Shown: positions 1 to 64,000 of the stretch, piece by piece
Numbering within the stretch: the stretch's first letter is position 1
Layout of the letters: the number at the start of each line of letters is the position of its first letter
Assembly: GCA_003116975.1 (NCBI GenBank)
Contig: BGKB01000082.1
Location: 194,275 to 258,274, forward strand
DNA: 64,000 nt
Direction of reading: 5' to 3'
Source of the DNA: Aurantiochytrium sp. KH105
Lineage: Eukaryota; Sar; Bigyra; Thraustochytrida; Thraustochytriidae
Made by a program: the position numbers and the translations under genes
The notes under the pieces: model-generated
Told to the model about the DNA's origin: nothing
What the model saw: only the letters and a program-made list of their open reading frames with translations
Databases searched by the model: none

Positions 1-495
1 GAGCGGCAGCAAAGTATCATAGATATCAACTGCAAGGGTGTTATCAATATGACAATGGCATGCTTGCCAGCGCTCAAGGAGTCTCGAGGTTGCATCGTTA
101 GCATGGCGTCTCTTTCTGCTGTGGCCGGGGTCCCTTTCCACGCCACGTACGCTGCGTCCAAGGCTTTTGTCTTTTCATTCACGGAAGGTCTGCGCTCGGA
201 GCTTGTCCAGTACGGTGTGCGTGTATGCGACGTCTCGGTCGACTATGTTTCATCGCCCATGACAGCCACGCAAAACTGGTCTCAAGGTACTTTTATGGCA
301 AAAAAGAACTTTGCCACCACGGGTCAGGTTGCCTGCAAGGTTTGGGACGCCGTTAATCAGGCGACTCGCTTCAACGAGCATTTCTTCGTCGACGACGCCA
401 CGCACTTTGCCTTCAGGATGGCGCCACTCTCGCGCGCGCTCGGTCTCTCGTACCATACCAAGGCTGTTGCTCAGTCCACGTCTGCCAAGCTCTAA
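1..495 (+). CDS. Short-chain dehydrogenase/reductase, C-terminal part (5' end outside window)
   Basis: This is the C-terminal half of an NAD(P)-dependent short-chain dehydrogenase. The frame is open from base 1, so the nucleotide-binding half and the start lie outside the window. The catalytic tract is visible: the MASLSAVAG serine strand followed by YAASK, the Tyr-x-x-x-Lys pair. The reading frame ends at TAA. The protein is clearly paralogous to the complete gene at 1506-2426 on the same strand. They share blocks such as RVCDVSV, RFNEHF and SRALGLSYHTK, and about two thirds of aligned residues match by eye, so this is a tandem duplication. Substrate is unknown. Classical SDRs of this size act on retinoids, sterols, fatty acyl groups or sugars, and nothing here decides between them. 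Confidence 0.88.
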   Translation, partial: ERQQSIIDINCKGVINMTMACLPALKESRGCIVSMASLSAVAGVPFHATYAASKAFVFSFTEGLRSELVQYGVRVCDVSVDYVSSPMTATQNWSQGTFMAKKNFATTGQVACKVWDAVNQATRFNEHFFVDDATHFAFRMAPLSRALGLSYHTKAVAQSTSAKL

Positions 496-1505
496 GAAGA
501 AGCTGAGCGTTTGTGCGGACAACTCTGTCAATGTAAAGAAAGCAAGAAGTAAAGTAAGAAAGAGAAAAAGGACGAAAGAAAGGGAGGAAGGGAAGGTCAA
601 GCTGGCTTGCCTCGAATTCGCCATTGAGCTTCTCAACCAATCTGCACCTATTCCCTTTATCAACTTGAAGCATCATTCTGAGCAATTCCGCTCCTCCACG
701 GCAGCCAGATCCTCCTCCATTTGGACAGCCAACGTGTGTTCATCCTCTTGACCTGCGACCTCTTTTCTTCTCCGAACCCCTTCACTGCTCTTTTCCCCCC
801 AACCTCGAAACCACCAAAATTCCTCCTCTCATGCTGCTTCTTCTGCTCAACGTATTTACCAACACGTACAAGCCGCCGGTGCGGTCATTCTGTCAGTCGG
901 TCGGTCGGTCGGTCGGTCGGTCGGTCGGTCGGCCGGTCGGTCGATACGACCCCTGACTGACTTGGGGCCGCCGCCTTACCCGCTTCCCGCCACCGAGCTC
1001 CTCGCTCCCTGGGCCCGGTCGAAACGGCGCGGTACGAATCCCACCAATCGCACTTGTATACTACTATACTCGTGATACTATACCAGTCACAGTGAGAGTC
1101 TTTACGGGCAAGCAAGCAGCTAGCTGCCAGTGAGCCGCGCGCGCCCGGACCGTCTTGTCTTCTTCTGGCGACGCTTCCGGTCTCGATCCCGCTGTCAGTC
1201 CGCTGCGTGCCCCGGCCCGCGCTCGCCTCACTGCCCCCGCGACACGGCGACGTGCTGCAGAACGAGAACCCCATCTTCGCCGCGCCGCGCGCTTCGCCTT
1301 CGTCCTCGTCCCCGTCCTCGTCTTTGCCGTCTTCGTCTTCGTCGTCTTCGAGTTCGTCGTCTTCGTCTTCGTGGTCGCCGTCCTCGCGGAGTATCTTGGA
1401 TTCGTATCTTTGGCGGCGCGAAGGAAGAAAGAGATCGTCCCGGACGCGCAGAACCAGAACCAAAACTAGTACGGGAGGCAGCCCGAGAGACTCGGAGAGA
1501 GCATC
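496..1505. other. Intergenic region between the two SDR genes, with a (TCGG)n tract
   Basis: No supportable gene. A (TCGG)n microsatellite of about 11 units lies at 897-943. A TCG/TCC-rich, pyrimidine-biased stretch at about 1300-1380 probably belongs to the 5' leader of the downstream SDR gene. ORFs here are low-complexity products of these tracts. Confidence 0.7.
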
Positions 1506-2426
1506 ATGACGCTCAAGCAGGTGGGCGCGGCGCTGCTGGTGGGCGGCGTGGCGGCGGCGGCGGCGGCCAAGGCCGCGAAGGCGCGCGACGCGCTGGGCGA
1601 GCCGGAGTCCGGGCTCGCGCGGCCCGTGGACCGCAAGCGGACAATCCTTGTGACTGGCGCCGCCAGCGGCATTGGGCTCAACACCGTGCGCCTGTTCCTG
1701 GCCAAGGGCTGGTTTGTGGGCGCCTTTGATCTCGACGAGGAGGCGTTGCGCAAGGCCCTCGGCGACCGCTCGGCGTCGTCGGTCGTCCTCGGCCGCGTCG
1801 ACGTCTGTGACGGTGCCTCGTGCAAGAGCGCCGTGGAGACCTTTTTGCGCGCGGCGCCTGGCGGTGCCATGGACGCGCTCTTCAACTGCGCAGGGATCCT
1901 CACGATCGAGGAGTTTGAGCGCATCCCGCTCGCGCGTCAGCAGCTCATCATTGATGTCAACTGCAAGGGGGTCATCAACATGACCTTACCTGCGCTGCCG
2001 GCGCTCAAGGAGGCCCGCGGATGCATCATTACTATGGCCTCCGGATCCTCTGTCGCAGGCATCCCGTACCATGTCACGTACGCTGCAACCAAGGCCTTTG
2101 TGTATTCGTTCACGGAGGGCCTGCGCACGGAACTCTCGCCGCAAGGCGTTCGTGTCTGCGACGTCAGTGTCAACTACGTGGCGACGCCAATGACCGCCAC
2201 ACAGCAGTGGAGCAAGGGCAGTTTTCTCGTCAAGGGCAACTTTGCCACCGCGAGCAGCGTAGCTGGCACGGTCTGGGACGCGCTACACAAGGCCACTCGA
2301 TTCAACGAGCACTTTTACGTCGACGACGTCACGGCCAAGACCTTTACTATTGTTGCGCTTTCCCGTGCCCTTGGGCTCTCGTACCATACCAAGCTCATTG
2401 CCGAGTCCATGCAAGCTAAAATTTAA
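1506..2426 (+). CDS. Short-chain dehydrogenase/reductase (complete paralogue)
   Basis: A 306-residue classical SDR. The N terminus has an Ala/Gly-rich hydrophobic stretch (about residues 5-27) that could be a membrane anchor. The Rossmann motif TGAASGIG is at about residues 50-57, NCAG near 127 and the MASGSS serine strand near 179. The catalytic YAATK puts Tyr at 192 and Lys at 196. It therefore reduces a carbonyl or oxidises an alcohol with NAD(P). The start ATG is the first in frame and fits the family's N terminus. It is a tandem paralogue of the partial gene at 1-495, from which it is separated by about 1 kb. Substrate cannot be read from the sequence; a membrane-associated lipid or retinol-type substrate is an inference from the hydrophobic N terminus. 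Confidence 0.92.
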   Translation: MTLKQVGAALLVGGVAAAAAAKAAKARDALGEPESGLARPVDRKRTILVTGAASGIGLNTVRLFLAKGWFVGAFDLDEEALRKALGDRSASSVVLGRVDVCDGASCKSAVETFLRAAPGGAMDALFNCAGILTIEEFERIPLARQQLIIDVNCKGVINMTLPALPALKEARGCIITMASGSSVAGIPYHVTYAATKAFVYSFTEGLRTELSPQGVRVCDVSVNYVATPMTATQQWSKGSFLVKGNFATASSVAGTVWDALHKATRFNEHFYVDDVTAKTFTIVALSRALGLSYHTKLIAESMQAKI

Positions 2427-3557
2427 CGTTGTCATTTATTTTCTTGCAATCTCCTTTGACGCCCAGAAAGACAGGTTGAGAAAAAGACCACCATTAAATG
2501 TAAGTCATGATGGTGGGCCGAAGTAAGTTTTCGGGTCAACGGTCTCGGGCCTCCAATCTCGCTCGCCGTCACTCTTTCTCAACAAAATGGAGAGGAAAGA
2601 AAGGAATGTAGGCCCTACTACTAAGAAGTTGCGGCTCAGTCATTCATGCCTCCTTGAAACCGTCATAGACACCCTCTTCTGGCTGGATCCAGATCGCAGA
2701 CTTGAGCGTTTCGCAAAGGTGGCGGGTGAGTAGGTAGGTAGATATGTTTGGCTCACAGCGCAGCGCCACATTGGCGGGTCGTTTTCGTTTTTCTCTGCCC
2801 TACTGTCACAAATCGTCGCCGCCTCGCCCTCTCTCCTTGTTCTTGCGACGGTGCAGTTTCCTGCCGACGCGAATCGCTGCCGCTAGTTCAGCGGCTCGCC
2901 TCCATGCCCGCCACATCCCTCGTTTCCTCATTCCTTCGCTCGTTGTCTCGAGATCGCGCGAGGCTCCACATCTCAAGCGTTACACGCACGAGTGACCCGA
3001 TGTGGGCACCAACAGTGGCGAGCAAGCATCGAAGAACCAAGCGGTTCGTGCGCGAATTGACCGCACCCTGTACAGTTTCGCGCACCGTTCATGCCCGCGC
3101 GGCTGCCTCTCGCTGTTCGCCAGCCTCAACAGACCCCGCCGTTACCAGACTTGTCCGGGCGCGCTTTGTAGTAGCCCATAGTTTACGGCTAGCACACGTC
3201 GCCGGGGTTGGCCCTCCACAAGTGACCGTTGACCGCGCGTACAGACTGAGACTTCGCGTCACTTGGACGAGTCCTTTCAGCCGCAGTGCAGGCTGCCGGC
3301 TGGGGCGTACCGGGGCTAGCGTTGCTCTGCTGCCAGTGGGCCCGCCAGGTCACTTTGCCGGCGTTCAGAATGCTCGCGGCGAGTCTACATGGAGGGTAGG
3401 GTTGGCCTATCGAGTACGAGTCAACTCGGAGAGGAGGACTTCGAGGGCGTCGAAACGGGCAGCACGACTCGCAAGCATACCTGAAACTAGCAAAGTATCA
3501 AGCCCAGCAAAGTAACCAAGTGAACGCTCCAGCAACACAGCCAGGCGGCCAGGAAGA
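2427..3557. other. Intergenic region, no supported gene
   Basis: A long open frame (about 2750-3515) exists on the plus strand. It begins with a non-ATG codon, is dominated by Arg, Ser, Ala and Val, has no recognisable domain and ends just before the secreted protein gene. I treat it as leader and spacer DNA. Confidence 0.55.
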
Positions 3558-4085
3558 ATGATGTTCTTGCGCGTGAGCCGCGGCGCAGCCATGTTGCTTG
3601 GAATGATGCTCTTGGTGTGCGTTTCTGCCTCTGTTTCCGCACACGAGTCCGAAGAGACGAGCAGTGAGCTCGTCAACTACTTGATTGTCTCGTCCGAGTA
3701 CAATGACGAGCCGGCGTGCCGCACAAACAAGGGCGAGGGCGACTTCGAGTCCGCCTTCTACCCTGTCGAGCTTCCCAGAAACGAGTGCTTTGAGCTGTGC
3801 GACGAGTTAAACTCCTGCGTTTCGCTCTCTGTGTTTACTCAGCGCGAAGAAACGGCGTGCATGCTCTACTTTAGAAGGGAAGATGTACCGTCTGTTTTGC
3901 CCAAGTTGCATGGCATCGCGCCGGTCATCGATGAAAGCTTCCGCGAGGTTTCGCCCAAAGAGTTCTACTACGAGTCCTCGGAGGGGTTTGACCTCGCTGC
4001 CTGCTACAAGAAGCTGCCCTCTGTCCCAAAGAAGCGTCTGCGCCATCGCTCTCGCCGCTCCAAGACCGACTCGGAGACGTCGTGA
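3558..4085 (+). CDS. Small secreted protein with PAN/apple-like cysteine pattern
   Basis: A 175-residue protein with a clear signal peptide: residues 1-29 include a hydrophobic run MLLGMMLLVCVSASVSA, with cleavage likely before HESEE. The mature part has a cysteine arrangement like a PAN/apple fold: one Cys near residue 54, then CFELC, NSCVS, TACMLY and a final AACY. PAN domains bind carbohydrate or protein ligands outside the cell or in the secretory lumen. The C-terminal about 20 residues are a basic, Ser/Arg-rich tail. Two adjacent ATGs (3558 and 3561) could start it. The lipase gene follows on the same strand. Family assignment is tentative because the domain is short and divergent. Confidence 0.72.
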   Translation: MMFLRVSRGAAMLLGMMLLVCVSASVSAHESEETSSELVNYLIVSSEYNDEPACRTNKGEGDFESAFYPVELPRNECFELCDELNSCVSLSVFTQREETACMLYFRREDVPSVLPKLHGIAPVIDESFREVSPKEFYYESSEGFDLAACYKKLPSVPKKRLRHRSRRSKTDSETS

Positions 4086-4454
4086 GCACCAAAGGAATGC
4101 CGCGTCCCCCCCCCTTGTAGAATTAGGCTCTTTTATTCTTTCATCTCAATGTCTGGCTATCGTTTGTAGTATACACCACCACCTGTTTCCATCTTGCGTC
4201 TCTCATCACAGCGGCATGTCGCCGCTGCAATGGTTGACGGTTGTTTGCGCGGGCCAGCGTCGAACATTGACAAGCTCAGGGCGGCTACAGTGAGAAGCGA
4301 CAATGTCTTCACTTCTAGACTAGGGCCAGTAGCCTACTACCCATTTTTCTGCAATCCAGAACCGTGGTGTCGCGGCGCACCCGCGAGCCAGAGATCGACG
4401 CACGGAATCAAATCATTCATCGCAGACGAAGATCGCAAAGAAGCAGCCAGCGGC

Positions 4455-6416
4455 ATGAGCGACGCAGCGGCCGAAAACCTCGAGGGCACCGGGGAGGATG
4501 CAGCGCAAGGCGACGGCGGCGCGGTCGCGCTCAAAGACTTTGTAGGGAAGATGCAAGAGGCATGGGCAGAGGGGGTCGGTGGCGCGACGCGGAGCGAGGA
4601 GGCCGCGGCGACCCAGGCCGCAGAAGACGTGGTGGCCGACAAGAAGGACTCGAATACAATCTCCACGACGCCAAAGGACAGGCTGCAAACATTTTGGGCC
4701 AAACTCAGGAGCCCAGACACGTGGAGCGAACTTGCCGAACGAGCCGCCAAGCAAAGCCTTGACCAATTCGGCGTCGACAAAGACCAGAACAGGCAGCTTG
4801 AGTCGGCACTGTGGTCCATGAAGGCTGGGGAGAAAAAGGAGGATAACTTTTTCTTGCTCATGGGCAAACTCAAGCTCACTCTCGACCACGCGCAGGAGCT
4901 TCTTGGCAAAGACCTGAAACTTTCTCCAACGCAAGCGCTAAGGTCCATGTCTTTCCTCATGGGATGCTGCGAGGCGTATATTGCGGAAAATGCGACGGCC
5001 ATCGAGACGCTAGCACGAGAGGACGGCGCGAAAGATGCCGAAAAAGACCTCTTGATTGAGTTGGACCAAAATATGGAGTTCGCCAATGCCGCATACGACG
5101 AATTCGATCCGGATGAGACCATGTTTGAATTCTTTGCTCGCCGCGAATACACGCTCATGTATTACGACTCTGCTACCGATTACGAAATGGCGGCGCATTA
5201 TGTGGCCTTTAGCCCAGCCAAGAAACGATGCGTCGTGGGCATCAAAGGCACGAGCACGCTCAGCGACATGCTCACAGACATTTTGTGCCGTTCAACGCCC
5301 TTTGTAGACGACGAAACGTTTGCGCACGACGGCATCAAGATCACGGCGCAGCGCGTCGCGGCTCGTGTGGAGCCTTTTCTGCTGAATCTCTTTGCGCCGC
5401 TCGATTATGAGATTCTCTTTACGGGCCATTCGCTTGGCGCAGGCGTGGCGGCGCTTGTCGCTGTGATCTTCCGCGAGGCGCACAAGGTGTCCAAGGTGCG
5501 GGCGCTTGCCTATGCGTGCCCGCCAGTGCTGGACAAAAAGGCGGCCTTGCGCACGTACGAGTACGTAACGTCGGTGGTGAACAACAGAGACATTATCCCG
5601 CGCACGTCTCTGAGCAACATGAATATCATGAACGAGGCGCTTGCGCGGGCTCATGACTTGATTCAGGCTGGCGAACTAGACAGTGCCGCGCCTGCAGCAA
5701 ACGGTGAGCGCGTGCTGCGCATGATGCGCGAGGTTCAAGAGGAGGCCAAATTGGCCTACGATCAGGACTTGTATGTGCCCGGGCGGGTTCTCTACATGTT
5801 CAGCCCAAACACCAAGACGCGGTGTGCGCTCGAGAAGACTGGCGACTTGGCGAATTTGCGTCAAATGCTTTTCACAAAGTCAATGGTTCTGGACCACTCG
5901 ATGGACAATTACATGTACGAGCTACGAAACACGCTCTTTGATCTGCACAAGTTGCACTCGATCACAAGTCCGCCCGTTATGCCTGACACCGAGGGGGCTC
6001 TCGTGAGCATTGTAGACTACATTCAGGTTTTTAGTCCTGCGGACATGCGCGATGTGGTTTTTTACGTCATCAAGACTACGGTGGCGCACTCTCCAGATCG
6101 GGTTAGGGAGTACGAGGCGTATCGTCGATTCACTGATTTTGAGCGCCTTGCCGAGGGCGTGCGGGCTGCAGGGGCAACGCTGCTGACAAAACTGCCGTCG
6201 CGAGTTACGGTCTGGGAACCTGTGGATCGAGCGCGGCAGTTTGAGATTTACCTTTCGGCGCTCATTCACAAGGCGGCATACAAGCGGCTCGACAATGTCA
6301 TGGAGCTTGTTCGAGACTTTATTGGCGTGGGCCAGCGCCCTCCTGCACCCGAGTTCGTGCTTGATCATCTCGCTGCGCAAAAGGGAGGCGCCAAGGGATA
6401 TAATGATGTGTCTTGA
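4455..6416 (+). CDS. Class 3 (diacylglycerol-type) lipase with C-terminal PX domain
   Basis: An alpha/beta-hydrolase of the lipase class 3 family, about 653 residues from the ATG at 4455. The nucleophile elbow GHSLGAG carries Ser at about residue 326. An Asp in NNRDIIPR (about 379) and a His in LDHSMDNY (about 479) are the likely remaining triad residues. Residues about 516-625 form a PX (phox homology) domain, including RRFTDFERL, expected to bind phosphoinositides on endosomal or other membranes. The protein should hydrolyse acylglycerols or phospholipid-derived acyl esters on PX-recruited membranes. The frame stays open upstream with another ATG at 4230, but that segment reads like leader sequence, while 4455 begins an acidic, disordered N terminus typical of a real start. 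Length and domain order are unusual for DAG lipases, which normally have N-terminal membrane spans. Confidence 0.87.
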   Translation: MSDAAAENLEGTGEDAAQGDGGAVALKDFVGKMQEAWAEGVGGATRSEEAAATQAAEDVVADKKDSNTISTTPKDRLQTFWAKLRSPDTWSELAERAAKQSLDQFGVDKDQNRQLESALWSMKAGEKKEDNFFLLMGKLKLTLDHAQELLGKDLKLSPTQALRSMSFLMGCCEAYIAENATAIETLAREDGAKDAEKDLLIELDQNMEFANAAYDEFDPDETMFEFFARREYTLMYYDSATDYEMAAHYVAFSPAKKRCVVGIKGTSTLSDMLTDILCRSTPFVDDETFAHDGIKITAQRVAARVEPFLLNLFAPLDYEILFTGHSLGAGVAALVAVIFREAHKVSKVRALAYACPPVLDKKAALRTYEYVTSVVNNRDIIPRTSLSNMNIMNEALARAHDLIQAGELDSAAPAANGERVLRMMREVQEEAKLAYDQDLYVPGRVLYMFSPNTKTRCALEKTGDLANLRQMLFTKSMVLDHSMDNYMYELRNTLFDLHKLHSITSPPVMPDTEGALVSIVDYIQVFSPADMRDVVFYVIKTTVAHSPDRVREYEAYRRFTDFERLAEGVRAAGATLLTKLPSRVTVWEPVDRARQFEIYLSALIHKAAYKRLDNVMELVRDFIGVGQRPPAPEFVLDHLAAQKGGAKGYNDVS

Positions 6417-6845
6417 ATGTAGAGAGCCACATCAATGCCAATGAAAACGATGTTTTGCGAGTTGATGATTGTATGAAGAGGGTTCGTGTAAACGTGTAGG
6501 TAAACTCGATGAGGTCGCATCAGAGCAGAGCAGAGCAGAGCAAAGCAAAGCAAAGCAAAGCAAAGCAAAGCAAAGCAAAGCAAAAACCTGAACGATGGAA
6601 GTGCCTTTGCTTCAGGGCGTGTCGCGATCATTTTGATCCATGCACGCACCCAAGTTTTGTGCTTGCGATAACCCCATACGAACGAGCTCACGATTGCACG
6701 AATGGACAAGACAAGAGTGGCAGGTGGACGAATGAGTTTGCGCGAGAGCACTGCTTACATCGTGATCCACCTCACCTGTGAATTGAAAGGGAAAGAAAAG
6801 CAAAAAAGGGAATGGAAACGGGGTCAAGGCGAAAGGAAGGATCAA
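6417..6845. repeat. Convergent 3' intergenic region with (AGAGC)n/(AAAGC)n tract at 6521-6584
   Basis: The lipase (plus) and RPS23 (minus) converge here. A pentanucleotide tract, first CAGAG units and then CAAAG units, occupies 6521-6584. The same repeat family recurs near 29.1, 29.8, 30.0 and 47.5 kb. No gene is supported. Confidence 0.85.
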
Positions 6846-7274
6846 TTAGTTACGGGGCTTCTCCTTCTTCTCCTTGTACAGAGCCCAGAGGGAGACGCCG
6901 GCGACCTTGACGACCTTGAACCGGACACCGGGAATATCACCGACGGCGTGGCCAGAGCGACCGAAGCCGGCGATGAGGACCTCGTCGTTCTCATCGACGT
7001 AGTTGAGGCAGCCATCGCGGGGCACGAAGGCAGAGATCTTCTTGCCATTCTTAATCAACTGCACACGCACACTCTTACGAATGGCGGAGTTGGGCTGCTT
7101 GGCCTCAATACCGATCTTCTCGAGCACGATACCCTTGGCCATGGACGCGCCGGCCATGGGCAGGTTGTACTTGGTGTTGCTGTGCGCCTTGGCGAAGGCC
7201 TTCTTGGCCCATCGCTGCGTGCGGCGGTGGTTCCGGTGCTTGCGCGCCGTGCGGATGCCTTGGGGCTTGCCCAT
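6846..7274 (-). CDS. RPS23: 40S ribosomal protein S23 (uS12)
   Basis: A 142-residue ribosomal protein of the decoding centre, essentially full family length. It starts [18 protein letters not shown] and contains the near-invariant KQPNSAIRK loop that contacts the A-site. The proline of that loop (residue 61 here) is the residue hydroxylated by OGFOD1/Tpa1 enzymes in other eukaryotes. The C-terminal half ([37 protein letters not shown]) is typical. The frame is open well upstream on the minus strand, but the ATG at 7274 matches the conserved protein start. The gene diverges from RPLP2 across a shared promoter of about 0.9 kb, fitting coordinated ribosomal-protein expression. The leader just upstream is rich in CTG/CAG triplets. 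Confidence 0.97.
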
Positions 7275-8189
7275 CCTGCTGCTGCTCCGCTGCTGCTGCT
7301 GCGACTCTCCTGCTCCGCTGCTGCTCCGGGTCTGCCCTCGCTGCCTCGCTCGGCTCTGCTCTCCTCCCGCGCACCAGCTAAACTCCTCCTGGCCACTGCT
7401 CTCTCTGCGGCCCCTGCCACGGACGCCCCGGCGCCCCTGCGCGCCGGACTCCGCCTGCCCTAACCGCGGCCGCCCCCGCCTGCGGCCGCGCCCCTTTCCC
7501 GGCGCGCGCGCGCAAGTGGGGAAAGGCGCCGCGCAAGTGCGGAAAGGCGCGGCGCAAGTGGAGAATGGCGCGCGGGCGCAAGCGCGGAAAAGGCCGCGGC
7601 GCAAGTGCGGAGAGCGCGCGCGCAAGTGCAGAATGCGCGGAAGCCGCACTTGCGCGGCGCCCGGATGAATGGGTGGGCGGGCGCACAGAGAGGGCGCGAG
7701 ACACAGAGAGAGAGAGAGAGAGACGCAGAGTGGGAGAGACAAGGGGAGGGAGGTTCTAGCGGCAATAGGGAGAAAGGCGGAGAGACAGAACCCTTAAATT
7801 GCCGCAGGCAGGAGGAGAGCAGCAGAGCTCTTCGTCTGGGTACGTGCAGCGCGAGCGCGAGCGCGAGCGCGAGGACGCGGGCGCGGGCGCGGGCGCGGGC
7901 GGGGCCGGGCGTGAAGGACTGGAGACGCGCGGGAGGAAATCGCGAGGTTGATTGGCGACGAGGTGGCGGCGCCGAGGAGGAGAGAAGCGATGCGAGGCGA
8001 TGCAAGCTGTCTCACGCTCGGGTGGACGGGTGGCGCCCACCGCGGCCGGGTGACCCTCGTCCGTGAACGCTGCGCGCAGGGGAGGGGAGAGGAGGACGAA
8101 GGGAAAGGAACACAGGAGAAACTGACGTGATGATTGATGATGATGATGATCTTGGCGACGACAGGAAACTTTCAGAACACTCAAGCAAA
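7275..8189. promoter_or_regulatory. Divergent RPS23/RPLP2 promoter with cluster of GCGCAAGTG elements
   Basis: This 0.9-kb GC-rich spacer separates two divergent ribosomal-protein genes. It contains six copies of GCGCAAGTG: forward at 7510, 7531, 7552, 7599 and 7620, and one reverse at 7647-7655. Nearly all are followed 4-5 bases later by AAAGG, AATGG, AATGC or similar, and then CGC. The same bipartite element appears upstream of the filamin-like gene, eRF1 and prohibitin. An AG microsatellite lies near 7697-7722 and an alternating GCGAGC/GGGCGC stretch at about 7850-7905. Function as a promoter element is inferred from position and recurrence. Confidence 0.6.
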
Positions 8190-8534
8190 ATGCAGTACGT
8201 CGCAGCCTACATGCTCCTTGCCCTTGGCGGCAAGGAGGCCCCGTCCTCGGACGACATCAAGGGTCTTCTCGAGAAGGCCGGTGTCGAGGTCAACGAGGAG
8301 AAGCTCGAGACCTTCGTCAAGGCCGTTGAGGGCAAGGACATCAACGAGCTCATCGCTCAGGGCAAGGAGAAGATGGTCACCATCCAGGGCGCTGCCGGCA
8401 GCGGCAGCGGTGGTGCCGCCGCTGGCGGTGCCGCTGGTGGCGCCGCGGCCGAGGAGGCCGCCGAGGAGGAGGAAGAGGAGGAGGTCGACGTCGGTGGCGG
8501 CGACCTCTTTGGCGGCGACGGCGGTGGCTACTAA
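8190..8534 (+). CDS. RPLP2: 60S acidic ribosomal stalk protein P2
   Basis: A 114-residue acidic stalk protein. The N-terminal dimerisation domain begins MQYVAAYMLLALGG, a P2 rather than P1 signature. A Gly/Ala hinge (about residues 68-90) and a poly-Glu tract follow. P1/P2 dimers bind P0 and recruit elongation factors to the ribosome. The C terminus here ends EVDVGGGDLFGGDGGGY instead of the SDDDMGFGLFD-type tail of animals, fungi and plants, which is worth noting because that tail contacts EF2. The start at 8190 is chosen because it matches the conserved N terminus; in-frame codons upstream encode an Asp run from a GAT repeat. The gene diverges from RPS23. Confidence 0.96.
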   Translation: MQYVAAYMLLALGGKEAPSSDDIKGLLEKAGVEVNEEKLETFVKAVEGKDINELIAQGKEKMVTIQGAAGSGSGGAAAGGAAGGAAAEEAAEEEEEEEVDVGGGDLFGGDGGGY

Positions 8535-8887
8535 GCGAGTGCACTGGCGGCGGTCTGTCACCTCTGTATGCCCACGCATGTTCTTGCCGGGCTTTGGACG
8601 CCCGAAGTCAGGGCATTGAACGATTTGTGTAAGCCTACAGCCTTCAACCTATTTTAGACCCCCTTTTCCCATCCTTTTTTCTTGTCTTGCATCGACGTCT
8701 TTCGACTCGTTCATCTTGTTCCACGTGTGTCTACGATTTTCTCTTGCTCGTCCTCACCGGAAGTCTTTCCACGAAAGCCAAAAAGCAAGAAGAAAGGAGA
8801 AAAGGAAAGAAAAGAAAAAAAGAAGAGAAAATATCGATAGCTGGTGTGGTGTTGATTGACTACATGCGAACTCGTTGCCTAGGCTAA
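8535..8887. other. Convergent spacer between RPLP2 and the nitronate monooxygenase
   Basis: The 3' ends of the two genes face each other. The stretch has pyrimidine-rich then purine-rich (AAAGAAAAG-type) composition and no supported gene. Confidence 0.7.
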
Positions 8888-9889
8888 CTAGTTCTCAACC
8901 ATCATGCTCGACGTCTTGCGCAAGCAGGCAGCGGCATCGTTCACGAGACCCTCGATGAGATCTTCGCAGGTGGGAATATCGTGAATGAGAGCAGTGACCT
9001 GGCCCAGGCTCCACACGCCTTCGTTGATGTCGCCGGTCTCCTGGAAAGCACGCTTGTACGCAGCGCCACGGACGTAGTCGCGAATGCGGTCAAACTCGCC
9101 AGGGTGCTCGCGCTCCGTCTCAAGGATACGCATGGCCGTTTCGTTCTTGTACACGCGCTCGGTGTTGCGCATCGACCTCATGATGAGCGTGGTGCTCGAC
9201 TCGTCGCCATCCACAATGGCCTTTTTGATGTTATCGTGAATGGCAGCTTCCTTGGTGGCCATAAAGCGCGAGCCCATGGCCACGCCCTGGGCGCCAAGGT
9301 TGAGAGCCGCAGCCAACTGGCCGCCCGTACCCATACCGCCGCAGGCGAGCCATGGGATGCTCAGATCTTGCTGCGCCTTTGCAAAGAGGACCCAGCCGCC
9401 GACATCGGTCTCACCAGGGTGACCTGCGGCCTCGAAACCATCAATAGACACCATGTCGACCCCCATGCGCTCGGCGGTCTTGGCGTGTCGGGTCGAGGTG
9501 CACTTGTGGATGATGGACATGCCGTTGTCCTTGAACAGCTTCACGAACGGCTCGAGACCCTTGTAGTGGCCCGCGGTCTCGACCACGCGAATGCCCTCCT
9601 CGACCACAACGTGAGCGTACGCGTCATAGTTGGGGGGCTTGAGCATGGGCAAAAGGGTCATGTTGACACCAAAGGGCTTGTCCGTGAGCTCCTTGGTCTT
9701 GCGAATCTCCGCGCGGAGGTCCTCGGGCGAGGTCTGCGTCAGCGCCGTGATCACGCCCAGACCACCCGCGTTCGACACGGCCGCTGCGAGACCGGCGTAC
9801 CCGACGTAGTGCATGCCGCCCAGCATTACCGGGTGCCGCACCCCGGTGAGCTCCGTCAGCGCCGTCTTGAACACCTGCTTGCCGGCCAT
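8888..9889 (-). CDS. Nitronate monooxygenase / 2-nitropropane dioxygenase family flavoprotein
   Basis: A 333-residue FMN-dependent TIM-barrel enzyme of the NMO family, which oxidises alkyl nitronates (for example propionate-3-nitronate) to carbonyl compounds and nitrite. The start region HPVMLGGMHYVG contains the usual first-strand FMN contact. The FEAAGHPGE motif carries the catalytic His typical of class I enzymes. Next come the phosphate-binding segments ACGGMGTGGQL and GAQGVAMGSRFMATKEA. Length and motif order match the family, and the ATG at 9889 is the natural start. No signal or targeting peptide is obvious, so a cytosolic location is likely. The gene faces RPLP2 tail to tail and is otherwise functionally unconnected to its neighbours. 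Confidence 0.94.
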   Translation of the reverse strand: MAGKQVFKTALTELTGVRHPVMLGGMHYVGYAGLAAAVSNAGGLGVITALTQTSPEDLRAEIRKTKELTDKPFGVNMTLLPMLKPPNYDAYAHVVVEEGIRVVETAGHYKGLEPFVKLFKDNGMSIIHKCTSTRHAKTAERMGVDMVSIDGFEAAGHPGETDVGGWVLFAKAQQDLSIPWLACGGMGTGGQLAAALNLGAQGVAMGSRFMATKEAAIHDNIKKAIVDGDESSTTLIMRSMRNTERVYKNETAMRILETEREHPGEFDRIRDYVRGAAYKRAFQETGDINEGVWSLGQVTALIHDIPTCEDLIEGLVNDAAACLRKTSSMMVEN

Positions 9890-11123
9890 CTTGCTTCTTC
9901 GCAGAAACTCGCTTCGCCCCGCCTCGCCTCGCCGTGCCGTGTCCTGCGCTTGCGCTCGCGCCCGCGTCCGCTCGGGTCTGCTCTGCTGCTTGCTCGCTCA
10001 AGCCGCTCTGTCTTGGTAACCGGAATGGATGTCCCGCGTAATCCAAGCTTGGGCACGGACCAAGTTGCATGCAGCGCGGACATCGAAATCCGCCGAGCGA
10101 GGTCATGAAAGACCCCAATGTCAAAGCATCCATTCACTGGCACCTATCGGGCTGCAGCTGCATCTGCCTTCAGCTGCAGCTGGCTGGTGGCAATGAGTCG
10201 CAGCGTGTCGCGCGCAGCAGCTTATAGAATACATAAGCAAGGCGGGCAAAGGCAGGGCAAGGCGGGGCAGCAAAGAGCAAGGGAGCAGAGAGTAGAGGGA
10301 GCCAAGAGTAAGGCAACCAAGAGCGTCCGACCCGCACCGAAAGGCCCGGGGAGGAGGTGTGCAACAATGGCAGTGGCATGTCGAATGGCGCGGCAGACAT
10401 TGCGAATTGCTGCACTGGTGCGGACGGAGGCGTTTCCTGCTCGCAAGATGACAAACTGGAGAAACGCCCGAGAAGTCGATCGCTCCAGTACGGGAGAAGA
10501 TTCTCTTGCCAACCGTTCTGTAGTTCGTCACAAAGATTGTGTCCTTTTTCGCTACTCTCTCTCTCTCTCTTTCTGCTACTTGGTGTTTCAGAATGCATGC
10601 GCATTTCAGCTTTTCGATGCCACTAAAGGACAGGGCTGATGTCGATGGGTTTGTTTTCGTTACGCAGAATGAGTCAGTCACTTTCCAGTGAGCGAGACGT
10701 CAATCCGAAACTCCGAGTCGTTTTGCCTCGCTGTCTTTATTCATCCTTGGGCACCCTTGCTTGACGCTTTGCTCACGAGCTCTACAAGGATCTCTTCCCT
10801 ACTCACGAGCTCTCTCTCGAGTCTCATCTTTGTTTCGCGATTCGGCGGTCGAACGTGACTCTCATTGCTCTTCACACAGAAAGGAAAGATCCGCTCAAGC
10901 CTCTCATTCTATTCTATTCTATCATGCTGACTGCCCCGCTTGTTCTTTCTCTGCATACTCCATCGCGTGCGCTGTTACCGCAGTGCCATTTTCTGGATGG
11001 CCCACGCGAGGCTCGAAGAGCCTATTCTGCAGCTGCAGATGCCGCTTCCCGAGCTGACCCAGATATTAGACCCAGGTCAAAAATCAAAGCCAGAACGCGC
11101 GGCGACGACAACACGTCGGGAGC
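9890..11123. other. Intergenic region between NMO and the type II membrane protein
   Basis: No gene is supported. A CAGCTG-type palindromic cluster lies at about 10150-10190 and a (CT)n tract near 10554-10572. Two ORFs of 130-185 residues run here but are Ser/Cys/Leu-rich with no domain. Confidence 0.6.
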
Positions 11124-12446
11124 ATGTACGGCGCCGTGGAGGCGAACGGCGGCGGGGGCGGAACAGGGCCCGCGTACGGGACGCGGCGCACGTGCGGATC
11201 GCGCGCGCTCGCGGGCTTCGTGCTGCTTGTGGCTGCGTCGGTGGCGCTAGTCGTTTGGAGCCTCCAAGGAAACCACCAGCAGCGGCACAGCACGGACGTC
11301 AACCTCGACGTGGACGAGCCGCTGACGAATGCGCGGGCGAAACACCACAAAAAGGAGGACAAGGGCCTGCGCGCGCGCTTCCCGCTGCCGGCAGGGCACC
11401 AAAAGGATTGCGCCGCGGAAGATTTCGTCGGCACCACTCTAAAACTGATCAAGGAGACCAACTTTGTGAATGCCATGCTCAACTCGGGCTTTGATGCCGA
11501 GATTCTCGACAAGTTCGAGGCGAGCGACATCATCGGCTTCCACAATGACGACAAGTTTCTCGTCGTCTTTGACAACAGCTTTCAGATCGGTCTCGTGCGT
11601 CGCCATGGCTTGAATCCGGGCGCGGAGCACACGCCCTTTGATGAGAACAAGCTCCTGGATTGGCCCGTCGACGCTGACGGCGACTCACAGTTTGAAGCCA
11701 TCACGTACAACCAGTCTGCCGGTACCTTTCTCATTTTCGAAGAAACCTACCAGGACGCCTCGGATGACGACGATGATACGGACAGCTCGCATTCGCGTGC
11801 GCACGAGGTCCGAATTTCGGACGATGAGCAACTTGAACACGTGCGTGTGTGTGACGTGGACTATGCTTTCTCGCACGACAACAAGGGCATCGAAGGCGCT
11901 TCCGTTATTGAACTTCATGGCCAATCCTACGTCCTGGCGCTCTGCGAAGGTAACTATTGCGACGGCGGCGATCGGGGCCGCGAGCCTGGCAATGGTCGTA
12001 TGCTTCTTCTCGAGCGCCGTATCGGCAGCGGTAACTCCACAGGGGATGACAAACACGAGGACGCCTGTGTCTACGAGGTAAAGCAAGTGATCAAGCTGCC
12101 TGAAAGCGTTGCCTTTATGGACTACTCGTCGCTTTCGGTGTACGAGAACCGCAAACTTGTCATCACCAGCCAGGAAAACGCAGCCGTATGGATTGCGGAC
12201 ATTGAGCCTGTTTCGCAAGAGGAGAGCGACGCAGGCAGCGACCTCTTGCGCTTCCAGAATGGCCGCATCCTTGATTTCCCGCGCAACGACCTTTGCGAAA
12301 TCATTTACTGCAACATTGAAGGCGCTTACTTTTTGCAGGACGACATCATCGTCACCGTGAGCGACGCCATGAAATCCAAGGCCCGCCAGCCCTTTGTGTG
12401 CCGCACCAAGGGCCAGAGCATTCACGTTTTCCTTGTGCCTGAGTAG
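11124..12446 (+). CDS. Type II membrane protein with lumenal beta-propeller-like domain (conserved, function unknown)
   Basis: A 440-residue protein. A short Gly-rich cytosolic head precedes one transmembrane segment (about residues 30-47, ALAGFVLLVAASVALVVW). The lumenal or extracellular part is predicted to be beta-rich. Repeated short motifs (FLVVFDNSFQIGLV, FLIFEETYQD, YVLALCEGNYCDGG, LVITSQENAAVWIADI and the C-terminal IIYCNIEGAYF...IVTVSDAMK) look like blades of a six-bladed propeller of the SdiA-regulated or phytase-like type. Two acidic low-complexity inserts interrupt the domain. The tail QSIHVFLVP looks family-conserved. I do not know a specific activity. Metal-dependent hydrolysis or simple binding are both possible for such propellers. 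Confidence 0.75.
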   Translation: MYGAVEANGGGGGTGPAYGTRRTCGSRALAGFVLLVAASVALVVWSLQGNHQQRHSTDVNLDVDEPLTNARAKHHKKEDKGLRARFPLPAGHQKDCAAEDFVGTTLKLIKETNFVNAMLNSGFDAEILDKFEASDIIGFHNDDKFLVVFDNSFQIGLVRRHGLNPGAEHTPFDENKLLDWPVDADGDSQFEAITYNQSAGTFLIFEETYQDASDDDDDTDSSHSRAHEVRISDDEQLEHVRVCDVDYAFSHDNKGIEGASVIELHGQSYVLALCEGNYCDGGDRGREPGNGRMLLLERRIGSGNSTGDDKHEDACVYEVKQVIKLPESVAFMDYSSLSVYENRKLVITSQENAAVWIADIEPVSQEESDAGSDLLRFQNGRILDFPRNDLCEIIYCNIEGAYFLQDDIIVTVSDAMKSKARQPFVCRTKGQSIHVFLVPE

Positions 12447-12874
12447 CGGCGTTTCCAGATCTTCATTCACCAAACACAACATGACAGGACATAACCAAAA
12501 CATAAACATGAAGTCTCGATTGTGAGCTGGCGTGAGATCTTCACACGAGCACCTTTAGCGTCGCCACCTTGCGCTCTCGGTTCCTTTCCCACCATGGCTC
12601 GCTGGTGAGTCGATTGCTCGTTGGCAAGCCTTCATGACAGGTAAGGTAGAAGAAGACAAAGTCAAAAGTCTCAGCCTCGGGCGAACTCGGGTCGACAAGT
12701 CACGCTGAGCAAACGTTGAGCGAGGAAAGAGAGTCTCAATTCTGCCATCGGGCCAGGACATTGGCAGCGCTGCGTGTGGTCTTGCGTGCGCGCGCGCCGC
12801 GAGGACTCAGCCCTCGAAGGCAGCAGGCCGTCGCCAACGTGTTGTGGGAAACGGAGAGGTAATCGATCGCCACC
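12447..12874. other. Intergenic spacer upstream of neuferricin
   Basis: 428 bases with no supported gene and no repeat of note. It presumably contains the neuferricin promoter and leader. Confidence 0.6.
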
Positions 12875-12910
12875 ATGGCCAAGGAAGAGTCCTCCGCGGC
12901 CGAAGCGGTG

Positions 12911-12951
<41 letters not shown>

Positions 12952-13723
12952 TCCGACAGCGGCGCAGTTGGCAGCTGCCAACGCGGAGTCGCGCAGGCTA
13001 TGGTCCGCGCTTGTCGCGTACATCGTCGGAGGACTTGCTCTGGCCATGGTAGTGGCCATGTTCGAAACAAGTGAACACATGTTTTCAGAAGAAGAACTCG
13101 CCAAGTTCGACGGCGTGGCCACGCCCGGGAAGCGGTATCTTGCTGTGCTGGGGGAAGTCTTCGACGTGAGTTCTGGAGAATACTATACGGGAAGTGGTGG
13201 GTACGGCTACTTTGTTGGCAAGGACGCATCCCGTTCCTTTGCCACGGGCGAGTTCTCTGGCCCCGCCCGCGACGACATCCTCGACTTGAACGCGGGCGAT
13301 GTCCAGGGCATCGTGCAATGGCGTGACTTTTACCGCTCGCACAAAGACTATCCGTTCAAGGGCAAGCTTGTTGGTCGATTCTATGACCCGATGGGCCAGC
13401 CGACGCTAGAGATCGAAAAGATTCAGGCCATAATCGCCGACGAGGAAGAGGCCGCAGCCGCACGGGCGGCTTCAAAGTTGCAGTATCCCTTATGCAACAG
13501 CCGTTGGACCCAAGCTGAAGGCTATGAGGTATGGTGCACAAACTCCTTGCAAACGAATTTTGAGGCCAAGCGCCTCGTACCACGTCTCATCTTCGATCCT
13601 ACCACGCACAAGGAGCGGTGCGGCTGCGTCGAGCTTGACGAGGCGGTGCAGGACACGAACAAATTCAAGACCTATGATAAGTGCAACGCCAAGGCACAAC
13701 GCTGCAAATTTACCAAAAACTGA
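12875..13723 (+). CDS. CYB5D2: Neuferricin-like cytochrome b5 domain (MAPR) membrane protein
   Basis: A 282-residue haem-binding protein of the membrane-associated progesterone receptor (MAPR) branch of the cytochrome b5 family, closest to neuferricin. After a poly-Ala tract encoded by a CAG run (about residues 13-25) comes one membrane span (about 47-66). The b5 domain follows (about 83-175), with RYLAVLGEVFDVSSG, GYGYFVGKDASRSFATGEF and DFYRSHKDYPFKGKLVGRFYD. The C-terminal cysteine-containing block (CNSRWTQAEGYEVWC) is characteristic of neuferricin and absent from PGRMC proteins. The family's role is haem handling and modulation of cytochrome P450 or differentiation; a lumenal or secretory location is inferred from the anchor. 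The ATG at 12875 sits in a CACCATGG context, which supports the start. Confidence 0.93.
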
Positions 13724-14018
13724 ATGGCGAAAGTATGACAGGGCCTAGTAGAATAAAGCGGACGGCGTGCATGCGTTGCGCGAATGCATGCGCGTCGTTG
13801 TTTCGATGACAATACATGCCGACGGGTCAGAAATGGATGAAGAAGCAACGCGCTCTGCTTGGTAAGAAGAAAACTGACGACCAAGTCGCCATGCTCCAGA
13901 GCTCACAAAGACTCGAAGATTGGATGGTGAAAACCCCCGAAAAATGAAAAGTTCTAAAAAAATGCATAAAAACGTCGAGTCCATCCATACACGCATAACA
14001 CAGAAAGACAACAAACGA
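13724..14018. other. Short convergent spacer between neuferricin and the filamin-like gene
   Basis: Under 300 bases. No gene or terminator structure is evident. Confidence 0.6.
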
Positions 14019-17000
14019 CTACATGGCCTCGGCCTTGTCTTCCTGAATCTCGGAAAGCTTGACGGGGTCTGCGAGACCCCACATGGTGAGGAGCACGTTG
14101 ACCTTGGAAAGATCCGTCGAGTACAGATGGGCAAACATGGGCTTCGACAGCGAGTGAACCGCAATCTGGGCCAGAGTTTCGACAAAAGACCCGTACGAGA
14201 GCGAGCTCACGTTGGACTTGCGCGTCACCGACGTGTACAGGTCACGAATCTCCTTGCGCGAGATAAATGTCGGTGTCACATCATAGTCTTGGGTAAGCTG
14301 GATCATGTCGGAGAGCTGCACAGCGTTCGTGCCGCCGAGCTGCTTGTAGAACTCAAAGACTCTCGAAAGGACCACGGCGTGTTTGTCAAACAAGTTGATC
14401 ATCTGCTTGCTGAGCAGCGGCGCCCCTTCGCGCTGCGACTGCTTTTGCGGGTGTTCCTTGCCAAGACTCGACGCCTTGTGGACGCCAGGTTCGCCGGGCC
14501 TCGCGTTTTTCCGACTTCCAGGGATAGCACGCTGTTGCGGATCATTCTCGCGGCCTAGCGCGCTCGGCCGTCTGCGACGCGAATGCTGTGAGGCGCCCTC
14601 CAAATCGTCATAGGCGCCTTCCGGGTGACCCGCGCCCCTGGAGGCGCGCGAGGTGGCGCGAGCTTGCTCCACGAGACTTTCCGAGTCGGCTTGCACGCTC
14701 TGACGGATGCTTGCCATGTGGCGCACCTTTTCGTCTAAAAGCTGACGCGACTCGTCGATTTCGCGGCGCGCACGGAGGAGGTCCTCCTTTTCGCGCTCAA
14801 TTTCCCGGGCCCTCTCCTCGAGGGATTCGCGCACGAGCGGGGCCTCGTCGGCGTGCGGCGACCACGGCCCATTGCTGGCGGCCCCGCCGCCGTATGAGCG
14901 CGCCGTCGGGCCGCCTCCGTACATGGACGAGCCCACCGAGGCGGACGAAGAGGCAGCAAACCCATGGTACGGCTCGTCCTGGGGCCCTCCCATGGGCGGC
15001 GCGGGGTTGAAGATGGGGAAATAGCTCGAGACGGGAGCATACTGCTGCGTGAGTGCCTGAGACGGCTGCGACGCCGCGGATGAGGCTGACGGGGCGCGCT
15101 GTTGTCGGCTCGGGCCGTTCGGGGCGCCGTTACTGTGCATTTCGATGACACCGCTATTGGATCCCGTCTGCACATGCGAAGAAGCACGAGTGCCGTCGCG
15201 TGGTTCCGAGCCAGCAGTGGAACCGACAATGGACAAGGGACCCCCGCTCGTGCCATTGGGCACGCCGTTTTCGATGGCGGGCGGCGCATGCTCTTCCGGG
15301 CCAGCGCCCGGGAGTCGCAAGAGTCCGCTTTCCTTGAGCATTTTCGAAAAGGTAATGAACGGATTCACGTCATTCTGTGGGTGACGTCCTTCAGCGCGCT
15401 CGCGGAGCAGCTTGTTAAACTCTGATGCCGTGTAGGCGGCCGCAATGTCCTCGGCACTCAGCGAAGCTGCGACACCCGGTCGAAAGGGGCTCCCCTGGAT
15501 GTCCCGAAGCGGCTCGATGTTGCTGCGACCGTCGTCGAGTTGTACGCGGACTTCAGCACTAAGATCTTCGCCGCCCGCCTGCTTGTTAATGAGGTCCGTG
15601 CGCGACATCTTCACCGTGTACGTGACGCGAAGCGTGCCGTCACCGTTGTCCTTGACGTCCTGCAGCTCGAGCGGCTCGCCCAGCGTCACAGTGAACTCGC
15701 GTCCGCCATCGAGTGTGACGGGCTCGTCAAACTCATTACGTGCCACAATTGTGAACTCGTTGGTTTGGTCAATTACGGCGCAAAGGAGACCAAGACCGTC
15801 TGCCGTGCAGTGGCTCGTGGCCACGGGAGCGGGCAGGATCTTGGGGTGGTACGGTGATCCGTAAATATCGTATCCGGCGAGCATGATGGTCAGCTCGTAC
15901 TCGCCAAGACGGGAGGGCACGTATTCACAGGAAAAGGTGCCGTCCTGATTATCGACCACATTCAGGTCATAGTGAAGATCCTGGCTCTCGAGAACGACGG
16001 ATGGCATTTGCCGCACAATTTCGAGAGGCTCGCCAAACTCATCGCGAGCCTGGATGGTGAAATGAGAAGGAATTCCAATTTGGCCTTCATGGAGACCGCG
16101 GCCGTAGGCTGTCCAGTTTTGCGCCTCGTCCCAGCGACGCGTTGCCTCCTCGGGGTCGATTTCGGGCGCTACGCTCGGGTCCTTGACGGTCGGGTTCGTC
16201 ATGGAGTGGTCCTCGCGCGCCTGCTCCAAAAGTGCCAGCTTCAAGACCCATTCGCTGGCCTCCTCTGGCGACGTGGCGGCAAATTCGTACGTGCGCTGCC
16301 GTGATGGGTCGTGCGGATTACGCTCAACGAGGTGAAATTCGTTTTCCCAACGGATGGCAGAATTTTTGTGGCGACGCTCGGGGACAGGATGGATAATCTG
16401 CGTGTAATGCAGATCGATTTGGCCCTTGAGGGATTGATCCTTGTAGTACAGGAGCTTGACGCGGCGTTTGTCCATGCGAAAGTAGCGGCGGTTCCAATTT
16501 TTGCGGAATTCTCCGCGTTTCCAAAGCTCGCCCTCGATGACACATTCGTCGGGAATCTTGAATTTGGGGATGCGACCCTTTCTCTTGCGCTTGGTGGTCT
16601 TTTTCCCGCGAGCCTCTTCGTCCTCGCCTTCTTCCCGCGCCCTTTGCATTTCAACCGTCTGGTTCACCTCCATGTCCATTTCTTCGAGTTTCATTTGCAA
16701 CTCGTCAAAGTCCTGGTTCAGCTCATAGTCATCATAATCGAGGTCAGCCATGGGGTCGCCATCCTGGTAGAGGTCAGGACGCGCGGAGGCCGTAAACCTG
16801 CGTTGCCGACTAGGAGCGTTCCTCCACTCGGCAGGGACGGGGTCCTCCTCTTCCTCTTCGGTGTCGTCTTGGCCGCGTCGGCCTCGCGCGCCCTGACGTG
16901 CGCCTCTTCCTCGGGCAGAAGCAGCGCGACTGGCGCCGCCGACGCTGTTGCGACCGAAGGAAGCTGCGCCGCCGCCAAGCGGACTCGCGCCGCCAAAGCG

Positions 17001-17438
17001 TGCTGACGTGCGCCTCGCAAAGGACTCCTCGCCCGCGCGGCCGAAGCCGCCTGGAGTCCGTGGTTTTTCCGAGGATGTGCCCCCACGAAGGTCGGGGCGT
17101 CGCATGCTGCCGGACTGCTTGGCGGATCCTTCGAAGCCGCCTCCGCGACGAGCACGTTCCGAGGCGAACTTGGCGGGAAGCTTTTGCTGCGGCGGCGTCT
17201 GCGGGCCTCCGCGAGGGCTACCGCCAAAATTGCGCGCGCTATTGCCTCCGGCGCGCTGTCCATGTGGAGACTGTTGTTGTTGTTGCTGTTGCTGCTGTTG
17301 CTGCTGCTGCTGCTGAGGATTACTGTTTTGTTGGTGCTGTTGAAACCCTTGCTGCTCGCCACCGGGCGCAGACTCCTCATCGGGGCCGCCACGCGCGCTG
17401 CTCTTGCCGCGCTTGAAGGGGCTCTTCAGGAACGCCAT
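14019..17438 (-). CDS. PH domain and filamin-repeat protein with C-terminal EF-hand-like module
   Basis: An 1139-residue multidomain protein. The basic, Gly/Arg-rich, disordered N terminus contains a poly-Gln tract (about residues 40-57). A PH domain spans about 300-404 (GELWKRGEFRKNWNRRYFRMD). Two Ig-like filamin repeats follow, about 443-534 and 544-651, each with a DNGDGT or DNQDGTF turn and closing in SPYHP or SPFRP. A second disordered Ser/Gly region leads to a coiled coil (about 876-915). The C-terminal about 130 residues, from the QMINLFDKHAVVLSRVFEFYKQLGG block, look like a degenerate EF-hand-type helical module seen with filamin repeats in protists. The role is probably a membrane-linked actin or cytoskeletal scaffold: PH for phosphoinositides, filamin repeats for partners. 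No calponin-homology actin-binding domain is present, unlike canonical filamins. Confidence 0.9.
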   Translation of the reverse strand: MAFLKSPFKRGKSSARGGPDEESAPGGEQQGFQQHQQNSNPQQQQQQQQQQQQQQQSPHGQRAGGNSARNFGGSPRGGPQTPPQQKLPAKFASERARRGGGFEGSAKQSGSMRRPDLRGGTSSEKPRTPGGFGRAGEESFARRTSARFGGASPLGGGAASFGRNSVGGASRAASARGRGARQGARGRRGQDDTEEEEEDPVPAEWRNAPSRQRRFTASARPDLYQDGDPMADLDYDDYELNQDFDELQMKLEEMDMEVNQTVEMQRAREEGEDEEARGKKTTKRKRKGRIPKFKIPDECVIEGELWKRGEFRKNWNRRYFRMDKRRVKLLYYKDQSLKGQIDLHYTQIIHPVPERRHKNSAIRWENEFHLVERNPHDPSRQRTYEFAATSPEEASEWVLKLALLEQAREDHSMTNPTVKDPSVAPEIDPEEATRRWDEAQNWTAYGRGLHEGQIGIPSHFTIQARDEFGEPLEIVRQMPSVVLESQDLHYDLNVVDNQDGTFSCEYVPSRLGEYELTIMLAGYDIYGSPYHPKILPAPVATSHCTADGLGLLCAVIDQTNEFTIVARNEFDEPVTLDGGREFTVTLGEPLELQDVKDNGDGTLRVTYTVKMSRTDLINKQAGGEDLSAEVRVQLDDGRSNIEPLRDIQGSPFRPGVAASLSAEDIAAAYTASEFNKLLRERAEGRHPQNDVNPFITFSKMLKESGLLRLPGAGPEEHAPPAIENGVPNGTSGGPLSIVGSTAGSEPRDGTRASSHVQTGSNSGVIEMHSNGAPNGPSRQQRAPSASSAASQPSQALTQQYAPVSSYFPIFNPAPPMGGPQDEPYHGFAASSSASVGSSMYGGGPTARSYGGGAASNGPWSPHADEAPLVRESLEERAREIEREKEDLLRARREIDESRQLLDEKVRHMASIRQSVQADSESLVEQARATSRASRGAGHPEGAYDDLEGASQHSRRRRPSALGRENDPQQRAIPGSRKNARPGEPGVHKASSLGKEHPQKQSQREGAPLLSKQMINLFDKHAVVLSRVFEFYKQLGGTNAVQLSDMIQLTQDYDVTPTFISRKEIRDLYTSVTRKSNVSSLSYGSFVETLAQIAVHSLSKPMFAHLYSTDLSKVNVLLTMWGLADPVKLSEIQEDKAEAM

Positions 17439-19997
17439 CCTCGCTTTCTCGCTTCTTCACCACCCTGACGGCGGTCCCGAAAAAGCGAACGCGAGCCAGA
17501 AACGCGAGCGCGGGGAAGCGCAACGCAAGGTCCTCGTCGCGCGAGCACGCAGCGAGGTGCCGCGCGCCGAGCGGCCACGCGAGGCGGTCGCCGGAGTGGA
17601 CTCGAGCCGCAGCAGCTGCACGCGCCAGACCCGACTGACGTCCGCCAGGCAGGCAGCGGGCCGCACAGCAGACCACAGACAAACACGCAGGCGGGGCGGG
17701 CCTCGCGGCGGCGGAGACGCGTCTGCCGCGAGCCTGCCTCCCTCGCTCCGAGGCTCCTCCCTCCGGGGCTGCGCGCGCCCGAGCTCGCCTCGCGCTCGCT
17801 CGCTCCGAGCGTGGTTTGCCGCGCCTCGCGCTCGGCCGCCGCTGCACGCACTCGGCCACTTTGCCACACGCGCAAACACACCCGCGCACACTCCGCGCGG
17901 GCGCCATAGTCCACTTGCGCGCGCCATAGTTCACTTGCGCGCGCCGCGCAGAGAGAGGGAGGGAGGGGAGGGAGCGAGGGCAGACAGCAGAGAAAGGAAA
18001 CGGCGCGCGCCGCCGCATACGAGTTTTGAGAGAGGCGGCGTTTCGTTCCCCGCCGCGCAGGGAGGGGTCCCCGCAGGGAGGGAGGGGTCCCCGCGCACAC
18101 CTTTGGCCGGTAAGAGATGGGGCAGAGAGGAGAGAGACGTTGAGGTGACCGGTGCACGCGGACTCGGACTCGAAGTTGGACTCGGTGCGGGAAGACAGAC
18201 AAGAGCGCCCGCAGCTTCTAACTCGGCCGTCCGTTCGTTCGTTCGATTCTTATATCGCTGTTGTGCTCCATCCGTGACGCGCCGCAGTGGTCACTGTCTT
18301 CCTTTTTAGTAACCCAATTTCGTTAGAGTATAGGGAACGTGGATGGGTGTGGTGGTGTGAGAAGCAATCTGTAGGGCGTTACGCTCGTCTGCGAGTCGAG
18401 AAGCGACAGAACGACTTCGCGTCAACAATATGTCAAGAAGGAGCGCGGCGCGGGGAAGACACCGTCGCACGACCGACGAATAAACGAGTGAGATTGAAGG
18501 TTTTTCAATTGCAGATAAGGCGAGGCTGCGCTTTGCTCGTCTTTTTGACGAAAAGATTTGAGAATTGTCGACGATATCTTGTCGGATCAGAGCTTCGAGA
18601 AATGCTTTGCTTCGGTCGTTCACGGGTGCCCGCTCGAGGATAGTAGATTTTCGACCGCCGCTTCAATCCAGATCAACGACAAGACTTTCGATTTTTTGGC
18701 GGCAGCAAAAGTCCTAGCAAAGTAAGACACGGAAATAAGAAAAAGCTCCAGACTAGCATAGACTGAAGAAGCGTCATCAACCAGATAGATAGCGCTCAAG
18801 ATGGAAATCAACGCCACGCGCCGTCAAAGTGACCTGACTTGGAAGAGAAGATTAGGATCAAGGTACAGGCGGCACCTGCATTGAAAATTCTCTTTTGAGC
18901 GAGCAAGACGTGGATAGACCGCCCCTCCTCAGGAGAAGACTCTTTCCAATCCACACTTTTTAAGTTAAATAATCACCTGGTCATCTTCACACTTGCAAAA
19001 CAATAGCACTTTACCGAAATTGAGACGGCATTCTGTCTCAGAAGCCTCGACCAGCAAAGACCAAAAAGGCAGCTTTCATCGCTTTCTTCAGCATTCGCTG
19101 TGGACTTGACCTTCATCTGCACTGCTCCTCCTCAACGAGCAACCAACTGTGATACAGTATCTGCCAACAAAGGTCGCCTTTTCTACTCACGAATTCGCGC
19201 GTCTTGCAGGTATTGTTAGCCAGGTGGACAAGCCGACTTTCGGGGAGCCCTTCCCTCTGCACCGGCGGAATGGCGCCCGCCATGCCCATCAGCCACAGAC
19301 AGACAATCTTTGCGCTTTAGAAGTCACTGGCCACGTCTAGATCTGAAGACTCTAACCGCTGAAGGCACCATTTTCGTCACTCTTTGGCACACTGTCTGCC
19401 ACTGGTGCTTCCCTCACGACGAAATCTCTCGTTCCGCAAACGTTCTGGTACCGTTCGCGGAACAGATTCAGAACCGCGGCGCCGCGCCCTCCGCCTCGAT
19501 GGTTGGCGGCGAGGCGGCTGCGCTCGCCGCGCCCTCGCCTCCCCTCCCCGCGCGCCGGGCCGCTGCGGCGCGGGCAGGCCGGGCGCGCGGGCAGGCCAGC
19601 TGCGGCGCGGTCGGCGCTGCGTGCGCGCGCGCCGCGCCGCGCCCGGGGCGCCGCGCCGCGCTGCGCTGCGCTGCGCCGGGCTGGGCCGTTTAGCGCGGGC
19701 GGCTGCCGCGAGGCGAGGGGGGCGGCGCAAGTGGAGTATCCCGGGGATAGCCGACTTGCGGCGCGCGGCGCAAGTGCGGTATCCGCGGCGGGCAAGGGCG
19801 GCGCGGCGTGCGCAGCAGAGGCCTTTCGTTCGCTCGGCGTGCGGGCTCGCGGCAGACGCGACCGAGCGAGCGAGCGAGCGAGAGACGCGGCGCGGGCGAC
19901 GCGGCGCGGCGCAGAGCGAGGGCGAGGCCGCGAGGCGCCGGCAGAGCGCAGGCCAGCAGCGGAGACCCCGGCCCATCGCCGGCGAAGCGGTCGCACG
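17439..19997. promoter_or_regulatory. Divergent filamin-like/eRF1 regulatory region
   Basis: This 2.6-kb spacer has three parts. 17440-18270 is very GC-rich and carries two reverse copies of the GCGCAAGTG element at 17912-17920 and 17932-17940, oriented with the filamin-like gene. 18290-19450 is distinctly AT-richer and has a short inverted repeat TGAGAC-N8-GTCTCA at 19021-19040. 19500-19997 is again extremely GC-rich. It carries two forward copies at 19725-19733 and 19768-19776 plus a degenerate reverse copy at about 19752, oriented with eRF1 some 220-270 bases before its ATG. Long ORFs in the GC-rich arms are compositional. No RNA gene could be recognised in the AT-richer part. Confidence 0.5.
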
Positions 19998-21762
19998 ATG
20001 GCGGACGAGGAGGCGGATAAGAATGTGGCGCTGTGGAAGATGAAGAAGCTCATCAAGACCCTGACGCAGGCCAGGTACGTGCGCGGGGAGAGCGAGAGGG
20101 AGAGAGAGCAGGACGCGGAGGGCGCGAGCGATGGGACCGTTTGCTTTCTCTTCTTTGCGGACGAGAAGATGGGGAAGTCGAGCGAAAAGGTCCCGGCAAG
20201 TGTGATCGGCGTGGCGTCGAGATTGGGACTTTGCCTGTCCAGCGAAGCCCGTCTTCTCGCCAATCGTTTCAGAATGGAGGAGATACGGATGGAAAGATGA
20301 CTCTCAGTTGAAAAAATCAACGACTTTGACGCGAGGTTTCCGTGCACCGCACGGCTTGATCGGAGGATGAAAGGGAGAAAAAATGAAGAAGGCAATGCAA
20401 AAGACAGACAGACGAACTGACCCCTCCACTCTCTCTCTCTCGCGCGCGCGCTTTTATTATTTTCACAACTTGCACAGGGGTAACGGCACGAGCATGATCT
20501 CGCTGATCATGCCGCCCGGCGAGCAGCTGCCAAAGATTAACAAGATGCTCACCGATGAGGCCGGTACCGCGACCAACATCAAGTCGCGCGTGAACCGGCT
20601 CTCGGTGCTGAGCGCCATCACAAGTACGCAGCAGCGTCTCAAGCTGTACAACAGGTGCCCGCCGAACGGTCTGGTCCTCTTTGTGGGCACCATCCTCACG
20701 GACGAGGGCAAGGAAAAGAAGGTGAGCATTGACTTTGAGCCCTTCAAGCCCATCAACACCTCTTTGTACATGTGCGACAACCGATTTCACACCGAGGCCC
20801 TCGAAGAGCTCCTCGCGGATGACGACAAGTTTGGCTTTATTGTCATGGACGGTAACGGCTGCCTCTTTGGTACCCTGAGCGGTAACACGCGCGAGGTTCT
20901 CACCAAGTTTACCGTGGATCTGCCCAAGAAGCACGGTCGTGGTGGTCAGTCCGCGCTGCGTTTCGCCCGTCTGCGTCTTGAGAAGCGCCATAACTATGTG
21001 CGCAAGTGTGCCGAATTCGCCACCACCTGCTTCATTACCAACGATCGCCCCAACGTCAAGGGTCTTGTGCTCGCCGGTTCCGCAGAGTTCAAGAATGTCC
21101 TCGCTGGCTCGGACCTCTTTGATATTCGCCTGCGGCCCATTGTCATTTCGCTCGTCGATGTCTCATACGGTGGCGAGAACGGCTTCAACCAGGCCATTGA
21201 GCTCTCGCAGGATGCCTTGGCCAACGTGAAGTTTGTCAAGGAGAAGAAGCTCATCACTTCCTTCTTTGACGAGATCGCCCAGGACACGGGCAAGGTCTGC
21301 TTTGGCATTGACGAGACCTTTATGGCCCTCGAAATGGGCGCCGTGGAGACCCTTCTCGTGTGGGAGAACCTCGAGCATGAGCGCTTTGAGCTGCTCAACA
21401 ATCAGACCAACGAGACCATCTTTAAGATTCTCAGCCCAGAGCAGGCCAAGGATTCCAAGAACTTTGTCACGGATGATGGCGTCGATCTCGAGATCAAGGA
21501 GCGCACTGCGCTCACCGAGTACCTTGCGACCAACTACCGCAACTTTGGTACCACGCTAGAGTTTGTGACGGATAAAAGTCAGCAGGGCAGCCAGTTCTGC
21601 AAGGGTTTTGGTGGAATTGGTGGCATTCTGCGTTGGCCCGTCCAGTTCGCAGCCATGGACCCCAACAACGCCATCAACGAGGAGGCTCTTGCCGAGGAGT
21701 TCGACGAGGCCGTCGAGGATCAGGACCCCAACGAGATTGACTGGGATGACATTGGTTTCTAA
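19998..21762 (+). CDS. ETF1: Eukaryotic peptide chain release factor 1 (two exons)
   Basis: Joined exons 19998-20074 and 20478-21762 encode 453 residues. eRF1 recognises all three stop codons in the A-site and triggers peptide release with eRF3. Exon 1 encodes the start [20 protein letters not shown] and is interrupted after two bases of the Arg codon; exon 2 resumes with the conserved GNGTSMISL (GTS motif). Further landmarks are TNIKS (58-62), YMCDNRF (123-129) and GGQ (181-183, in [13 protein letters not shown]). The C-terminal acidic tail [15 protein letters not shown] is a typical eRF3-binding end. Intact NIKS and YxCxxxF agree with a standard code, and genes in this window end with all three stops. 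An ORF-only annotation would miss exon 1. Confidence 0.96.
20075..20477 (+). other. Intron in eRF1 (GTACGT...CACAG)
   Basis: A 403-base phase-2 intron. The donor is AG|GTACGT and the acceptor is preceded by a pyrimidine-rich run ending TTGCACAG. Removing it joins exon 1 to exon 2 so that the conserved AR-GNGTS sequence is restored. It lies only 25 codons after the start. Confidence 0.92.
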
Positions 21763-22348
21763 GCTGTTTTTTTTTTACTACACCGACCGAACGACGTTAT
21801 CTGGAAACCTGGGCTGGGCCTTAGGCCGGGCTGATGGGGCTCAGCCCACCCATGTCCTGTCTCGGACTCGCTATCTTCTGCCCGTTCTTAACGATCGAAA
21901 TCTCTTTCTCAACTTTTTCCTTTTTTTCTTTTCTGCATCGACTTTCGATTTGCTATGTGGCGTGTATACTTTCGCGAAGACAGGAGCACAATTTCTACCA
22001 TTCTTTACTACTCCTTCTTTCCCTCTCCATTTCCCTTTGCTCTTCGTTCTTCTGCTTGTCTCCCTCCCTCTCTCCTCCCTATCCTCGACCGCCTTGCAGA
22101 AATACCCCAATTGCATTTGGTTGGAAATTAGGTTCCTTTTATCCGTTGCGAGTTCTGATAGCCTAATGCCAGGCAATAAAGTAGTAGCTGGGGCTTCGAA
22201 TGGAAACAATGCCGCGGCCGAGCGCGTTCACTTATGCGACGAGCAAGCAAGCCAGGAGCCAAGTAGACAACGTGAGACAGACAGCAAGTCGTACGCGGCG
22301 ACGCGCGGGCGCGTGGCGCGCGCGTGCGCAAGGGCAAACGAAGTGAAG
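21763..22348. other. Spacer and leader between eRF1 and CFAP57
   Basis: 586 bases, pyrimidine-rich (CT/TTC runs at about 21895-22090). The CFAP57 frame stays open upstream through this stretch, including an ATG at 22166, but the translated sequence has no domain character and I regard it as leader. Confidence 0.6.
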
Positions 22349-25300
22349 ATGGCAGCCTTGGAGCTCGAGCACGTCTTTGGCCTGCGCAGCGATGTGCGCG
22401 GCAACGTCGTGTACCTGGATGAGACGACGGTGGCATATCCGTGCGGGCACGTGGTTGCGCTCTACAACTTGGAAACCAAGGTGCAGCGCTTTATTCATGG
22501 CTCGGATTGGTCAGGGGGCATTTGCGCCTTTGCGGCCTCCCCAAATCGCAAGCTCATCGCCATCGCAGAGCGCAGCGCAGACTGCCCAGTGGTGAGCATT
22601 TACGATGCAAGCTCGCTCAAGAAGCGCAAGGTGCTCGCATGCTCGGAAATGAGGTCCGACGACCTTGTTAACATTGCCTTTTCGGGCGACAGCAAGCAGA
22701 TTCTAGCACAAGGCGCGGCGCCAGACTGGGTCGTCATGGCCTGGGCCTGGGAGAAAAACAAGTGCATCGTGAGCAGCAAGGCAAGTAATGTCCAAGGCAA
22801 TGCCATCACATGCACTGATTTCTGCCCCTGGGACAGTACAACGCTTTGCGTCATTGGGGATGGTTTACTCAAATTCTTGCGCGTACAAGACGGCACGACG
22901 CGTTCGCTGCCCTTTTCGTTCAAGCGTGAAATTCAGCAGTACATGTGTCACGCATGGCTGCGCGAGCTCGAACGTCTCGTTGTCGCCACCGACACGGGCG
23001 ACCTCTTGCTCTTTGAGAATTTTGAGTATCGCGGGGCTCTTGCGTTCATGCAGCAGGACGATGATGGCCTCGAAATGCTTCCCATCGACTCGCTAGTAGC
23101 ATACAACAAAGGTCTTGTCTGCGGTGGTGCGCACAACTCCTTGCGCGTCTTTGAGCAGGCGGACGATCCGCACGAGTACTATCGACACACCAAGACATTT
23201 ACTATTGATGGCAAAATGAGTCGCGTCATCAATCTTGCCTTGTCGCCAAGCGAGGACGTCATTTCCTGCTCGTTGGCCAATAATCAAGTGTACGTGCTTG
23301 GCCTTTCAAACACGGACATTCTCAAGGCGGAGGAAATGAACTTTGAGCTTCTCACGACCTCTGTGCATGGCCCGTTTATCAACGATGCCGGCATGGCTGC
23401 CACGACGGCCGGGGCAGCTGCCGCGGCCGCCGCTGAAGACGCAGGAGCGGGATCTCAGGTGACGGGTTTAGATGTATGTATGCGCAAACCCTTTGTAGCA
23501 ACCTGTGGAATTGATCGCACGGTGCGTGTGTGGAACTATGTGGAAAAGACGGTGGTACTCATGCGCGAATTTACGGAAGTCCCGCTCTCGCTCTCGTTCC
23601 ATCCCTCGGGTCTGCATCTTCTGGTCGGATTTTCTGACAAATTGCGCATGATGAACCTCCTCATGGACGATATTCGTGCATACAAGGAGTTTCCTATCAA
23701 GGCATGCAAGGAATGCCGCTTTTCGAACGGCGGCCAGTATTTCGCGGCCGCCAACGGCAATGTGGTCCAAGTTTTCCAAACGTATACCTTTGAATGCATC
23801 CTAACACTTCGCGGACATGCAGGACGCGTGCTGTCGGTGGCATGGACCTCGGACGACCGATTCCTCGTCTCTGCAGGCGCAGATGGCGTGACGTACCGGT
23901 GGTGCATCAAGGAGGGGCGCAAGGACGGTGAATTTGTGTGCAAGGGCAACGTGCTGCAAAGCACGGTGGCACGTGATGTGGACGCCAATGTGGCCCTATG
24001 CACTGCAAATCCGGACACAAAGATTCGTGAGGTCCAACTTGGCAATGGCAGCGTGCTCTTTGAGGCCGCCCCGCCGGACGGACTTTCGTTCGAGAGGCTG
24101 GCCATTTCGCACACGGGTCGCAGCCTTTTTGCGACCATGGTACCCCCGGGAGATGCCAAGTATGGGACGGCAGTGATGCTCAATCTTCCGCTCTCTGCAA
24201 ACCATGTGGCGCCAGGTGCCCCCGCAGAGGGCGGGAAAGCGGGCGAGAGTGGTTCTGCCGAGGCATTCGACGAATCGACGTCGGTCCTGGGTCTGAGCGG
24301 CCCTGCCGGCGGTGGTCCTGCGGCAAGCGTGGCGGGCGGTCCTGCTGCACCAGAGTGCGTGCCGCTGGAGCTGGACCAGCTCCAGCATGTTGCAGTGCAT
24401 TCGGGGCGCATTACTCGTTTGTGTTCGAGCCCTGATGACCAGTATCTGTTTACATGCGGCGAGGATGGCACGCTGGCCATTTTTGCAGTAAAGGAAGAGC
24501 CCGATGTGAGTGGCGGTCGTGCTGCGCGCAATACACGTGAGAAGGAGGCGCCGCTTCCTTTTGCAGAGGAGATTCTTGTGACCAAGTCGGACTTGGACGA
24601 GAAAAACCATTTGATGCAGGATCTCAAGAACAAGGTGGACGAGATGACGCTTCACAATGAGTACCAATTGCGGCTCAAGGACATGAATTATAACGAGCGC
24701 ATCAAAGAGGTCACCTCTAAGTTTACAGAAGAGCTCGAGCAGGACCGCGCCAAGTATGAGAAGCTCAACTCGGAAAAGCAGAGCATGGAAAATATGTTCA
24801 AGGAGCGACTGGAGAAGCTGGACCAGCAGCACGGCGACCAGCTCGAAGAAGTGGAGCACTCGTACCAAGAAAAAGTAGACGCAGAGATTCAGCGATTCGA
24901 TGCTCTTTCGCACGAGCGTGAGCAGATGGCGCTCAAGTGGGACGAGGAAAACCAGGTCCTCGTGGAGAGCCATGAAAAGTACGTCGACGAGGTGACGGAA
25001 AAGTACGAGCAAAAGCTCGCGCGTGAGCTCAAGGAGCGCGAAGAGGTCGAGGAGGAGAAGCAACGGCTCATCAAGAACTTTGAGGACCGTAAGCAAGAGG
25101 TCGAGGAAGACGCGGACATGGAGATTGAAGAGCTCAAGGAAAAGTATGAGTCCAAGCTCAAGGGCGAGCGTGAGGCGACGATCCGCCTCAAGGGCGAGAA
25201 CGGTTTGATGAAGAAGAAGTTTTCGACATTGCAAAACGATATTGAGCAGCAAAAGGACCGCATCAACAGCCTCACGGAGCGCGAGATGGATCTCTACGAG

Positions 25301-26287
25301 CGGATCAAGAGTTTGGAAAAGGATATTCATGGTCACCGCAAGGAGATCAAGGAGCGTGAGGAGACGATTCAGGACAAGGAAAAGCGCATTTATGACCTGA
25401 AGAAGAAGAATCAAGAGCTCGAAAAGTTCAAGTTCGTGCTTGATTATAAGATCAAGGAGCTCAAGCGTCAGATCGAACCACGAGAAAACGAGATTGCCGA
25501 CATGCGCCAGCAGATCAAGGAGATGGATTTGGAGTTGGAGCAGTATCAGAAGAGTAACGCGGCGCTGGACCTGATGATTGGAGAACTGCGGCTCAAGATT
25601 GACGGCATGCAAAAGGAGATTGACGAGCAGACGGTCCGGCTGCGCGAGGGCAAGGCTGCGGCTGAGCAGTGCAAAGTGGACTTGCATGAGACCATCCAGG
25701 CGCTCAACGATCCTGTTGCGCTCAAGCAACGTGTGGTGCACATGTTCAAGACGTACGCGCAGGCCCCGGATCCGGAGCCCCCAGCGCCGGGGACCTCGTC
25801 CGGCGCCCAGGATCAGAAGCAGCAACAGCAGCAACAGCAGCAGCAACAGCAGCAGCAGCAACAGCAGCATCAGCAACAGGAAGCTGAGGCCACGACGCAG
25901 GTGCAGCGCGAGTACAATCGGCAGCGCGAGTACTTGGAGAAATCTGTCGACTCGCTCAAGCGTAAGCTGAACAAGGACATGAAAATGCACCAGAGCGACA
26001 AAATGCGTCTGTTGCGGGAGTCTGTGGATCTCACGAACGAGATTAACCTTTTGCGTCGCGAGCTGCACGCGCTGGACGCCAAGCGGCATGCCAAGCAGCG
26101 GTCGCTCCATCTTCAGGACCGTCTGGGCCCGTCTTCGAGCAGCATGCGCGAGGAGGAAGGCGAGGAGGAGTTCTTGCCTTTGCCGGGAGAGCGCCAGGTG
26201 ACACGCGAGCTCGAGATGCAGCGCAAGCAGATCAATCATCTCGTGCAGCAGATCGCCACCTTTGAGCACAATCTCGGCATGAAATGA
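22349..26287 (+). CDS. CFAP57: Cilia- and flagella-associated protein 57 (WD40 plus coiled coil)
   Basis: A 1312-residue axonemal protein, similar in length to the animal protein (about 1250). The first about 700 residues form WD40 propellers, beginning LEHVFGLRSDVRGNVVYLDETTVAYPCGH. They include AVAWTSDDRFLVSAGADG-type blades and a RTVRVWNYVEKTV blade. From about residue 750 to the end there is nearly continuous coiled coil rich in Glu, Lys and Gln. It is broken by a poly-Gln tract encoded by CAG/CAA (about 25818-25880). CFAP57 is part of the machinery that docks or regulates inner-arm dyneins, so this organism should have motile flagella at some stage. The start at 22349 (MAALELEHVFGL) is chosen as the family-like N terminus. 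A long antisense ORF across the coiled coil is a codon-bias shadow. Confidence 0.94.
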   Translation: MAALELEHVFGLRSDVRGNVVYLDETTVAYPCGHVVALYNLETKVQRFIHGSDWSGGICAFAASPNRKLIAIAERSADCPVVSIYDASSLKKRKVLACSEMRSDDLVNIAFSGDSKQILAQGAAPDWVVMAWAWEKNKCIVSSKASNVQGNAITCTDFCPWDSTTLCVIGDGLLKFLRVQDGTTRSLPFSFKREIQQYMCHAWLRELERLVVATDTGDLLLFENFEYRGALAFMQQDDDGLEMLPIDSLVAYNKGLVCGGAHNSLRVFEQADDPHEYYRHTKTFTIDGKMSRVINLALSPSEDVISCSLANNQVYVLGLSNTDILKAEEMNFELLTTSVHGPFINDAGMAATTAGAAAAAAAEDAGAGSQVTGLDVCMRKPFVATCGIDRTVRVWNYVEKTVVLMREFTEVPLSLSFHPSGLHLLVGFSDKLRMMNLLMDDIRAYKEFPIKACKECRFSNGGQYFAAANGNVVQVFQTYTFECILTLRGHAGRVLSVAWTSDDRFLVSAGADGVTYRWCIKEGRKDGEFVCKGNVLQSTVARDVDANVALCTANPDTKIREVQLGNGSVLFEAAPPDGLSFERLAISHTGRSLFATMVPPGDAKYGTAVMLNLPLSANHVAPGAPAEGGKAGESGSAEAFDESTSVLGLSGPAGGGPAASVAGGPAAPECVPLELDQLQHVAVHSGRITRLCSSPDDQYLFTCGEDGTLAIFAVKEEPDVSGGRAARNTREKEAPLPFAEEILVTKSDLDEKNHLMQDLKNKVDEMTLHNEYQLRLKDMNYNERIKEVTSKFTEELEQDRAKYEKLNSEKQSMENMFKERLEKLDQQHGDQLEEVEHSYQEKVDAEIQRFDALSHEREQMALKWDEENQVLVESHEKYVDEVTEKYEQKLARELKEREEVEEEKQRLIKNFEDRKQEVEEDADMEIEELKEKYESKLKGEREATIRLKGENGLMKKKFSTLQNDIEQQKDRINSLTEREMDLYERIKSLEKDIHGHRKEIKEREETIQDKEKRIYDLKKKNQELEKFKFVLDYKIKELKRQIEPRENEIADMRQQIKEMDLELEQYQKSNAALDLMIGELRLKIDGMQKEIDEQTVRLREGKAAAEQCKVDLHETIQALNDPVALKQRVVHMFKTYAQAPDPEPPAPGTSSGAQDQKQQQQQQQQQQQQQQQQHQQQEAEATTQVQREYNRQREYLEKSVDSLKRKLNKDMKMHQSDKMRLLRESVDLTNEINLLRRELHALDAKRHAKQRSLHLQDRLGPSSSSMREEEGEEEFLPLPGERQVTRELEMQRKQINHLVQQIATFEHNLGMK

Positions 26288-28092
26288 TTGGTTGAGCATG
26301 GAGCGAGGAGTGCTTCACAAGCGAGGGGGTGTGTGGAGGTGTGTGTGCGGGGGGGTGGGGGAAGGGATAAAAGCCGAAGGTTGATGTGCTCCTTTTCTCC
26401 CTCGCGCTCTCTCGCGCTCTTTTCTTCATCCGATTCCCCTTTCCTTTGAATGATATTTGCATGTCTAACTTTGATACGTCAGATTTTGTAGTGCCTAGCA
26501 TTTCTTGGTCCGTGAAATTGTTGGCACTCATTTGAGACTGTGCCCGCTGGTGGGCTAGACTGGGCAGCAGGACAACGTTGCAGCAGCGTTGTGGGCGGTC
26601 TGCTGCATTTACCTCTCTTTCTTACCGCAAGTAAGCCCCGTTCCGAGGGCGCGAACAGATAGATAGAATTCCGATAGCATGCTGGTTCCCCCGTTGTCAA
26701 TTTATTTGCATGTCTGACTTTGTACTGCGTAGCATTCCTTTTCTGGCGTATTCTCGTCTGTGAAACTATTGGGGTCGGCATTCATTATGTTGGGGGTCTC
26801 AAACTGTCTGTGCCCGCCGCTGGTTCTACTGGGCAGGCAATGCTACAGCAGCGGTGTAAGCGGTCGGTTGTCCTTGCCCCTCCTCACCGCAAGTCGCATA
26901 GGTGGCTTCCCGGGAACGTGCTTGTCCCCCCCCCCGCAATTGTTACATCGCACCCACCACCCTACCCTAACCACCCTTGCCACCCTAAGAGGCAAGCAGG
27001 CACCAGCACAGCTGCTGCTGCTGCTGCTGCTGCAGCAACCAAGCAACAGCAATCAACAGCAGCAGCCCTGGCAGGCCGAAGCGCCAGCGCGGACCGGCTC
27101 CGGCGAAGAGAAGGCGCGAAGAGAACGTGTCACACCCGGGTTTGAATTTTGAAAGCATATTTGATTTCATGTCGCTTCCGTCACCGCCCATCGGAGACCA
27201 GCAAGGCGCGCCGAGCCTCGTGTCGCAGCTGCAGCTGCAGCTGCGACTCGCGGAGGCGGAGGGCGGAAGTGCGGCGAGGCGCTCGCCATCTTCGAGCGCC
27301 ATGATGGCTCGCAAGGCCCTGCCGCATCACGCCGGCGCAGAGCGTCCGAAGCCAGGGCAGCGCCGCGTCATGGCATGGCATGGCATGGCATGGCATGCAT
27401 GATATGCCGCATACCGCACGACACCGCGCCGCCTTCGAAGAAAGCGTCGCGCTCGAGGCCGAGGTCGGGCCCGAAGAAGGTGTCGCAGAGTTTCTTGCTT
27501 TCGTTTATTCCAAAGTGCTGGTCGCAGATGAAGGCCGCTGAATGGCTGACCGCGCGACGCGAGGCTGGCGGACGCGGACGGAGACGCGGAGCCGTGACTG
27601 CGACGCGAAGGGAAAATGGAAGAAGGGAAAAGCGATAAGAAAAGAGACAAGACCAGCCAGAGAGCCTCGCGGCGGTATATGCGCGAAGCACGGGCGCCTA
27701 GGAGGCCTCGAGTCAGCGGCGCGCCATGATGCGGCCGTCTGCAGCGGCGGCGATGCTGATGCACATACCGCGGCAGGCAGCTGCTGCAGCTGCAGCTGCA
27801 GGCAGAAGGGCGCGGCCTCGCGGCCCTGCGAGAAGGAGGAGCGCGGCCAAGATGGCGTCGCGCGCAGACGTCGACGAGGAAGTCTTGGGATGGCGGCGGG
27901 AGTGATTGATTGATTGATTGATGTTCTGGGGGCACAGGGCCAAGTCACGGGATTCATTCGAAAGCGGCGAGGCAGCGTAGGGACGGGGGCGAGGGGGTGA
28001 TGCGGGTCCACCGCCTTTGGATAAGCACGAAGGCGCGAGCATGACAAGCTCGAGCACGAAATGAAATGAGATGAAATGGGATATCACGAAAC
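26288..28092. other. Repeat-rich intergenic region, part 1
   Basis: No supported gene. Contents: a GT-rich patch at about 26320-26360; an imperfect duplication (listed separately); CTG/CAG tracts at about 27010-27065; a GCAGCT palindromic cluster at 27227-27243 and again near 27781-27803; a (GGCAT)n tract at 27370-27397; and a (GATT)n tract at 27903-27922. One minus-strand stretch around 27410-27560 reads somewhat protein-like but is short and bounded by low-complexity frames. Confidence 0.55.
26455..26894. repeat. Imperfect tandem duplication, two copies of about 180-190 bp
   Basis: Copy A is at about 26455-26632 and copy B at about 26704-26894. Shared landmarks in the same order are TTTGCATGTCT, AGCATT-C-TT-TGG, CTGTGCCCGC, CAGCAGCG-TGT--GCGGTC and a closing TACCGCAAGT or CACCGCAAGT. 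The spacing between equivalent landmarks is about 250-260 bases. Divergence suggests an old duplication. Confidence 0.75.
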
Positions 28093-31027
28093 ATGGACGC
28101 CATGACCCGGAATGGCTTTTGCACCCTCTACGGTCTTAAAAACCCAGCAGCAGGGCCCGGCCGCTCGGGTCCGGGAGATGGGCGCGGCCCCCCGTGCGCG
28201 GAGAGATCCGCGCTGTCCCCCAGCCGGTGGAGCGTGCCTGTCACTAATGTAGATCTTTTTGCGTTGCGGAGGGTGGTGTGGAACCGCAGCGCCGAACAGC
28301 GGGCGGGCGTGCGCAGCTTGCTGCGGGGCAAATCTCGGTTTGAGCTCCCCACAGCGTCCCGCACGGTGTCGACGTGCGCGCGCGTTCGTTCGAGCCGGTC
28401 GCGCGGCCGGCGGCGGCGGCGTCGGCCGCAACCGGTTGCGGGGTGCGCTAAAGCGCGGTTGCGGGCGGCGCGCGCAAGTGAAGTATGCGCGCGCGCAAGT
28501 GGCGTATCCGCGGCGGGCGGCGGGGCGGCGACAGCGCGGCGGCCAGGTAGTCGGCGCGGCGGCCAGGCAGTCAGTGCGGGGGGTCGCGTTCGACGGCGCG
28601 CGCGGCGGCGGCGGGGCCCGCGGGAGGAACGCTGCCGCCGCGAGAGAACGCCTGCTGCTGCTTTCTTTTCAAGTTTCCCCGCCACCTGCTGCTGCGCGTC
28701 CAACCCACGCCCACGCCCAAGCCCAAGCTCGAGTCAAGTTCACCGCGACCACACGATCCTCGCTCTCTCCGCCCCCCCCCCCCCGCCCCTCCCCCTGCAG
28801 CGAAGCGAAGCCGCCCCGGTGGATGCGAACGCGTGGATGGACGGTGCTGACCTCGCGTTCCAAAGGCCGGCAGCGCAGGCGGACCCAGCCAGGGTGCGCA
28901 ACGCATTTTGCGAGGCGGGGGCTCGCTCCTCGCTCCCTGCGCGCGGCGGCGGAGCTCGCAGAGCAGAGCGGAGCGGAGCGCGAGGCGACGCGCGAGGCGA
29001 GGCGAGGCGGGCGGGCGAGCGAGCGAGGGAGGAGCAGCGGCCGCGGCCGAGGAGCGGCGCCAGGCCGGCGGAGGAAAGCGGCAGCGGCCAGCAGGCCAGC
29101 CAGGTGAAAAAAAGCCGCGCAGAGCGAGCAGAGCAGAGCAGGGCAGAGCAAAGCAAAGCAAAGCAAATCCGAGCTCGGCGAGGCGCCAGACCCCGCTCGG
29201 CGGCGACTCCGACGCGGAGGAGAGGAGAGGAGAGGAGGAGGCGCGGCGCGCGAGGGCGCGGCGCGCGAGGGCGAGCAGGTGCAAAGCAGGGCAGAGCAGA
29301 GCGCGCGGGCGAGCGCGGCGGGAGGCCCGGCGAGGCCCGGCGAGGCAGAACAGAACCGAGCCGAGGCAGGCGAGGAGGGCCCTCGCCGCGCATCGTCGCC
29401 GCCGCCGCGCATCGCTCCGGCGGGCCTCGCCCCAGTCTCGCCCGCGAGGCGCCGCGTGGCGCCGCGTGGCGCGGCGTCGACCGCGCGCAGAGCAGAGCGG
29501 AGCGCAGCGGAGCGCAGCGGAGCGCAGCGCAGCGCAGCGCAGCGGCGCCGAGCGCGGGGCCAGGCGCGGTTCCGAGCCCCGATCCGCCGCTGCACAAGGC
29601 CGGCCAGCCAGGCCCGCGCGTTGCCGCTCCGCAACGCCGCGCCTCGCGCCGGCCAGCCGCGCAGACCCGGAGCGAGGGAGGCCGCGCGCGACCGCCCGAT
29701 CCCGCCGGCAGCGCGTCGCTGTGCACCGCGAGGGAGAGGCGCAGGCAGCGCAGCGCAGCGTGCGTGGCACGGCGCTGCAGAGCAGAGCAGAGCAGAGCGG
29801 TAGCGGCCGAGGCGAAGCAGAGCAAAGCAAAGCAAAGGAGGTCGGCAAAGCCAGGAAGGGAAGGACTAGCTAGCTCCCACCTGGGCGCGTCTGGGTGTCC
29901 GCGGCGGGGTCCCCGCGCGCGCACTGCGGAGCGAGATCGTCGCGCGAGATTGTTTGGTTGGTTTTTTGGCGGGGGAGAGCCAAGCGAAGCGAAGCAAATC
30001 GAGAAACGAACACCCGGACGAGAGAGCGCCTAGCAGAGCAGAGCAGAGCAGAGCAGAGCAGACGGAGGTCGAGGAGCAGGTGCAAGGGAGCGAGCGGTGT
30101 GCAGCTCAGCTTCGCGAGCTAGCTTGGTAACGAGGTGTGCAGCTTCAAGCCCGCCCGCGACCGAGGAGCGCCCGCCGGCCGGCGCGGCTCGGCTCGCTAG
30201 CTAGCTCGCTAGCTGGCCGGCGGGCGACCGAGACCGAGACCGAGACCGAGAGCACGCGCCCTCGCTCCTCGGTTTAGTCTCGCGCACCTGTGCGTCTGTT
30301 TGTCTGTGTGCGTGCTCGTGCTTCCTCTCGTCTCTTCCTCCTTTCGTCCCTCTCCTATCTTTCTTCCTGCCCTCTTTACTCGCGGTACTTGCGCCGCGGC
30401 AGAGCAGGGAGAAAGCGAGCCGGACCGCGCGCGCGCGAAGAGTCGCCAGTCGGACCACTTCGCCTCGAAGCCAGCCCGGCGAGCGGAAGCGCGCGAGAGC
30501 GAGAGCGGGAGCGGTCGTGCAGGCATCTATCCATCAATCCACCCAACCGTCCAAGGCAGGCGAGCCAGCCAGTCAGCCAGCCAGCCAGCCAGCCGGTCGA
30601 CCGGCTCGCGCGACGAGCTCGAGGTCAATCAATCGATTCGGTCGATCCGCTTTGCGAGATTGGTGAAAGATAAGTGAGACAGAAACGGACGAAAGAGGAG
30701 AGCTTAGGACAAGAATAAGGGTCCTTGGGCCGAAAGAGAGAAAGAGAGAGAGAGAGAGAGAGATTGACGGAGGGAGCTTGGTCTTTCTTTCTCCATTCAC
30801 TCGCTCGTCTTGACCCAAGGCACTTGACCTGCACCCAAATTGCTTGTCTGCCCACACACACACGCACACGCACACGCGACCTTGGCCTTGTCCCGGGGGT
30901 GAAGGGTAAGGAAGAAGTGAAAAATCAATATCCCAAGCAACCAAGGAAAGGCAAAAAGGCACGCACGCAAGCACGCACGCTCGCCTGCGCGAAAAGGAAA
31001 AAAGTGCACCAAACACAGTACGCGACA
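28093..31027. promoter_or_regulatory. GC-rich repeat block and presumed upstream region of the Myb gene
   Basis: Nearly 3 kb with extreme GC content and short purine-rich repeats. Two forward GCGCAAGTG elements lie at 28472-28480 and 28493-28501 in the same bipartite context seen at housekeeping promoters. A C13 run is at 28772-28784. AGAGC/AAAGC-type tracts occupy 29121-29166, 29487-29545, 29778-29836 and 30032-30061. Nested inverted repeats lie at 30160-30273. (AG)n and (CACACG)n tracts are near 30733-30762 and 30856-30876. Long ORFs on both strands (up to about 640 codons) consist of Arg/Ala/Ser/Pro-rich sequence and I do not regard them as genes. The promoter assignment is tentative. Confidence 0.45.
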
Positions 31028-31279
31028 ATGTTCCTCGAAGACGGAACACGGAAAGGCATCGTTCTCATGCGGCGCGAAAGCGCAGGCTCAGAACGAGGTG
31101 GCGCAACGGCAGCGTCGCTCGCGCCATGGGCGCGAGACCAGCCCGACAATGTCGCGCATCTTCAAAGCGCGCACGCGCACATCCACCCGCAACACCTGGC
31201 GTCCGCACATTCATATCGCCCCCATCTATCGCGTTACGAGGTTTCAGAGCATCATGATCACCTCCACCACCACCACCAC

Positions 31280-31310
<31 letters not shown>

Positions 31311-31682
31311 CGCAACACGTTTACCAACACCATGGTCACGAGGGCTACGAGATGCCCCAACCGGAGCCGCGAGCCGGCGAACACCCCAAAGGCGGCGCTT
31401 CATACATGTACGGCGATGAACTCTTTGACTACGCAGAAATCGGCGGCGAAGCGACGGGCCCTCCGCCGCCCCCGCCGCCCACCGCGTCAGCCAGAGTCCT
31501 GCCGCCGCCAACGGCCGCCAGTCGGCCCGGAGAAGAGGCGAGCTTTTACTATCGCCCTCCGCCCACTCCCCCGTCCCCAAACGCAGCTCATCCGCTCGCC
31601 TTCTCCCGCTACGAAGGAGATCTCGACCACCACAGTCTTCAGGTTCCTCGACTCGAACAACGGCGCTACTCCTCGCAGCATC

Positions 31683-31717
<35 letters not shown>

Positions 31718-33133
31718 CCGCCCCAAGAACAGCCACAAGATACGACGCCTAGCGGCAACCATGCCTCGCTCGCCCGAGGCCATACTGCCGCCGAAGACAA
31801 CCAGAACGAACCTCAACGAGGCAACCAGCACCACCCCAGGCACTCTTCCCATCATCCCGTCCGTCATGACGACCCCACCTCGAGGCCGGACGCCAGCGAC
31901 ACGATGAAGCGCGAGCACCAAGCACGCTCCCACGGGGGAGTCATGACTCGACGTTCGTCGCTCATGGTGTCCCCTCACGCGCGTGGAGAAAACGGGTACG
32001 CGCACCAGCACTCAAGTCCGCACAGTAGAACACCGGGGACAAATGCGGGCGCCCTCGATCCCCTGGCAAGCACGCAGAGCGAGGGCGCAGGGCGCGCCTC
32101 AATCAAGCGCTCGCGCGCTGAGTTCGACGAAGCCTCGGAACCCCCTGGGTCCCCGCAGAGTGCAAAGTCGGCACCCAACTCGTACGCCAAGAAACGCCGC
32201 CGCCGCTGGCTCAACTTTGAAGACGAGCTCTTGCGCGACAGCGTCCAGTCGTACCTGGATACGCAAGCCCCGCACCACGAAAGCAGCAAAATTAAGATTC
32301 CCTGGAACAAGATCGCGCAGCTCATTCCCAATCGCAACGCAAAGCAGTGCCGCGACCGCTGGCAGGCCATGCGTGGCCCGCACAGCAAACGCGAGTGGTC
32401 GATGGAAGATGACCTCTGCTTGCTGCAGCTGCAAAAGCGCTTCAGCAACCGATGGGTGCGCATCGCTGCTGCCTTTCCTGACCGCAACGACAACATGGTC
32501 AAATCCCGCTTCCGCGTGCTCAGCAAGCTCAAAATCACGCCCGAGCACCTCATTGCCCAGATCGATCGCTGTAATGCTTCAAAGCAGGCGCGGAAAGCCG
32601 TGGTCGACGACGGTCGGGGCAGCATGCCCAAGCCAAGTATCCAGGAATTTGATGGCCACGCTCCGTCTCACGTACTTGGGGGTGCGCATCATCATCATCA
32701 GCAGCAGCAGCTCGCACATCTTCCTTACGGCCACACGAGGGCGAACGCTTTGCCGCTTGCGCCCTCTGTGTCCACATCCTCTTCATCGTCCGCATCATCG
32801 TCGGCGTCTGCGGCATCTGCGGGGCCTTCCTATGTTGACCATGCCAGGGACGCCTCTGCTCCTTCTTCTTCTTCTTCTTCCTCTTCTCCCGCGAGGACGA
32901 CGACGAGGACGATGATGATGCCGATGACGACGCCGCCACCTCCTGCGGTTCTTGCCCAGCAGCGTCAATATCTCGCATCCTCGACAGCGGGACCTCCACC
33001 GCCCCCGCCCACCGCAGCGTCGGCGGCGGTGGCGATGCGCATGCCAATGCGTATGCCAAGAAGGAGGAGCACGGCGCAGTCGTCGCAGCGCGAGCCCGAT
33101 TTGGCAGAGTGGTGTTCCATGCTGCTCGATTGA
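31028..33133 (+). CDS. Two-repeat Myb (R2R3-type) transcription factor with low-complexity arms
   Basis: A 701-residue putative DNA-binding protein. Two SANT/Myb repeats are visible. The first is at about residues 387-445 (RRWLNFEDELL...WNKIAQLIPNRNAKQCRDRW) and carries an extra loop between helices 1 and 2. The second is at about 454-507 (KREWSMEDDLCLLQLQKRFSNRWVRIAAAFPDRNDNMVKSRF). The KQCRDRW and MVKSRF helices are the expected recognition helices. Flanks are low complexity: poly-His and poly-Gly (about 78-97), poly-Pro, poly-Gln from CAG codons (about 219-230), and Ser- and Pro-rich C-terminal tracts. A nuclear regulator is inferred; targets are unknown. The ATG at 31028 is used because the frame upstream is leader-like and starts with a non-ATG codon. 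Confidence 0.88.
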
Positions 33134-35635
33134 CTGACAGACGTGCCGTGTTGCTCTTCTTTCTCACAATCTAGACCTCTGACCCAAGCGAGCAAGACTC
33201 TAAACGATCCTGATGAAAGGGCAGGGTTGGCAGGGCGACACCAAAATATGGGATCCCGTGTTCACGTGATGGTGTCTTGTCCATGAAGGCGGGCAGGTCA
33301 ATCGATCGTGGTCGCCCACCTGCTTGTGAGAAAAACATGACGAGACGATAGTTCGGTAGTAAAAAACATACTCGCATACAAAAACGCAATTTTGAACTGC
33401 TCTGGAATAACAGGTTGTCGTGTGCATTGCGAATTGAATCGCAAGCTGCTGCTGCTGCTGCTGCCAAGCCTATTTGCCGCCAAGTTTCTGAGAGATCGAC
33501 TGCCTCAGGAGAGCGGACAAAACATTCGTCAGACAGACAGATCTCCATTATCTGGCGCTCATTCTTCACAGAAAAAATAGGTCTGCCTACGCAAGACACA
33601 AGGACGAAGGGCAAGTTCAAGAAAGAAGAATATCAAGAAATCAGGAACAAATAGATGGCAATCTGTATTCATTGAATTTGTAGTGTTCATTCATGTGAGA
33701 ATTGATTGGGTCGTACGGTTAGTCAAACACATTCGCAAAGATAAAATAACACTCGACAAACCCAATAACTCTCGCGTCCATCCATCCTCCTCCACCCATC
33801 CATCCATCACTCGACAATTTTCATTGATTGTCGCAAGTATGACACGTCTTCGCTCGGTAGAGCCAATCACGATCAGTGCATTCCTTGCATCATTATTGCT
33901 TCCCCAGACCTGCCTGTCCGAAGCCGTGGGTTACGACTTAGCCAGTGAGCTTGACAAACAAGGGAGCGTACACGGTGGCGGCATTGGCATTTCTTTATAC
34001 CTGCCTGCCATTGCTTTCCTTTCTCTCTCTCTCTCTCTCCTCTAGCTCCAGCGCCTCCTCGTCCTCCTCGCCATCTTTCGTCGATGGACATCACTCTGTC
34101 CCTCATCGCGCCGAAGCGCACGTACCGCTCGAGCGCGCGGGCTGCTGCGTCTGCATCCTGTGTCGACGGATGGTCGCTCCACGCTCACGCGAAGATGTAT
34201 GTTTGGGTAGGTCTCCGAGGGTTGGAGAACTGCTGCTCCTCCGGCGAGGCTCGATCGACAGCGAAGAAGAAGATCAAGATGGATGCAGGATCGAGAGCCT
34301 CGGAGCCATCAATCTCAAAAAGTCCCCGCATTCCCCTGTTCTTTAACGTTCTTCACCAGTCGAAACAAGGGTATCGGGCGATATCGTTGGACGAAATGGG
34401 CGCAGCCGTTCGAATCGCTGCACGAAATGATGCAAGCAATTGAAGGTTGTCTCAATCTTGGCCCTAACAGTAAGGTCACGTTTTTCTGACGATGACGGTC
34501 TCTCAAGATCATAAAGTCCACGCGATAGCATGCAAGTAACTTGGTCCTCCATAATGCTTATGCGCCTAATCGAATCGTTGATGCCCGTCATGATGAGCTT
34601 GCTATCGCCTTTTAAAACCAGGTGGAAAACTGCTATAACATCCACGCACGCACAGTGTGAATTAGACTTTGCGTCATTAAGCGCCAATGCGAATGTCTCA
34701 CAAGATTCCAAAGTCTTTGGCTCATTGCACGAACAAATAAACAAGCAAACAAACAAACCCTTTGCACAAAACTACCTTGCAAAGCAAGAGAACGAGCAAC
34801 GCACACACCTTGCGTGCAGTGCCCATGCGCACCGTTGCGCGAGAGAGCTCGCTTATGACATAAAGCTGTCGAACTCTGCGAGCTCGAATTTATTCTTGAC
34901 AACATACATCTTGCGCAAAACATTTCGCTACACCAAGTCGGGACTCCGCGCCGCATACTTTTCCCTCTTTCATCCCCCTTCCCCCCCTTCCCCCAGACCT
35001 CTCCTTCCCTTCCCTTTCCGCCGCTTGCCATCGTTCGCCGCACCCCTGCTGTGCGTGCGTACTACGATAGTATACCATGGTATCATCGTGCGCAGCTCAC
35101 GCAGCTCTGCGGGGTCGCTCGTTCTTTGTGCCAGCGCAGCGGCCCCCGATGCGAACTATGCTCCGCTGCCGGCGCAGCTCCCGCGGGCGGGGCGGGTTTC
35201 CTTCCCTCATGGCGCCCAGCACGCGCGGCACGAAGCGCGCGCAGCCCAAGACTTTGTGCCGCAGGCCGAGACCCACGTGCGAAAAATCGTCCCAGCGCAG
35301 GCACAGTGGGCTATACGCGGGAAGGCGCGGCGCGCACACAGTGGGTTTTACAGTTAGGCCACTCGGGCGCGGCGGATACTCGACTGGCGGGCTGGACACA
35401 AACACAGAGAGAGAGAGTGAAAGGAAAGAAGAAGGACGAAGGAAGAACCCAGAGGATACGGCTGCGCGCGAAAGCAAACCCGCCTCGGACGCGCAAACTC
35501 GCAACTCGAAGGCCCTCGCGCGCACCGGTCGCTTGGATACCTGACGCGGACGGAGCGAGGAAACTCGTAGGAGAAACAGCCGAAGAAGAAGAACAAGGAG
35601 AAGGAGCAGGAGGAGAAGAGAGCGCGTGCAGGAAG
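33134..35635. other. AT-richer intergenic region between Myb and aromatic amino acid hydroxylase genes
   Basis: 2.5 kb with lower GC than its surroundings from 33.1 to about 35.0 kb. It contains a weak spliced-gene candidate (33839-34443, listed separately), CTG repeats near 33447-33463, a (CT)n tract at about 34021-34044 and an imperfect palindrome around 35067-35089. No RNA gene was recognised. The last 600 bases are GC-rich leader for the hydroxylase. Confidence 0.5.
33839..34443 (+). other. Weak candidate two-exon gene (hypothetical secreted peptide)
   Basis: An ATG at 33839 opens a 35-codon segment resembling a signal peptide (ITISAFLASLLLPQTCLSEA). It ends at CCA|GTGAGC, a good splice donor at 33944/33945. 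A pyrimidine tract (CT)n ending CTCTAG at 34045 is a good acceptor. Joining them keeps an open frame to a stop at about 34443. The predicted product has no recognisable domain and is Ser/Ala/Arg-rich, so this may be chance. Transcript evidence would decide. Confidence 0.22.
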
Positions 35636-37060
35636 ATGCTCATGCTGCGAGGACTCGGGAGCCGCGCGGCGAAGCCGAGAAAGGTCGTCGCGGCCACGGG
35701 GACGGCCACGAGGACGGCGGGAAACGCACGAGGATTCGCGTGGAAGGCCGAGGAACAGCGACAGGCGCAGGAAGAGGCGCAGGCAGAGGCCGCGGCCAGA
35801 GGCACCGCGTCGACCACCATGCTCGACGACGACGGTACTAGAACCAGCCTCAACCTGCGCGTCAAGCACCAGAGCGGCGCGCTCGAGACCGTGCTGCGGC
35901 TCTTCTGGAAGTACGACCTGAATCTCACGCGCATCGAGTCGCGACCCTCCATGTTCGACTCGAGCAAGTTCGAAATCGATATTGACTTCCAGGGCTCTGC
36001 CGACAACGAGGCCGTGAGCGCCATCATGAACAAGCTCCAGGAAACGTGCGAGGACGTCCGCCTCAGCGACCCCGTCGAGGTGCCCTGGTTCCCGACAAAG
36101 ATTAGCGACCTCGACTTTTTCTCGCAAAAGACGCTCGACGCCGGCGCCGATCTCGAATCCGATCACCCGGGCTTTTCCGACAAGGTCTACCGCGAGCGAC
36201 GCGAGATGATCGTAGCCAACGCGGGCACCTACCGCTACGGCCAAGAGATCCCTCGCGTCGACTACAGCGAAGATGAAATCAAGACTTGGGGCACCGTGTA
36301 CAGGCGGCTCAAGGAGTATTTTCCCGCGTATGCGTGCCAAGAGTACATCGACGTCATCGACAGCCTCGAGCGGGAGGTCGGCTATGGCGAAGACAACATT
36401 CCGCAGCAGCAGGACGTGTCTGAATTCCTCAAGGCATCCACTGGCTTCCAGCTTCGACCTGTGGCAGGACTGCTCTCGGCGCGCGACTTTCTCAACGCGC
36501 TTGCCTTCAAGACCTTCTTCTCCACCCAGTACATTCGTCACCATTCCATGCCTCTCTATACGCCCGAGCCGGATGTCGTGCACGAGCTCATGGGCCACGC
36601 CCCGTTGCTCGCCAACCCCGACTTTGCCGAGCTCAGTCAGACGTACGGCATTGCATCGCTTGGCGCGAGTGATCGTGACATTACGCGCCTCGCCACATGC
36701 TATTGGTTCACCATTGAGTTTGGGCTCTACCGCCAGGGCGAGGATGTCAAGGCATACGGCGCTGGTCTCTTGTCCTCCTTTGGCGAGCTCGAGTACGCCT
36801 GCGGGCCCAAGCAGCCCGGTGACGAGGCCCCAGAATTGCTTCCGTGGGACCCTGCCGTTGCGGCCGATACGGAATACCCGATCACCACGTACCAGCCCAA
36901 GTACTTTGTGGCCGATTCGCTTCAAGACGCGACGGACCGGCTCAAGGATTTTGGAGAGCGCCAAATCGTGCGTCCCTTCCGGGTGTCCTACATTCCCGAG
37001 GAGAAGCGCGTACAATGCGACCGCAACGTCAGCCGCGTGCGCTACAACCCCGACGTTTAA
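35636..37060 (+). CDS. PAH: Aromatic amino acid hydroxylase with N-terminal ACT domain (phenylalanine hydroxylase type)
   Basis: A 474-residue pterin-dependent, non-haem-iron hydroxylase converting phenylalanine to tyrosine (a tyrosine or tryptophan substrate is possible). An ACT regulatory domain (about residues 68-140, SLNLRVKHQSGALETVLRLFW) precedes the catalytic domain (about 165-474). The iron ligands are visible as HELMGH (His 316 and 321) and the Glu of FTIEFGLY (361), with exactly the spacing of the animal enzymes. The segment before the ACT domain (about 60 residues) is rich in Arg, Ala and Thr and poor in acidic residues at its start, resembling an organellar presequence. The C-terminal tetramerisation helix is short or absent. 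The ATG at 35636 is the first plausible in-frame start; the open frame upstream is leader. The gene converges on prefoldin 2. Confidence 0.94.
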   Translation: MLMLRGLGSRAAKPRKVVAATGTATRTAGNARGFAWKAEEQRQAQEEAQAEAAARGTASTTMLDDDGTRTSLNLRVKHQSGALETVLRLFWKYDLNLTRIESRPSMFDSSKFEIDIDFQGSADNEAVSAIMNKLQETCEDVRLSDPVEVPWFPTKISDLDFFSQKTLDAGADLESDHPGFSDKVYRERREMIVANAGTYRYGQEIPRVDYSEDEIKTWGTVYRRLKEYFPAYACQEYIDVIDSLEREVGYGEDNIPQQQDVSEFLKASTGFQLRPVAGLLSARDFLNALAFKTFFSTQYIRHHSMPLYTPEPDVVHELMGHAPLLANPDFAELSQTYGIASLGASDRDITRLATCYWFTIEFGLYRQGEDVKAYGAGLLSSFGELEYACGPKQPGDEAPELLPWDPAVAADTEYPITTYQPKYFVADSLQDATDRLKDFGERQIVRPFRVSYIPEEKRVQCDRNVSRVRYNPDV

Positions 37061-38183
37061 AATGATCATAAATGTCTCCGAGAATTTGACAGTAAAAAGC
37101 ATACAATTGACCTTTGTGTGCTATCACGAACATCCGATAGATTCCATAAGATGAATGCAACTTTCGCCGAAATTGAGCAGTAAAAGTCACTGAAAGTTGG
37201 GCTTTCCTGGCTAGCTGCACGTCCTAAACTTGGGGCTCGGTCGTTTTTGCTTGCGGCACTTGTCCAACTTGGGGATCAGTCTTTCTTGCTTGCGGCACTT
37301 GTTCATCTTGAGGGTCGGTCTTACTTGCTTGCACCACTTGAATAATTCGAGGGTCGGTGCTCGTTGGCTTACAGCACGTATCAGCCTTTAAAGCCGCTGG
37401 CAGATCGGATGTTCTTCTGATTGACCACGATCATCAACCTATTGGAGCACAATAAGGATGTAGACCTTCTCAAAGACCTAATGTCTGGCGGGAACTTGCT
37501 CTACGAGAGACAGATTACCGATGATAAATATCGAAGGGGCACGATGCGAGAACGACGCATCGAAACGCGCCATGGGAACGCGCCCGAAAGAATATCAGTA
37601 CAATCATAGACCTACTTGGTAAAGTTGGACCAGGGTCGCGACCTTGAACACTGAGCCGAATCGACCTGGCGGCGACTACATTCGATGCCAGAAGCCGGCA
37701 GAACCGAAACGTACACCAAAAATTCTGAAGCTGACTACGAGCAGCAGCCTTCCATCTACTTTCCCGTTTCGTGCTGGCCACGAAGCGAAATTTCTTTTGC
37801 GAATAGTGAAATCAAGTTCTTCTTTCTATTCTTTTTGTTCTCTGAGGAATTGCCGTCTTCCTTACATCATCAAGTACGAGCACAAAATTGAAATAAAGCA
37901 AAGCACATCGTTTTCTTTTGTCTCTGATAAGATATCACAAAAAGTCTAGCCACCTGCAGACTGATCACATGGCAAGCCTCGGGTCGCCACCACGTTCTTC
38001 TGGCCTCAACCGCTTCCATGGCACCCGCTTTCGAAGAACGATCGGGTGAAGAAGCGAATAGAGGATCTCTTTTCTAAGTGAAATGTGTTCAGAAGAGTCT
38101 CTTCTCAGATAAAGTGGCCAACAGAGGTTTTCCTTTTTGCTGTTTTTTTTTTCGTTGAAGCTATTCCTCGATCAGTAGGCTTC
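37061..38183. other. AT-richer convergent spacer with a 39-bp tandem repeat
   Basis: 1.1 kb between the convergent hydroxylase and prefoldin genes. It holds the 39-bp repeat array (listed separately). Several short ORFs around 37420-37950 have mixed, protein-like composition but no recognised domain. They could be remnants of a mobile element, but there is no terminal repeat or polymerase motif to support that. Confidence 0.5.
37229..37384. repeat. 39-bp tandem repeat, four units
   Basis: Units begin at 37229, 37268, 37307 and 37346, each 39 bases. The first two are nearly identical (starting CTTGGGG and containing TTGCTTGCGGCACTTG). The third and fourth drift progressively. The unit is a multiple of three and open in one plus-strand frame for almost three units before a TAA. 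Confidence 0.9.
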
Positions 38184-38501
38184 TTAGCTCCCGCGCGTCT
38201 TGGCAGCGACAGCCTTGACCTCCTTCTCGATCTCCAACGACCGGTTGGTATCGAGCTCGATCTGCTTCTGGATACGCTCCATGTTGCCGCGCACGCTCAT
38301 GAGAGCCTCGTCGCGCGTCTTCTCGACGAGCACATCGCCCACGAGCCGGTAGCACTGCCTCTCGCCGCTCAGCTCGTCGAGCACTTCGGCGGCCACGATA
38401 TGCTCGCGCTCCTCGGCCTCCAACTGCGCGACGCGATTCCTCAGCATCTGCGCCTCGTTGGCGAGCTTTTCGAACTCGGCGCGCACTGCGTTCGGGTCCA
38501 T
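38184..38501 (-). CDS. PFDN2: Prefoldin subunit 2
   Basis: A 105-residue beta-type prefoldin subunit, the usual length. It forms two long helices with the diagnostic central hairpin CYRLVGDVLVEKT (beta-strands of the hexamer barrel). Prefoldin delivers nascent actin and tubulin to the cytosolic chaperonin CCT. The start ATG at 38501 (MDPNAVRAEFEKL) matches the family; the longer frame upstream is leader. The neighbouring sequence upstream on the plus strand (38502-38869) has no clear gene. Confidence 0.94.
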   Translation of the reverse strand: MDPNAVRAEFEKLANEAQMLRNRVAQLEAEEREHIVAAEVLDELSGERQCYRLVGDVLVEKTRDEALMSVRGNMERIQKQIELDTNRSLEIEKEVKAVAAKTRGS

Positions 38502-38869
38502 CTTGCCGCGCTCCGCCGCGCTTCTCCGCCGCTCCGCTCCGCGCTCCACGCTGCCCTCGCTCGCGCACGGACGGCGTCGCTCTTCTCCTGCCCGCTTCTT
38601 GCGCGTCTGCTGGACGTTGCGGACGATCCCTGCTGGACCTTGTGGAACGTCTGGAGCTGAGCGAATCTGCGCAACGTCATTTGCAAACGGCGAGAGGCCT
38701 TCGATAAAGATCCGCACAATCAGTCAATCAATCTCTGATCTTGCCACGACGCCATTCCTCGAGCGAGCTCATGGCACGATAGCCATCATCTCTCCACCCA
38801 CCCGGGCGCGCATGTCACCTCGTCAGAAGCGGTACGCCTGCTCGTGGACCTGGCGGCTCGGGTCGTGGA

Positions 38870-39100
38870 ATGAGGGCTGCGCACAAGGACGTGGAGGCGA
38901 GGCTCGAGGCGGAGATGCGCCGGCGCGTCGAAAAGGAGACGGCGCTGCTGCGCAGGAGCTCCGCGGAGGCCGCAACGAGCGCGAGGAAGGTCGCGAGAGA
39001 CACAGCGGACGGTCTTCGGGCGATGGCTATTGCAAAGGACGCCCTGGCCAAGCTGGAGAGCGGGCTTTCCGAGCCTCGCGCCAGTCTTCTCGACTCTTGA
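38870..39100 (+). CDS. Small helical hypothetical protein
   Basis: A 76-residue ORF from an ATG. It is rich in Ala, Arg, Glu and Lys with heptad-like spacing, predicted to be almost entirely helical (for example KDVEARLEAEMRRRVEKETA). No family is recognised. It begins about 370 bases from the prefoldin start on the opposite strand, so it could share that promoter. Alternatively it could be the last exon of a spliced gene or a chance ORF. Confidence 0.3.
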   Translation: MRAAHKDVEARLEAEMRRRVEKETALLRRSSAEAATSARKVARDTADGLRAMAIAKDALAKLESGLSEPRASLLDS

Positions 39101-39516
39101 TGTGATCGCAGCTGGCTGCAGACACAATCTCAGGTTCGGACCCAATGTGAAACCCCAAGAATCCGATTTTATTTGATACTGTGAATGAATAACCAAAAGC
39201 GAAGTAGACCTAGCTTGCTTGCGGCAATGATTAGCTTTTATGGCGCTTGAACAACCGCCCGCTACTGCTGCAACTCCTTGTCGGCTGATGCTTGCTTGCT
39301 GCTGCTGGCTAGTAGGCTGGTTGGCTGGTTGGTCAAACATAATTCAAGATGGCAGCCGGCCGCCCGCAACCGACACCGCCGCCAAGACTACTGCAGTGCA
39401 GCTTGCCAGTTGACACGCCTGGACTCTTGCCGACAGTGAGTGTGAGTGTAAGTCACAGTGAGATCTCGGTATTCTTTAGAAAAATGCAGTCCACGCAACC
39501 TGCACTAAAACATAGA
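39101..39516. other. Intergenic spacer
   Basis: About 0.4 kb before the 3' end of the arylsulfatase gene. It holds short GGCTGGTT and TGCTGC repeats near 39285-39325 and no supported gene. Confidence 0.6.
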
Positions 39517-41322
39517 CTAGAGTGCCACCGAAATGGTTACACGGCTGCCAGTGGCACTGGTGGCTGGCCGGCTGCCCGTGAATGGCTCCCTAGACGAATC
39601 GTCGGTCGGCCACAATGGGTCCAAGTCCTGGTCGTGTGCTTCACTCCGACCGGCAGCGGAAGGACAGTATGGCCACCATGCCGGGCCGACTTGTTCAACG
39701 AATTTGGAGACAGGCGCCTTGTGACAATCACGCGCAGTGGTCCGGAATGTTTTGAGCTCCTGGAAGAGCAGCGCCTTGTAGCGCGCGAGCTCCCGCGCGA
39801 AGCGTGGGTCCTGGGCAAGGTCCTTGCGCTCTTGCGGGTCCGAGGTCAGCTCAAAGAGGCAGAAGCCACCGCCGCACGGTCTCGAGCCAAAGCCGCCACC
39901 CATGCGCTCCCCGCTGCCGGCGGCGCCGTCCGCAGCCGCGGCTGCGGCCGGCTGCAGTTGCGGCAGCTCGCGGGCCTCTGCCTTCGCTTCAAGTTTGGAC
40001 CACCCGTCCGGAAATCCCGCCGAGTCAACAATTATCTTCCACTGACGCCCGTCTGGGGCGTCATAGAGCATACCAAAACCCGAATTCCCGTGGTCGGAAG
40101 TATTTCCCAGAGCCACAGAGGTACGGACAGGCGACCTGTGAGAAGAACCACCATGGTCGACTTCATCGTTGGGGGCAGCTGAAAGCTGCGACCAGTGTGA
40201 GAGTGAGTCCAAGGGCACGGCAGAATGCATCGAAAGCGACGCCGCCTCTGCGAGCGTGGCCACCCAGTCCGCAATGTGCATGAGACCGCTGTACGTGCCT
40301 CGCCGTTTGATCCCGTAGCCGGCGAGCACGCAGGTCCCGCGCACGCCGCCCTCATATAGAGAGTGCTTCCCACCACGAAAGGGCGTGTTCCGGCTGCCAA
40401 CGGCGTCACTTGTCTCAACGGGCCCGCCGTTGTCTGTTGTGATGACCACGAGAGTCTCGTCGCCGCCCATTCCGTTTCGCTCGAGAGCTCGGGTAATATT
40501 GCCGATCCCGTAGTCGACGGCCGCGAGCATCCCGGCGAACTGGCGCCGTTGCCCTGGGCCCAGCGTCTCGAGATACGGAGACACGTACTCTTGGGGCACC
40601 TGCGTGCCCTGCCAGCCGCCGTAGTGCACGCCTTGATACGCAACGAACAGAAAGAGAGGCGTCTTTCTCCCCGAGGACCCATGGCGATCGATGATCTTGA
40701 CCGCTCTTTCTGTAAAGTATTCTGTGGAGTATTGCAGTTGCGCCTCTTGTGCAACGCGAAAGCAAGACTCTGCATTGCAGCGAGGCGCGGTGCCCTCGAG
40801 AATGTGAAACCAGCTGTGCCCGGGATCATACGAGCGGCCAAGAAAGTAGTCCCCGCCACCGTTGATTAGACCCAAGTACGAGTTGAACCCACGATACGTT
40901 GGCAGGTACTCCCACGTATGATGACCCAGGTGCCACTTGCCCACCATGTGCGTGGCGTACCCGGCACTCTGGAATCTCTCGCTGAGGAGCGTATTGTCGA
41001 GTTCGAGACCGAGACCTGACGCTGGCGCGAGCCAATTATGCAATCCATGGTGATGTGAGAACCGACCGCTCATGAGCGCGGCGCGGCTCGGCACGCACGC
41101 CGTGTGCGTGTAGTAGCGGCCGAGCTCCAGACCTCTTTGCCGTATCGCGTCAATCTCTGGCGTGCGGATCTGGTCACCGTTGCGAAAGCCAACATCCGCC
41201 CACCCCAGATCGTCAACCACAATCATGACCACGTTTGGTCTCGTCTGCTCCGCCGTTGCGACCGCCACCAGGGCTGCGGCCCATGCCCATGCCCACGCCC
41301 ACGCCCACGCCCGCGCCATCAT
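39517..41322 (-). CDS. Secreted arylsulfatase (arylsulfatase B/I-like, formylglycine type)
   Basis: A type I sulfatase, about 601 residues from the ATG at 41322 (a longer frame to 41406 exists). A signal peptide contains an Ala-Trp dipeptide repeat followed by AAALVAVATAEQ. The mature enzyme starts with RPNVVMIVVDDLGWADVGF, which supplies the metal-binding Asp pair. The CVPSR motif (Cys 76 from this start) is the site converted to formylglycine, and the second signature follows at THMVGKWHLG. Further metal and substrate motifs include TTDNGG. It should hydrolyse sulfate esters on glycans in a secretory, lysosomal or extracellular compartment. It needs a formylglycine-generating enzyme encoded elsewhere. 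It diverges from a sulfotransferase gene, so sulfate addition and removal sit side by side. Confidence 0.93.
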   Translation of the reverse strand: MMARAWAWAWAWAWAAALVAVATAEQTRPNVVMIVVDDLGWADVGFRNGDQIRTPEIDAIRQRGLELGRYYTHTACVPSRAALMSGRFSHHHGLHNWLAPASGLGLELDNTLLSERFQSAGYATHMVGKWHLGHHTWEYLPTYRGFNSYLGLINGGGDYFLGRSYDPGHSWFHILEGTAPRCNAESCFRVAQEAQLQYSTEYFTERAVKIIDRHGSSGRKTPLFLFVAYQGVHYGGWQGTQVPQEYVSPYLETLGPGQRRQFAGMLAAVDYGIGNITRALERNGMGGDETLVVITTDNGGPVETSDAVGSRNTPFRGGKHSLYEGGVRGTCVLAGYGIKRRGTYSGLMHIADWVATLAEAASLSMHSAVPLDSLSHWSQLSAAPNDEVDHGGSSHRSPVRTSVALGNTSDHGNSGFGMLYDAPDGRQWKIIVDSAGFPDGWSKLEAKAEARELPQLQPAAAAAADGAAGSGERMGGGFGSRPCGGGFCLFELTSDPQERKDLAQDPRFARELARYKALLFQELKTFRTTARDCHKAPVSKFVEQVGPAWWPYCPSAAGRSEAHDQDLDPLWPTDDSSREPFTGSRPATSATGSRVTISVAL

Positions 41323-41987
41323 CGTCTCCGCTCGCGCCCAGTCCCAATCCCGTTTTGCCGCGTCCCACTGACCGCCGCTTCCTCCGCCCCTCTGCAGCAC
41401 TAGCATACTACTCGCCTGCCTGTCTTTCAGGTTGCGCTCCGGCCCGCCATACTAACGCTAGTGAGCGCCGCGGCGTGCACGCCCCGCCACGCTTCCTCCT
41501 TTTGTCGCTCACCATTTCCGTGCCGAACAGAGCTTTCGCAGGCACTACCAAGAGAGAGCGCAGGGTCGGAGAAGTAGTCGGCCGCCAGGGCAGCCAGCGA
41601 GGCCCGTGACCGCCTCGCGTCTTGCGACTGCGACGCGGCGCGCGGGAAGGGAGGGAGGGAGGGAGGGAGGGAGGGAAGGAGGGAAGGAGAGCGGGAATGG
41701 TCGGCGCGTCTGTACTGAACGGCCCCAAGCGCACCTGTGGGACGAATGTTGATCGTCAGAATTGGGAGGATAAGGTATAGTATTATTCCGCACAGCGAGG
41801 CGGCAACGACCGAGCATCAAAACTGCAACGCGAGGCAACGCAAAGACGCTCATCCTCGGGCAAGGCTGAAGGCGTCTGCGAGTACGAGAGCAAACGGTGT
41901 CTTGGCGGGACGGGGCTGGAAAGCTGTCTGTACGCGGGCGTGCTGGTATCAGGCCGCGCAAGAGAGCAAACTTGGAAAGAATCGCCA
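41323..41987. promoter_or_regulatory. Divergent arylsulfatase/sulfotransferase intergenic region
   Basis: About 0.66 kb between the two starts. It contains a (GGGA)n tract at about 41651-41686 and an AT-rich element GGTATAGTATTATTCC near 41772-41787 that could serve as a core promoter for the plus-strand gene. No GCGCAAGTG element was seen. Confidence 0.45.
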
Positions 41988-43274
41988 ATGGGGCTAAAAA
42001 ACAACATGCTTCTCTCGCAGAGCCCAGCTTCGTCACCGAGAAAGGCGCAGTACCTGACGACGAAGCAGTGCATCCTGGCGCTCGCAGTACTCTTCTGCGC
42101 GATGTCATGCGTCCTTGTTGGGGCCATAGTCTTCTTTCTCGGACCACAAGAGATCAGCTCCCTGTCAATGAATTTGCCGCTGGGAAAGACCAATATTCTT
42201 GACGAGAGCACTTCCTCGACACAAGTCAATGATCCGGAGGACGTTGCTTTCCTGCAACGCACGTCTCAGATGATCCTGCAGCGTCGGTGTCCCGCAAATG
42301 CGCACCTTGAATTCGTCTTTCCTCACGTTCCCAAGGCTGGCGGCCGAAGTATCGAGACCACCTTCAACGCCGTCGACTTTTTGAGGACGGAAGCACGACA
42401 TCATCACGTTTCGCTCGAGCCCAGGTCCCGAACGCACAATTTCACACTTCAAAATGGTCATCGCGACTTTGCGCAGCTCGCTCGAGATCTACGGTGCAAT
42501 TCCCTGACGTGCGAAGTCACTTCGGAAAACTTTTGCAGGCGCTGGATTTACGCCGTCCGGGAGCCCGTCGCCCGCTTTGTTTCGGCATTCTACACATCGA
42601 CCGGGCGGAGCGACGGTGGGCACTTTTTGTGCGCGGTGAACTCAACCGCGAAACGCATCATCGCAGCAGACCCCGACTTATCAATTGAAGACTGGGCTCG
42701 TCTCCCACGCGAGGAACGCGATAAGTGCCGAGGAGTCTTCAACGTCCATGTCAATTTTCTTGCGCCTGAGCTGCGCAACGACCCCAAGAGGCAGCTCGAG
42801 CTTGCCAAGCAAAGACTTACCTCTGTTATGAGTTGGACACTCATTGTCGAGGAGCTCGCAGAATCTTTTGAGCTCTTCTCGTATATCTTTGGCTCAGACC
42901 TCGTTCATCATGTGCCCGCCTTTAACTACAACAAGTACGAGAAGAAACTGAGCGCGCACGCACAAAAGGTCATCGAAGAACACAACCTGTACGACATCGA
43001 GCTCTACAAACACGCTCTGGAACACCACCGCATCATGGTAGACCTGATGCGCACTGACAGCTCTGACCCATTCTACAACAAAACCCCATTCCGCTGCGAC
43101 AAGGATGTCGTTTGCTGGGACAAGCTTGCCGGACGCGGTTCCACGTGGGATGTCGCGCGAGCACCAGCTTGGCAGAAGCACTTTCCCAGCAAAGGGCAGG
43201 CGAAGACGCGTCAGCTTTGCGCGCCAAGACGCGGGTGTTGGCGAGAGGATCTCGCGGACTCCAAATTTACATGA
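41988..43274 (+). CDS. Golgi-type carbohydrate sulfotransferase (type II membrane protein)
   Basis: A PAPS-dependent sulfotransferase of about 428 residues from the ATG at 41988; the frame also has an earlier possible start near 41940. A cytosolic head and a single membrane anchor (about residues 27-52) precede a lumenal catalytic domain. The 5'-phosphosulfate-binding loop is FPHVPKAGGRSIE and the 3'-phosphate-binding segment is WIYAVREPVARFVSAFY, with Arg and Ser in the usual places. Such enzymes transfer sulfate to hydroxyls of glycans in the Golgi. Substrate is unknown; sulfated wall or extracellular polysaccharide is an inference from the adjacent arylsulfatase. The cysteine-rich C terminus (CAPRRGCW) may form disulfides. 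Confidence 0.88.
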   Translation: MGLKNNMLLSQSPASSPRKAQYLTTKQCILALAVLFCAMSCVLVGAIVFFLGPQEISSLSMNLPLGKTNILDESTSSTQVNDPEDVAFLQRTSQMILQRRCPANAHLEFVFPHVPKAGGRSIETTFNAVDFLRTEARHHHVSLEPRSRTHNFTLQNGHRDFAQLARDLRCNSLTCEVTSENFCRRWIYAVREPVARFVSAFYTSTGRSDGGHFLCAVNSTAKRIIAADPDLSIEDWARLPREERDKCRGVFNVHVNFLAPELRNDPKRQLELAKQRLTSVMSWTLIVEELAESFELFSYIFGSDLVHHVPAFNYNKYEKKLSAHAQKVIEEHNLYDIELYKHALEHHRIMVDLMRTDSSDPFYNKTPFRCDKDVVCWDKLAGRGSTWDVARAPAWQKHFPSKGQAKTRQLCAPRRGCWREDLADSKFT

Positions 43275-43728
43275 ATGAATGAACGAATGAAAGGTTAATT
43301 GATTGATAGCCGTGCAAGCATGCATGCATGTGTTGGGGGGGGGGGGGGGGGGGGGGGGGAGTTTCGGGGCCAGTACAATGCAGATTTGTTATTCAACCAT
43401 GTTATTGTGTATGTCATGAGAGGAGAGAGCCGAAAGTCAAAATGAAAGAAAAGTGATCTTGTGATCTCTCTTGCTCTTTACTCTTGGTCATGTTGAAGAG
43501 AGAGGAATAAACAACTTTTCTCTGTCCTTGTCCTCGTCCCTTTTTTTTTTGAAAAATATCCTTGTCCGTATGCGTGCGCAGTCCACAGCAGAAAAAAAAA
43601 AAAGATAGGAGGAAAGGAAAGAACTGGGAGAGCAAACTAACACGGAAGAAACGTTAAGATGACCGCACGAAACTCCGAGGACGAGCACACTGCATCAGCA
43701 AAGAACCTTGCGCGCGACTTTTGCGATA
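43275..43728. repeat. Convergent spacer with poly(G) run of 25 (43335-43359)
   Basis: Between the sulfotransferase and EDEM 3' ends. A GAAT/GATT-type short repeat and GCATGCATGCATG precede an uninterrupted run of 25 G at 43335-43359. A run of about 10 T lies near 43541 and a run of about 12 A near 43591. No gene is supported. Confidence 0.85.
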
Positions 43729-46700
43729 CTACAAGAGCGTTGAGTCTACCTGACCAGGATTCGGACTTGCCAAGGGTTGATGAATGAGTGAGATCGTCCA
43801 GGCATTCGGCGAACTCTTCGTGACTGAAAAGCCCCAAGAGTCGAGGACCATTCCGATGAGCTCCTGACCCGTCCACACTGCCCAGGGATAGCCCGACGTC
43901 TCGAGACGCGTGCGCGACGTCTCAATACGCACGTGCACGACATCGTCTACATCTTTCGCTGCATCCGACTTACTCTCCGGCACGTCATTTTCGTCTACAT
44001 CTACCTCCTCGTCATACTCTTCCAGGTCGCGATCCTGCTGCTTGGTGTTACGACGGCGCCCAGCCTGCTGACGAATGCGGTGATAAAGAATGTCCCCATC
44101 ACGTTTTGACAACATGAACGTGGGCAATTTGGCCCGCGTCGAAGAGAAAAGCGCCGCCATGGCCTTGCCAAAAAGATGGTCCTGTGCCATGCCCACCATG
44201 TAGAAAAGACCTTCCTCGTCTTTATTCTGTGCGATAAGGAGTGCGAGCGCCCCGGCCTTTTCGGCAAAGAGCGCCTTCTGCTCGAACATGCAGGTTCCAC
44301 GCCGCACGAGGACGACACGATTTGCAACGAGTTCTGGGGGGTAGGCTGCTGCAGAACATCCTTCGGGTTCGACGGCGAGGACTACAGAGCCCTCGACCAC
44401 TTGTGGAACGGCTCCGGGGCCAAACTCGGAAAAGCTGCACGCCGTAGGGGCCTGCAGCCGCGACAATGGCGCGCGCGCGTGCTCCATCGTGGACCATGGG
44501 CTCGGCCTTGGCGCGCACGTTGGCCCTGGCCCAGTCGAGATCTCGATGGAACATCGAAGAGCAAAGCCTGGTTTCTTCTGGTTCACATACAGAAACGAAG
44601 AATGCATTGGCTCGCCCTCCATGACTTCTATGGCAGCCAAATCCGTCTCCAGACTTGAGATGGTCACTGCCGAGTTACTAAATTCGTGGTAAAGGTGAAA
44701 GCCTGCTTGGAGCGGTTGGACTTCGTACACTGCGTCTTCCCCCGGACCAAGACGCACTGTTTGCACATTGGCAAAATCCTCAGCGTCCGCATCTTCTTCC
44801 TCCCCCGCAAAACCGAGATCTTTCCGACCATAGTCGGTGTCGTCATTGTCATCTTCAGCAGCGTCAATGTATACATCGACACCGTCTCTTTGTTCCAGGC
44901 TGCTACTGCGTGCGCTGCCGCCGGCGTCCTCCCCCGAGGCGAGCCTGCTCGCGCGCTTGGCGGCCTTAGAAAGGTAGCCGAATCGCCTGGGTTTGCGAAG
45001 GGCCGGGTTTGCGCCATAGTACGAGGAGACCTGGGAGATGTCCTGGTCATTGCGATCGATTGCGGGGCACATCCATTCCGAGCTCATCGCCTCGTCAGTA
45101 AGAGAAGGGACGCCCCACAGACCTTTGACCTGTTCGCGCAGCGCTGCACGCGCGGAGTTGCTGCGCGGTTTGCGAGAAAATGCAAAACCCATCTCCCGGG
45201 CCTTGCGCTGAAAGTCGGCACGCACAGGGATGAGATGCGCTTCGGTAGAAAACACATAGTTTGCGCCATTGTCCTCACGAAATGGACTTTCCTCGTCAAA
45301 AAGCAAATAGAGGTACTTGAGCAGCTCCGAAAGGAAAAACGAGGGCATGGTGTCGTGTAGTCGCTCCGTTTTAATGTCCTTTATACTCGCGTAGCCGCAC
45401 TCGACGAAGCAGGCCTGCTCGAGTCCGCGTACCATGTCCCGGCCGGCAACAAGCCAGGCTGGATCTTGCGTCGTAGTGCTCATGTAAAAAACACTCTCTG
45501 CCAGCTCGGGTCGCAAGGGGTAGCCGCGACGAGTGCCTCCGACGAGAGGCTCCCAGCGATCAATGCCAAAGTCCTCTGGAGTGAAGCCAAACTCATTCCA
45601 GACGCGCAAGAAGGCATTGATGGTTCTGCTTGCAGCTTCGGCATCGCCGACAAGAGTCTGCATGCCCGGCCAAAAGGCTTGCAGATTGTTGAACTGGCGT
45701 CGCAGGGTGCTGCCGCGGTGCATGTTGACCTCAATATACCACGTGTCCCCAACACGCAGTCGCCGCACGGCCGCTGCGTAGAGCTTTTGGAACATGACAA
45801 AGGCCTCCTCGTCGCCAAAGGCAATGTAGTGCTTGATGTAATATTCGTAGAGCGAATCAATGTTGGACCCGATCCCGGCTGTCGGTTCGGTCCACCTGCC
45901 AGTCTGCACGTCGATGTGGCGCCCCACCAGATCGAGCTTGGACCGGTGGTCAAAGATGGCTTTGAGTGCATCTCGCGCGGCAATGCCGTAGCGCGCGTCG
46001 TCCGTGAGCACGGAAAGCAAGCCAAACTCGAGCGAGAGCGAGCCGGCCGCTGCTGTGCACGCTTCCGTGGTTTCGCCGCGTGGCACACCGTGGCGCAGGT
46101 TCACAGTTCCGAACGGGATCGAGGTTGTGGTTTCAAAGGCAGGAAGGAGTCTGTCGCCGAGGTCACGGGCGAGACGCAAGAGATCGCCATCGTAGTCAGG
46201 CATGATGGCCAGATCCGGGTCGCTGGCCAACAAGTGAGCGGAAAGCAAGCCTCCAAGAATACGAATCGTGGTCTCAAAGACAGAGACAGTCTGATCGAGG
46301 TCAAAGTCGGCATGGCTCGAGACAACGCGCACGGCACGCGCAAATTCCGTGTAGTTGCCCACAATGGCAAGCATGTCAAGGGAGTCGATCAAAGTGAGCA
46401 TGTTGCCAGCAGTGAGACCGAAGCGCTCGCCGCGGCACGAGAGCGGTTTGAGCTCGTCGAGAGGAAAGGCGTTCTCCATGTAGGCATTGTAACCATGGTA
46501 GAACATGCCGCGGACCTGCTCGCGGAGATTGATGCGCTCAGTTTCGGAGATGTGCATACGCTTATTTCCAGCGTTGCGTTTCTGGTGGCCAGGAGGCGCC
46601 CCCTGTGTTGCTTGCTTTTTCTGAAGGCCGCCAATTCCACCGGCCTCTGAGCGCGACTTTGTCGTCGATTGGTCAGTCCCAAGATTGTCGATGTCGACGC

Positions 46701-47472
46701 CATAATCATCATCGCTGATTTCCTTTTCTTCGTCATTGTCATTGGACTCGCGTCGAATAGTCCATCGATCTTTCCGTTTGGCGCCCACTGCAGTACCCTC
46801 ATTCTCGCGATCCTCGAGCACGCTACACTCTTGGCTTTCTTCTTCCCAGAGCCGTGGCAACATGCATCCTATGGGGGAGCAGACGGACATAGCGTAGGCG
46901 CAAGTAGATACCTCGGAAACCGTGAGAATGTGCGCAAGCTCGGAAGTTGGGATGGAAGGCGCGGCAGCCAGATCTTCGTCCATATGCTTGGCTTGGGCAG
47001 CGTGTCTGCCGCAGCAGCGGATCCTGACAATAGTAGACCGCTTCGTCCCAGCTTGCTCGCAGGGCTGGCCGCCTTCGAATTTGTAGGCAATGTAGGTCGG
47101 CCGATTATTCTTCCAGCCGCCCAAGGTGGGCTCGCCGCCGTTGGCCGCGAGCGTGCCTGCCGACCAGTCGACGGATCGAGGGCCCGTTCTGGACTCCATG
47201 TGGAACTGGCGCACCTCTTTGCCATGGCACCATGCGTACTGCCACCATCCGCTACCGCTGGACTCCACGCAGACGCCCTCGAGCGGGCGCAGGAGGTCCT
47301 CGACCCGGGCGGCGACAACCTGGCCCACGGCGGCTCGCGGGTCTCCCGCATCCTCGGTCTCTGCGCGAGCTGCCGTCGTCGCCGCCAGCTGCAGCAGGAC
47401 GGCCGCCGCCAGGACCGCCGCCGCCAGCCGCGCCAGGACCGCCGGTCCTGGCAGCCGCGCGGGCCCCGCCAT
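43729..47472 (-). CDS. EDEM-like GH47 alpha-mannosidase with N-terminal MRH lectin domain and C-terminal PA domain
   Basis: A 1247-residue ER-lumenal protein. The signal peptide covers residues 1 to about 36. Residues about 66-205 form an MRH (mannose-6-phosphate receptor homology) lectin domain like OS-9/XTP3-B: GWWQYAWCHGKEVRQFH, VRIRCC and SEVSTCAYAM. The four sugar-contacting residues are all present (Gln 89, Arg 150, Glu 187, Tyr 193). After an acidic linker, about 312-790 is the GH47 domain of the EDEM branch, with REQVRGMFYHGYNAYMENAFP, GIGSNIDSLYEYYIKHY, YPLRPELAES and VFSTEAHLIP. About 1005-1110 is a protease-associated domain (VVLVRRGTCMFEQKA), as in EDEM3. EDEMs trim mannose from misfolded glycoproteins, and MRH lectins then read the exposed alpha-1,6-mannose. 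No C-terminal KDEL-like signal is seen. One uninterrupted frame supports a true fusion. Confidence 0.93.
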   Translation of the reverse strand: MAGPARLPGPAVLARLAAAVLAAAVLLQLAATTAARAETEDAGDPRAAVGQVVAARVEDLLRPLEGVCVESSGSGWWQYAWCHGKEVRQFHMESRTGPRSVDWSAGTLAANGGEPTLGGWKNNRPTYIAYKFEGGQPCEQAGTKRSTIVRIRCCGRHAAQAKHMDEDLAAAPSIPTSELAHILTVSEVSTCAYAMSVCSPIGCMLPRLWEEESQECSVLEDRENEGTAVGAKRKDRWTIRRESNDNDEEKEISDDDYGVDIDNLGTDQSTTKSRSEAGGIGGLQKKQATQGAPPGHQKRNAGNKRMHISETERINLREQVRGMFYHGYNAYMENAFPLDELKPLSCRGERFGLTAGNMLTLIDSLDMLAIVGNYTEFARAVRVVSSHADFDLDQTVSVFETTIRILGGLLSAHLLASDPDLAIMPDYDGDLLRLARDLGDRLLPAFETTTSIPFGTVNLRHGVPRGETTEACTAAAGSLSLEFGLLSVLTDDARYGIAARDALKAIFDHRSKLDLVGRHIDVQTGRWTEPTAGIGSNIDSLYEYYIKHYIAFGDEEAFVMFQKLYAAAVRRLRVGDTWYIEVNMHRGSTLRRQFNNLQAFWPGMQTLVGDAEAASRTINAFLRVWNEFGFTPEDFGIDRWEPLVGGTRRGYPLRPELAESVFYMSTTTQDPAWLVAGRDMVRGLEQACFVECGYASIKDIKTERLHDTMPSFFLSELLKYLYLLFDEESPFREDNGANYVFSTEAHLIPVRADFQRKAREMGFAFSRKPRSNSARAALREQVKGLWGVPSLTDEAMSSEWMCPAIDRNDQDISQVSSYYGANPALRKPRRFGYLSKAAKRASRLASGEDAGGSARSSSLEQRDGVDVYIDAAEDDNDDTDYGRKDLGFAGEEEDADAEDFANVQTVRLGPGEDAVYEVQPLQAGFHLYHEFSNSAVTISSLETDLAAIEVMEGEPMHSSFLYVNQKKPGFALRCSIEISTGPGPTCAPRPSPWSTMEHARAPLSRLQAPTACSFSEFGPGAVPQVVEGSVVLAVEPEGCSAAAYPPELVANRVVLVRRGTCMFEQKALFAEKAGALALLIAQNKDEEGLFYMVGMAQDHLFGKAMAALFSSTRAKLPTFMLSKRDGDILYHRIRQQAGRRRNTKQQDRDLEEYDEEVDVDENDVPESKSDAAKDVDDVVHVRIETSRTRLETSGYPWAVWTGQELIGMVLDSWGFSVTKSSPNAWTISLIHQPLASPNPGQVDSTLL

Positions 47473-47769
47473 CGCGCACCGCGTTTTGAATTTGCGCTGC
47501 TCTGCTCTGCTCTGCTTTGCGTTGCGTTGCTTTGTTGTGCTCCCTCCTCTTAGTTACTGAAGGCGACTGAAGGCGTCTCGGTCTTCAGGGCTTGGCGCGC
47601 TCGCATTCCCGCAACTCTTATCGTGCGTGCGTCGCGAGCGGCGGCGGCGCGCAGGGAAAGAGCGAGGCAAAGCGAGGCGAGGCAAAGCGAGGCAAAGCGA
47701 GGCAAAGCGAGGCGGGACGCTCGAGAACGAGCGCGACGTGGAGGACTCGGACCTCGTGTGAAAAGACGA

Positions 47770-47800
<31 letters not shown>

Positions 47801-47973
47801 AACGAAGACGACGACGACGACGAAGAAGAAGATCTCGGCAACGACCTTGACGTCGACGACGACCTTGACATCGAAAGCAAGCGCAGAGATTGGGTAGAAC
47901 AAACAGGAGCTGTAGGAGAAGGCGCGACATCGAGCGCAGAGATAAAGTTGAAGGTGGAACGAGGGCGAGCGGG
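47473..47973. promoter_or_regulatory. Divergent EDEM/PRKRIP1 intergenic region with pentanucleotide repeats
   Basis: About 0.5 kb. GCTCT/GCTTT pentanucleotides at 47496-47532 are the reverse complement of the AGAGC/AAAGC family. An AAAGCGAGGC decamer repeat lies at about 47655-47715, and CGA/CGC/AAG triplet repeats at about 47765-47835. It presumably holds both promoters. Confidence 0.5.
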
Positions 47974-48642
47974 ATGAACGGCGGTGGCGGCGCTCGATCG
48001 GCCGAAGCCTCGCGGGCAATCCAACAGGCCGTGGCGCAGGGAGACAAGGCGGCTGTCGCTGACGACGCCAAATTCCAGCTGAAAAAAGTTGACAACTACT
48101 ATGGCAGCACCGCAGGCGCAGGGAGCGGCGAGTTTCACGCATACAGACACCTTCGGCGCAAAGAGCAAGAGCGCATGGCAGCGCTCGAGAAAAGCGATGA
48201 GGATGCCAGGGCCCGTAACGAATTCGATGCGCGTCGCAAACGTGATCAAGAGGCTATCGATGCAAAGTCGCGAAAACGCGCAGAAAAGCGAAAACGTCAA
48301 AAGGAACGAAAACGTCTTCACGCTTCTTCTCATTCTGCTGCTGGTGCTGTTGCTACTCCTTCTTCATCTTTACCTGCAACATCTTCACAAGGGCCAGCCA
48401 CTAAAACGGACAATCTCGATCATGCTCATGAACCATCACCAACTCTCGAAAATGTTGGAAAGATAGAAGCACCGCCACCAGAACCCAAGACAAATGCCGA
48501 GGAGAAGAAGGGCGGGGATGAGGACGAGGACGCCGAGGAAGCGATACGAGCGCGCAAATTGAACAAGTTTTCTAACGACGGTAGTTTCCTCGACGCTGTC
48601 AACGCGCTAAAGGAGTACGCGGCTGCACCCGCGACCAAATGA
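47974..48642 (+). CDS. PRKRIP1: PRKRIP1-like spliceosome-associated protein
   Basis: A 222-residue protein whose central block, [25 protein letters not shown], is the signature of PRKR-interacting protein 1. That protein bridges components of the catalytic (C-type) spliceosome. After the block comes a long basic helix (about residues 66-110, [18 protein letters not shown]), again as in the family. The C-terminal half is Ser/Pro/Glu-rich and divergent and ends in a short helical segment. The location is nuclear. The start ATG at 47974 follows a repeat-rich leader. It is tail to tail with ARPC3, with only about 190 bases between. Confidence 0.88.
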
Positions 48643-48694
48643 GTCCACTTCATTAGGAAGAGAAGATACAGATGCATCACAAGAGCGAGAAAAT

Positions 48695-48730
<36 letters not shown>

Positions 48731-48832
48731 GATGTGAAAAAGGAACAGTTGTAACGATTTTTTTTTGGATAAAAGAGGGAAATGCGTGATGGGTATTTGC
48801 AGTCGCAGGAGTGGAGATGAGGGCGAGCGAGC
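48643..48832. repeat. Short convergent spacer with (CAG)n tract
   Basis: A run of about 12 CAG triplets at 48693-48728 lies in the 3' region shared by PRKRIP1 and ARPC3. Confidence 0.85.
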
Positions 48833-49360
48833 CTAGCGGACGAGAATGTTCATGAACTTGCGCTTGGAGAAACCCATCCAGAACTTGTCCGGTGCGGCCT
48901 CCGAATGCGCGTAGAGCCTGTCGAGCATACGGTTGCAGCACTCTTCACGGAGCTGCTTCATGTAGTTGCGGCACTTGTCCTCCTCATCGCGGCCCTTGGG
49001 AGCAGGAATGTGGCCTCCAAGAGGCCAGCCGGACTCGCCGGGCAGAGGGAATTTCTCCTTGGAAAGATCAAACATGATCTTGGCGCCAGACTGCTTGTTA
49101 CCAGCCTTTTCCATGCGCTTGAGGATCTGCGAGATGAAAAGCGTGAGGAAGATGATGACGCGGTCTGCAGGGCCTTCGATCACATAGCTTGCAAAGAGGA
49201 CATTGGCGCGAAAGAACTTGATCGCCTCGTCAATGATGTCCTCGTCACTGCCGCTGGCTCGCGGGGCTGGCCCCTTGACGCTGGTCTTGAGAGGCAGCAC
49301 AGACATGCCGCACACTACATTGCCGCCGTCATCGTTGAGCGCCGAGTGATACGCCGGCAT
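48833..49360 (-). CDS. ARPC3: Arp2/3 complex subunit 3 (p21-Arc)
   Basis: A 175-residue subunit of the Arp2/3 complex, which nucleates branched actin filaments. It starts MPAYHSALNDDGGNVVCGMSVLPLKT. Other family landmarks are DIIDEAIKFFRANVLF, RVIIFLTLFISQILKR, FPLPGESGWPLGG and the C-terminal KFWMGFSKRKFMNI. Length and motif order are normal and there is no intron. The ATG at 49360 is the conserved start. With the filamin-like scaffold and prefoldin 2 it is one of three actin-related genes in the window, though these are not clustered. Confidence 0.96.
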   Translation of the reverse strand: MPAYHSALNDDGGNVVCGMSVLPLKTSVKGPAPRASGSDEDIIDEAIKFFRANVLFASYVIEGPADRVIIFLTLFISQILKRMEKAGNKQSGAKIMFDLSKEKFPLPGESGWPLGGHIPAPKGRDEEDKCRNYMKQLREECCNRMLDRLYAHSEAAPDKFWMGFSKRKFMNILVR

Positions 49361-49997
49361 GCTTGCGCGCTGCGCTTCTGCCCGCTGGGCGTGGGTTTAT
49401 TTTCGATCCCTCGTTCGCCTTGGCGGCGTGCGCGCGGCGCTCGAGCGAGCAAGTCGGCGCGCGGCGGTACTTCGAGGCGGGCCGAGGGGTGGATGCAGGC
49501 GATAGCGGGGCGGGGCGCTGCTCGCGAGGGCAAGGCTAGCACGCGAGGCACGCGGACGCGGGTTGTGAAGGTTCTGTTGAGCGCTAATGCCGGAGGCGGC
49601 CAAATGAAAGTAAAAAGTAAAAACAAAAAAACACAAGGGGGAAAAGGCAAGAGGAAAGAAAAAAACAACTTGAAAGAAGATCTTTGATCATCGTGACGAG
49701 AGAGAGATGACGAGAAGAAAAAAAAAAAAAAAAGGCTATCACAGTGTCAATGCGAAAGAGGTCTATCTATACTAGAATAAACACCACGAAAAGCCGAGCC
49801 GGAGGCGGCCTTGACACAGCCCGAGCGAGCATGATGATTATCCTCCTCGCTCGCTTGGACTTGAACTTGAAGAAAGTAGAAAAGCAAGATCGGGAAGGAG
49901 AATCAGAGGGGTGCGAAGAGCAGCGAGCGCTTTGCGTTTTGATAGTGAGCAGCCAAGTCCAGTATCACGTTCAACGAGGGAGACTCACACGAGTTGT
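49361..49997. other. Upstream region of ARPC3
   Basis: About 0.6 kb. Proximal GC-rich DNA is followed by A-rich DNA, including a run of about 18 A near 49716-49733. No gene is supported; ORFs here are compositional. Confidence 0.55.
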
Positions 49998-50222
49998 CTA
50001 CTTGCGCAGCCTTTTGAGGAGAGACTGCAGCACAATGAGTAAGCAGCCAATGGGCCCACAACGACAGATGATTGAAAAAACATGCCATGTGATGTGAAGG
50101 CAGAATTGAGCCAATGCAATGCAAAAGAGCATTCTCAGAGGAACACCGACACGCACAAAAAAGACAAGAACCAGGAGAGTGAACGCAACAGCAACAGCAA
50201 TCGAGTAAAATAGGGCACTCAT
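49998..50222 (-). CDS. Small hydrophobic hypothetical membrane protein
   Basis: A 74-residue ORF from an ATG, almost entirely hydrophobic with two or three potential spans (about residues 5-25, 30-50 and 52-68) and a basic C-terminal LLKRLRK. It starts MSALF, as do Kish/TMEM167 proteins, but the rest does not clearly match that family. It lies about 150 bases downstream of prohibitin on the same strand. It may be a real small membrane protein or a chance ORF in a T-rich stretch. Confidence 0.35.
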   Translation of the reverse strand: MSALFYSIAVAVAFTLLVLVFFVRVGVPLRMLFCIALAQFCLHITWHVFSIICRCGPIGCLLIVLQSLLKRLRK

Positions 50223-50374
50223 TTCTCGAAGCGGGCAATTAAGGGGTTAATGAAAAGGCCATCATCGTCCGCCAAGGCTGATTGAACAGACGGCAGCGAC
50301 AGCCGACAGGAACCTTGAAAGGATGATTCTTGAAGAGGAAGAAAGCCCCAAGCTCATCCACAAAGACTCGACCT

Positions 50375-51394
50375 CTACTGTCCGATGCTCATGAGCATGC
50401 TGACGTTGCTACCCTCACCCTTGCCACCTGACGGAAGGTAGACAACGTTGCGCGAGCGTGCGAGCGTGGCGGCAATGTCCTTGGCGGCGTCGATGCGACG
50501 GACCTCAATGAGACCACGGCCGTTCTTCTTGAGGGCATCGGAAATGAGCTCGGCAGCCTGGGCCTCACCCTCGGCCTCGATAACGCGGACCTTCTTCTCC
50601 TGCTCGGCCTTGGCGACGAGGAACTTGGAGCGCTCAGCCTCCTGGTGGGCGACCTGCTTGGCCTCGACGGCAGTGGAGAAATCCTGCGAGAAGAGAACTG
50701 TGGACGGTAAACAAAGCAGACAAGAAAAGAAGCGACCGAGAGAGTTAGCGCTGCGTGCATCGAGAAAAACATGGGAATTCGGGGCACCACCCGAAAATGC
50801 GAAATACAAGCTCTGTGAAGCAAAGTGTCATCACAAAGCGACGCGAGGGCGGAAAAACTTACCAGTGACAAGGGAGACATCGTCAAGAGTGATGTGAAAG
50901 TTGCGGGCACGGGCCTGGAGCGTCTCGATGATCTGCTGGGAGACCTTCTCACGCATGGTGATGAGCTGATCGGCGTTGTACTGAGCGACGACGGACTTGA
51001 GGACCTCGTTGACAATGGAGGGGAGGACGCGGTCGTCGTAGTTCTGACCGAGCTCACGGTGAATCTTGGGGAGCTGGTCGACCTCGGGCCTCGAGAGGAC
51101 ACGCAGGCCGATGTTGACGGTCTGGAGATCCTTGGTCGGGGTGGTGCTGTTGACCACACGAGGCTTGGAGCGGATGGAGTAGATGTAGGGCGTCTGCACG
51201 AAGGGAAGCTTCAGGTGCGTGCCCTCGGTGCGGGCGACGGGCTGGACACCATCGCGGAGCATATCGTAGAGCACGGCGGCCTCGCCGGCGTCCACATTGT
51301 ACAGCGCGTTCTGGCCGGCCCAGCCGACGATGCCGGCCGTGGCGGCCAGCTGCGCCACGCGCGTGAGGCCAACGGCAACCTGTCGTGCGGCCAT
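50375..51394 (-). CDS. PHB1: Prohibitin 1 (two exons)
   Basis: Exons 51394-50863 and 50697-50375 (minus strand) encode 284 residues. Prohibitin 1 forms ring complexes with prohibitin 2 in the mitochondrial inner membrane. A short hydrophobic N-terminal anchor is followed by [16 protein letters not shown] and the SPFH/PHB domain ([38 protein letters not shown]). The coiled coil is [24 protein letters not shown]. The splice restores [22 protein letters not shown], which aligns base for base with the family. Choice of PHB1 over PHB2 rests on [15 protein letters not shown] and [10 protein letters not shown]. An ORF-only reading would give two unconnected fragments. The C terminus is slightly extended. 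Confidence 0.95.
50698..50862 (-). other. Intron in prohibitin 1
   Basis: A 165-base GT-AG intron on the minus strand. The donor is ACTG|GTAAGT and the acceptor CCACAG|TTCTC. It is phase 1 and lies within the PHB domain. A second AG shortly downstream (TCGCAG) would delete five residues from the conserved alignment and is less likely. Confidence 0.9.
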
Positions 51395-51416
51395 CCTTGC
51401 TCGCTACGGTCTGTAG

Positions 51417-51447
<31 letters not shown>

Positions 51448-51960
51448 CGAGCTCGCCGCGGAACTTCTCGCGCTCCGCCTCGTCGGGGATCCGCGCTCCT
51501 TGTGCGCCGCCGCTCCGGGAGAAGGGGAGAGCGAGAGCCGCGAGGGGCGTGCGAGTGCCGGCGTGCTGCCTGTCGCCTGCGTCCGCGCTTCGGGCGTCGG
51601 GGCGTGCGTCCCTTGCGTCGCGTGAGCTCGCTCGCGAGTGGCGCGGATGGGTGATTGGATTCCAGACGCCGCGCGGCGCCCCTAGCGTTTCCCCTGGCCG
51701 CCGCCTAGGATCCCCGCGCCGCAGCGCCTGGCTGCCTGCCGCCGGCATTCGCGAAGCCACAGATCGCGGCGCCGATAGCCCACTTGCAGCGCGCCGCCGC
51801 AAGTCGGGAATGGCGCCGCGCAAAGGGCCCGCCCGGCCGCGCCACTGGGGGCGGCAGGTTGATTTCACTCGAAGTGAACTTTCCAGTCCTCGCGACTGCG
51901 ATGGCGAGTGTGATACACGGGAATGAAAGAAAGAAAGAAAGCAGGGAAGAAAGAACGCAG

Positions 51961-52005
<45 letters not shown>

Positions 52006-53250
52006 CTGCGCGACTTCGCCTGGATGGGCGAAGAACTTGAACTTGAAGGACGGAGAGGCGTGCTTGGAGAAAGGCGCGGGAGGAGATGGGGACGAAAAGT
52101 GAAGAGTTGATGGGATGAGGAGAGGAGGGATTAATTTTCTAAAAATTGCGGATGATGCGGAGTGGGGAGCTTGGGAAGAGCAAGAAATAGCAAAGGGATT
52201 AAAATTAGACTAGGCCGTCAAGGAGAAAAGGACGCGCGTCGCCAGCGCGAACAAACAAGAGTACGAGGAGGATCGTCCTAGGAATGTATTCTTGCCTGCA
52301 GGTGTGGAGTCTGCAAGCAAGCAAGCAAGCAAGCATGCATGGGAGGGAGGGAGGGACCAAGGGACTTGGGAAGAGAGCGCTACAGCTATCTACTACAAAT
52401 TGATAAATTTGTAGTAGTACATCTAAAGTGCATTTCTAGTAAAAGCCGCGCGTATCTGCAAATGCGCACGGAAGCAAACAAAACAGAGCGCTTTTCCTAT
52501 TTTGCCTGACTCGCTCTTCGACAGATCATCCTGCGCACGCCGATCGCCACCCACGTCGACCATCATCATCGGACACTCGTAATTCGTCGACCAATTCGAG
52601 TTCGCCTGGGTCTTGTTTTCTCTTCTCTAAACTTTCACAAGTGACTCTATTCACTTCCTCACGCATCGTTAAAACCGGACTCGGATCCCAACCGATGTCT
52701 CTGCCTGCTCTCTCGCTTTCTTTCCGCAGTTCACAGGCAATCAACGATCCCAGTCCTTCGCGGGTCGCATCGCGAGGCGCCGGACGCGCGCAGGAGCACG
52801 ACGGGACCGCGCCACGCGTCGCGTGCATCGCGAGGGCGGAGAGCGCGCGCCACGCCAGGCAGGCAGCCAGGCAGCCAGGCAGCCAGGCCGTCCTTCCGAG
52901 GCGCCCAGGTCTTCGGTTCAAGGCGGGCCCTCGCGGCAACGGCGGGTGGTGACATTCCGGGCTCCCAAACCGCTACCGAGCACGGGCAGACACGAGCGAC
53001 GAGGAGGGCGCAGAGGCCTGGCCAAGGCGAGGTTCGAGAGGACCGGGGCGAGGTGGCGACCCAGAGCAGGACTGGGCGCCGACGCGAGAGGAGAACGACC
53101 CGAACGCCTCGAGGTCCGGAAATCGCGCGCCTTGTTGAACGTGCGTGCGATCGAGGAGTCAGTCAGTCAGCCTGACAGCCCGAGAGGCAACGTTTGTCTG
53201 TCTGTCTGTCTGTCTGTCTGCTTGCGCGCTTGCTCTTTAGTTTGCTCGCG
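51395..53250. promoter_or_regulatory. Prohibitin upstream region and repeat-rich spacer
   Basis: 1.9 kb without a supported gene. A CTG run at 51417-51446 lies in the prohibitin leader. Two divergent forms of the GCGCAAGTG element lie at 51781-51789 (reverse, with prohibitin) and 51798-51805 (forward). Further downstream: a (GAAA)n tract at 51925-52005, a perfect 12-bp inverted repeat at 52390-52417, (GCAA)n/(GCAT)n at 52313-52339, (GGCAGCCA)n at about 52857-52888 and (TCTG)n at 53195-53221, just before the glycosyltransferase start. Confidence 0.5.
52390..52417. repeat. Perfect 12-bp inverted repeat with 4-base loop
   Basis: CTACTACAAATT, a GATA loop, then AATTTGTAGTAG. The arms are exactly complementary. 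The surroundings are AT-richer than the flanking DNA. It could form a hairpin or cruciform or be a protein-binding site; nothing nearby identifies it. Confidence 0.9.
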
Positions 53251-55029
53251 ATGTGGCACTCTGCAAAGAACGCGGGCACCAAGCTGCGCAACAAGTCGGG
53301 TGACGCGTTTCTTCGAAGCAAACGAATCTTAAAGAACGCGCATGGGGCCTTGCACTCGTCCGTGCCAGCCCCAGTCTCGCGCCTCGTGTCCGCTGCTCTT
53401 CGAGGCATCGATTCGTGCTTGTGGAGTGTCATCAGAGCAACGTACAATGCGGCCAGAAAGATCAATGTGCGGCTGCTTTTGGCTCTCATTATGTACGCAG
53501 CCATCTTGAGCACTATCATCGCCAAGATGCGCTACAGCGCGCACTTTCAACCGTCCGTACGCATCGTTGAGGACATTGAAGAGCAGCGCACGCAATGGGC
53601 AAAGGACTTTATCGTTCCATACGGCAACGAGCTCCTTGCCACAGACAGTGTGGCAACCTCGGCAGACCACCATATCGAGCTCTGCATCGCTGTGCCCACG
53701 GCAGAACGCCGGCACTCCTTTTTACTTCAGACTGTTGCCACCGTGGTCCGCAGCATCGTGCGCGCTGACAATAGTGACGTGGTGCTCATCGTCAACGATG
53801 TCAACAAGCGCAGAATGGGCCACACAGATCCGTACGTGGCTTACTTGGAGCAGCATGGAGTCAACGTGATTCGGAGCTCTCTCTGTCTGAAAAAGGGCGT
53901 CACCTGCAGGTCCAAGGAGAAAGCGGTGCTTGACATGGCCACCAGCGTCGACGCCTGCTTGACCATGACGTCGGCACCCTACATTGTTCTTCTCGAAGAC
54001 GACATGGTCGTCTCTGCCCACTTTATTGACCGCGTGCTTCAGGCCGCGAAAAAGCTGTCTGCGGGCGAGGAACCGTGGGCTTTTCTCAGCCTCTTCCGCA
54101 CCGGGCACTACGACGGTTTCTCGCGATCATGGGCGTCCATCTCTGAGCTCCTGAGCGTCAGCGTGGCCATCACAGCCATTCTCACAGCCCTGGTCTACGC
54201 CATTGCGGGACTGCAGCGAGTCACCTCCTCTGCGTCTCCCTCGACGACCAGCACCGCCACGGTCGCTGTCGCCGCCGCCGCCGCCACCACCACGAGCACC
54301 GCCACCGCTACGGGGCCTCGGCGTGGGGAGCGTGTTTTGCGGTTTTTGATGCGTTTCGTGGGCTTCACCATGGCAATTGCCGCCAGCATCTACGTACTCG
54401 GGCGCCAGAACACGTTGCTCCCGCTCTACCTGAACGAGGGCCTTTACGAGGACATTTCGAGCGCCAGCACTGCTGGTCTCGTTTTCCCACGGAGGTCCGC
54501 GGAAAAGTTCACTGCTTGGCTGCAAAACCCAATTCTCGATGTCGACAAGTCGCAGGCTGCCGTGGAATTCGCTGCGGCCCACGGCCTCAAGTCGTACTTG
54601 ATGCGGCCCAATCCCGTGGAGCACGTGGGTCGCTTTACGTCAATTGCCGCAAAACGCATGAAACGGGAGATTGCTGATCCCCGTCTTCATTTCGCAAATT
54701 TCATGAAGGTCTCGGAATGGTTTGAGGAAGATGACTTCAAGGTCAGTTTGCGTTTTCCGCGTGACATTAATCCCGCGGAGAGACAATCTTCGAAAGACGA
54801 CGATCCGGGGCGGTTTATTCAGGCCAACGTTCGTGGCAGTGTGTCGGGCGATGTGCATTACGTCAAGACCACCAAGCTGGCTCGGGCAGTGGGGCTGTTG
54901 TTTGTCGCCAGTTCCATCTTCCTCATTATGCTCATTAGCCATTTCGATACGTCTCGTGTGGGGGTCATTGATACCTTGGTCCTCACTTGCGACGGGGATC
55001 GTCCTGTTCGCGGCGAAAAGAACAATTGA
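53251..55029 (+). CDS. PGAP4-like multi-span glycosyltransferase, copy A
   Basis: A 592-residue membrane glycosyltransferase. After a cytosolic head, TM1 lies at about residues 74-95. A GT-A-type fold follows, with LCIAVPTAER near 143 and the acidic metal-binding triplet in IVLLEDDMVV near 245. It is interrupted by two adjacent spans (about 297-321 and 365-385, joined by a Thr/Ala/Ser-rich loop). The fold then resumes with YEDISSASTAGLVFPR and RPNPVEHVGRF. A GT-A domain split by a TM hairpin is the hallmark of PGAP4 (TMEM246), the Golgi enzyme that adds GalNAc to the first mannose of GPI anchors. An additional C-terminal span (about 544-566) is not part of that plan. The ATG at 53251 is used; the open frame upstream reads through a TCTG repeat. 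A paralogue follows at 55824. Confidence 0.8.
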   Translation: MWHSAKNAGTKLRNKSGDAFLRSKRILKNAHGALHSSVPAPVSRLVSAALRGIDSCLWSVIRATYNAARKINVRLLLALIMYAAILSTIIAKMRYSAHFQPSVRIVEDIEEQRTQWAKDFIVPYGNELLATDSVATSADHHIELCIAVPTAERRHSFLLQTVATVVRSIVRADNSDVVLIVNDVNKRRMGHTDPYVAYLEQHGVNVIRSSLCLKKGVTCRSKEKAVLDMATSVDACLTMTSAPYIVLLEDDMVVSAHFIDRVLQAAKKLSAGEEPWAFLSLFRTGHYDGFSRSWASISELLSVSVAITAILTALVYAIAGLQRVTSSASPSTTSTATVAVAAAAATTTSTATATGPRRGERVLRFLMRFVGFTMAIAASIYVLGRQNTLLPLYLNEGLYEDISSASTAGLVFPRRSAEKFTAWLQNPILDVDKSQAAVEFAAAHGLKSYLMRPNPVEHVGRFTSIAAKRMKREIADPRLHFANFMKVSEWFEEDDFKVSLRFPRDINPAERQSSKDDDPGRFIQANVRGSVSGDVHYVKTTKLARAVGLLFVASSIFLIMLISHFDTSRVGVIDTLVLTCDGDRPVRGEKNN

Positions 55030-55823
55030 CGCATTACCCTGCGTCGTGCATCTTGCCTGATATAGCTTCTGATCTTATAGTACCTGCTCTACGAATGCAA
55101 CACACATTGAAAGGATTCTCTCTTTTATACACCATTCACAGTTTTAAAAATCAATCTCGTGACTCGCCTCATAGGGCCTACCTTGACTCTGCGCACAAAA
55201 AGCTCAATCTCGTGCTCTCAGAGTATTTCGATTGACTCGTGCTCTCAGAGTATTTCGATCGACTCGTGCTCTCAGAGTATTTCGATTGACTCGCAGATGA
55301 GGTCCCAAGTCGTCGGCTTCTCTCCCAACCAACCCACATCCGGCCTGACTGTGAGTATGTTTTCCTACTGTGCCGCGGCGTGCAGTGCGCGGCCCAGCCA
55401 GCGTAAATCAATGCACACACAGGCAGAGGGAGTGCAGGCTGGAACTTGAATACAGACAGCCTGGGTCAGACACTCAACGTCGGCTGCTGGCCGCCGTGGA
55501 CGTGCCTTGGCGTGTGGCGGCCAGCACGGCACCAGCCAGGAGGCCGCGCAGACGCGGCCAGGGCTGTGCACGCGCGCGCGCGCGCGCGCGTGACCGCGAG
55601 GGCGAAGCCAAGCGAACGGGCCTCGCTCTCTGTTTTTCTCTCGGGCAGCGCATGCTGGGCGAGACCTCGCGCTGCGCCTGCTGGGACTGACGTGGGCGCG
55701 CGCCTTGTCTGCGCAGAGGAAGAGCAAGAGCAAAAGCAAGAGCAAGGGAAGGAGCAGCCGCTCGCGCGTTGAACGACGGGGCAAGGCCAGCAGGGAAGTC
55801 GAAGGTAACAAAGACGGGGGGCC
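55030..55823. repeat. Spacer between the two PGAP4-like genes, with a 27-bp tandem repeat
   Basis: Three 27-base units at 55209-55235, 55236-55262 and 55263-55289 are identical except for one base in the second, each containing GTGCTCTCAGAGTATTTCGA. Downstream is a (CG)n tract at about 55570-55590 and an AGAGCAAAAGCAAG-type tract at about 55724-55750. No gene is supported. Confidence 0.85.
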
Positions 55824-57671
55824 ATGCGGTCTCGAAGCTCCTCCGATGCAACTTCAATTAGGTCTCTTGAGGCTGGCACGAAGCCAAAGTCTAACATGAG
55901 CGAGCACATGGCGTCTGCTTTAGACCAAGGATCGTCACCTACATCGGTGGCCTCGACACCAACATCGACCCGAAGAAGAGAGAAAACTCGCAGAACGTCG
56001 CTGCCCTCGCGCTCGCTTAGCATGAACGTAGGAATGATGAGGGCCATGGTAGAGCATGATAGATATTTCAAGGACAATCGAGACCTGCACTCGAGCAGAA
56101 CGCTTGGCATTCCGAGAGATAGACTCAGATTCTGGTGTACACCGGTGCACCGATTGTTTCTTCTCCTGGCATGGGCTCTTCGCTTAGCCGGCCGCTACAG
56201 TTCCTGGCGAAAGAAACCTCGAGTATTTGCGGGACTCATCGTCTATTTATTGCTGCTCATGGCGGTTGCCTCGAACTTGAGACATAGTCTCTTCTTCTCC
56301 CCAGATCTAAAGGAGGTCATTGCCAACGAAAATGCGCTCACGGCATGGTCCAAGCCCACACTCATGTCGCTCGGGTTCAACGTTGATTCGCTCGACGAAA
56401 CTGCCGACGAGCTCGCAGCGCCGCGCATTTGCATCGTGATGACCACCGCCGAACGAAAAATACCCTATTCGTACGCCGCTGCGGCTACTGTGCTGCGCAG
56501 TTTGATTGAGTCCAAGGAAGACGGCGCCTTTATCGTCAATGATGTTGGGTTCTACAAGGATCGAAAGAGACCAGGTGTTGACCTCCTCGAGCTGTCCGGG
56601 GTCCAGGTCGTGCGAAGACGTGGATGCGACTACTCCAAGCGCGGCGCGAGCAGGTGCTCGAGACACGTCAAGGCAAAACTTGACTACATACAGAGCCTAA
56701 AGGCCTGCCTAGACACCACGAGCGCGCGCTATGTGACCGTGATTGACGACGATGTCGTGGTATCCAAGCGCTTTGTCCAACGCCAGCTTCTCGCAGCAGA
56801 TGCCTTGCAGGAGAATGCCTTGCCGTGGACCCTGCTGCGCCTTTTCCGGACCGACGCGTACGACAACTTTTCGCTGGCATCGCCCACTTCGCTGCTGGAA
56901 CTTGTACTTTTCAGCGCGGCAAACTCCTTTCTCTGGATTTTCATTTTGGGAAAACCATTTTGGACCGTGCAGACGTGGAGTGCCGAGTTGCGCCACCTCT
57001 TTATATCTCGGGCCTTTACCTTTTTTAGTCTCAGCGCACTGAGTCTTCTCGTCTTTGGCCGACAAAACACTTTTGCACCCTTTGGTATCCACAGCGGAGT
57101 CTTCAAGAGTCCCAGCGAGGCTGGAAGTGTCGGAATCATGTATCCGCGCCAGATCGCAGATGCGCTCGTTGACTTTCTTCAAAATGGCAATGGACCATCT
57201 GCTGTGGACGAGGCCATCAACGACTTTTGCGGCCAGTATCATAAAAATGCACCTTGTTTGGTACTGCGCCCCAACCTCATGGAGCACGTCGGTCGATTTT
57301 CGTCTCTGTCAAGTCGGAGGACGGTCCTGGAGAATACGAGGCTACAGTTGCACTTTGCGTCAGGCATGCGAACATCTGAGTGGTTCATTTCCGATGACAC
57401 TTCTCTGCAAGATAAATTCGAAGCCAAGCGGGCAAAGACAACGGAGAGTCTAGACTCTCCGCTCTTTGTGTCAGCCTTGGACAATGTCAATCAGATTCTA
57501 GCGGACACGGGCGGCCTTACGCGACAGCCGCTGGTTTTCATTATTTCTTCCATCGCACTCATCAACATCGTCGGCTTTGGGGAGCACTTTTTCATACCTG
57601 TCTCGAGAAAGCACATGCGCAACATTTTGCGCGTCATGCGCCCTCCTCGCCCCCCCATGCGGTCTGTGTAA
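55824..57671 (+). CDS. PGAP4-like multi-span glycosyltransferase, copy B
   Basis: A 615-residue paralogue of the preceding gene with the same layout. A longer Ser/Arg-rich cytosolic head precedes TM1 at about 134-153. Then come RICIVMTTAERK near 201 and the Asp triplet in VTVIDDDVVV near 305. The inserted TM pair lies at about 356-376 and 392-415, ending in FGRQNTFAPF (copy A has LGRQNTLLPL). RPNLMEHVGRF and the C-terminal span (about 570-592) follow. Shared peptides and order show tandem duplication, but overall divergence is high, so the copies may use different acceptors. A GPI or related glycolipid side-chain transferase in the Golgi is inferred from PGAP4 architecture. Later in-frame ATGs (for example MSEHMAS) could also be the start. 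Confidence 0.8.
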   Translation: MRSRSSSDATSIRSLEAGTKPKSNMSEHMASALDQGSSPTSVASTPTSTRRREKTRRTSLPSRSLSMNVGMMRAMVEHDRYFKDNRDLHSSRTLGIPRDRLRFWCTPVHRLFLLLAWALRLAGRYSSWRKKPRVFAGLIVYLLLLMAVASNLRHSLFFSPDLKEVIANENALTAWSKPTLMSLGFNVDSLDETADELAAPRICIVMTTAERKIPYSYAAAATVLRSLIESKEDGAFIVNDVGFYKDRKRPGVDLLELSGVQVVRRRGCDYSKRGASRCSRHVKAKLDYIQSLKACLDTTSARYVTVIDDDVVVSKRFVQRQLLAADALQENALPWTLLRLFRTDAYDNFSLASPTSLLELVLFSAANSFLWIFILGKPFWTVQTWSAELRHLFISRAFTFFSLSALSLLVFGRQNTFAPFGIHSGVFKSPSEAGSVGIMYPRQIADALVDFLQNGNGPSAVDEAINDFCGQYHKNAPCLVLRPNLMEHVGRFSSLSSRRTVLENTRLQLHFASGMRTSEWFISDDTSLQDKFEAKRAKTTESLDSPLFVSALDNVNQILADTGGLTRQPLVFIISSIALINIVGFGEHFFIPVSRKHMRNILRVMRPPRPPMRSV

Positions 57672-58141
57672 CGCGCGTCTGAAAAATAATTGGACATGTA
57701 ATTTTTTTATTTCGTGCGACGGTGTCGTGGGGAAGAACACCTCACGTTCACAGCCAATCTGTCATCGATTGTTGAGCACTAGGGGAACTCCGTCATCTCG
57801 CTGCCGTTCGGGAAGCCTATGCATGGCTCGACCAAGTTTGACTTGCCCCGTGTCTTGAAAGGTCGAGGCCAAATGTCTTGTCATCTCCTCCAGCGGTCTT
57901 GAAAGGAATGCTTGTTTTTCAGAACCTGCGCCCAAATCGGCCCAAACGTTATTTCTCTCGCATGGGGGAAAGGGCCAAGCCCAGGCCCTGCCTGCAGCGA
58001 GCGAGCAAGCAAGAGGAACAAAAAGCCTAAGCTACGGCTCTCGCGCGCGCTACGGTGGGCGGTGCGACGGTGCGAGCTGCTCTGGGACCGGTCTGCCTCG
58101 TGTGCTTTCTTTGCAAGAGGCCAAAAAAGGCGCAGCACGCC
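57672..58141. other. Spacer upstream of the methyltransferase-glycosyltransferase gene
   Basis: About 0.47 kb. TCTTGAAAGG occurs twice (57855 and 57897). The downstream frame is open a further 29 codons from a GTG, but the first in-frame ATG at 58142 begins a clear signal peptide. Confidence 0.6.
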
Positions 58142-61100
58142 ATGAGCCATGGCGAACTGATTGTAGCGCTCGTCTCAACCGTCTTGCTTTCGATACTCTT
58201 GGCTCCTCCCTGCGTAGGAAGCCCCGGCCCAGAATCCGAATGCCGCGAGCATAATGGCAGCGATGGCTCCGTCATCGCCACGGCTGCAGTCCTCGAGATA
58301 CCTTGTCTTGAAGATGATCGCGCCGACTTTGAGGACAACTTGCTGTCTCTTTGTCATCTCGACGCGGTCCTTGTGCAGCACAAGCTCCAGCTAGCAGAGC
58401 AGCCACGCACCGATGGCTTGCATCAGCGAAATGGAAAGATCATGGCAAAGGCAATCCTTTCCGATGACCTTGGAGTATTTTTGGGCGTTTGGTTTGACGT
58501 TGCCCAACCGGAAATTGCCCTTCCTGTTGCCGCGCTTCCCAAGGACCAAGGATGCCTGAATATTTGCATCGCGAACGCAACTGATAAATGCGAGAGCTTT
58601 TGTTCTTTTCAAGATTTCGACTATGCAAATGCTCCTCGTGTGAAAATGGTTGCTCCCGCGGTCGTCGACCCCGTGGCTCCAATACGCCACGTTCGAGAAC
58701 GCGCCTGGCGCGGCGATCCAATCCGCATTGTGCTTGGCGCTGGCCCCGCTCCTGTGCAGGTGGGATGGATCCCAACGCAGCGTCCCGAGCTCGACATTTC
58801 GTCAGATACCGCTTGGAAGGCGGCCCTAGGACTTGTGCGACCCGATGCGCTCCTCGCAGAACACGTGTGGGAGCATCTCGACCTTGTTAATGGTCTGCGT
58901 GCTGCAATGCTAGCCGCGCGCCATCTCGAGACCACACACGGCTATTTACGTCTCGCCGTGCCCAATGCGCTCTTTGACCAAAATGACGCCAAGGACCTCG
59001 CCGACGGACACTGGGTTCAGTACTCTGCGCGCGGCCTCGCTACAATGCTCCAAGCCGCTGGATTTTCGCGAATTGACACGCTCGAGGCGCACAACATGCA
59101 GCTCGAGCCTTGGGCGGCATTTCCCCACGAGAACACCCGTCGCTGGGGGCGCATCATGCGGTCATCGCGCTTTGACCGTCGCGGTCCTGTGAGTATCATT
59201 CTCGATGCGTCCAAACCTCTCACGCAACGACGGCCTGAAGCCATGCGAAAAGAGGCATTGCGCGTCCTCGCGCATAGTCCTGGCGATCCTGACGCTCTGA
59301 CGGTACTTGCCTCCCACGAACGGGATGCTCGCCGGCTCGTTCGTGCCATTGCAAGCGCAAGCGACGTTCGCATTAAGACCAAGCTGCTCACCGAAGCCCT
59401 GCGTATTGATCCTTTATGTTGCGATGAAGCGCTCGCTTCATTGAGCACTGCGACAGCAGAGAACCAGTCGCTTGCTGCCGAAGAGTTTCGGGCTCAAGTA
59501 CAATACGCTGTCCACGCGAACAACACTCACGCAGAGCAAATGGTTACAGCTATGCTTCGCGCGCAGGCTGCACGTGTGAGTGCAATCAAGCGTCAGGACG
59601 ATTCGTCGCCCCGGCTGCTTTGCGCATTCACACTGGTGCTCAATGGAATGCCGTTTCTTCGGCATCATGTCGGAGCTTTGCAAATTGCCGCACTCGAGCA
59701 TGGTCTACGCTGGGAGTGGCACCTCGTGGAAGGCGTTGCGCACGGACGCGCCCATCGAAGTCGGCCTTATGCGAGAGCTCCGCTCCCTCGAGCATCCTAC
59801 GACCCAGAACGCGGGACCAGTATTGACGGGACGAGCGAGTACTTGGACTGGCTTCAGCAAGCGTATCCTGACCAAATCTTTGTTCACAGACCCTCGGCGG
59901 AGCAGCCATTTTGGCGGGACAAGCTGGAGATGGCCAATCGCGCGCTCTCTGGAATGCGCGAACCCTGCGTCCTTCTCGAACTCGATGCGGATGAACTTTG
60001 GCTTCCCGATGCGCTGTCTCGCGCGTTGCGCATGATGAGTACGCCGAGGTCGCCATCGTGTGCCTATGTCGACTGTCATTTTTTCATTGCGCCAAATCTC
60101 GTAACGCAATCGCGAGGGCCGCATGTGTATTCTCACGATGACGAGCGCGAGTGGCTTCGTCTTTGGCGATTGCAAGCAGCGCCAAACTCGGGTCGATATG
60201 TTTGGCTTTCGCACGCGCCACCCCGCCTCGCAGTGCTGGAAGACTTGCGCCTGGGCACTCGAGAAGGCGTAAAGTGGCACGTTCTCGAAGGGCATCGGAT
60301 TTGCGCTTCGCAGTCAGCAACTGCATCGGCAGGAATCGGTTTCTCACATTATGCCTATGTGATGGAGCACCAAGTCGCGTTTAAAGAAGAGTTTTATGGC
60401 TACGAGGGGGGTATGGCGGCGTGGCGGCGCTTGCAAACGCTGGATCCACCGATCGACATTGCTCGTGAACTGCCGTGGGTAGCGCGAGACAAGGGCCGCG
60501 TTGCGGGTTCGCATCCAGTGTGGGCCGACCGACCCGAGCGGCGCACGATTCTCTCCAATCTTGCCATTGCCCCCGTTCCTTTGCAAGGGGGATTTGTACA
60601 GACGCAAGCAGGCAGCAAGCGACGGCCGACAGTCGTGTTAGATGGCGTCATTTTTCAATTGCACATGTTTGGCGGCATTCTGCGACTCTGGGCCGACTTG
60701 CTGCCGTCGCTGGCGCGAGAGCTTGCTGGAAAGGGTCTGGTGTTGCATCTCGTTTTGCGGGGCGAAGCAAACGCGCAGCGGTCTGTAGCCCTGACTCGCC
60801 AAGTGCCGAGATTGATCCAGGAAGGGGTCCTCGAACTCAGCTTTGCGCCACTGTGGGACGAAAATCGTCTCGATGAGGGTGAGGCCACCTTGCAAGCCTT
60901 GTGCACTCGTCTCGGCGCGAGCGCCATGGTGAGCACGCTGTACACGCGATGTCCAGCTACTTCCTCTATGCTCCTTGTCCACGACATGATTCCAGAAGCT
61001 ATGGGATGGGACTTACGACTGCCCGAGTGGGCAGCCAAGCATCGTGCGCTCGCGTCTGCATCTGCGATTGTGGCCGTTTCTGAATCGAGTGCATCGGCGC

Positions 61101-61768
61101 TGCAGGATTTCGCGCAGAGACGCGCGTTGCGTGTTCCTCAACCATCGGTCATTCCGCTTGCCGTTGGCGCCGCGTTTCAGCGCACCTTCACCGAGTCTTC
61201 GCGCAGAGACTCGTTTTGGCTCGTTGTAGGGCAGCGGCATGGTTACAAGGGCAGTGGCATTCTTTTTGGTTCGCTCGAGATGTTGCGAAGCCTCGGTGCC
61301 GAGACAATGGCGGTGCGTATCATAGGTGGACCACCTCTGACGCACGAAGAAGCAACGGTCGCGGCGCGTGCCGGAGCGGACGTCGTGCACCTCGCCAACG
61401 TCGACTCGGATGAGGCCCTTGCGAATTTGTATGCAGAGGCACGTGGGCTGTTGTATCTTTCGTTGCAGGAAGGCTTTGGATTTCCTGTTGCCGAGGCCAT
61501 GGCTGTTGGATGCCCAGTGGTGCTCCTCCGTTCCAATCGTGCGAGCCTGGAGGTAGCGACGGAGGAGGTTGCCTTTGTGATTGAAAACCCGACGGATCCG
61601 CACGATGTGGCTGAGACGCTCTTGCGCGTGGAGCGCGCGTCTAGATCTGAGATGACTGCAAGGATGTTGCGTGGGCAACGTCGCGTGAGCGCGTTGTATT
61701 CCTCGTGGCAACCTGCGGCGGCTCATCTCGCGCGCACATTGATGAGTCTGTCGAACCATGTGTTGTAA
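58142..61768 (+). CDS. Tri-modular protein: methyltransferase-like, GT-A glycosyltransferase and GT-B (GT4-type) glycosyltransferase
   Basis: A 1208-residue protein with an N-terminal signal peptide or anchor (residues 1-27, ALVSTVLLSILLAPPCVG). Module 1 (about 193-358) resembles SAM-dependent methyltransferases of the glycan type: RIVLGAGPAPVQVGWIPT, LAEHVWEHL and a GYLRLAVPNALF strand. A helical linker of TPR-like composition follows. Module 2 (about 491-766) is a GT-A transferase with FTLVLNGMPFLRHHVGAL and the metal-binding LELDADELWLPD. Module 3 (about 828-1208) is a GT-B transferase of GT4 type, with VHDMIPEAM, AIVAVSESSA, WLVVGQRHGYKGS and the donor-binding EGFGFPVAEAMAVGCPVVL. Together they suggest synthesis and methylation of a glycan chain. 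The module set recalls bacterial capsule or O-antigen enzymes. The glycan is unknown, and GT4 enzymes usually use cytosolic donors, which sits oddly with a signal peptide. Confidence 0.85.
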   Translation: MSHGELIVALVSTVLLSILLAPPCVGSPGPESECREHNGSDGSVIATAAVLEIPCLEDDRADFEDNLLSLCHLDAVLVQHKLQLAEQPRTDGLHQRNGKIMAKAILSDDLGVFLGVWFDVAQPEIALPVAALPKDQGCLNICIANATDKCESFCSFQDFDYANAPRVKMVAPAVVDPVAPIRHVRERAWRGDPIRIVLGAGPAPVQVGWIPTQRPELDISSDTAWKAALGLVRPDALLAEHVWEHLDLVNGLRAAMLAARHLETTHGYLRLAVPNALFDQNDAKDLADGHWVQYSARGLATMLQAAGFSRIDTLEAHNMQLEPWAAFPHENTRRWGRIMRSSRFDRRGPVSIILDASKPLTQRRPEAMRKEALRVLAHSPGDPDALTVLASHERDARRLVRAIASASDVRIKTKLLTEALRIDPLCCDEALASLSTATAENQSLAAEEFRAQVQYAVHANNTHAEQMVTAMLRAQAARVSAIKRQDDSSPRLLCAFTLVLNGMPFLRHHVGALQIAALEHGLRWEWHLVEGVAHGRAHRSRPYARAPLPRASYDPERGTSIDGTSEYLDWLQQAYPDQIFVHRPSAEQPFWRDKLEMANRALSGMREPCVLLELDADELWLPDALSRALRMMSTPRSPSCAYVDCHFFIAPNLVTQSRGPHVYSHDDEREWLRLWRLQAAPNSGRYVWLSHAPPRLAVLEDLRLGTREGVKWHVLEGHRICASQSATASAGIGFSHYAYVMEHQVAFKEEFYGYEGGMAAWRRLQTLDPPIDIARELPWVARDKGRVAGSHPVWADRPERRTILSNLAIAPVPLQGGFVQTQAGSKRRPTVVLDGVIFQLHMFGGILRLWADLLPSLARELAGKGLVLHLVLRGEANAQRSVALTRQVPRLIQEGVLELSFAPLWDENRLDEGEATLQALCTRLGASAMVSTLYTRCPATSSMLLVHDMIPEAMGWDLRLPEWAAKHRALASASAIVAVSESSASALQDFAQRRALRVPQPSVIPLAVGAAFQRTFTESSRRDSFWLVVGQRHGYKGSGILFGSLEMLRSLGAETMAVRIIGGPPLTHEEATVAARAGADVVHLANVDSDEALANLYAEARGLLYLSLQEGFGFPVAEAMAVGCPVVLLRSNRASLEVATEEVAFVIENPTDPHDVAETLLRVERASRSEMTARMLRGQRRVSALYSSWQPAAAHLARTLMSLSNHVL

Positions 61769-61989
61769 TGGATTTCTTGTTTGTGTATTGTTATCACCCA
61801 CGGTGAGACGTTATGTTAGTGTGCATGACACAATGCTCGCTTCGAGCTCGTTGATTCATTTCTCGATCATGGAGAGACGACTGCCAGCTTTCTCTTGCAA
61901 GCTCGTCATTTCTTGGAAAGCTAAAGGTTGAATAAGGGTAAGTCAAAGAGAACCGGGCGACATTCTAACCTTGTATTCAATGATAATGA
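61769..61989. other. Convergent spacer
   Basis: 221 bases with no gene or repeat of note. Confidence 0.6.
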
Positions 61990-62601
61990 TCAAACGACTG
62001 CCATGGTCTGCAGGGCAATGCCCCCTGCGGGCTCGTCGCTTCTTGAACTATTCGAGGTGGTCGTCCGCATGTCGCGAGGCGACTCCGTGATCGTCGGCAC
62101 AATAACGTGTTTGTCTGCTGACGCAAGCGTGTCCCTCGAGGGCCATTCTCCGGTGCAAATTCTCACCGCGCACGCCAAGCACGCCAGCGCTGCGACGATC
62201 AAGATGACGATTGCGTACGCGACGGCGCTGTAGATGATCAAAATTTTCGCCCAAGTGCCGCCAGTTTCACGCGCGCTGTTCACCTCCGTCACGACCGTGG
62301 CCACGATGCCGAGAACGACGCAGGCTACCGCGACAGCGAGCCCGCATTTGGGGCGTCGGCACCGCCGCGCCGTGGCCCAGGTTAGGAGCGCTGCCACACC
62401 CCACGCAATGGTGCCCGAGGCCACGAGGATTTGCTCGCCGCCCGAGACGCGCACCCCTTGCGAAGGCGCGAAGTCCCTCTGCGGCGACGCCGCGACGGCC
62501 CTGGCCAGGCCCAGCACGGGGAGCACCGCGACGAAGAAGCCCACGTAGACGAGGAGTCGCGGGGCCGCGACGACGAGCATCGCGGCGGCCGCCTCGTCCA
62601 T
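61990..62601 (-). CDS. Four-span membrane protein of unknown function
   Basis: 203 residues from the ATG at 62601, with four clear transmembrane segments: about 8-35 (MLVVAAPRLLVYVGFFVAVL), 58-78 (ILVASGTIAWGVAALLTWAT), 86-107 (LAVAVACVVLGIVATVVTEV) and 118-150 (ILIIYSAVAYAIVILIVAAL). The tail is hydrophilic, Thr/Ser/Asp-rich and probably cytosolic. The frame continues upstream about 43 codons to a non-ATG codon, so an upstream exon or longer leader is possible. It has no tetraspanin CCG motif. No family is recognised. Confidence 0.6.
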   Translation of the reverse strand: MDEAAAAMLVVAAPRLLVYVGFFVAVLPVLGLARAVAASPQRDFAPSQGVRVSGGEQILVASGTIAWGVAALLTWATARRCRRPKCGLAVAVACVVLGIVATVVTEVNSARETGGTWAKILIIYSAVAYAIVILIVAALACLACAVRICTGEWPSRDTLASADKHVIVPTITESPRDMRTTTSNSSRSDEPAGGIALQTMAVV

Positions 62602-63338
62602 CGTGACCCCTTCAAGGACTTCAACTTGTTCCGAGGATAACACCTTGTCTCCACTGCCGTCGGCGTGGCGTCGCCCACGGGTGCAAAGCTTCGCGAAAGT
62701 CCGCCGCCATCGCGACGTGGCGGGCGACAATTTGCGCTTATTAGCTAGGTTTAAGAGCCCGCCTCAGGAGCCCCGGAGTGCCGGTGCGACGGTTTGCACC
62801 GCATACTACTCTCTCGCTGTTGATCGTCTGCAGCTGCAGCTGCAGCTGGCTGTGCGCGTGAGCGACAGCGACAGACAACTTGGAGCTCAATGCATCCGCC
62901 GCAAGTGGCTGTGCTGGCCATGGTGGCTGCAGCCGCCACCGGCGTCGCGTCGCATTGCGTTGAAGCCCATGCGGATCCCTTGACTTAGCTAGGCCTGATT
63001 CCCTGACCTCCTGCTAGGAAAAGAGGGTGAGCTACACGCAGCACTGCGGCTTGGCGCACTGCGTTTTCGAGAATACATTTCTTGGCACCGAGCACCAGCA
63101 GCAGCCACCATGGCCAGCTGGCCGCTCGCGTCTGCAGCTGCCAGCTTGCCGCTCGCCATCGACCATGCGGCCGCCCGCGTCGCGGTGCAGGGGCGGGGCG
63201 CCGCCCGCCCCAGGCTGGAGCAGCGGAGACTGCCCGCGGCGCGGCGTCCGTCTCCCGCGTCGTCATCGTCCGCACTCTCCTCGCTGTTCGTGCACCAAAG
63301 CCCAAGCTTGCCTTACTGTTATTTCCCTCCCTCTCTCC

Positions 63339-63372
<34 letters not shown>

Positions 63373-64000
63373 GCGGCTCTGCCTCTGCGTCGTCGGGAAA
63401 CGTCGAATTCAAATCAGACAGAGAATCGACGATTCAAATGCAATTCAAATTCAAATTCAAATTCAAATTCGAATTCAAATTCGAATTCAAGTTCGAATTC
63501 AAATTCGATCAGTTCGACCTTGGCTTGATCAGATATCGGCCACGCGAAGAAAGCAAATCCCGTTCTAGCGCCAGCGCCAGCCCGCTAGCGCGCGCTGCGT
63601 CGCCTCGCCTCGCCTCGCCTCGCCTTGGCTTGCCTTGGCTTGCCTTGCCTTGCCTCGCGCCGCGATTGCCTCGGAGACAAACAGACCCGGCCGGCCTTGA
63701 CTCTGCCGAGGCGGGCAAAGCGAGAAAGGCGCGGGGTCGCAGCGACGATCGCGAAGCGGCGCGGCGGGCGGACTGCGCGCGAGGCAGCGCGGCGCGGCGG
63801 CGGCGGCAGAGCCGAAAGGAGCGGGCGGCGCGAGGAAGCGAGGAAGCGAGGGGCGCAGGCCCGTGCCGCGCCGAGGCCGCGTCGGGAGCAGACGGCGGCG
63901 GGCAGTACTCCAGGCAGGCGGAGGGAGGAAGCCCAGGGAAGGAAGGCCGGAACCAGGATCTAGGCTCGGCTGATTTGGAGACCGCGTGAAGCGCGAGCAG
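62602..64000. repeat. Repeat-rich terminal region, no supported gene
   Basis: Contents in order: a GCAGCT palindromic cluster at about 62829-62849; one weak CCGCAAGTG at 62899-62907; a (CCCTCTCT)n then (CT)n tract at 63325-63372; an AATTCA hexanucleotide tract at about 63432-63508; CGCCT then TGCCT/GGCTT pentanucleotides at 63601-63658; and GC-rich purine repeats to the end. ORFs are Arg/Ala-rich and compositional. It may be the promoter and leader of a plus-strand gene beyond the window. Confidence 0.6.

What the first reader, a model, noticed from the sequence alone, without database searches (positions are those of the whole stretch)
43729..47472. MRH lectin, GH47 EDEM mannosidase and PA domain in one polypeptide
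In animals and fungi the mannosidase that marks misfolded glycoproteins (EDEM/Htm1) and the lectin that reads the mark (OS-9/Yos9, XTP3-B) are separate proteins. Here the N terminus has an MRH domain with paired cysteines and all four mannose-contacting residues (Gln 89, Arg 150, Glu 187, Tyr 193, the last two six residues apart as in OS-9). It is followed in the same frame by a complete EDEM-type GH47 domain and a PA domain. This would let one molecule trim and then retain its own product. I am not aware of a described protein with this order.
Basis: partly seen in the sequence, partly recalled or inferred. Interest (0 to 1): 0.85.

Follow-up and report, generated by a model that had tools for sequence, protein, structure and literature searches.

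The report
Sugar-trimming enzyme fused to its reader
A single gene of an unnamed eukaryote joins, in one protein, the kind of enzyme that trims sugars on badly folded proteins and the kind of domain that reads the trimmed sugar; in the systems studied so far these are separate proteins, and what the joined protein does is untested.

Summary
Window 47472→43729 (minus strand) is one frame of 1247 aa: hydrophobic leader, MRH lectin domain (Pfam E 1e-8), GH47 mannosidase (9e-108) and PA domain (1.2e-14). The allele-like copy on contig C94 has the same order (98% identity), with purifying selection in frame in all six modules tested, linker included. This argues against assembly chimaera, pseudogene or two genes; no transcripts were available. 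One correction: the sugar-contacting arginine is Arg145, not Arg150. With Gln89, Glu187, Tyr193, WW 76-77 and six canonical cysteines the lectin site looks intact and OS-9-like. The GH47 keeps its catalytic positions and groups with yeast Mnl1. The genome also encodes separate tandem-MRH proteins and a second EDEM-like gene, so the fusion adds to ordinary machinery. Best reading: an EDEM3-like mannosidase with a built-in lectin for its own α1,6-mannose product; glycan docking or anchoring are not excluded. Ten searches of open papers listed no description of such a fusion. Its spread among other eukaryotes could not be tested. New variant of a known kind.

The parts
43729..47472 (-). Whole coding frame, 1247 aa plus stop, no intron needed
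   Evidence: same frame in the C94 copy
47362..47472 (-). Probable signal peptide, residues 1-37 (boundary is my estimate)
   Evidence: hydropathy peak 2.43 at residues 16-30; no signal-peptide program was run
46858..47277 (-). MRH lectin domain, residues 66-205: WW 76-77, Gln89, Arg145, Glu187, Tyr193; cysteines 68, 82, 138, 153, 191, 203; extra cysteines 154 and 198
   Evidence: Pfam PF07915; PDB matches; alignment
46528..46857 (-). Charged linker, residues 206-315, without a hydrophobic stretch that could be a second signal peptide
   Evidence: highest 15-residue mean -0.48 in 205-316; frame under selection (residues 218-315)
45187..46527 (-). GH47 EDEM-type alpha-1,2-mannosidase domain, residues 316-762: Glu400, Asp539, Glu656, Thr743; cysteines 346 and 692
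   Evidence: Pfam; Mnl1 and mannosidase IA alignments; tree
44398..45186 (-). Region between GH47 and PA, residues 763-1025, in the place of the EDEM3 intermediate domain
   Evidence: position only; dN/dS 0.31 for 763-930 and no nonsynonymous change in 931-1025
44086..44397 (-). PA domain, residues 1026-1129
   Evidence: Pfam PF02225 1.2e-14; NCBIfam stretches of M36 peptidases, below cut-off
43732..44085 (-). C-terminal tail with an acidic stretch, residues 1130-1247, no KDEL-like end

Best explanation
It is an EDEM3-like ER mannosidase that carries its own OS-9-type lectin domain at the N terminus. Shown by sequence: one frame, one N-terminal hydrophobic leader, GH47 catalytic positions kept, MRH sugar-binding positions kept including the WW pair. 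Inferred: the GH47 domain removes the terminal alpha-1,2-mannose of the C (D3) branch from misfolded glycoproteins, and the MRH domain, joined by a charged linker of about 110 residues, binds the alpha-1,6-mannose so exposed, on the same glycan or on another one of the same client. That would hold the marked client on the enzyme (longer dwell, further trimming) before hand-over to the separate tandem-MRH lectins and the degradation machinery.
For: Three domains in one frame. Same fusion in the allele-like copy, with purifying selection in the six modules tested. WW plus Gln89, Arg145, Glu187, Tyr193 and six cysteines; the double tryptophan has been suggested to give OS-9 its alpha-1,6-mannose specificity (PMC3332353, passage), and the OS-9 pocket rejects the untrimmed branch, so it reads the EDEM product (PMC6272264, passages). 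Of 16 GH47 sequences of the PDB listed, yeast Mnl1 scores best (1.1e-79) and its Cys65 and Cys445 face Cys346 and Cys692; in the tree the window gene shares a 100/99 branch with Mnl1. The only leader-like stretch lies ahead of the MRH, so a GH47 made separately from this frame would lack one. ALG3 and four pairs of PF03901 mannosyltransferase genes are present, as expected if the branch carrying that mannose is made. EDEM3 itself has been proposed to act as mannosidase and lectin and to prolong ER retention (PMC7926307, passage).
Against: No measured binding, activity or localisation. MRH identity to the ten rows aligned is only 25-30%, the MRH tree has no supported fork, and the single-sequence model is unusable (pLDDT 33.8). 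The role of XTP3-B, the best PDB match of the MRH, is itself called controversial (PMC6272264). A weak, sub-threshold match to the glucosidase II beta model PRKCSH_1 exists (0.0018). No KDEL-type end, while the other EDEM-like gene has RDEL in one of its two copies. Separate tandem-MRH proteins exist, so a built-in reader is not needed for the pathway.
Confidence: 0.5

Rival explanations
1. Glycan-docking aid, as in glucosidase II: the MRH domain grips another mannose branch or a second glycan of the client to present the substrate and speed trimming; it is a targeting module of the enzyme, not a reader of its product.
For: [quoted passage not shown] PRKCSH_1, the glucosidase II beta model, matches at 0.0018, below cut-off.
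Against: The window MRH has the WW pair suggested to specify alpha-1,6-mannose; its best PDB matches are XTP3-B (1.5e-12) and OS-9 (3.2e-5), and glucosidase II beta is not among the 22 sequences listed at E up to 10.
Confidence: 0.25
2. Anchor: the MRH domain binds N-glycans on a partner such as a SEL1L/Hrd3 homologue or a chaperone and so keeps an EDEM without KDEL in the ER and near the retrotranslocation complex.
For: No KDEL-like end, as in human XTP3-B (PMC7835635, passage). OS-9 binding to SEL1L presumably through SEL1L glycans is proposed (PMC6272264).
Against: Evidence on MRH-dependent SEL1L binding conflicts (PMC7835635; PMC3332353). EDEM1 and EDEM2 lack KDEL too (PMC7835635) and have no MRH (recalled). 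No SEL1L homologue was looked for here.
Confidence: 0.15
3. The protein has left ERAD: it works in another secretory compartment or outside the cell, with MRH and GH47 both acting on mannose-rich glycoproteins there.
For: No KDEL-like end; a sulfatase, a sulfotransferase and a glycosyltransferase are predicted in the window.
Against: Closest to EDEM-type GH47 by score and tree, with the Cys346/Cys692 pair. Neighbours in a eukaryotic genome say little about function.
Confidence: 0.07
4. Gene-model artefact: two genes or a chimaeric assembly that read as one frame.
For: No transcript data were available here.
Against: No stop in 1247 codons, same frame and order in the copy on contig C94, selection in the linker (p 0.019), no second leader-like stretch in the linker.
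Confidence: 0.03

Closest known systems
[quoted passage not shown]
   Same: Signal peptide, GH47, intermediate region, PA domain, acidic C-terminal stretch in the same order (module order from PMC7926307, passages)
   Different: Human EDEM3 ends in KDEL and no MRH is described in it (passages); the window protein has an N-terminal MRH and no KDEL-like end
Yeast Mnl1/Htm1
   Same: Best PDB match of the GH47 domain (8zpw, 1.1e-79); catalytic positions and Cys65/Cys445 aligned
   Different: Works with Pdi1 and uses a C-terminal domain to recognise misfolded proteins (PMC12170172, passages); its product is read by the separate lectin Yos9 (PMC7835635, PMC6272264, passages)
OS-9 / XTP3-B (ERLEC1) / Yos9 lectins
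   Same: MRH with contact residues and six cysteines; WW as in OS-9 and the second MRH of XTP3-B
   Different: They are lectins without a GH47 domain; here the MRH is the N-terminal part of a mannosidase
Glucosidase II (alpha catalytic subunit, beta subunit with MRH)
   Same: A glycan-trimming enzyme coupled to an MRH lectin
   Different: GH31 hydrolase, two subunits, MRH of different specificity (PMC6272264, passages)

Membership tests
EDEM subfamily of GH47 | Full-length GH47 domain over the curated cut-off | tested here: met
   PF01532 361.6 bits against 22.9, profile 1-455
EDEM subfamily of GH47 | Groups with EDEMs, not with mannosidase I or bacterial GH47 | tested here: met
   14-row tree, one side of a 100/99 branch holds the two window copies, the two C83/C85 copies, Mnl1 and 29te. 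Thin: Mnl1 is the only outside row named an EDEM; 29te is named alpha-1,2-mannosidase and I took it as EDEM-type; long branches were flagged
EDEM subfamily of GH47 | Catalytic acidic residues and calcium threonine | tested here: met
   Glu400, Asp539, Glu656, Thr743 aligned in Mnl1 and mannosidase IA and invariant in the six rows; the roles of these positions are recalled
EDEM subfamily of GH47 | Mannosidase activity on misfolded glycoproteins in the ER | not testable with these tools
   needs expression and assay
EDEM3-like | PA domain after GH47 | tested here: met
   PF02225 1.2e-14 at 1026-1129
EDEM3-like | C-terminal KDEL | tested here: not met
   ends STLL, other copy SKLL
MRH lectin of OS-9/XTP3-B type | Gln, Arg, Glu, Tyr contact residues | tested here: met
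   Gln89, Arg145, Glu187, Tyr193
MRH lectin of OS-9/XTP3-B type | Double tryptophan | tested here: met
   Trp76-Trp77
MRH lectin of OS-9/XTP3-B type | Six canonical cysteines | tested here: met
   68, 82, 138, 153, 191, 203
MRH lectin of OS-9/XTP3-B type | Clade with OS-9/XTP3-B MRH domains | tested here: inconclusive
   no starred fork in the 11-row tree
MRH lectin of OS-9/XTP3-B type | Binding of exposed alpha-1,6-mannose | not testable with these tools
   needs glycan array
Glucosidase II beta | Its C-terminal model PRKCSH_1 over the cut-off | tested here: not met
   18.4 bits against 23, E 0.0018

The most novel reading that the evidence does not exclude
A one-polypeptide writer-reader of the ER degradation code: the mannosidase makes the alpha-1,6-mannose mark and its own lectin domain captures it, so that trimming and commitment to degradation are coupled in one molecule, beside an ordinary set of separate EDEM and MRH lectins.
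Probability: 0.35. Interest if true: 0.78.

Novelty: new variant of a known kind. Interest (0 to 1): 0.56.

Why it matters
How EDEM trimming is linked to reading of the trimmed glycan is, to my knowledge, an open point of glycoprotein degradation, and EDEMs themselves were long debated as enzyme or lectin (PMC7926307, passage). A natural fusion of both functions is a ready-made tool to test whether the two steps act on one client in one encounter, and, by the Rosetta-stone argument, hints that EDEMs and MRH lectins cooperate directly.

Tried and rejected
Rejected: assembly chimaera and pseudogene (second copy with the same frame and selection). Rejected: two neighbouring genes (no second leader-like stretch in the linker, linker under selection in frame). 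Rejected: Arg150 as the contact arginine. Rejected: the fusion as the only MRH protein of the genome.

Led nowhere: scans of IMG/VR with the protein (1 stretch matched, 0 relatives) and with the six-row GH47 alignment (110 stretches, 0 relatives). The one scan of GTDB species genomes gave 4 loci of 42 stretches, all bacterial GH47; tblastn of the MRH against those 4 found nothing better than E 5.2. AlphaFold2 of residues 37-222 from a single sequence: mean pLDDT 33.8, so no fold search was made. MRH tree of 11 rows: no supported fork; two extra cysteines (154, 198) shared, among these rows, only with the first MRH of the C21 protein hint at kinship but are no test. NCBIfam gave three M36 peptidase models over the PA stretch, all below cut-off. 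Sequons: 1 against 4.29 in shuffles, P 0.048; the two tandem-MRH proteins gave 0.062 and 0.61, the other EDEM-like protein 0.97 and the mannosidase I-like protein 0.49, with no correction for five tests: not relied on. Eukaryotic genomes other than the window's own are not held, so the spread of the fusion was not tested; the metagenome cap was 0 and no such scan was made.
Full report
What is there. The minus-strand frame from 47472 to 43729 is open for 1247 codons. Pfam finds three domains over their cut-offs in one protein: PRKCSH/MRH at 66-138 (1e-8), GH47 at 323-750 (9e-108, whole profile) and PA at 1026-1129 (1.2e-14); a fourth family, PRKCSH_1, is below its cut-off (0.0018, residues 180-209). 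A hydrophobic N terminus (residues 16-30, mean hydropathy 2.43) looks like a signal peptide; no signal-peptide program was run.

Is it one gene? The genome (76.0 Mb, 367 contigs; the window is C82:194275-258274) looks like two haplotypes: the 6 GH47 matches are 3 pairs. The partner of the window gene lies on C94, beside a copy of the same neighbouring gene, a predicted sulfotransferase. The two proteins are 98% identical. Over the gene there are 54.5 synonymous and 27.5 nonsynonymous changes (dN/dS 0.15). By module: MRH 0 nonsynonymous in 352 sites against 3 synonymous in 104; linker (218-315) 0.27; GH47 0.03; 763-930 0.31; PA 0.10; tail 0.24. One-sided Fisher tests on rounded counts give p 0.012 (MRH), 0.019 (linker), 1e-10 (GH47), 0.006 (763-930), 0.003 (PA), 0.012 (tail) and 3e-16 for the whole; no correction for several tests was made. 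The two length differences, both in the C-terminal tail, keep the frame. The linker has no stretch that could be a second signal peptide (best 15-residue mean -0.48), so a GH47 product begun inside the frame would probably not enter the ER. No transcripts were available.

The lectin domain. In the PDB the MRH region matches human XTP3-B (1.5e-12) and OS-9 (3.2e-5). Of the 22 sequences listed at E up to 10, 6 are MRH lectins (XTP3-B, OS-9, Yos9 type), 16 are unrelated (15 fibrinogens and a regulator), and none is glucosidase II beta. Aligned with 10 other MRH domains, five of them from this genome, it keeps WW (76-77), Gln89, Arg145, Glu187, Tyr193 and the six cysteines. OS-9 Arg188 and XTP3-B Arg428 (numbers from PMC7835635, passage; positions counted in the alignments) face Arg145, so Arg150 in the finding is a slip. 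Identities to the ten rows are 25-30%, and the tree does not resolve which MRH is its nearest kin. Two extra cysteines (154, 198) recur, among the rows aligned, only in the first MRH of the C21 protein.

The enzyme domain. The best of 16 PDB matches is yeast Mnl1 (1.1e-79), then 29te, an alpha-1,2-mannosidase (4.5e-67), a bacterial enzyme (3.7e-50), mannosidase IA (1.9e-49) and ER mannosidase I (2.2e-46). Glu400, Asp539, Glu656 and Thr743 are aligned in Mnl1 and mannosidase IA and invariant in the six GH47 rows of this genome; their catalytic and calcium roles are recalled. Cys346 and Cys692 face Mnl1 Cys65 and Cys445. In a 14-row tree the window gene, the other EDEM-like gene, Mnl1 and 29te form one side of a branch with 100/99 support; the program flags long branches, and Mnl1 is the only outside row named an EDEM. 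The order GH47, intermediate region, PA, acidic tail is that of EDEM3 (PMC7926307, passages).

The rest of the machinery. The 11 MRH matches in the genome fall on two tandem-MRH genes, each in two copies (C259/C235 and C21/C68), the window gene in two copies, and one single-MRH gene (C26). The search looked exon by exon and is a lower bound: it missed the MRH of a glucosidase II beta candidate at C26:163055, found with PF12999. The other EDEM-like gene (C83/C85) has no MRH, and Pfam finds no PA in it at E 0.01. It ends RDEL on C83, while the C85 copy stops earlier by an in-frame TGA. A mannosidase I-like gene is on C84/C158. ALG3 is present in two copies, as are four pairs of PF03901 matches, one pair (C17/C36) with a TGA inside the match. 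One of these genes (C96) matches a solved mannosyltransferase, 9s6t (6.3e-57), and looks ALG12-like by a recalled motif. So the glycan branch that EDEM and OS-9 act on is probably made, and the fusion is an addition to ordinary parts.

How it probably works. OS-9 binds the D3-branch mannoses and rejects the branch while the outer alpha-1,2-mannose remains (PMC6272264, passages); the double tryptophan was suggested to give this specificity (PMC3332353, passage). EDEM removes that mannose. An EDEM with an OS-9-type MRH should therefore bind its own product. That the two domains act on one client is inference. The main rival is that the MRH docks the glycan to speed trimming, as in glucosidase II; a third is anchoring to glycans of a partner. 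A glycan array with an Arg145 mutant would separate the first two.

What is known. The six papers read in passages (PMC12170172, PMC7835635, PMC6272441, PMC7926307, PMC6272264, PMC3332353) treat mannosidase and MRH lectin as separate proteins; PMC7926307 proposes that EDEM3 acts as mannosidase and lectin, and the word MRH does not occur in its main text. Ten searches of the open PMC library listed no paper whose title or shown abstract describes such a fusion. Apart from the six papers I saw listings only; subscription papers and protein-database architectures could not be checked, and the 2007 survey of protist quality-control factors is not held.

Spread. No relative was found in IMG/VR, and the 4 bacterial GH47 loci found show no MRH-like stretch by tblastn. 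Eukaryotic genomes are not held here, so whether the fusion is confined to this species is open. Pieces of a PfaA-type fatty-acid synthase (930 and 456 bits in separate frames, neither over the cut-off of 1010) fit a thraustochytrid, but the same model also rings below its cut-off in 11 of 14 control genomes, so this is a hint only.

Verdict. A real, selected, apparently intact three-domain protein with an order I did not find described: a new variant of EDEM. The function is a testable inference.

Noticed in passing
L016 2480-4987 and L021 2320-4686 (C83/C85): The second EDEM-like gene ends in RDEL on C83, but the C85 copy has an in-frame TGA that removes the last 47 residues including RDEL: a possible allele without the ER retrieval signal.
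   Followed up: partly
C72:311448-314912, C155, C290:39390-42377, C61 (loci L041-L044): PfaA-type polyunsaturated fatty-acid synthase pieces lie in two separate frames on different contigs, as if the subunit were split; two copies each.
   Followed up: no
window 39517-43274: A sulfatase (6.7e-43) and a sulfotransferase (weak Pfam match, 2.3e-5, just over its cut-off) are predicted side by side next to the fusion gene.
   Followed up: no
window 43335-43359: A run of 25 G in the gap between the sulfotransferase gene and the fusion gene.
   Followed up: no
L018 and L019 (C21, C259): Two different tandem-MRH proteins, both with WW in the second MRH; the C21 protein has a long acidic N-terminal region.
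   Followed up: partly
window 14019-17438: A predicted protein with a PH domain (2e-12) followed by filamin repeats (4.7e-27).
   Followed up: no
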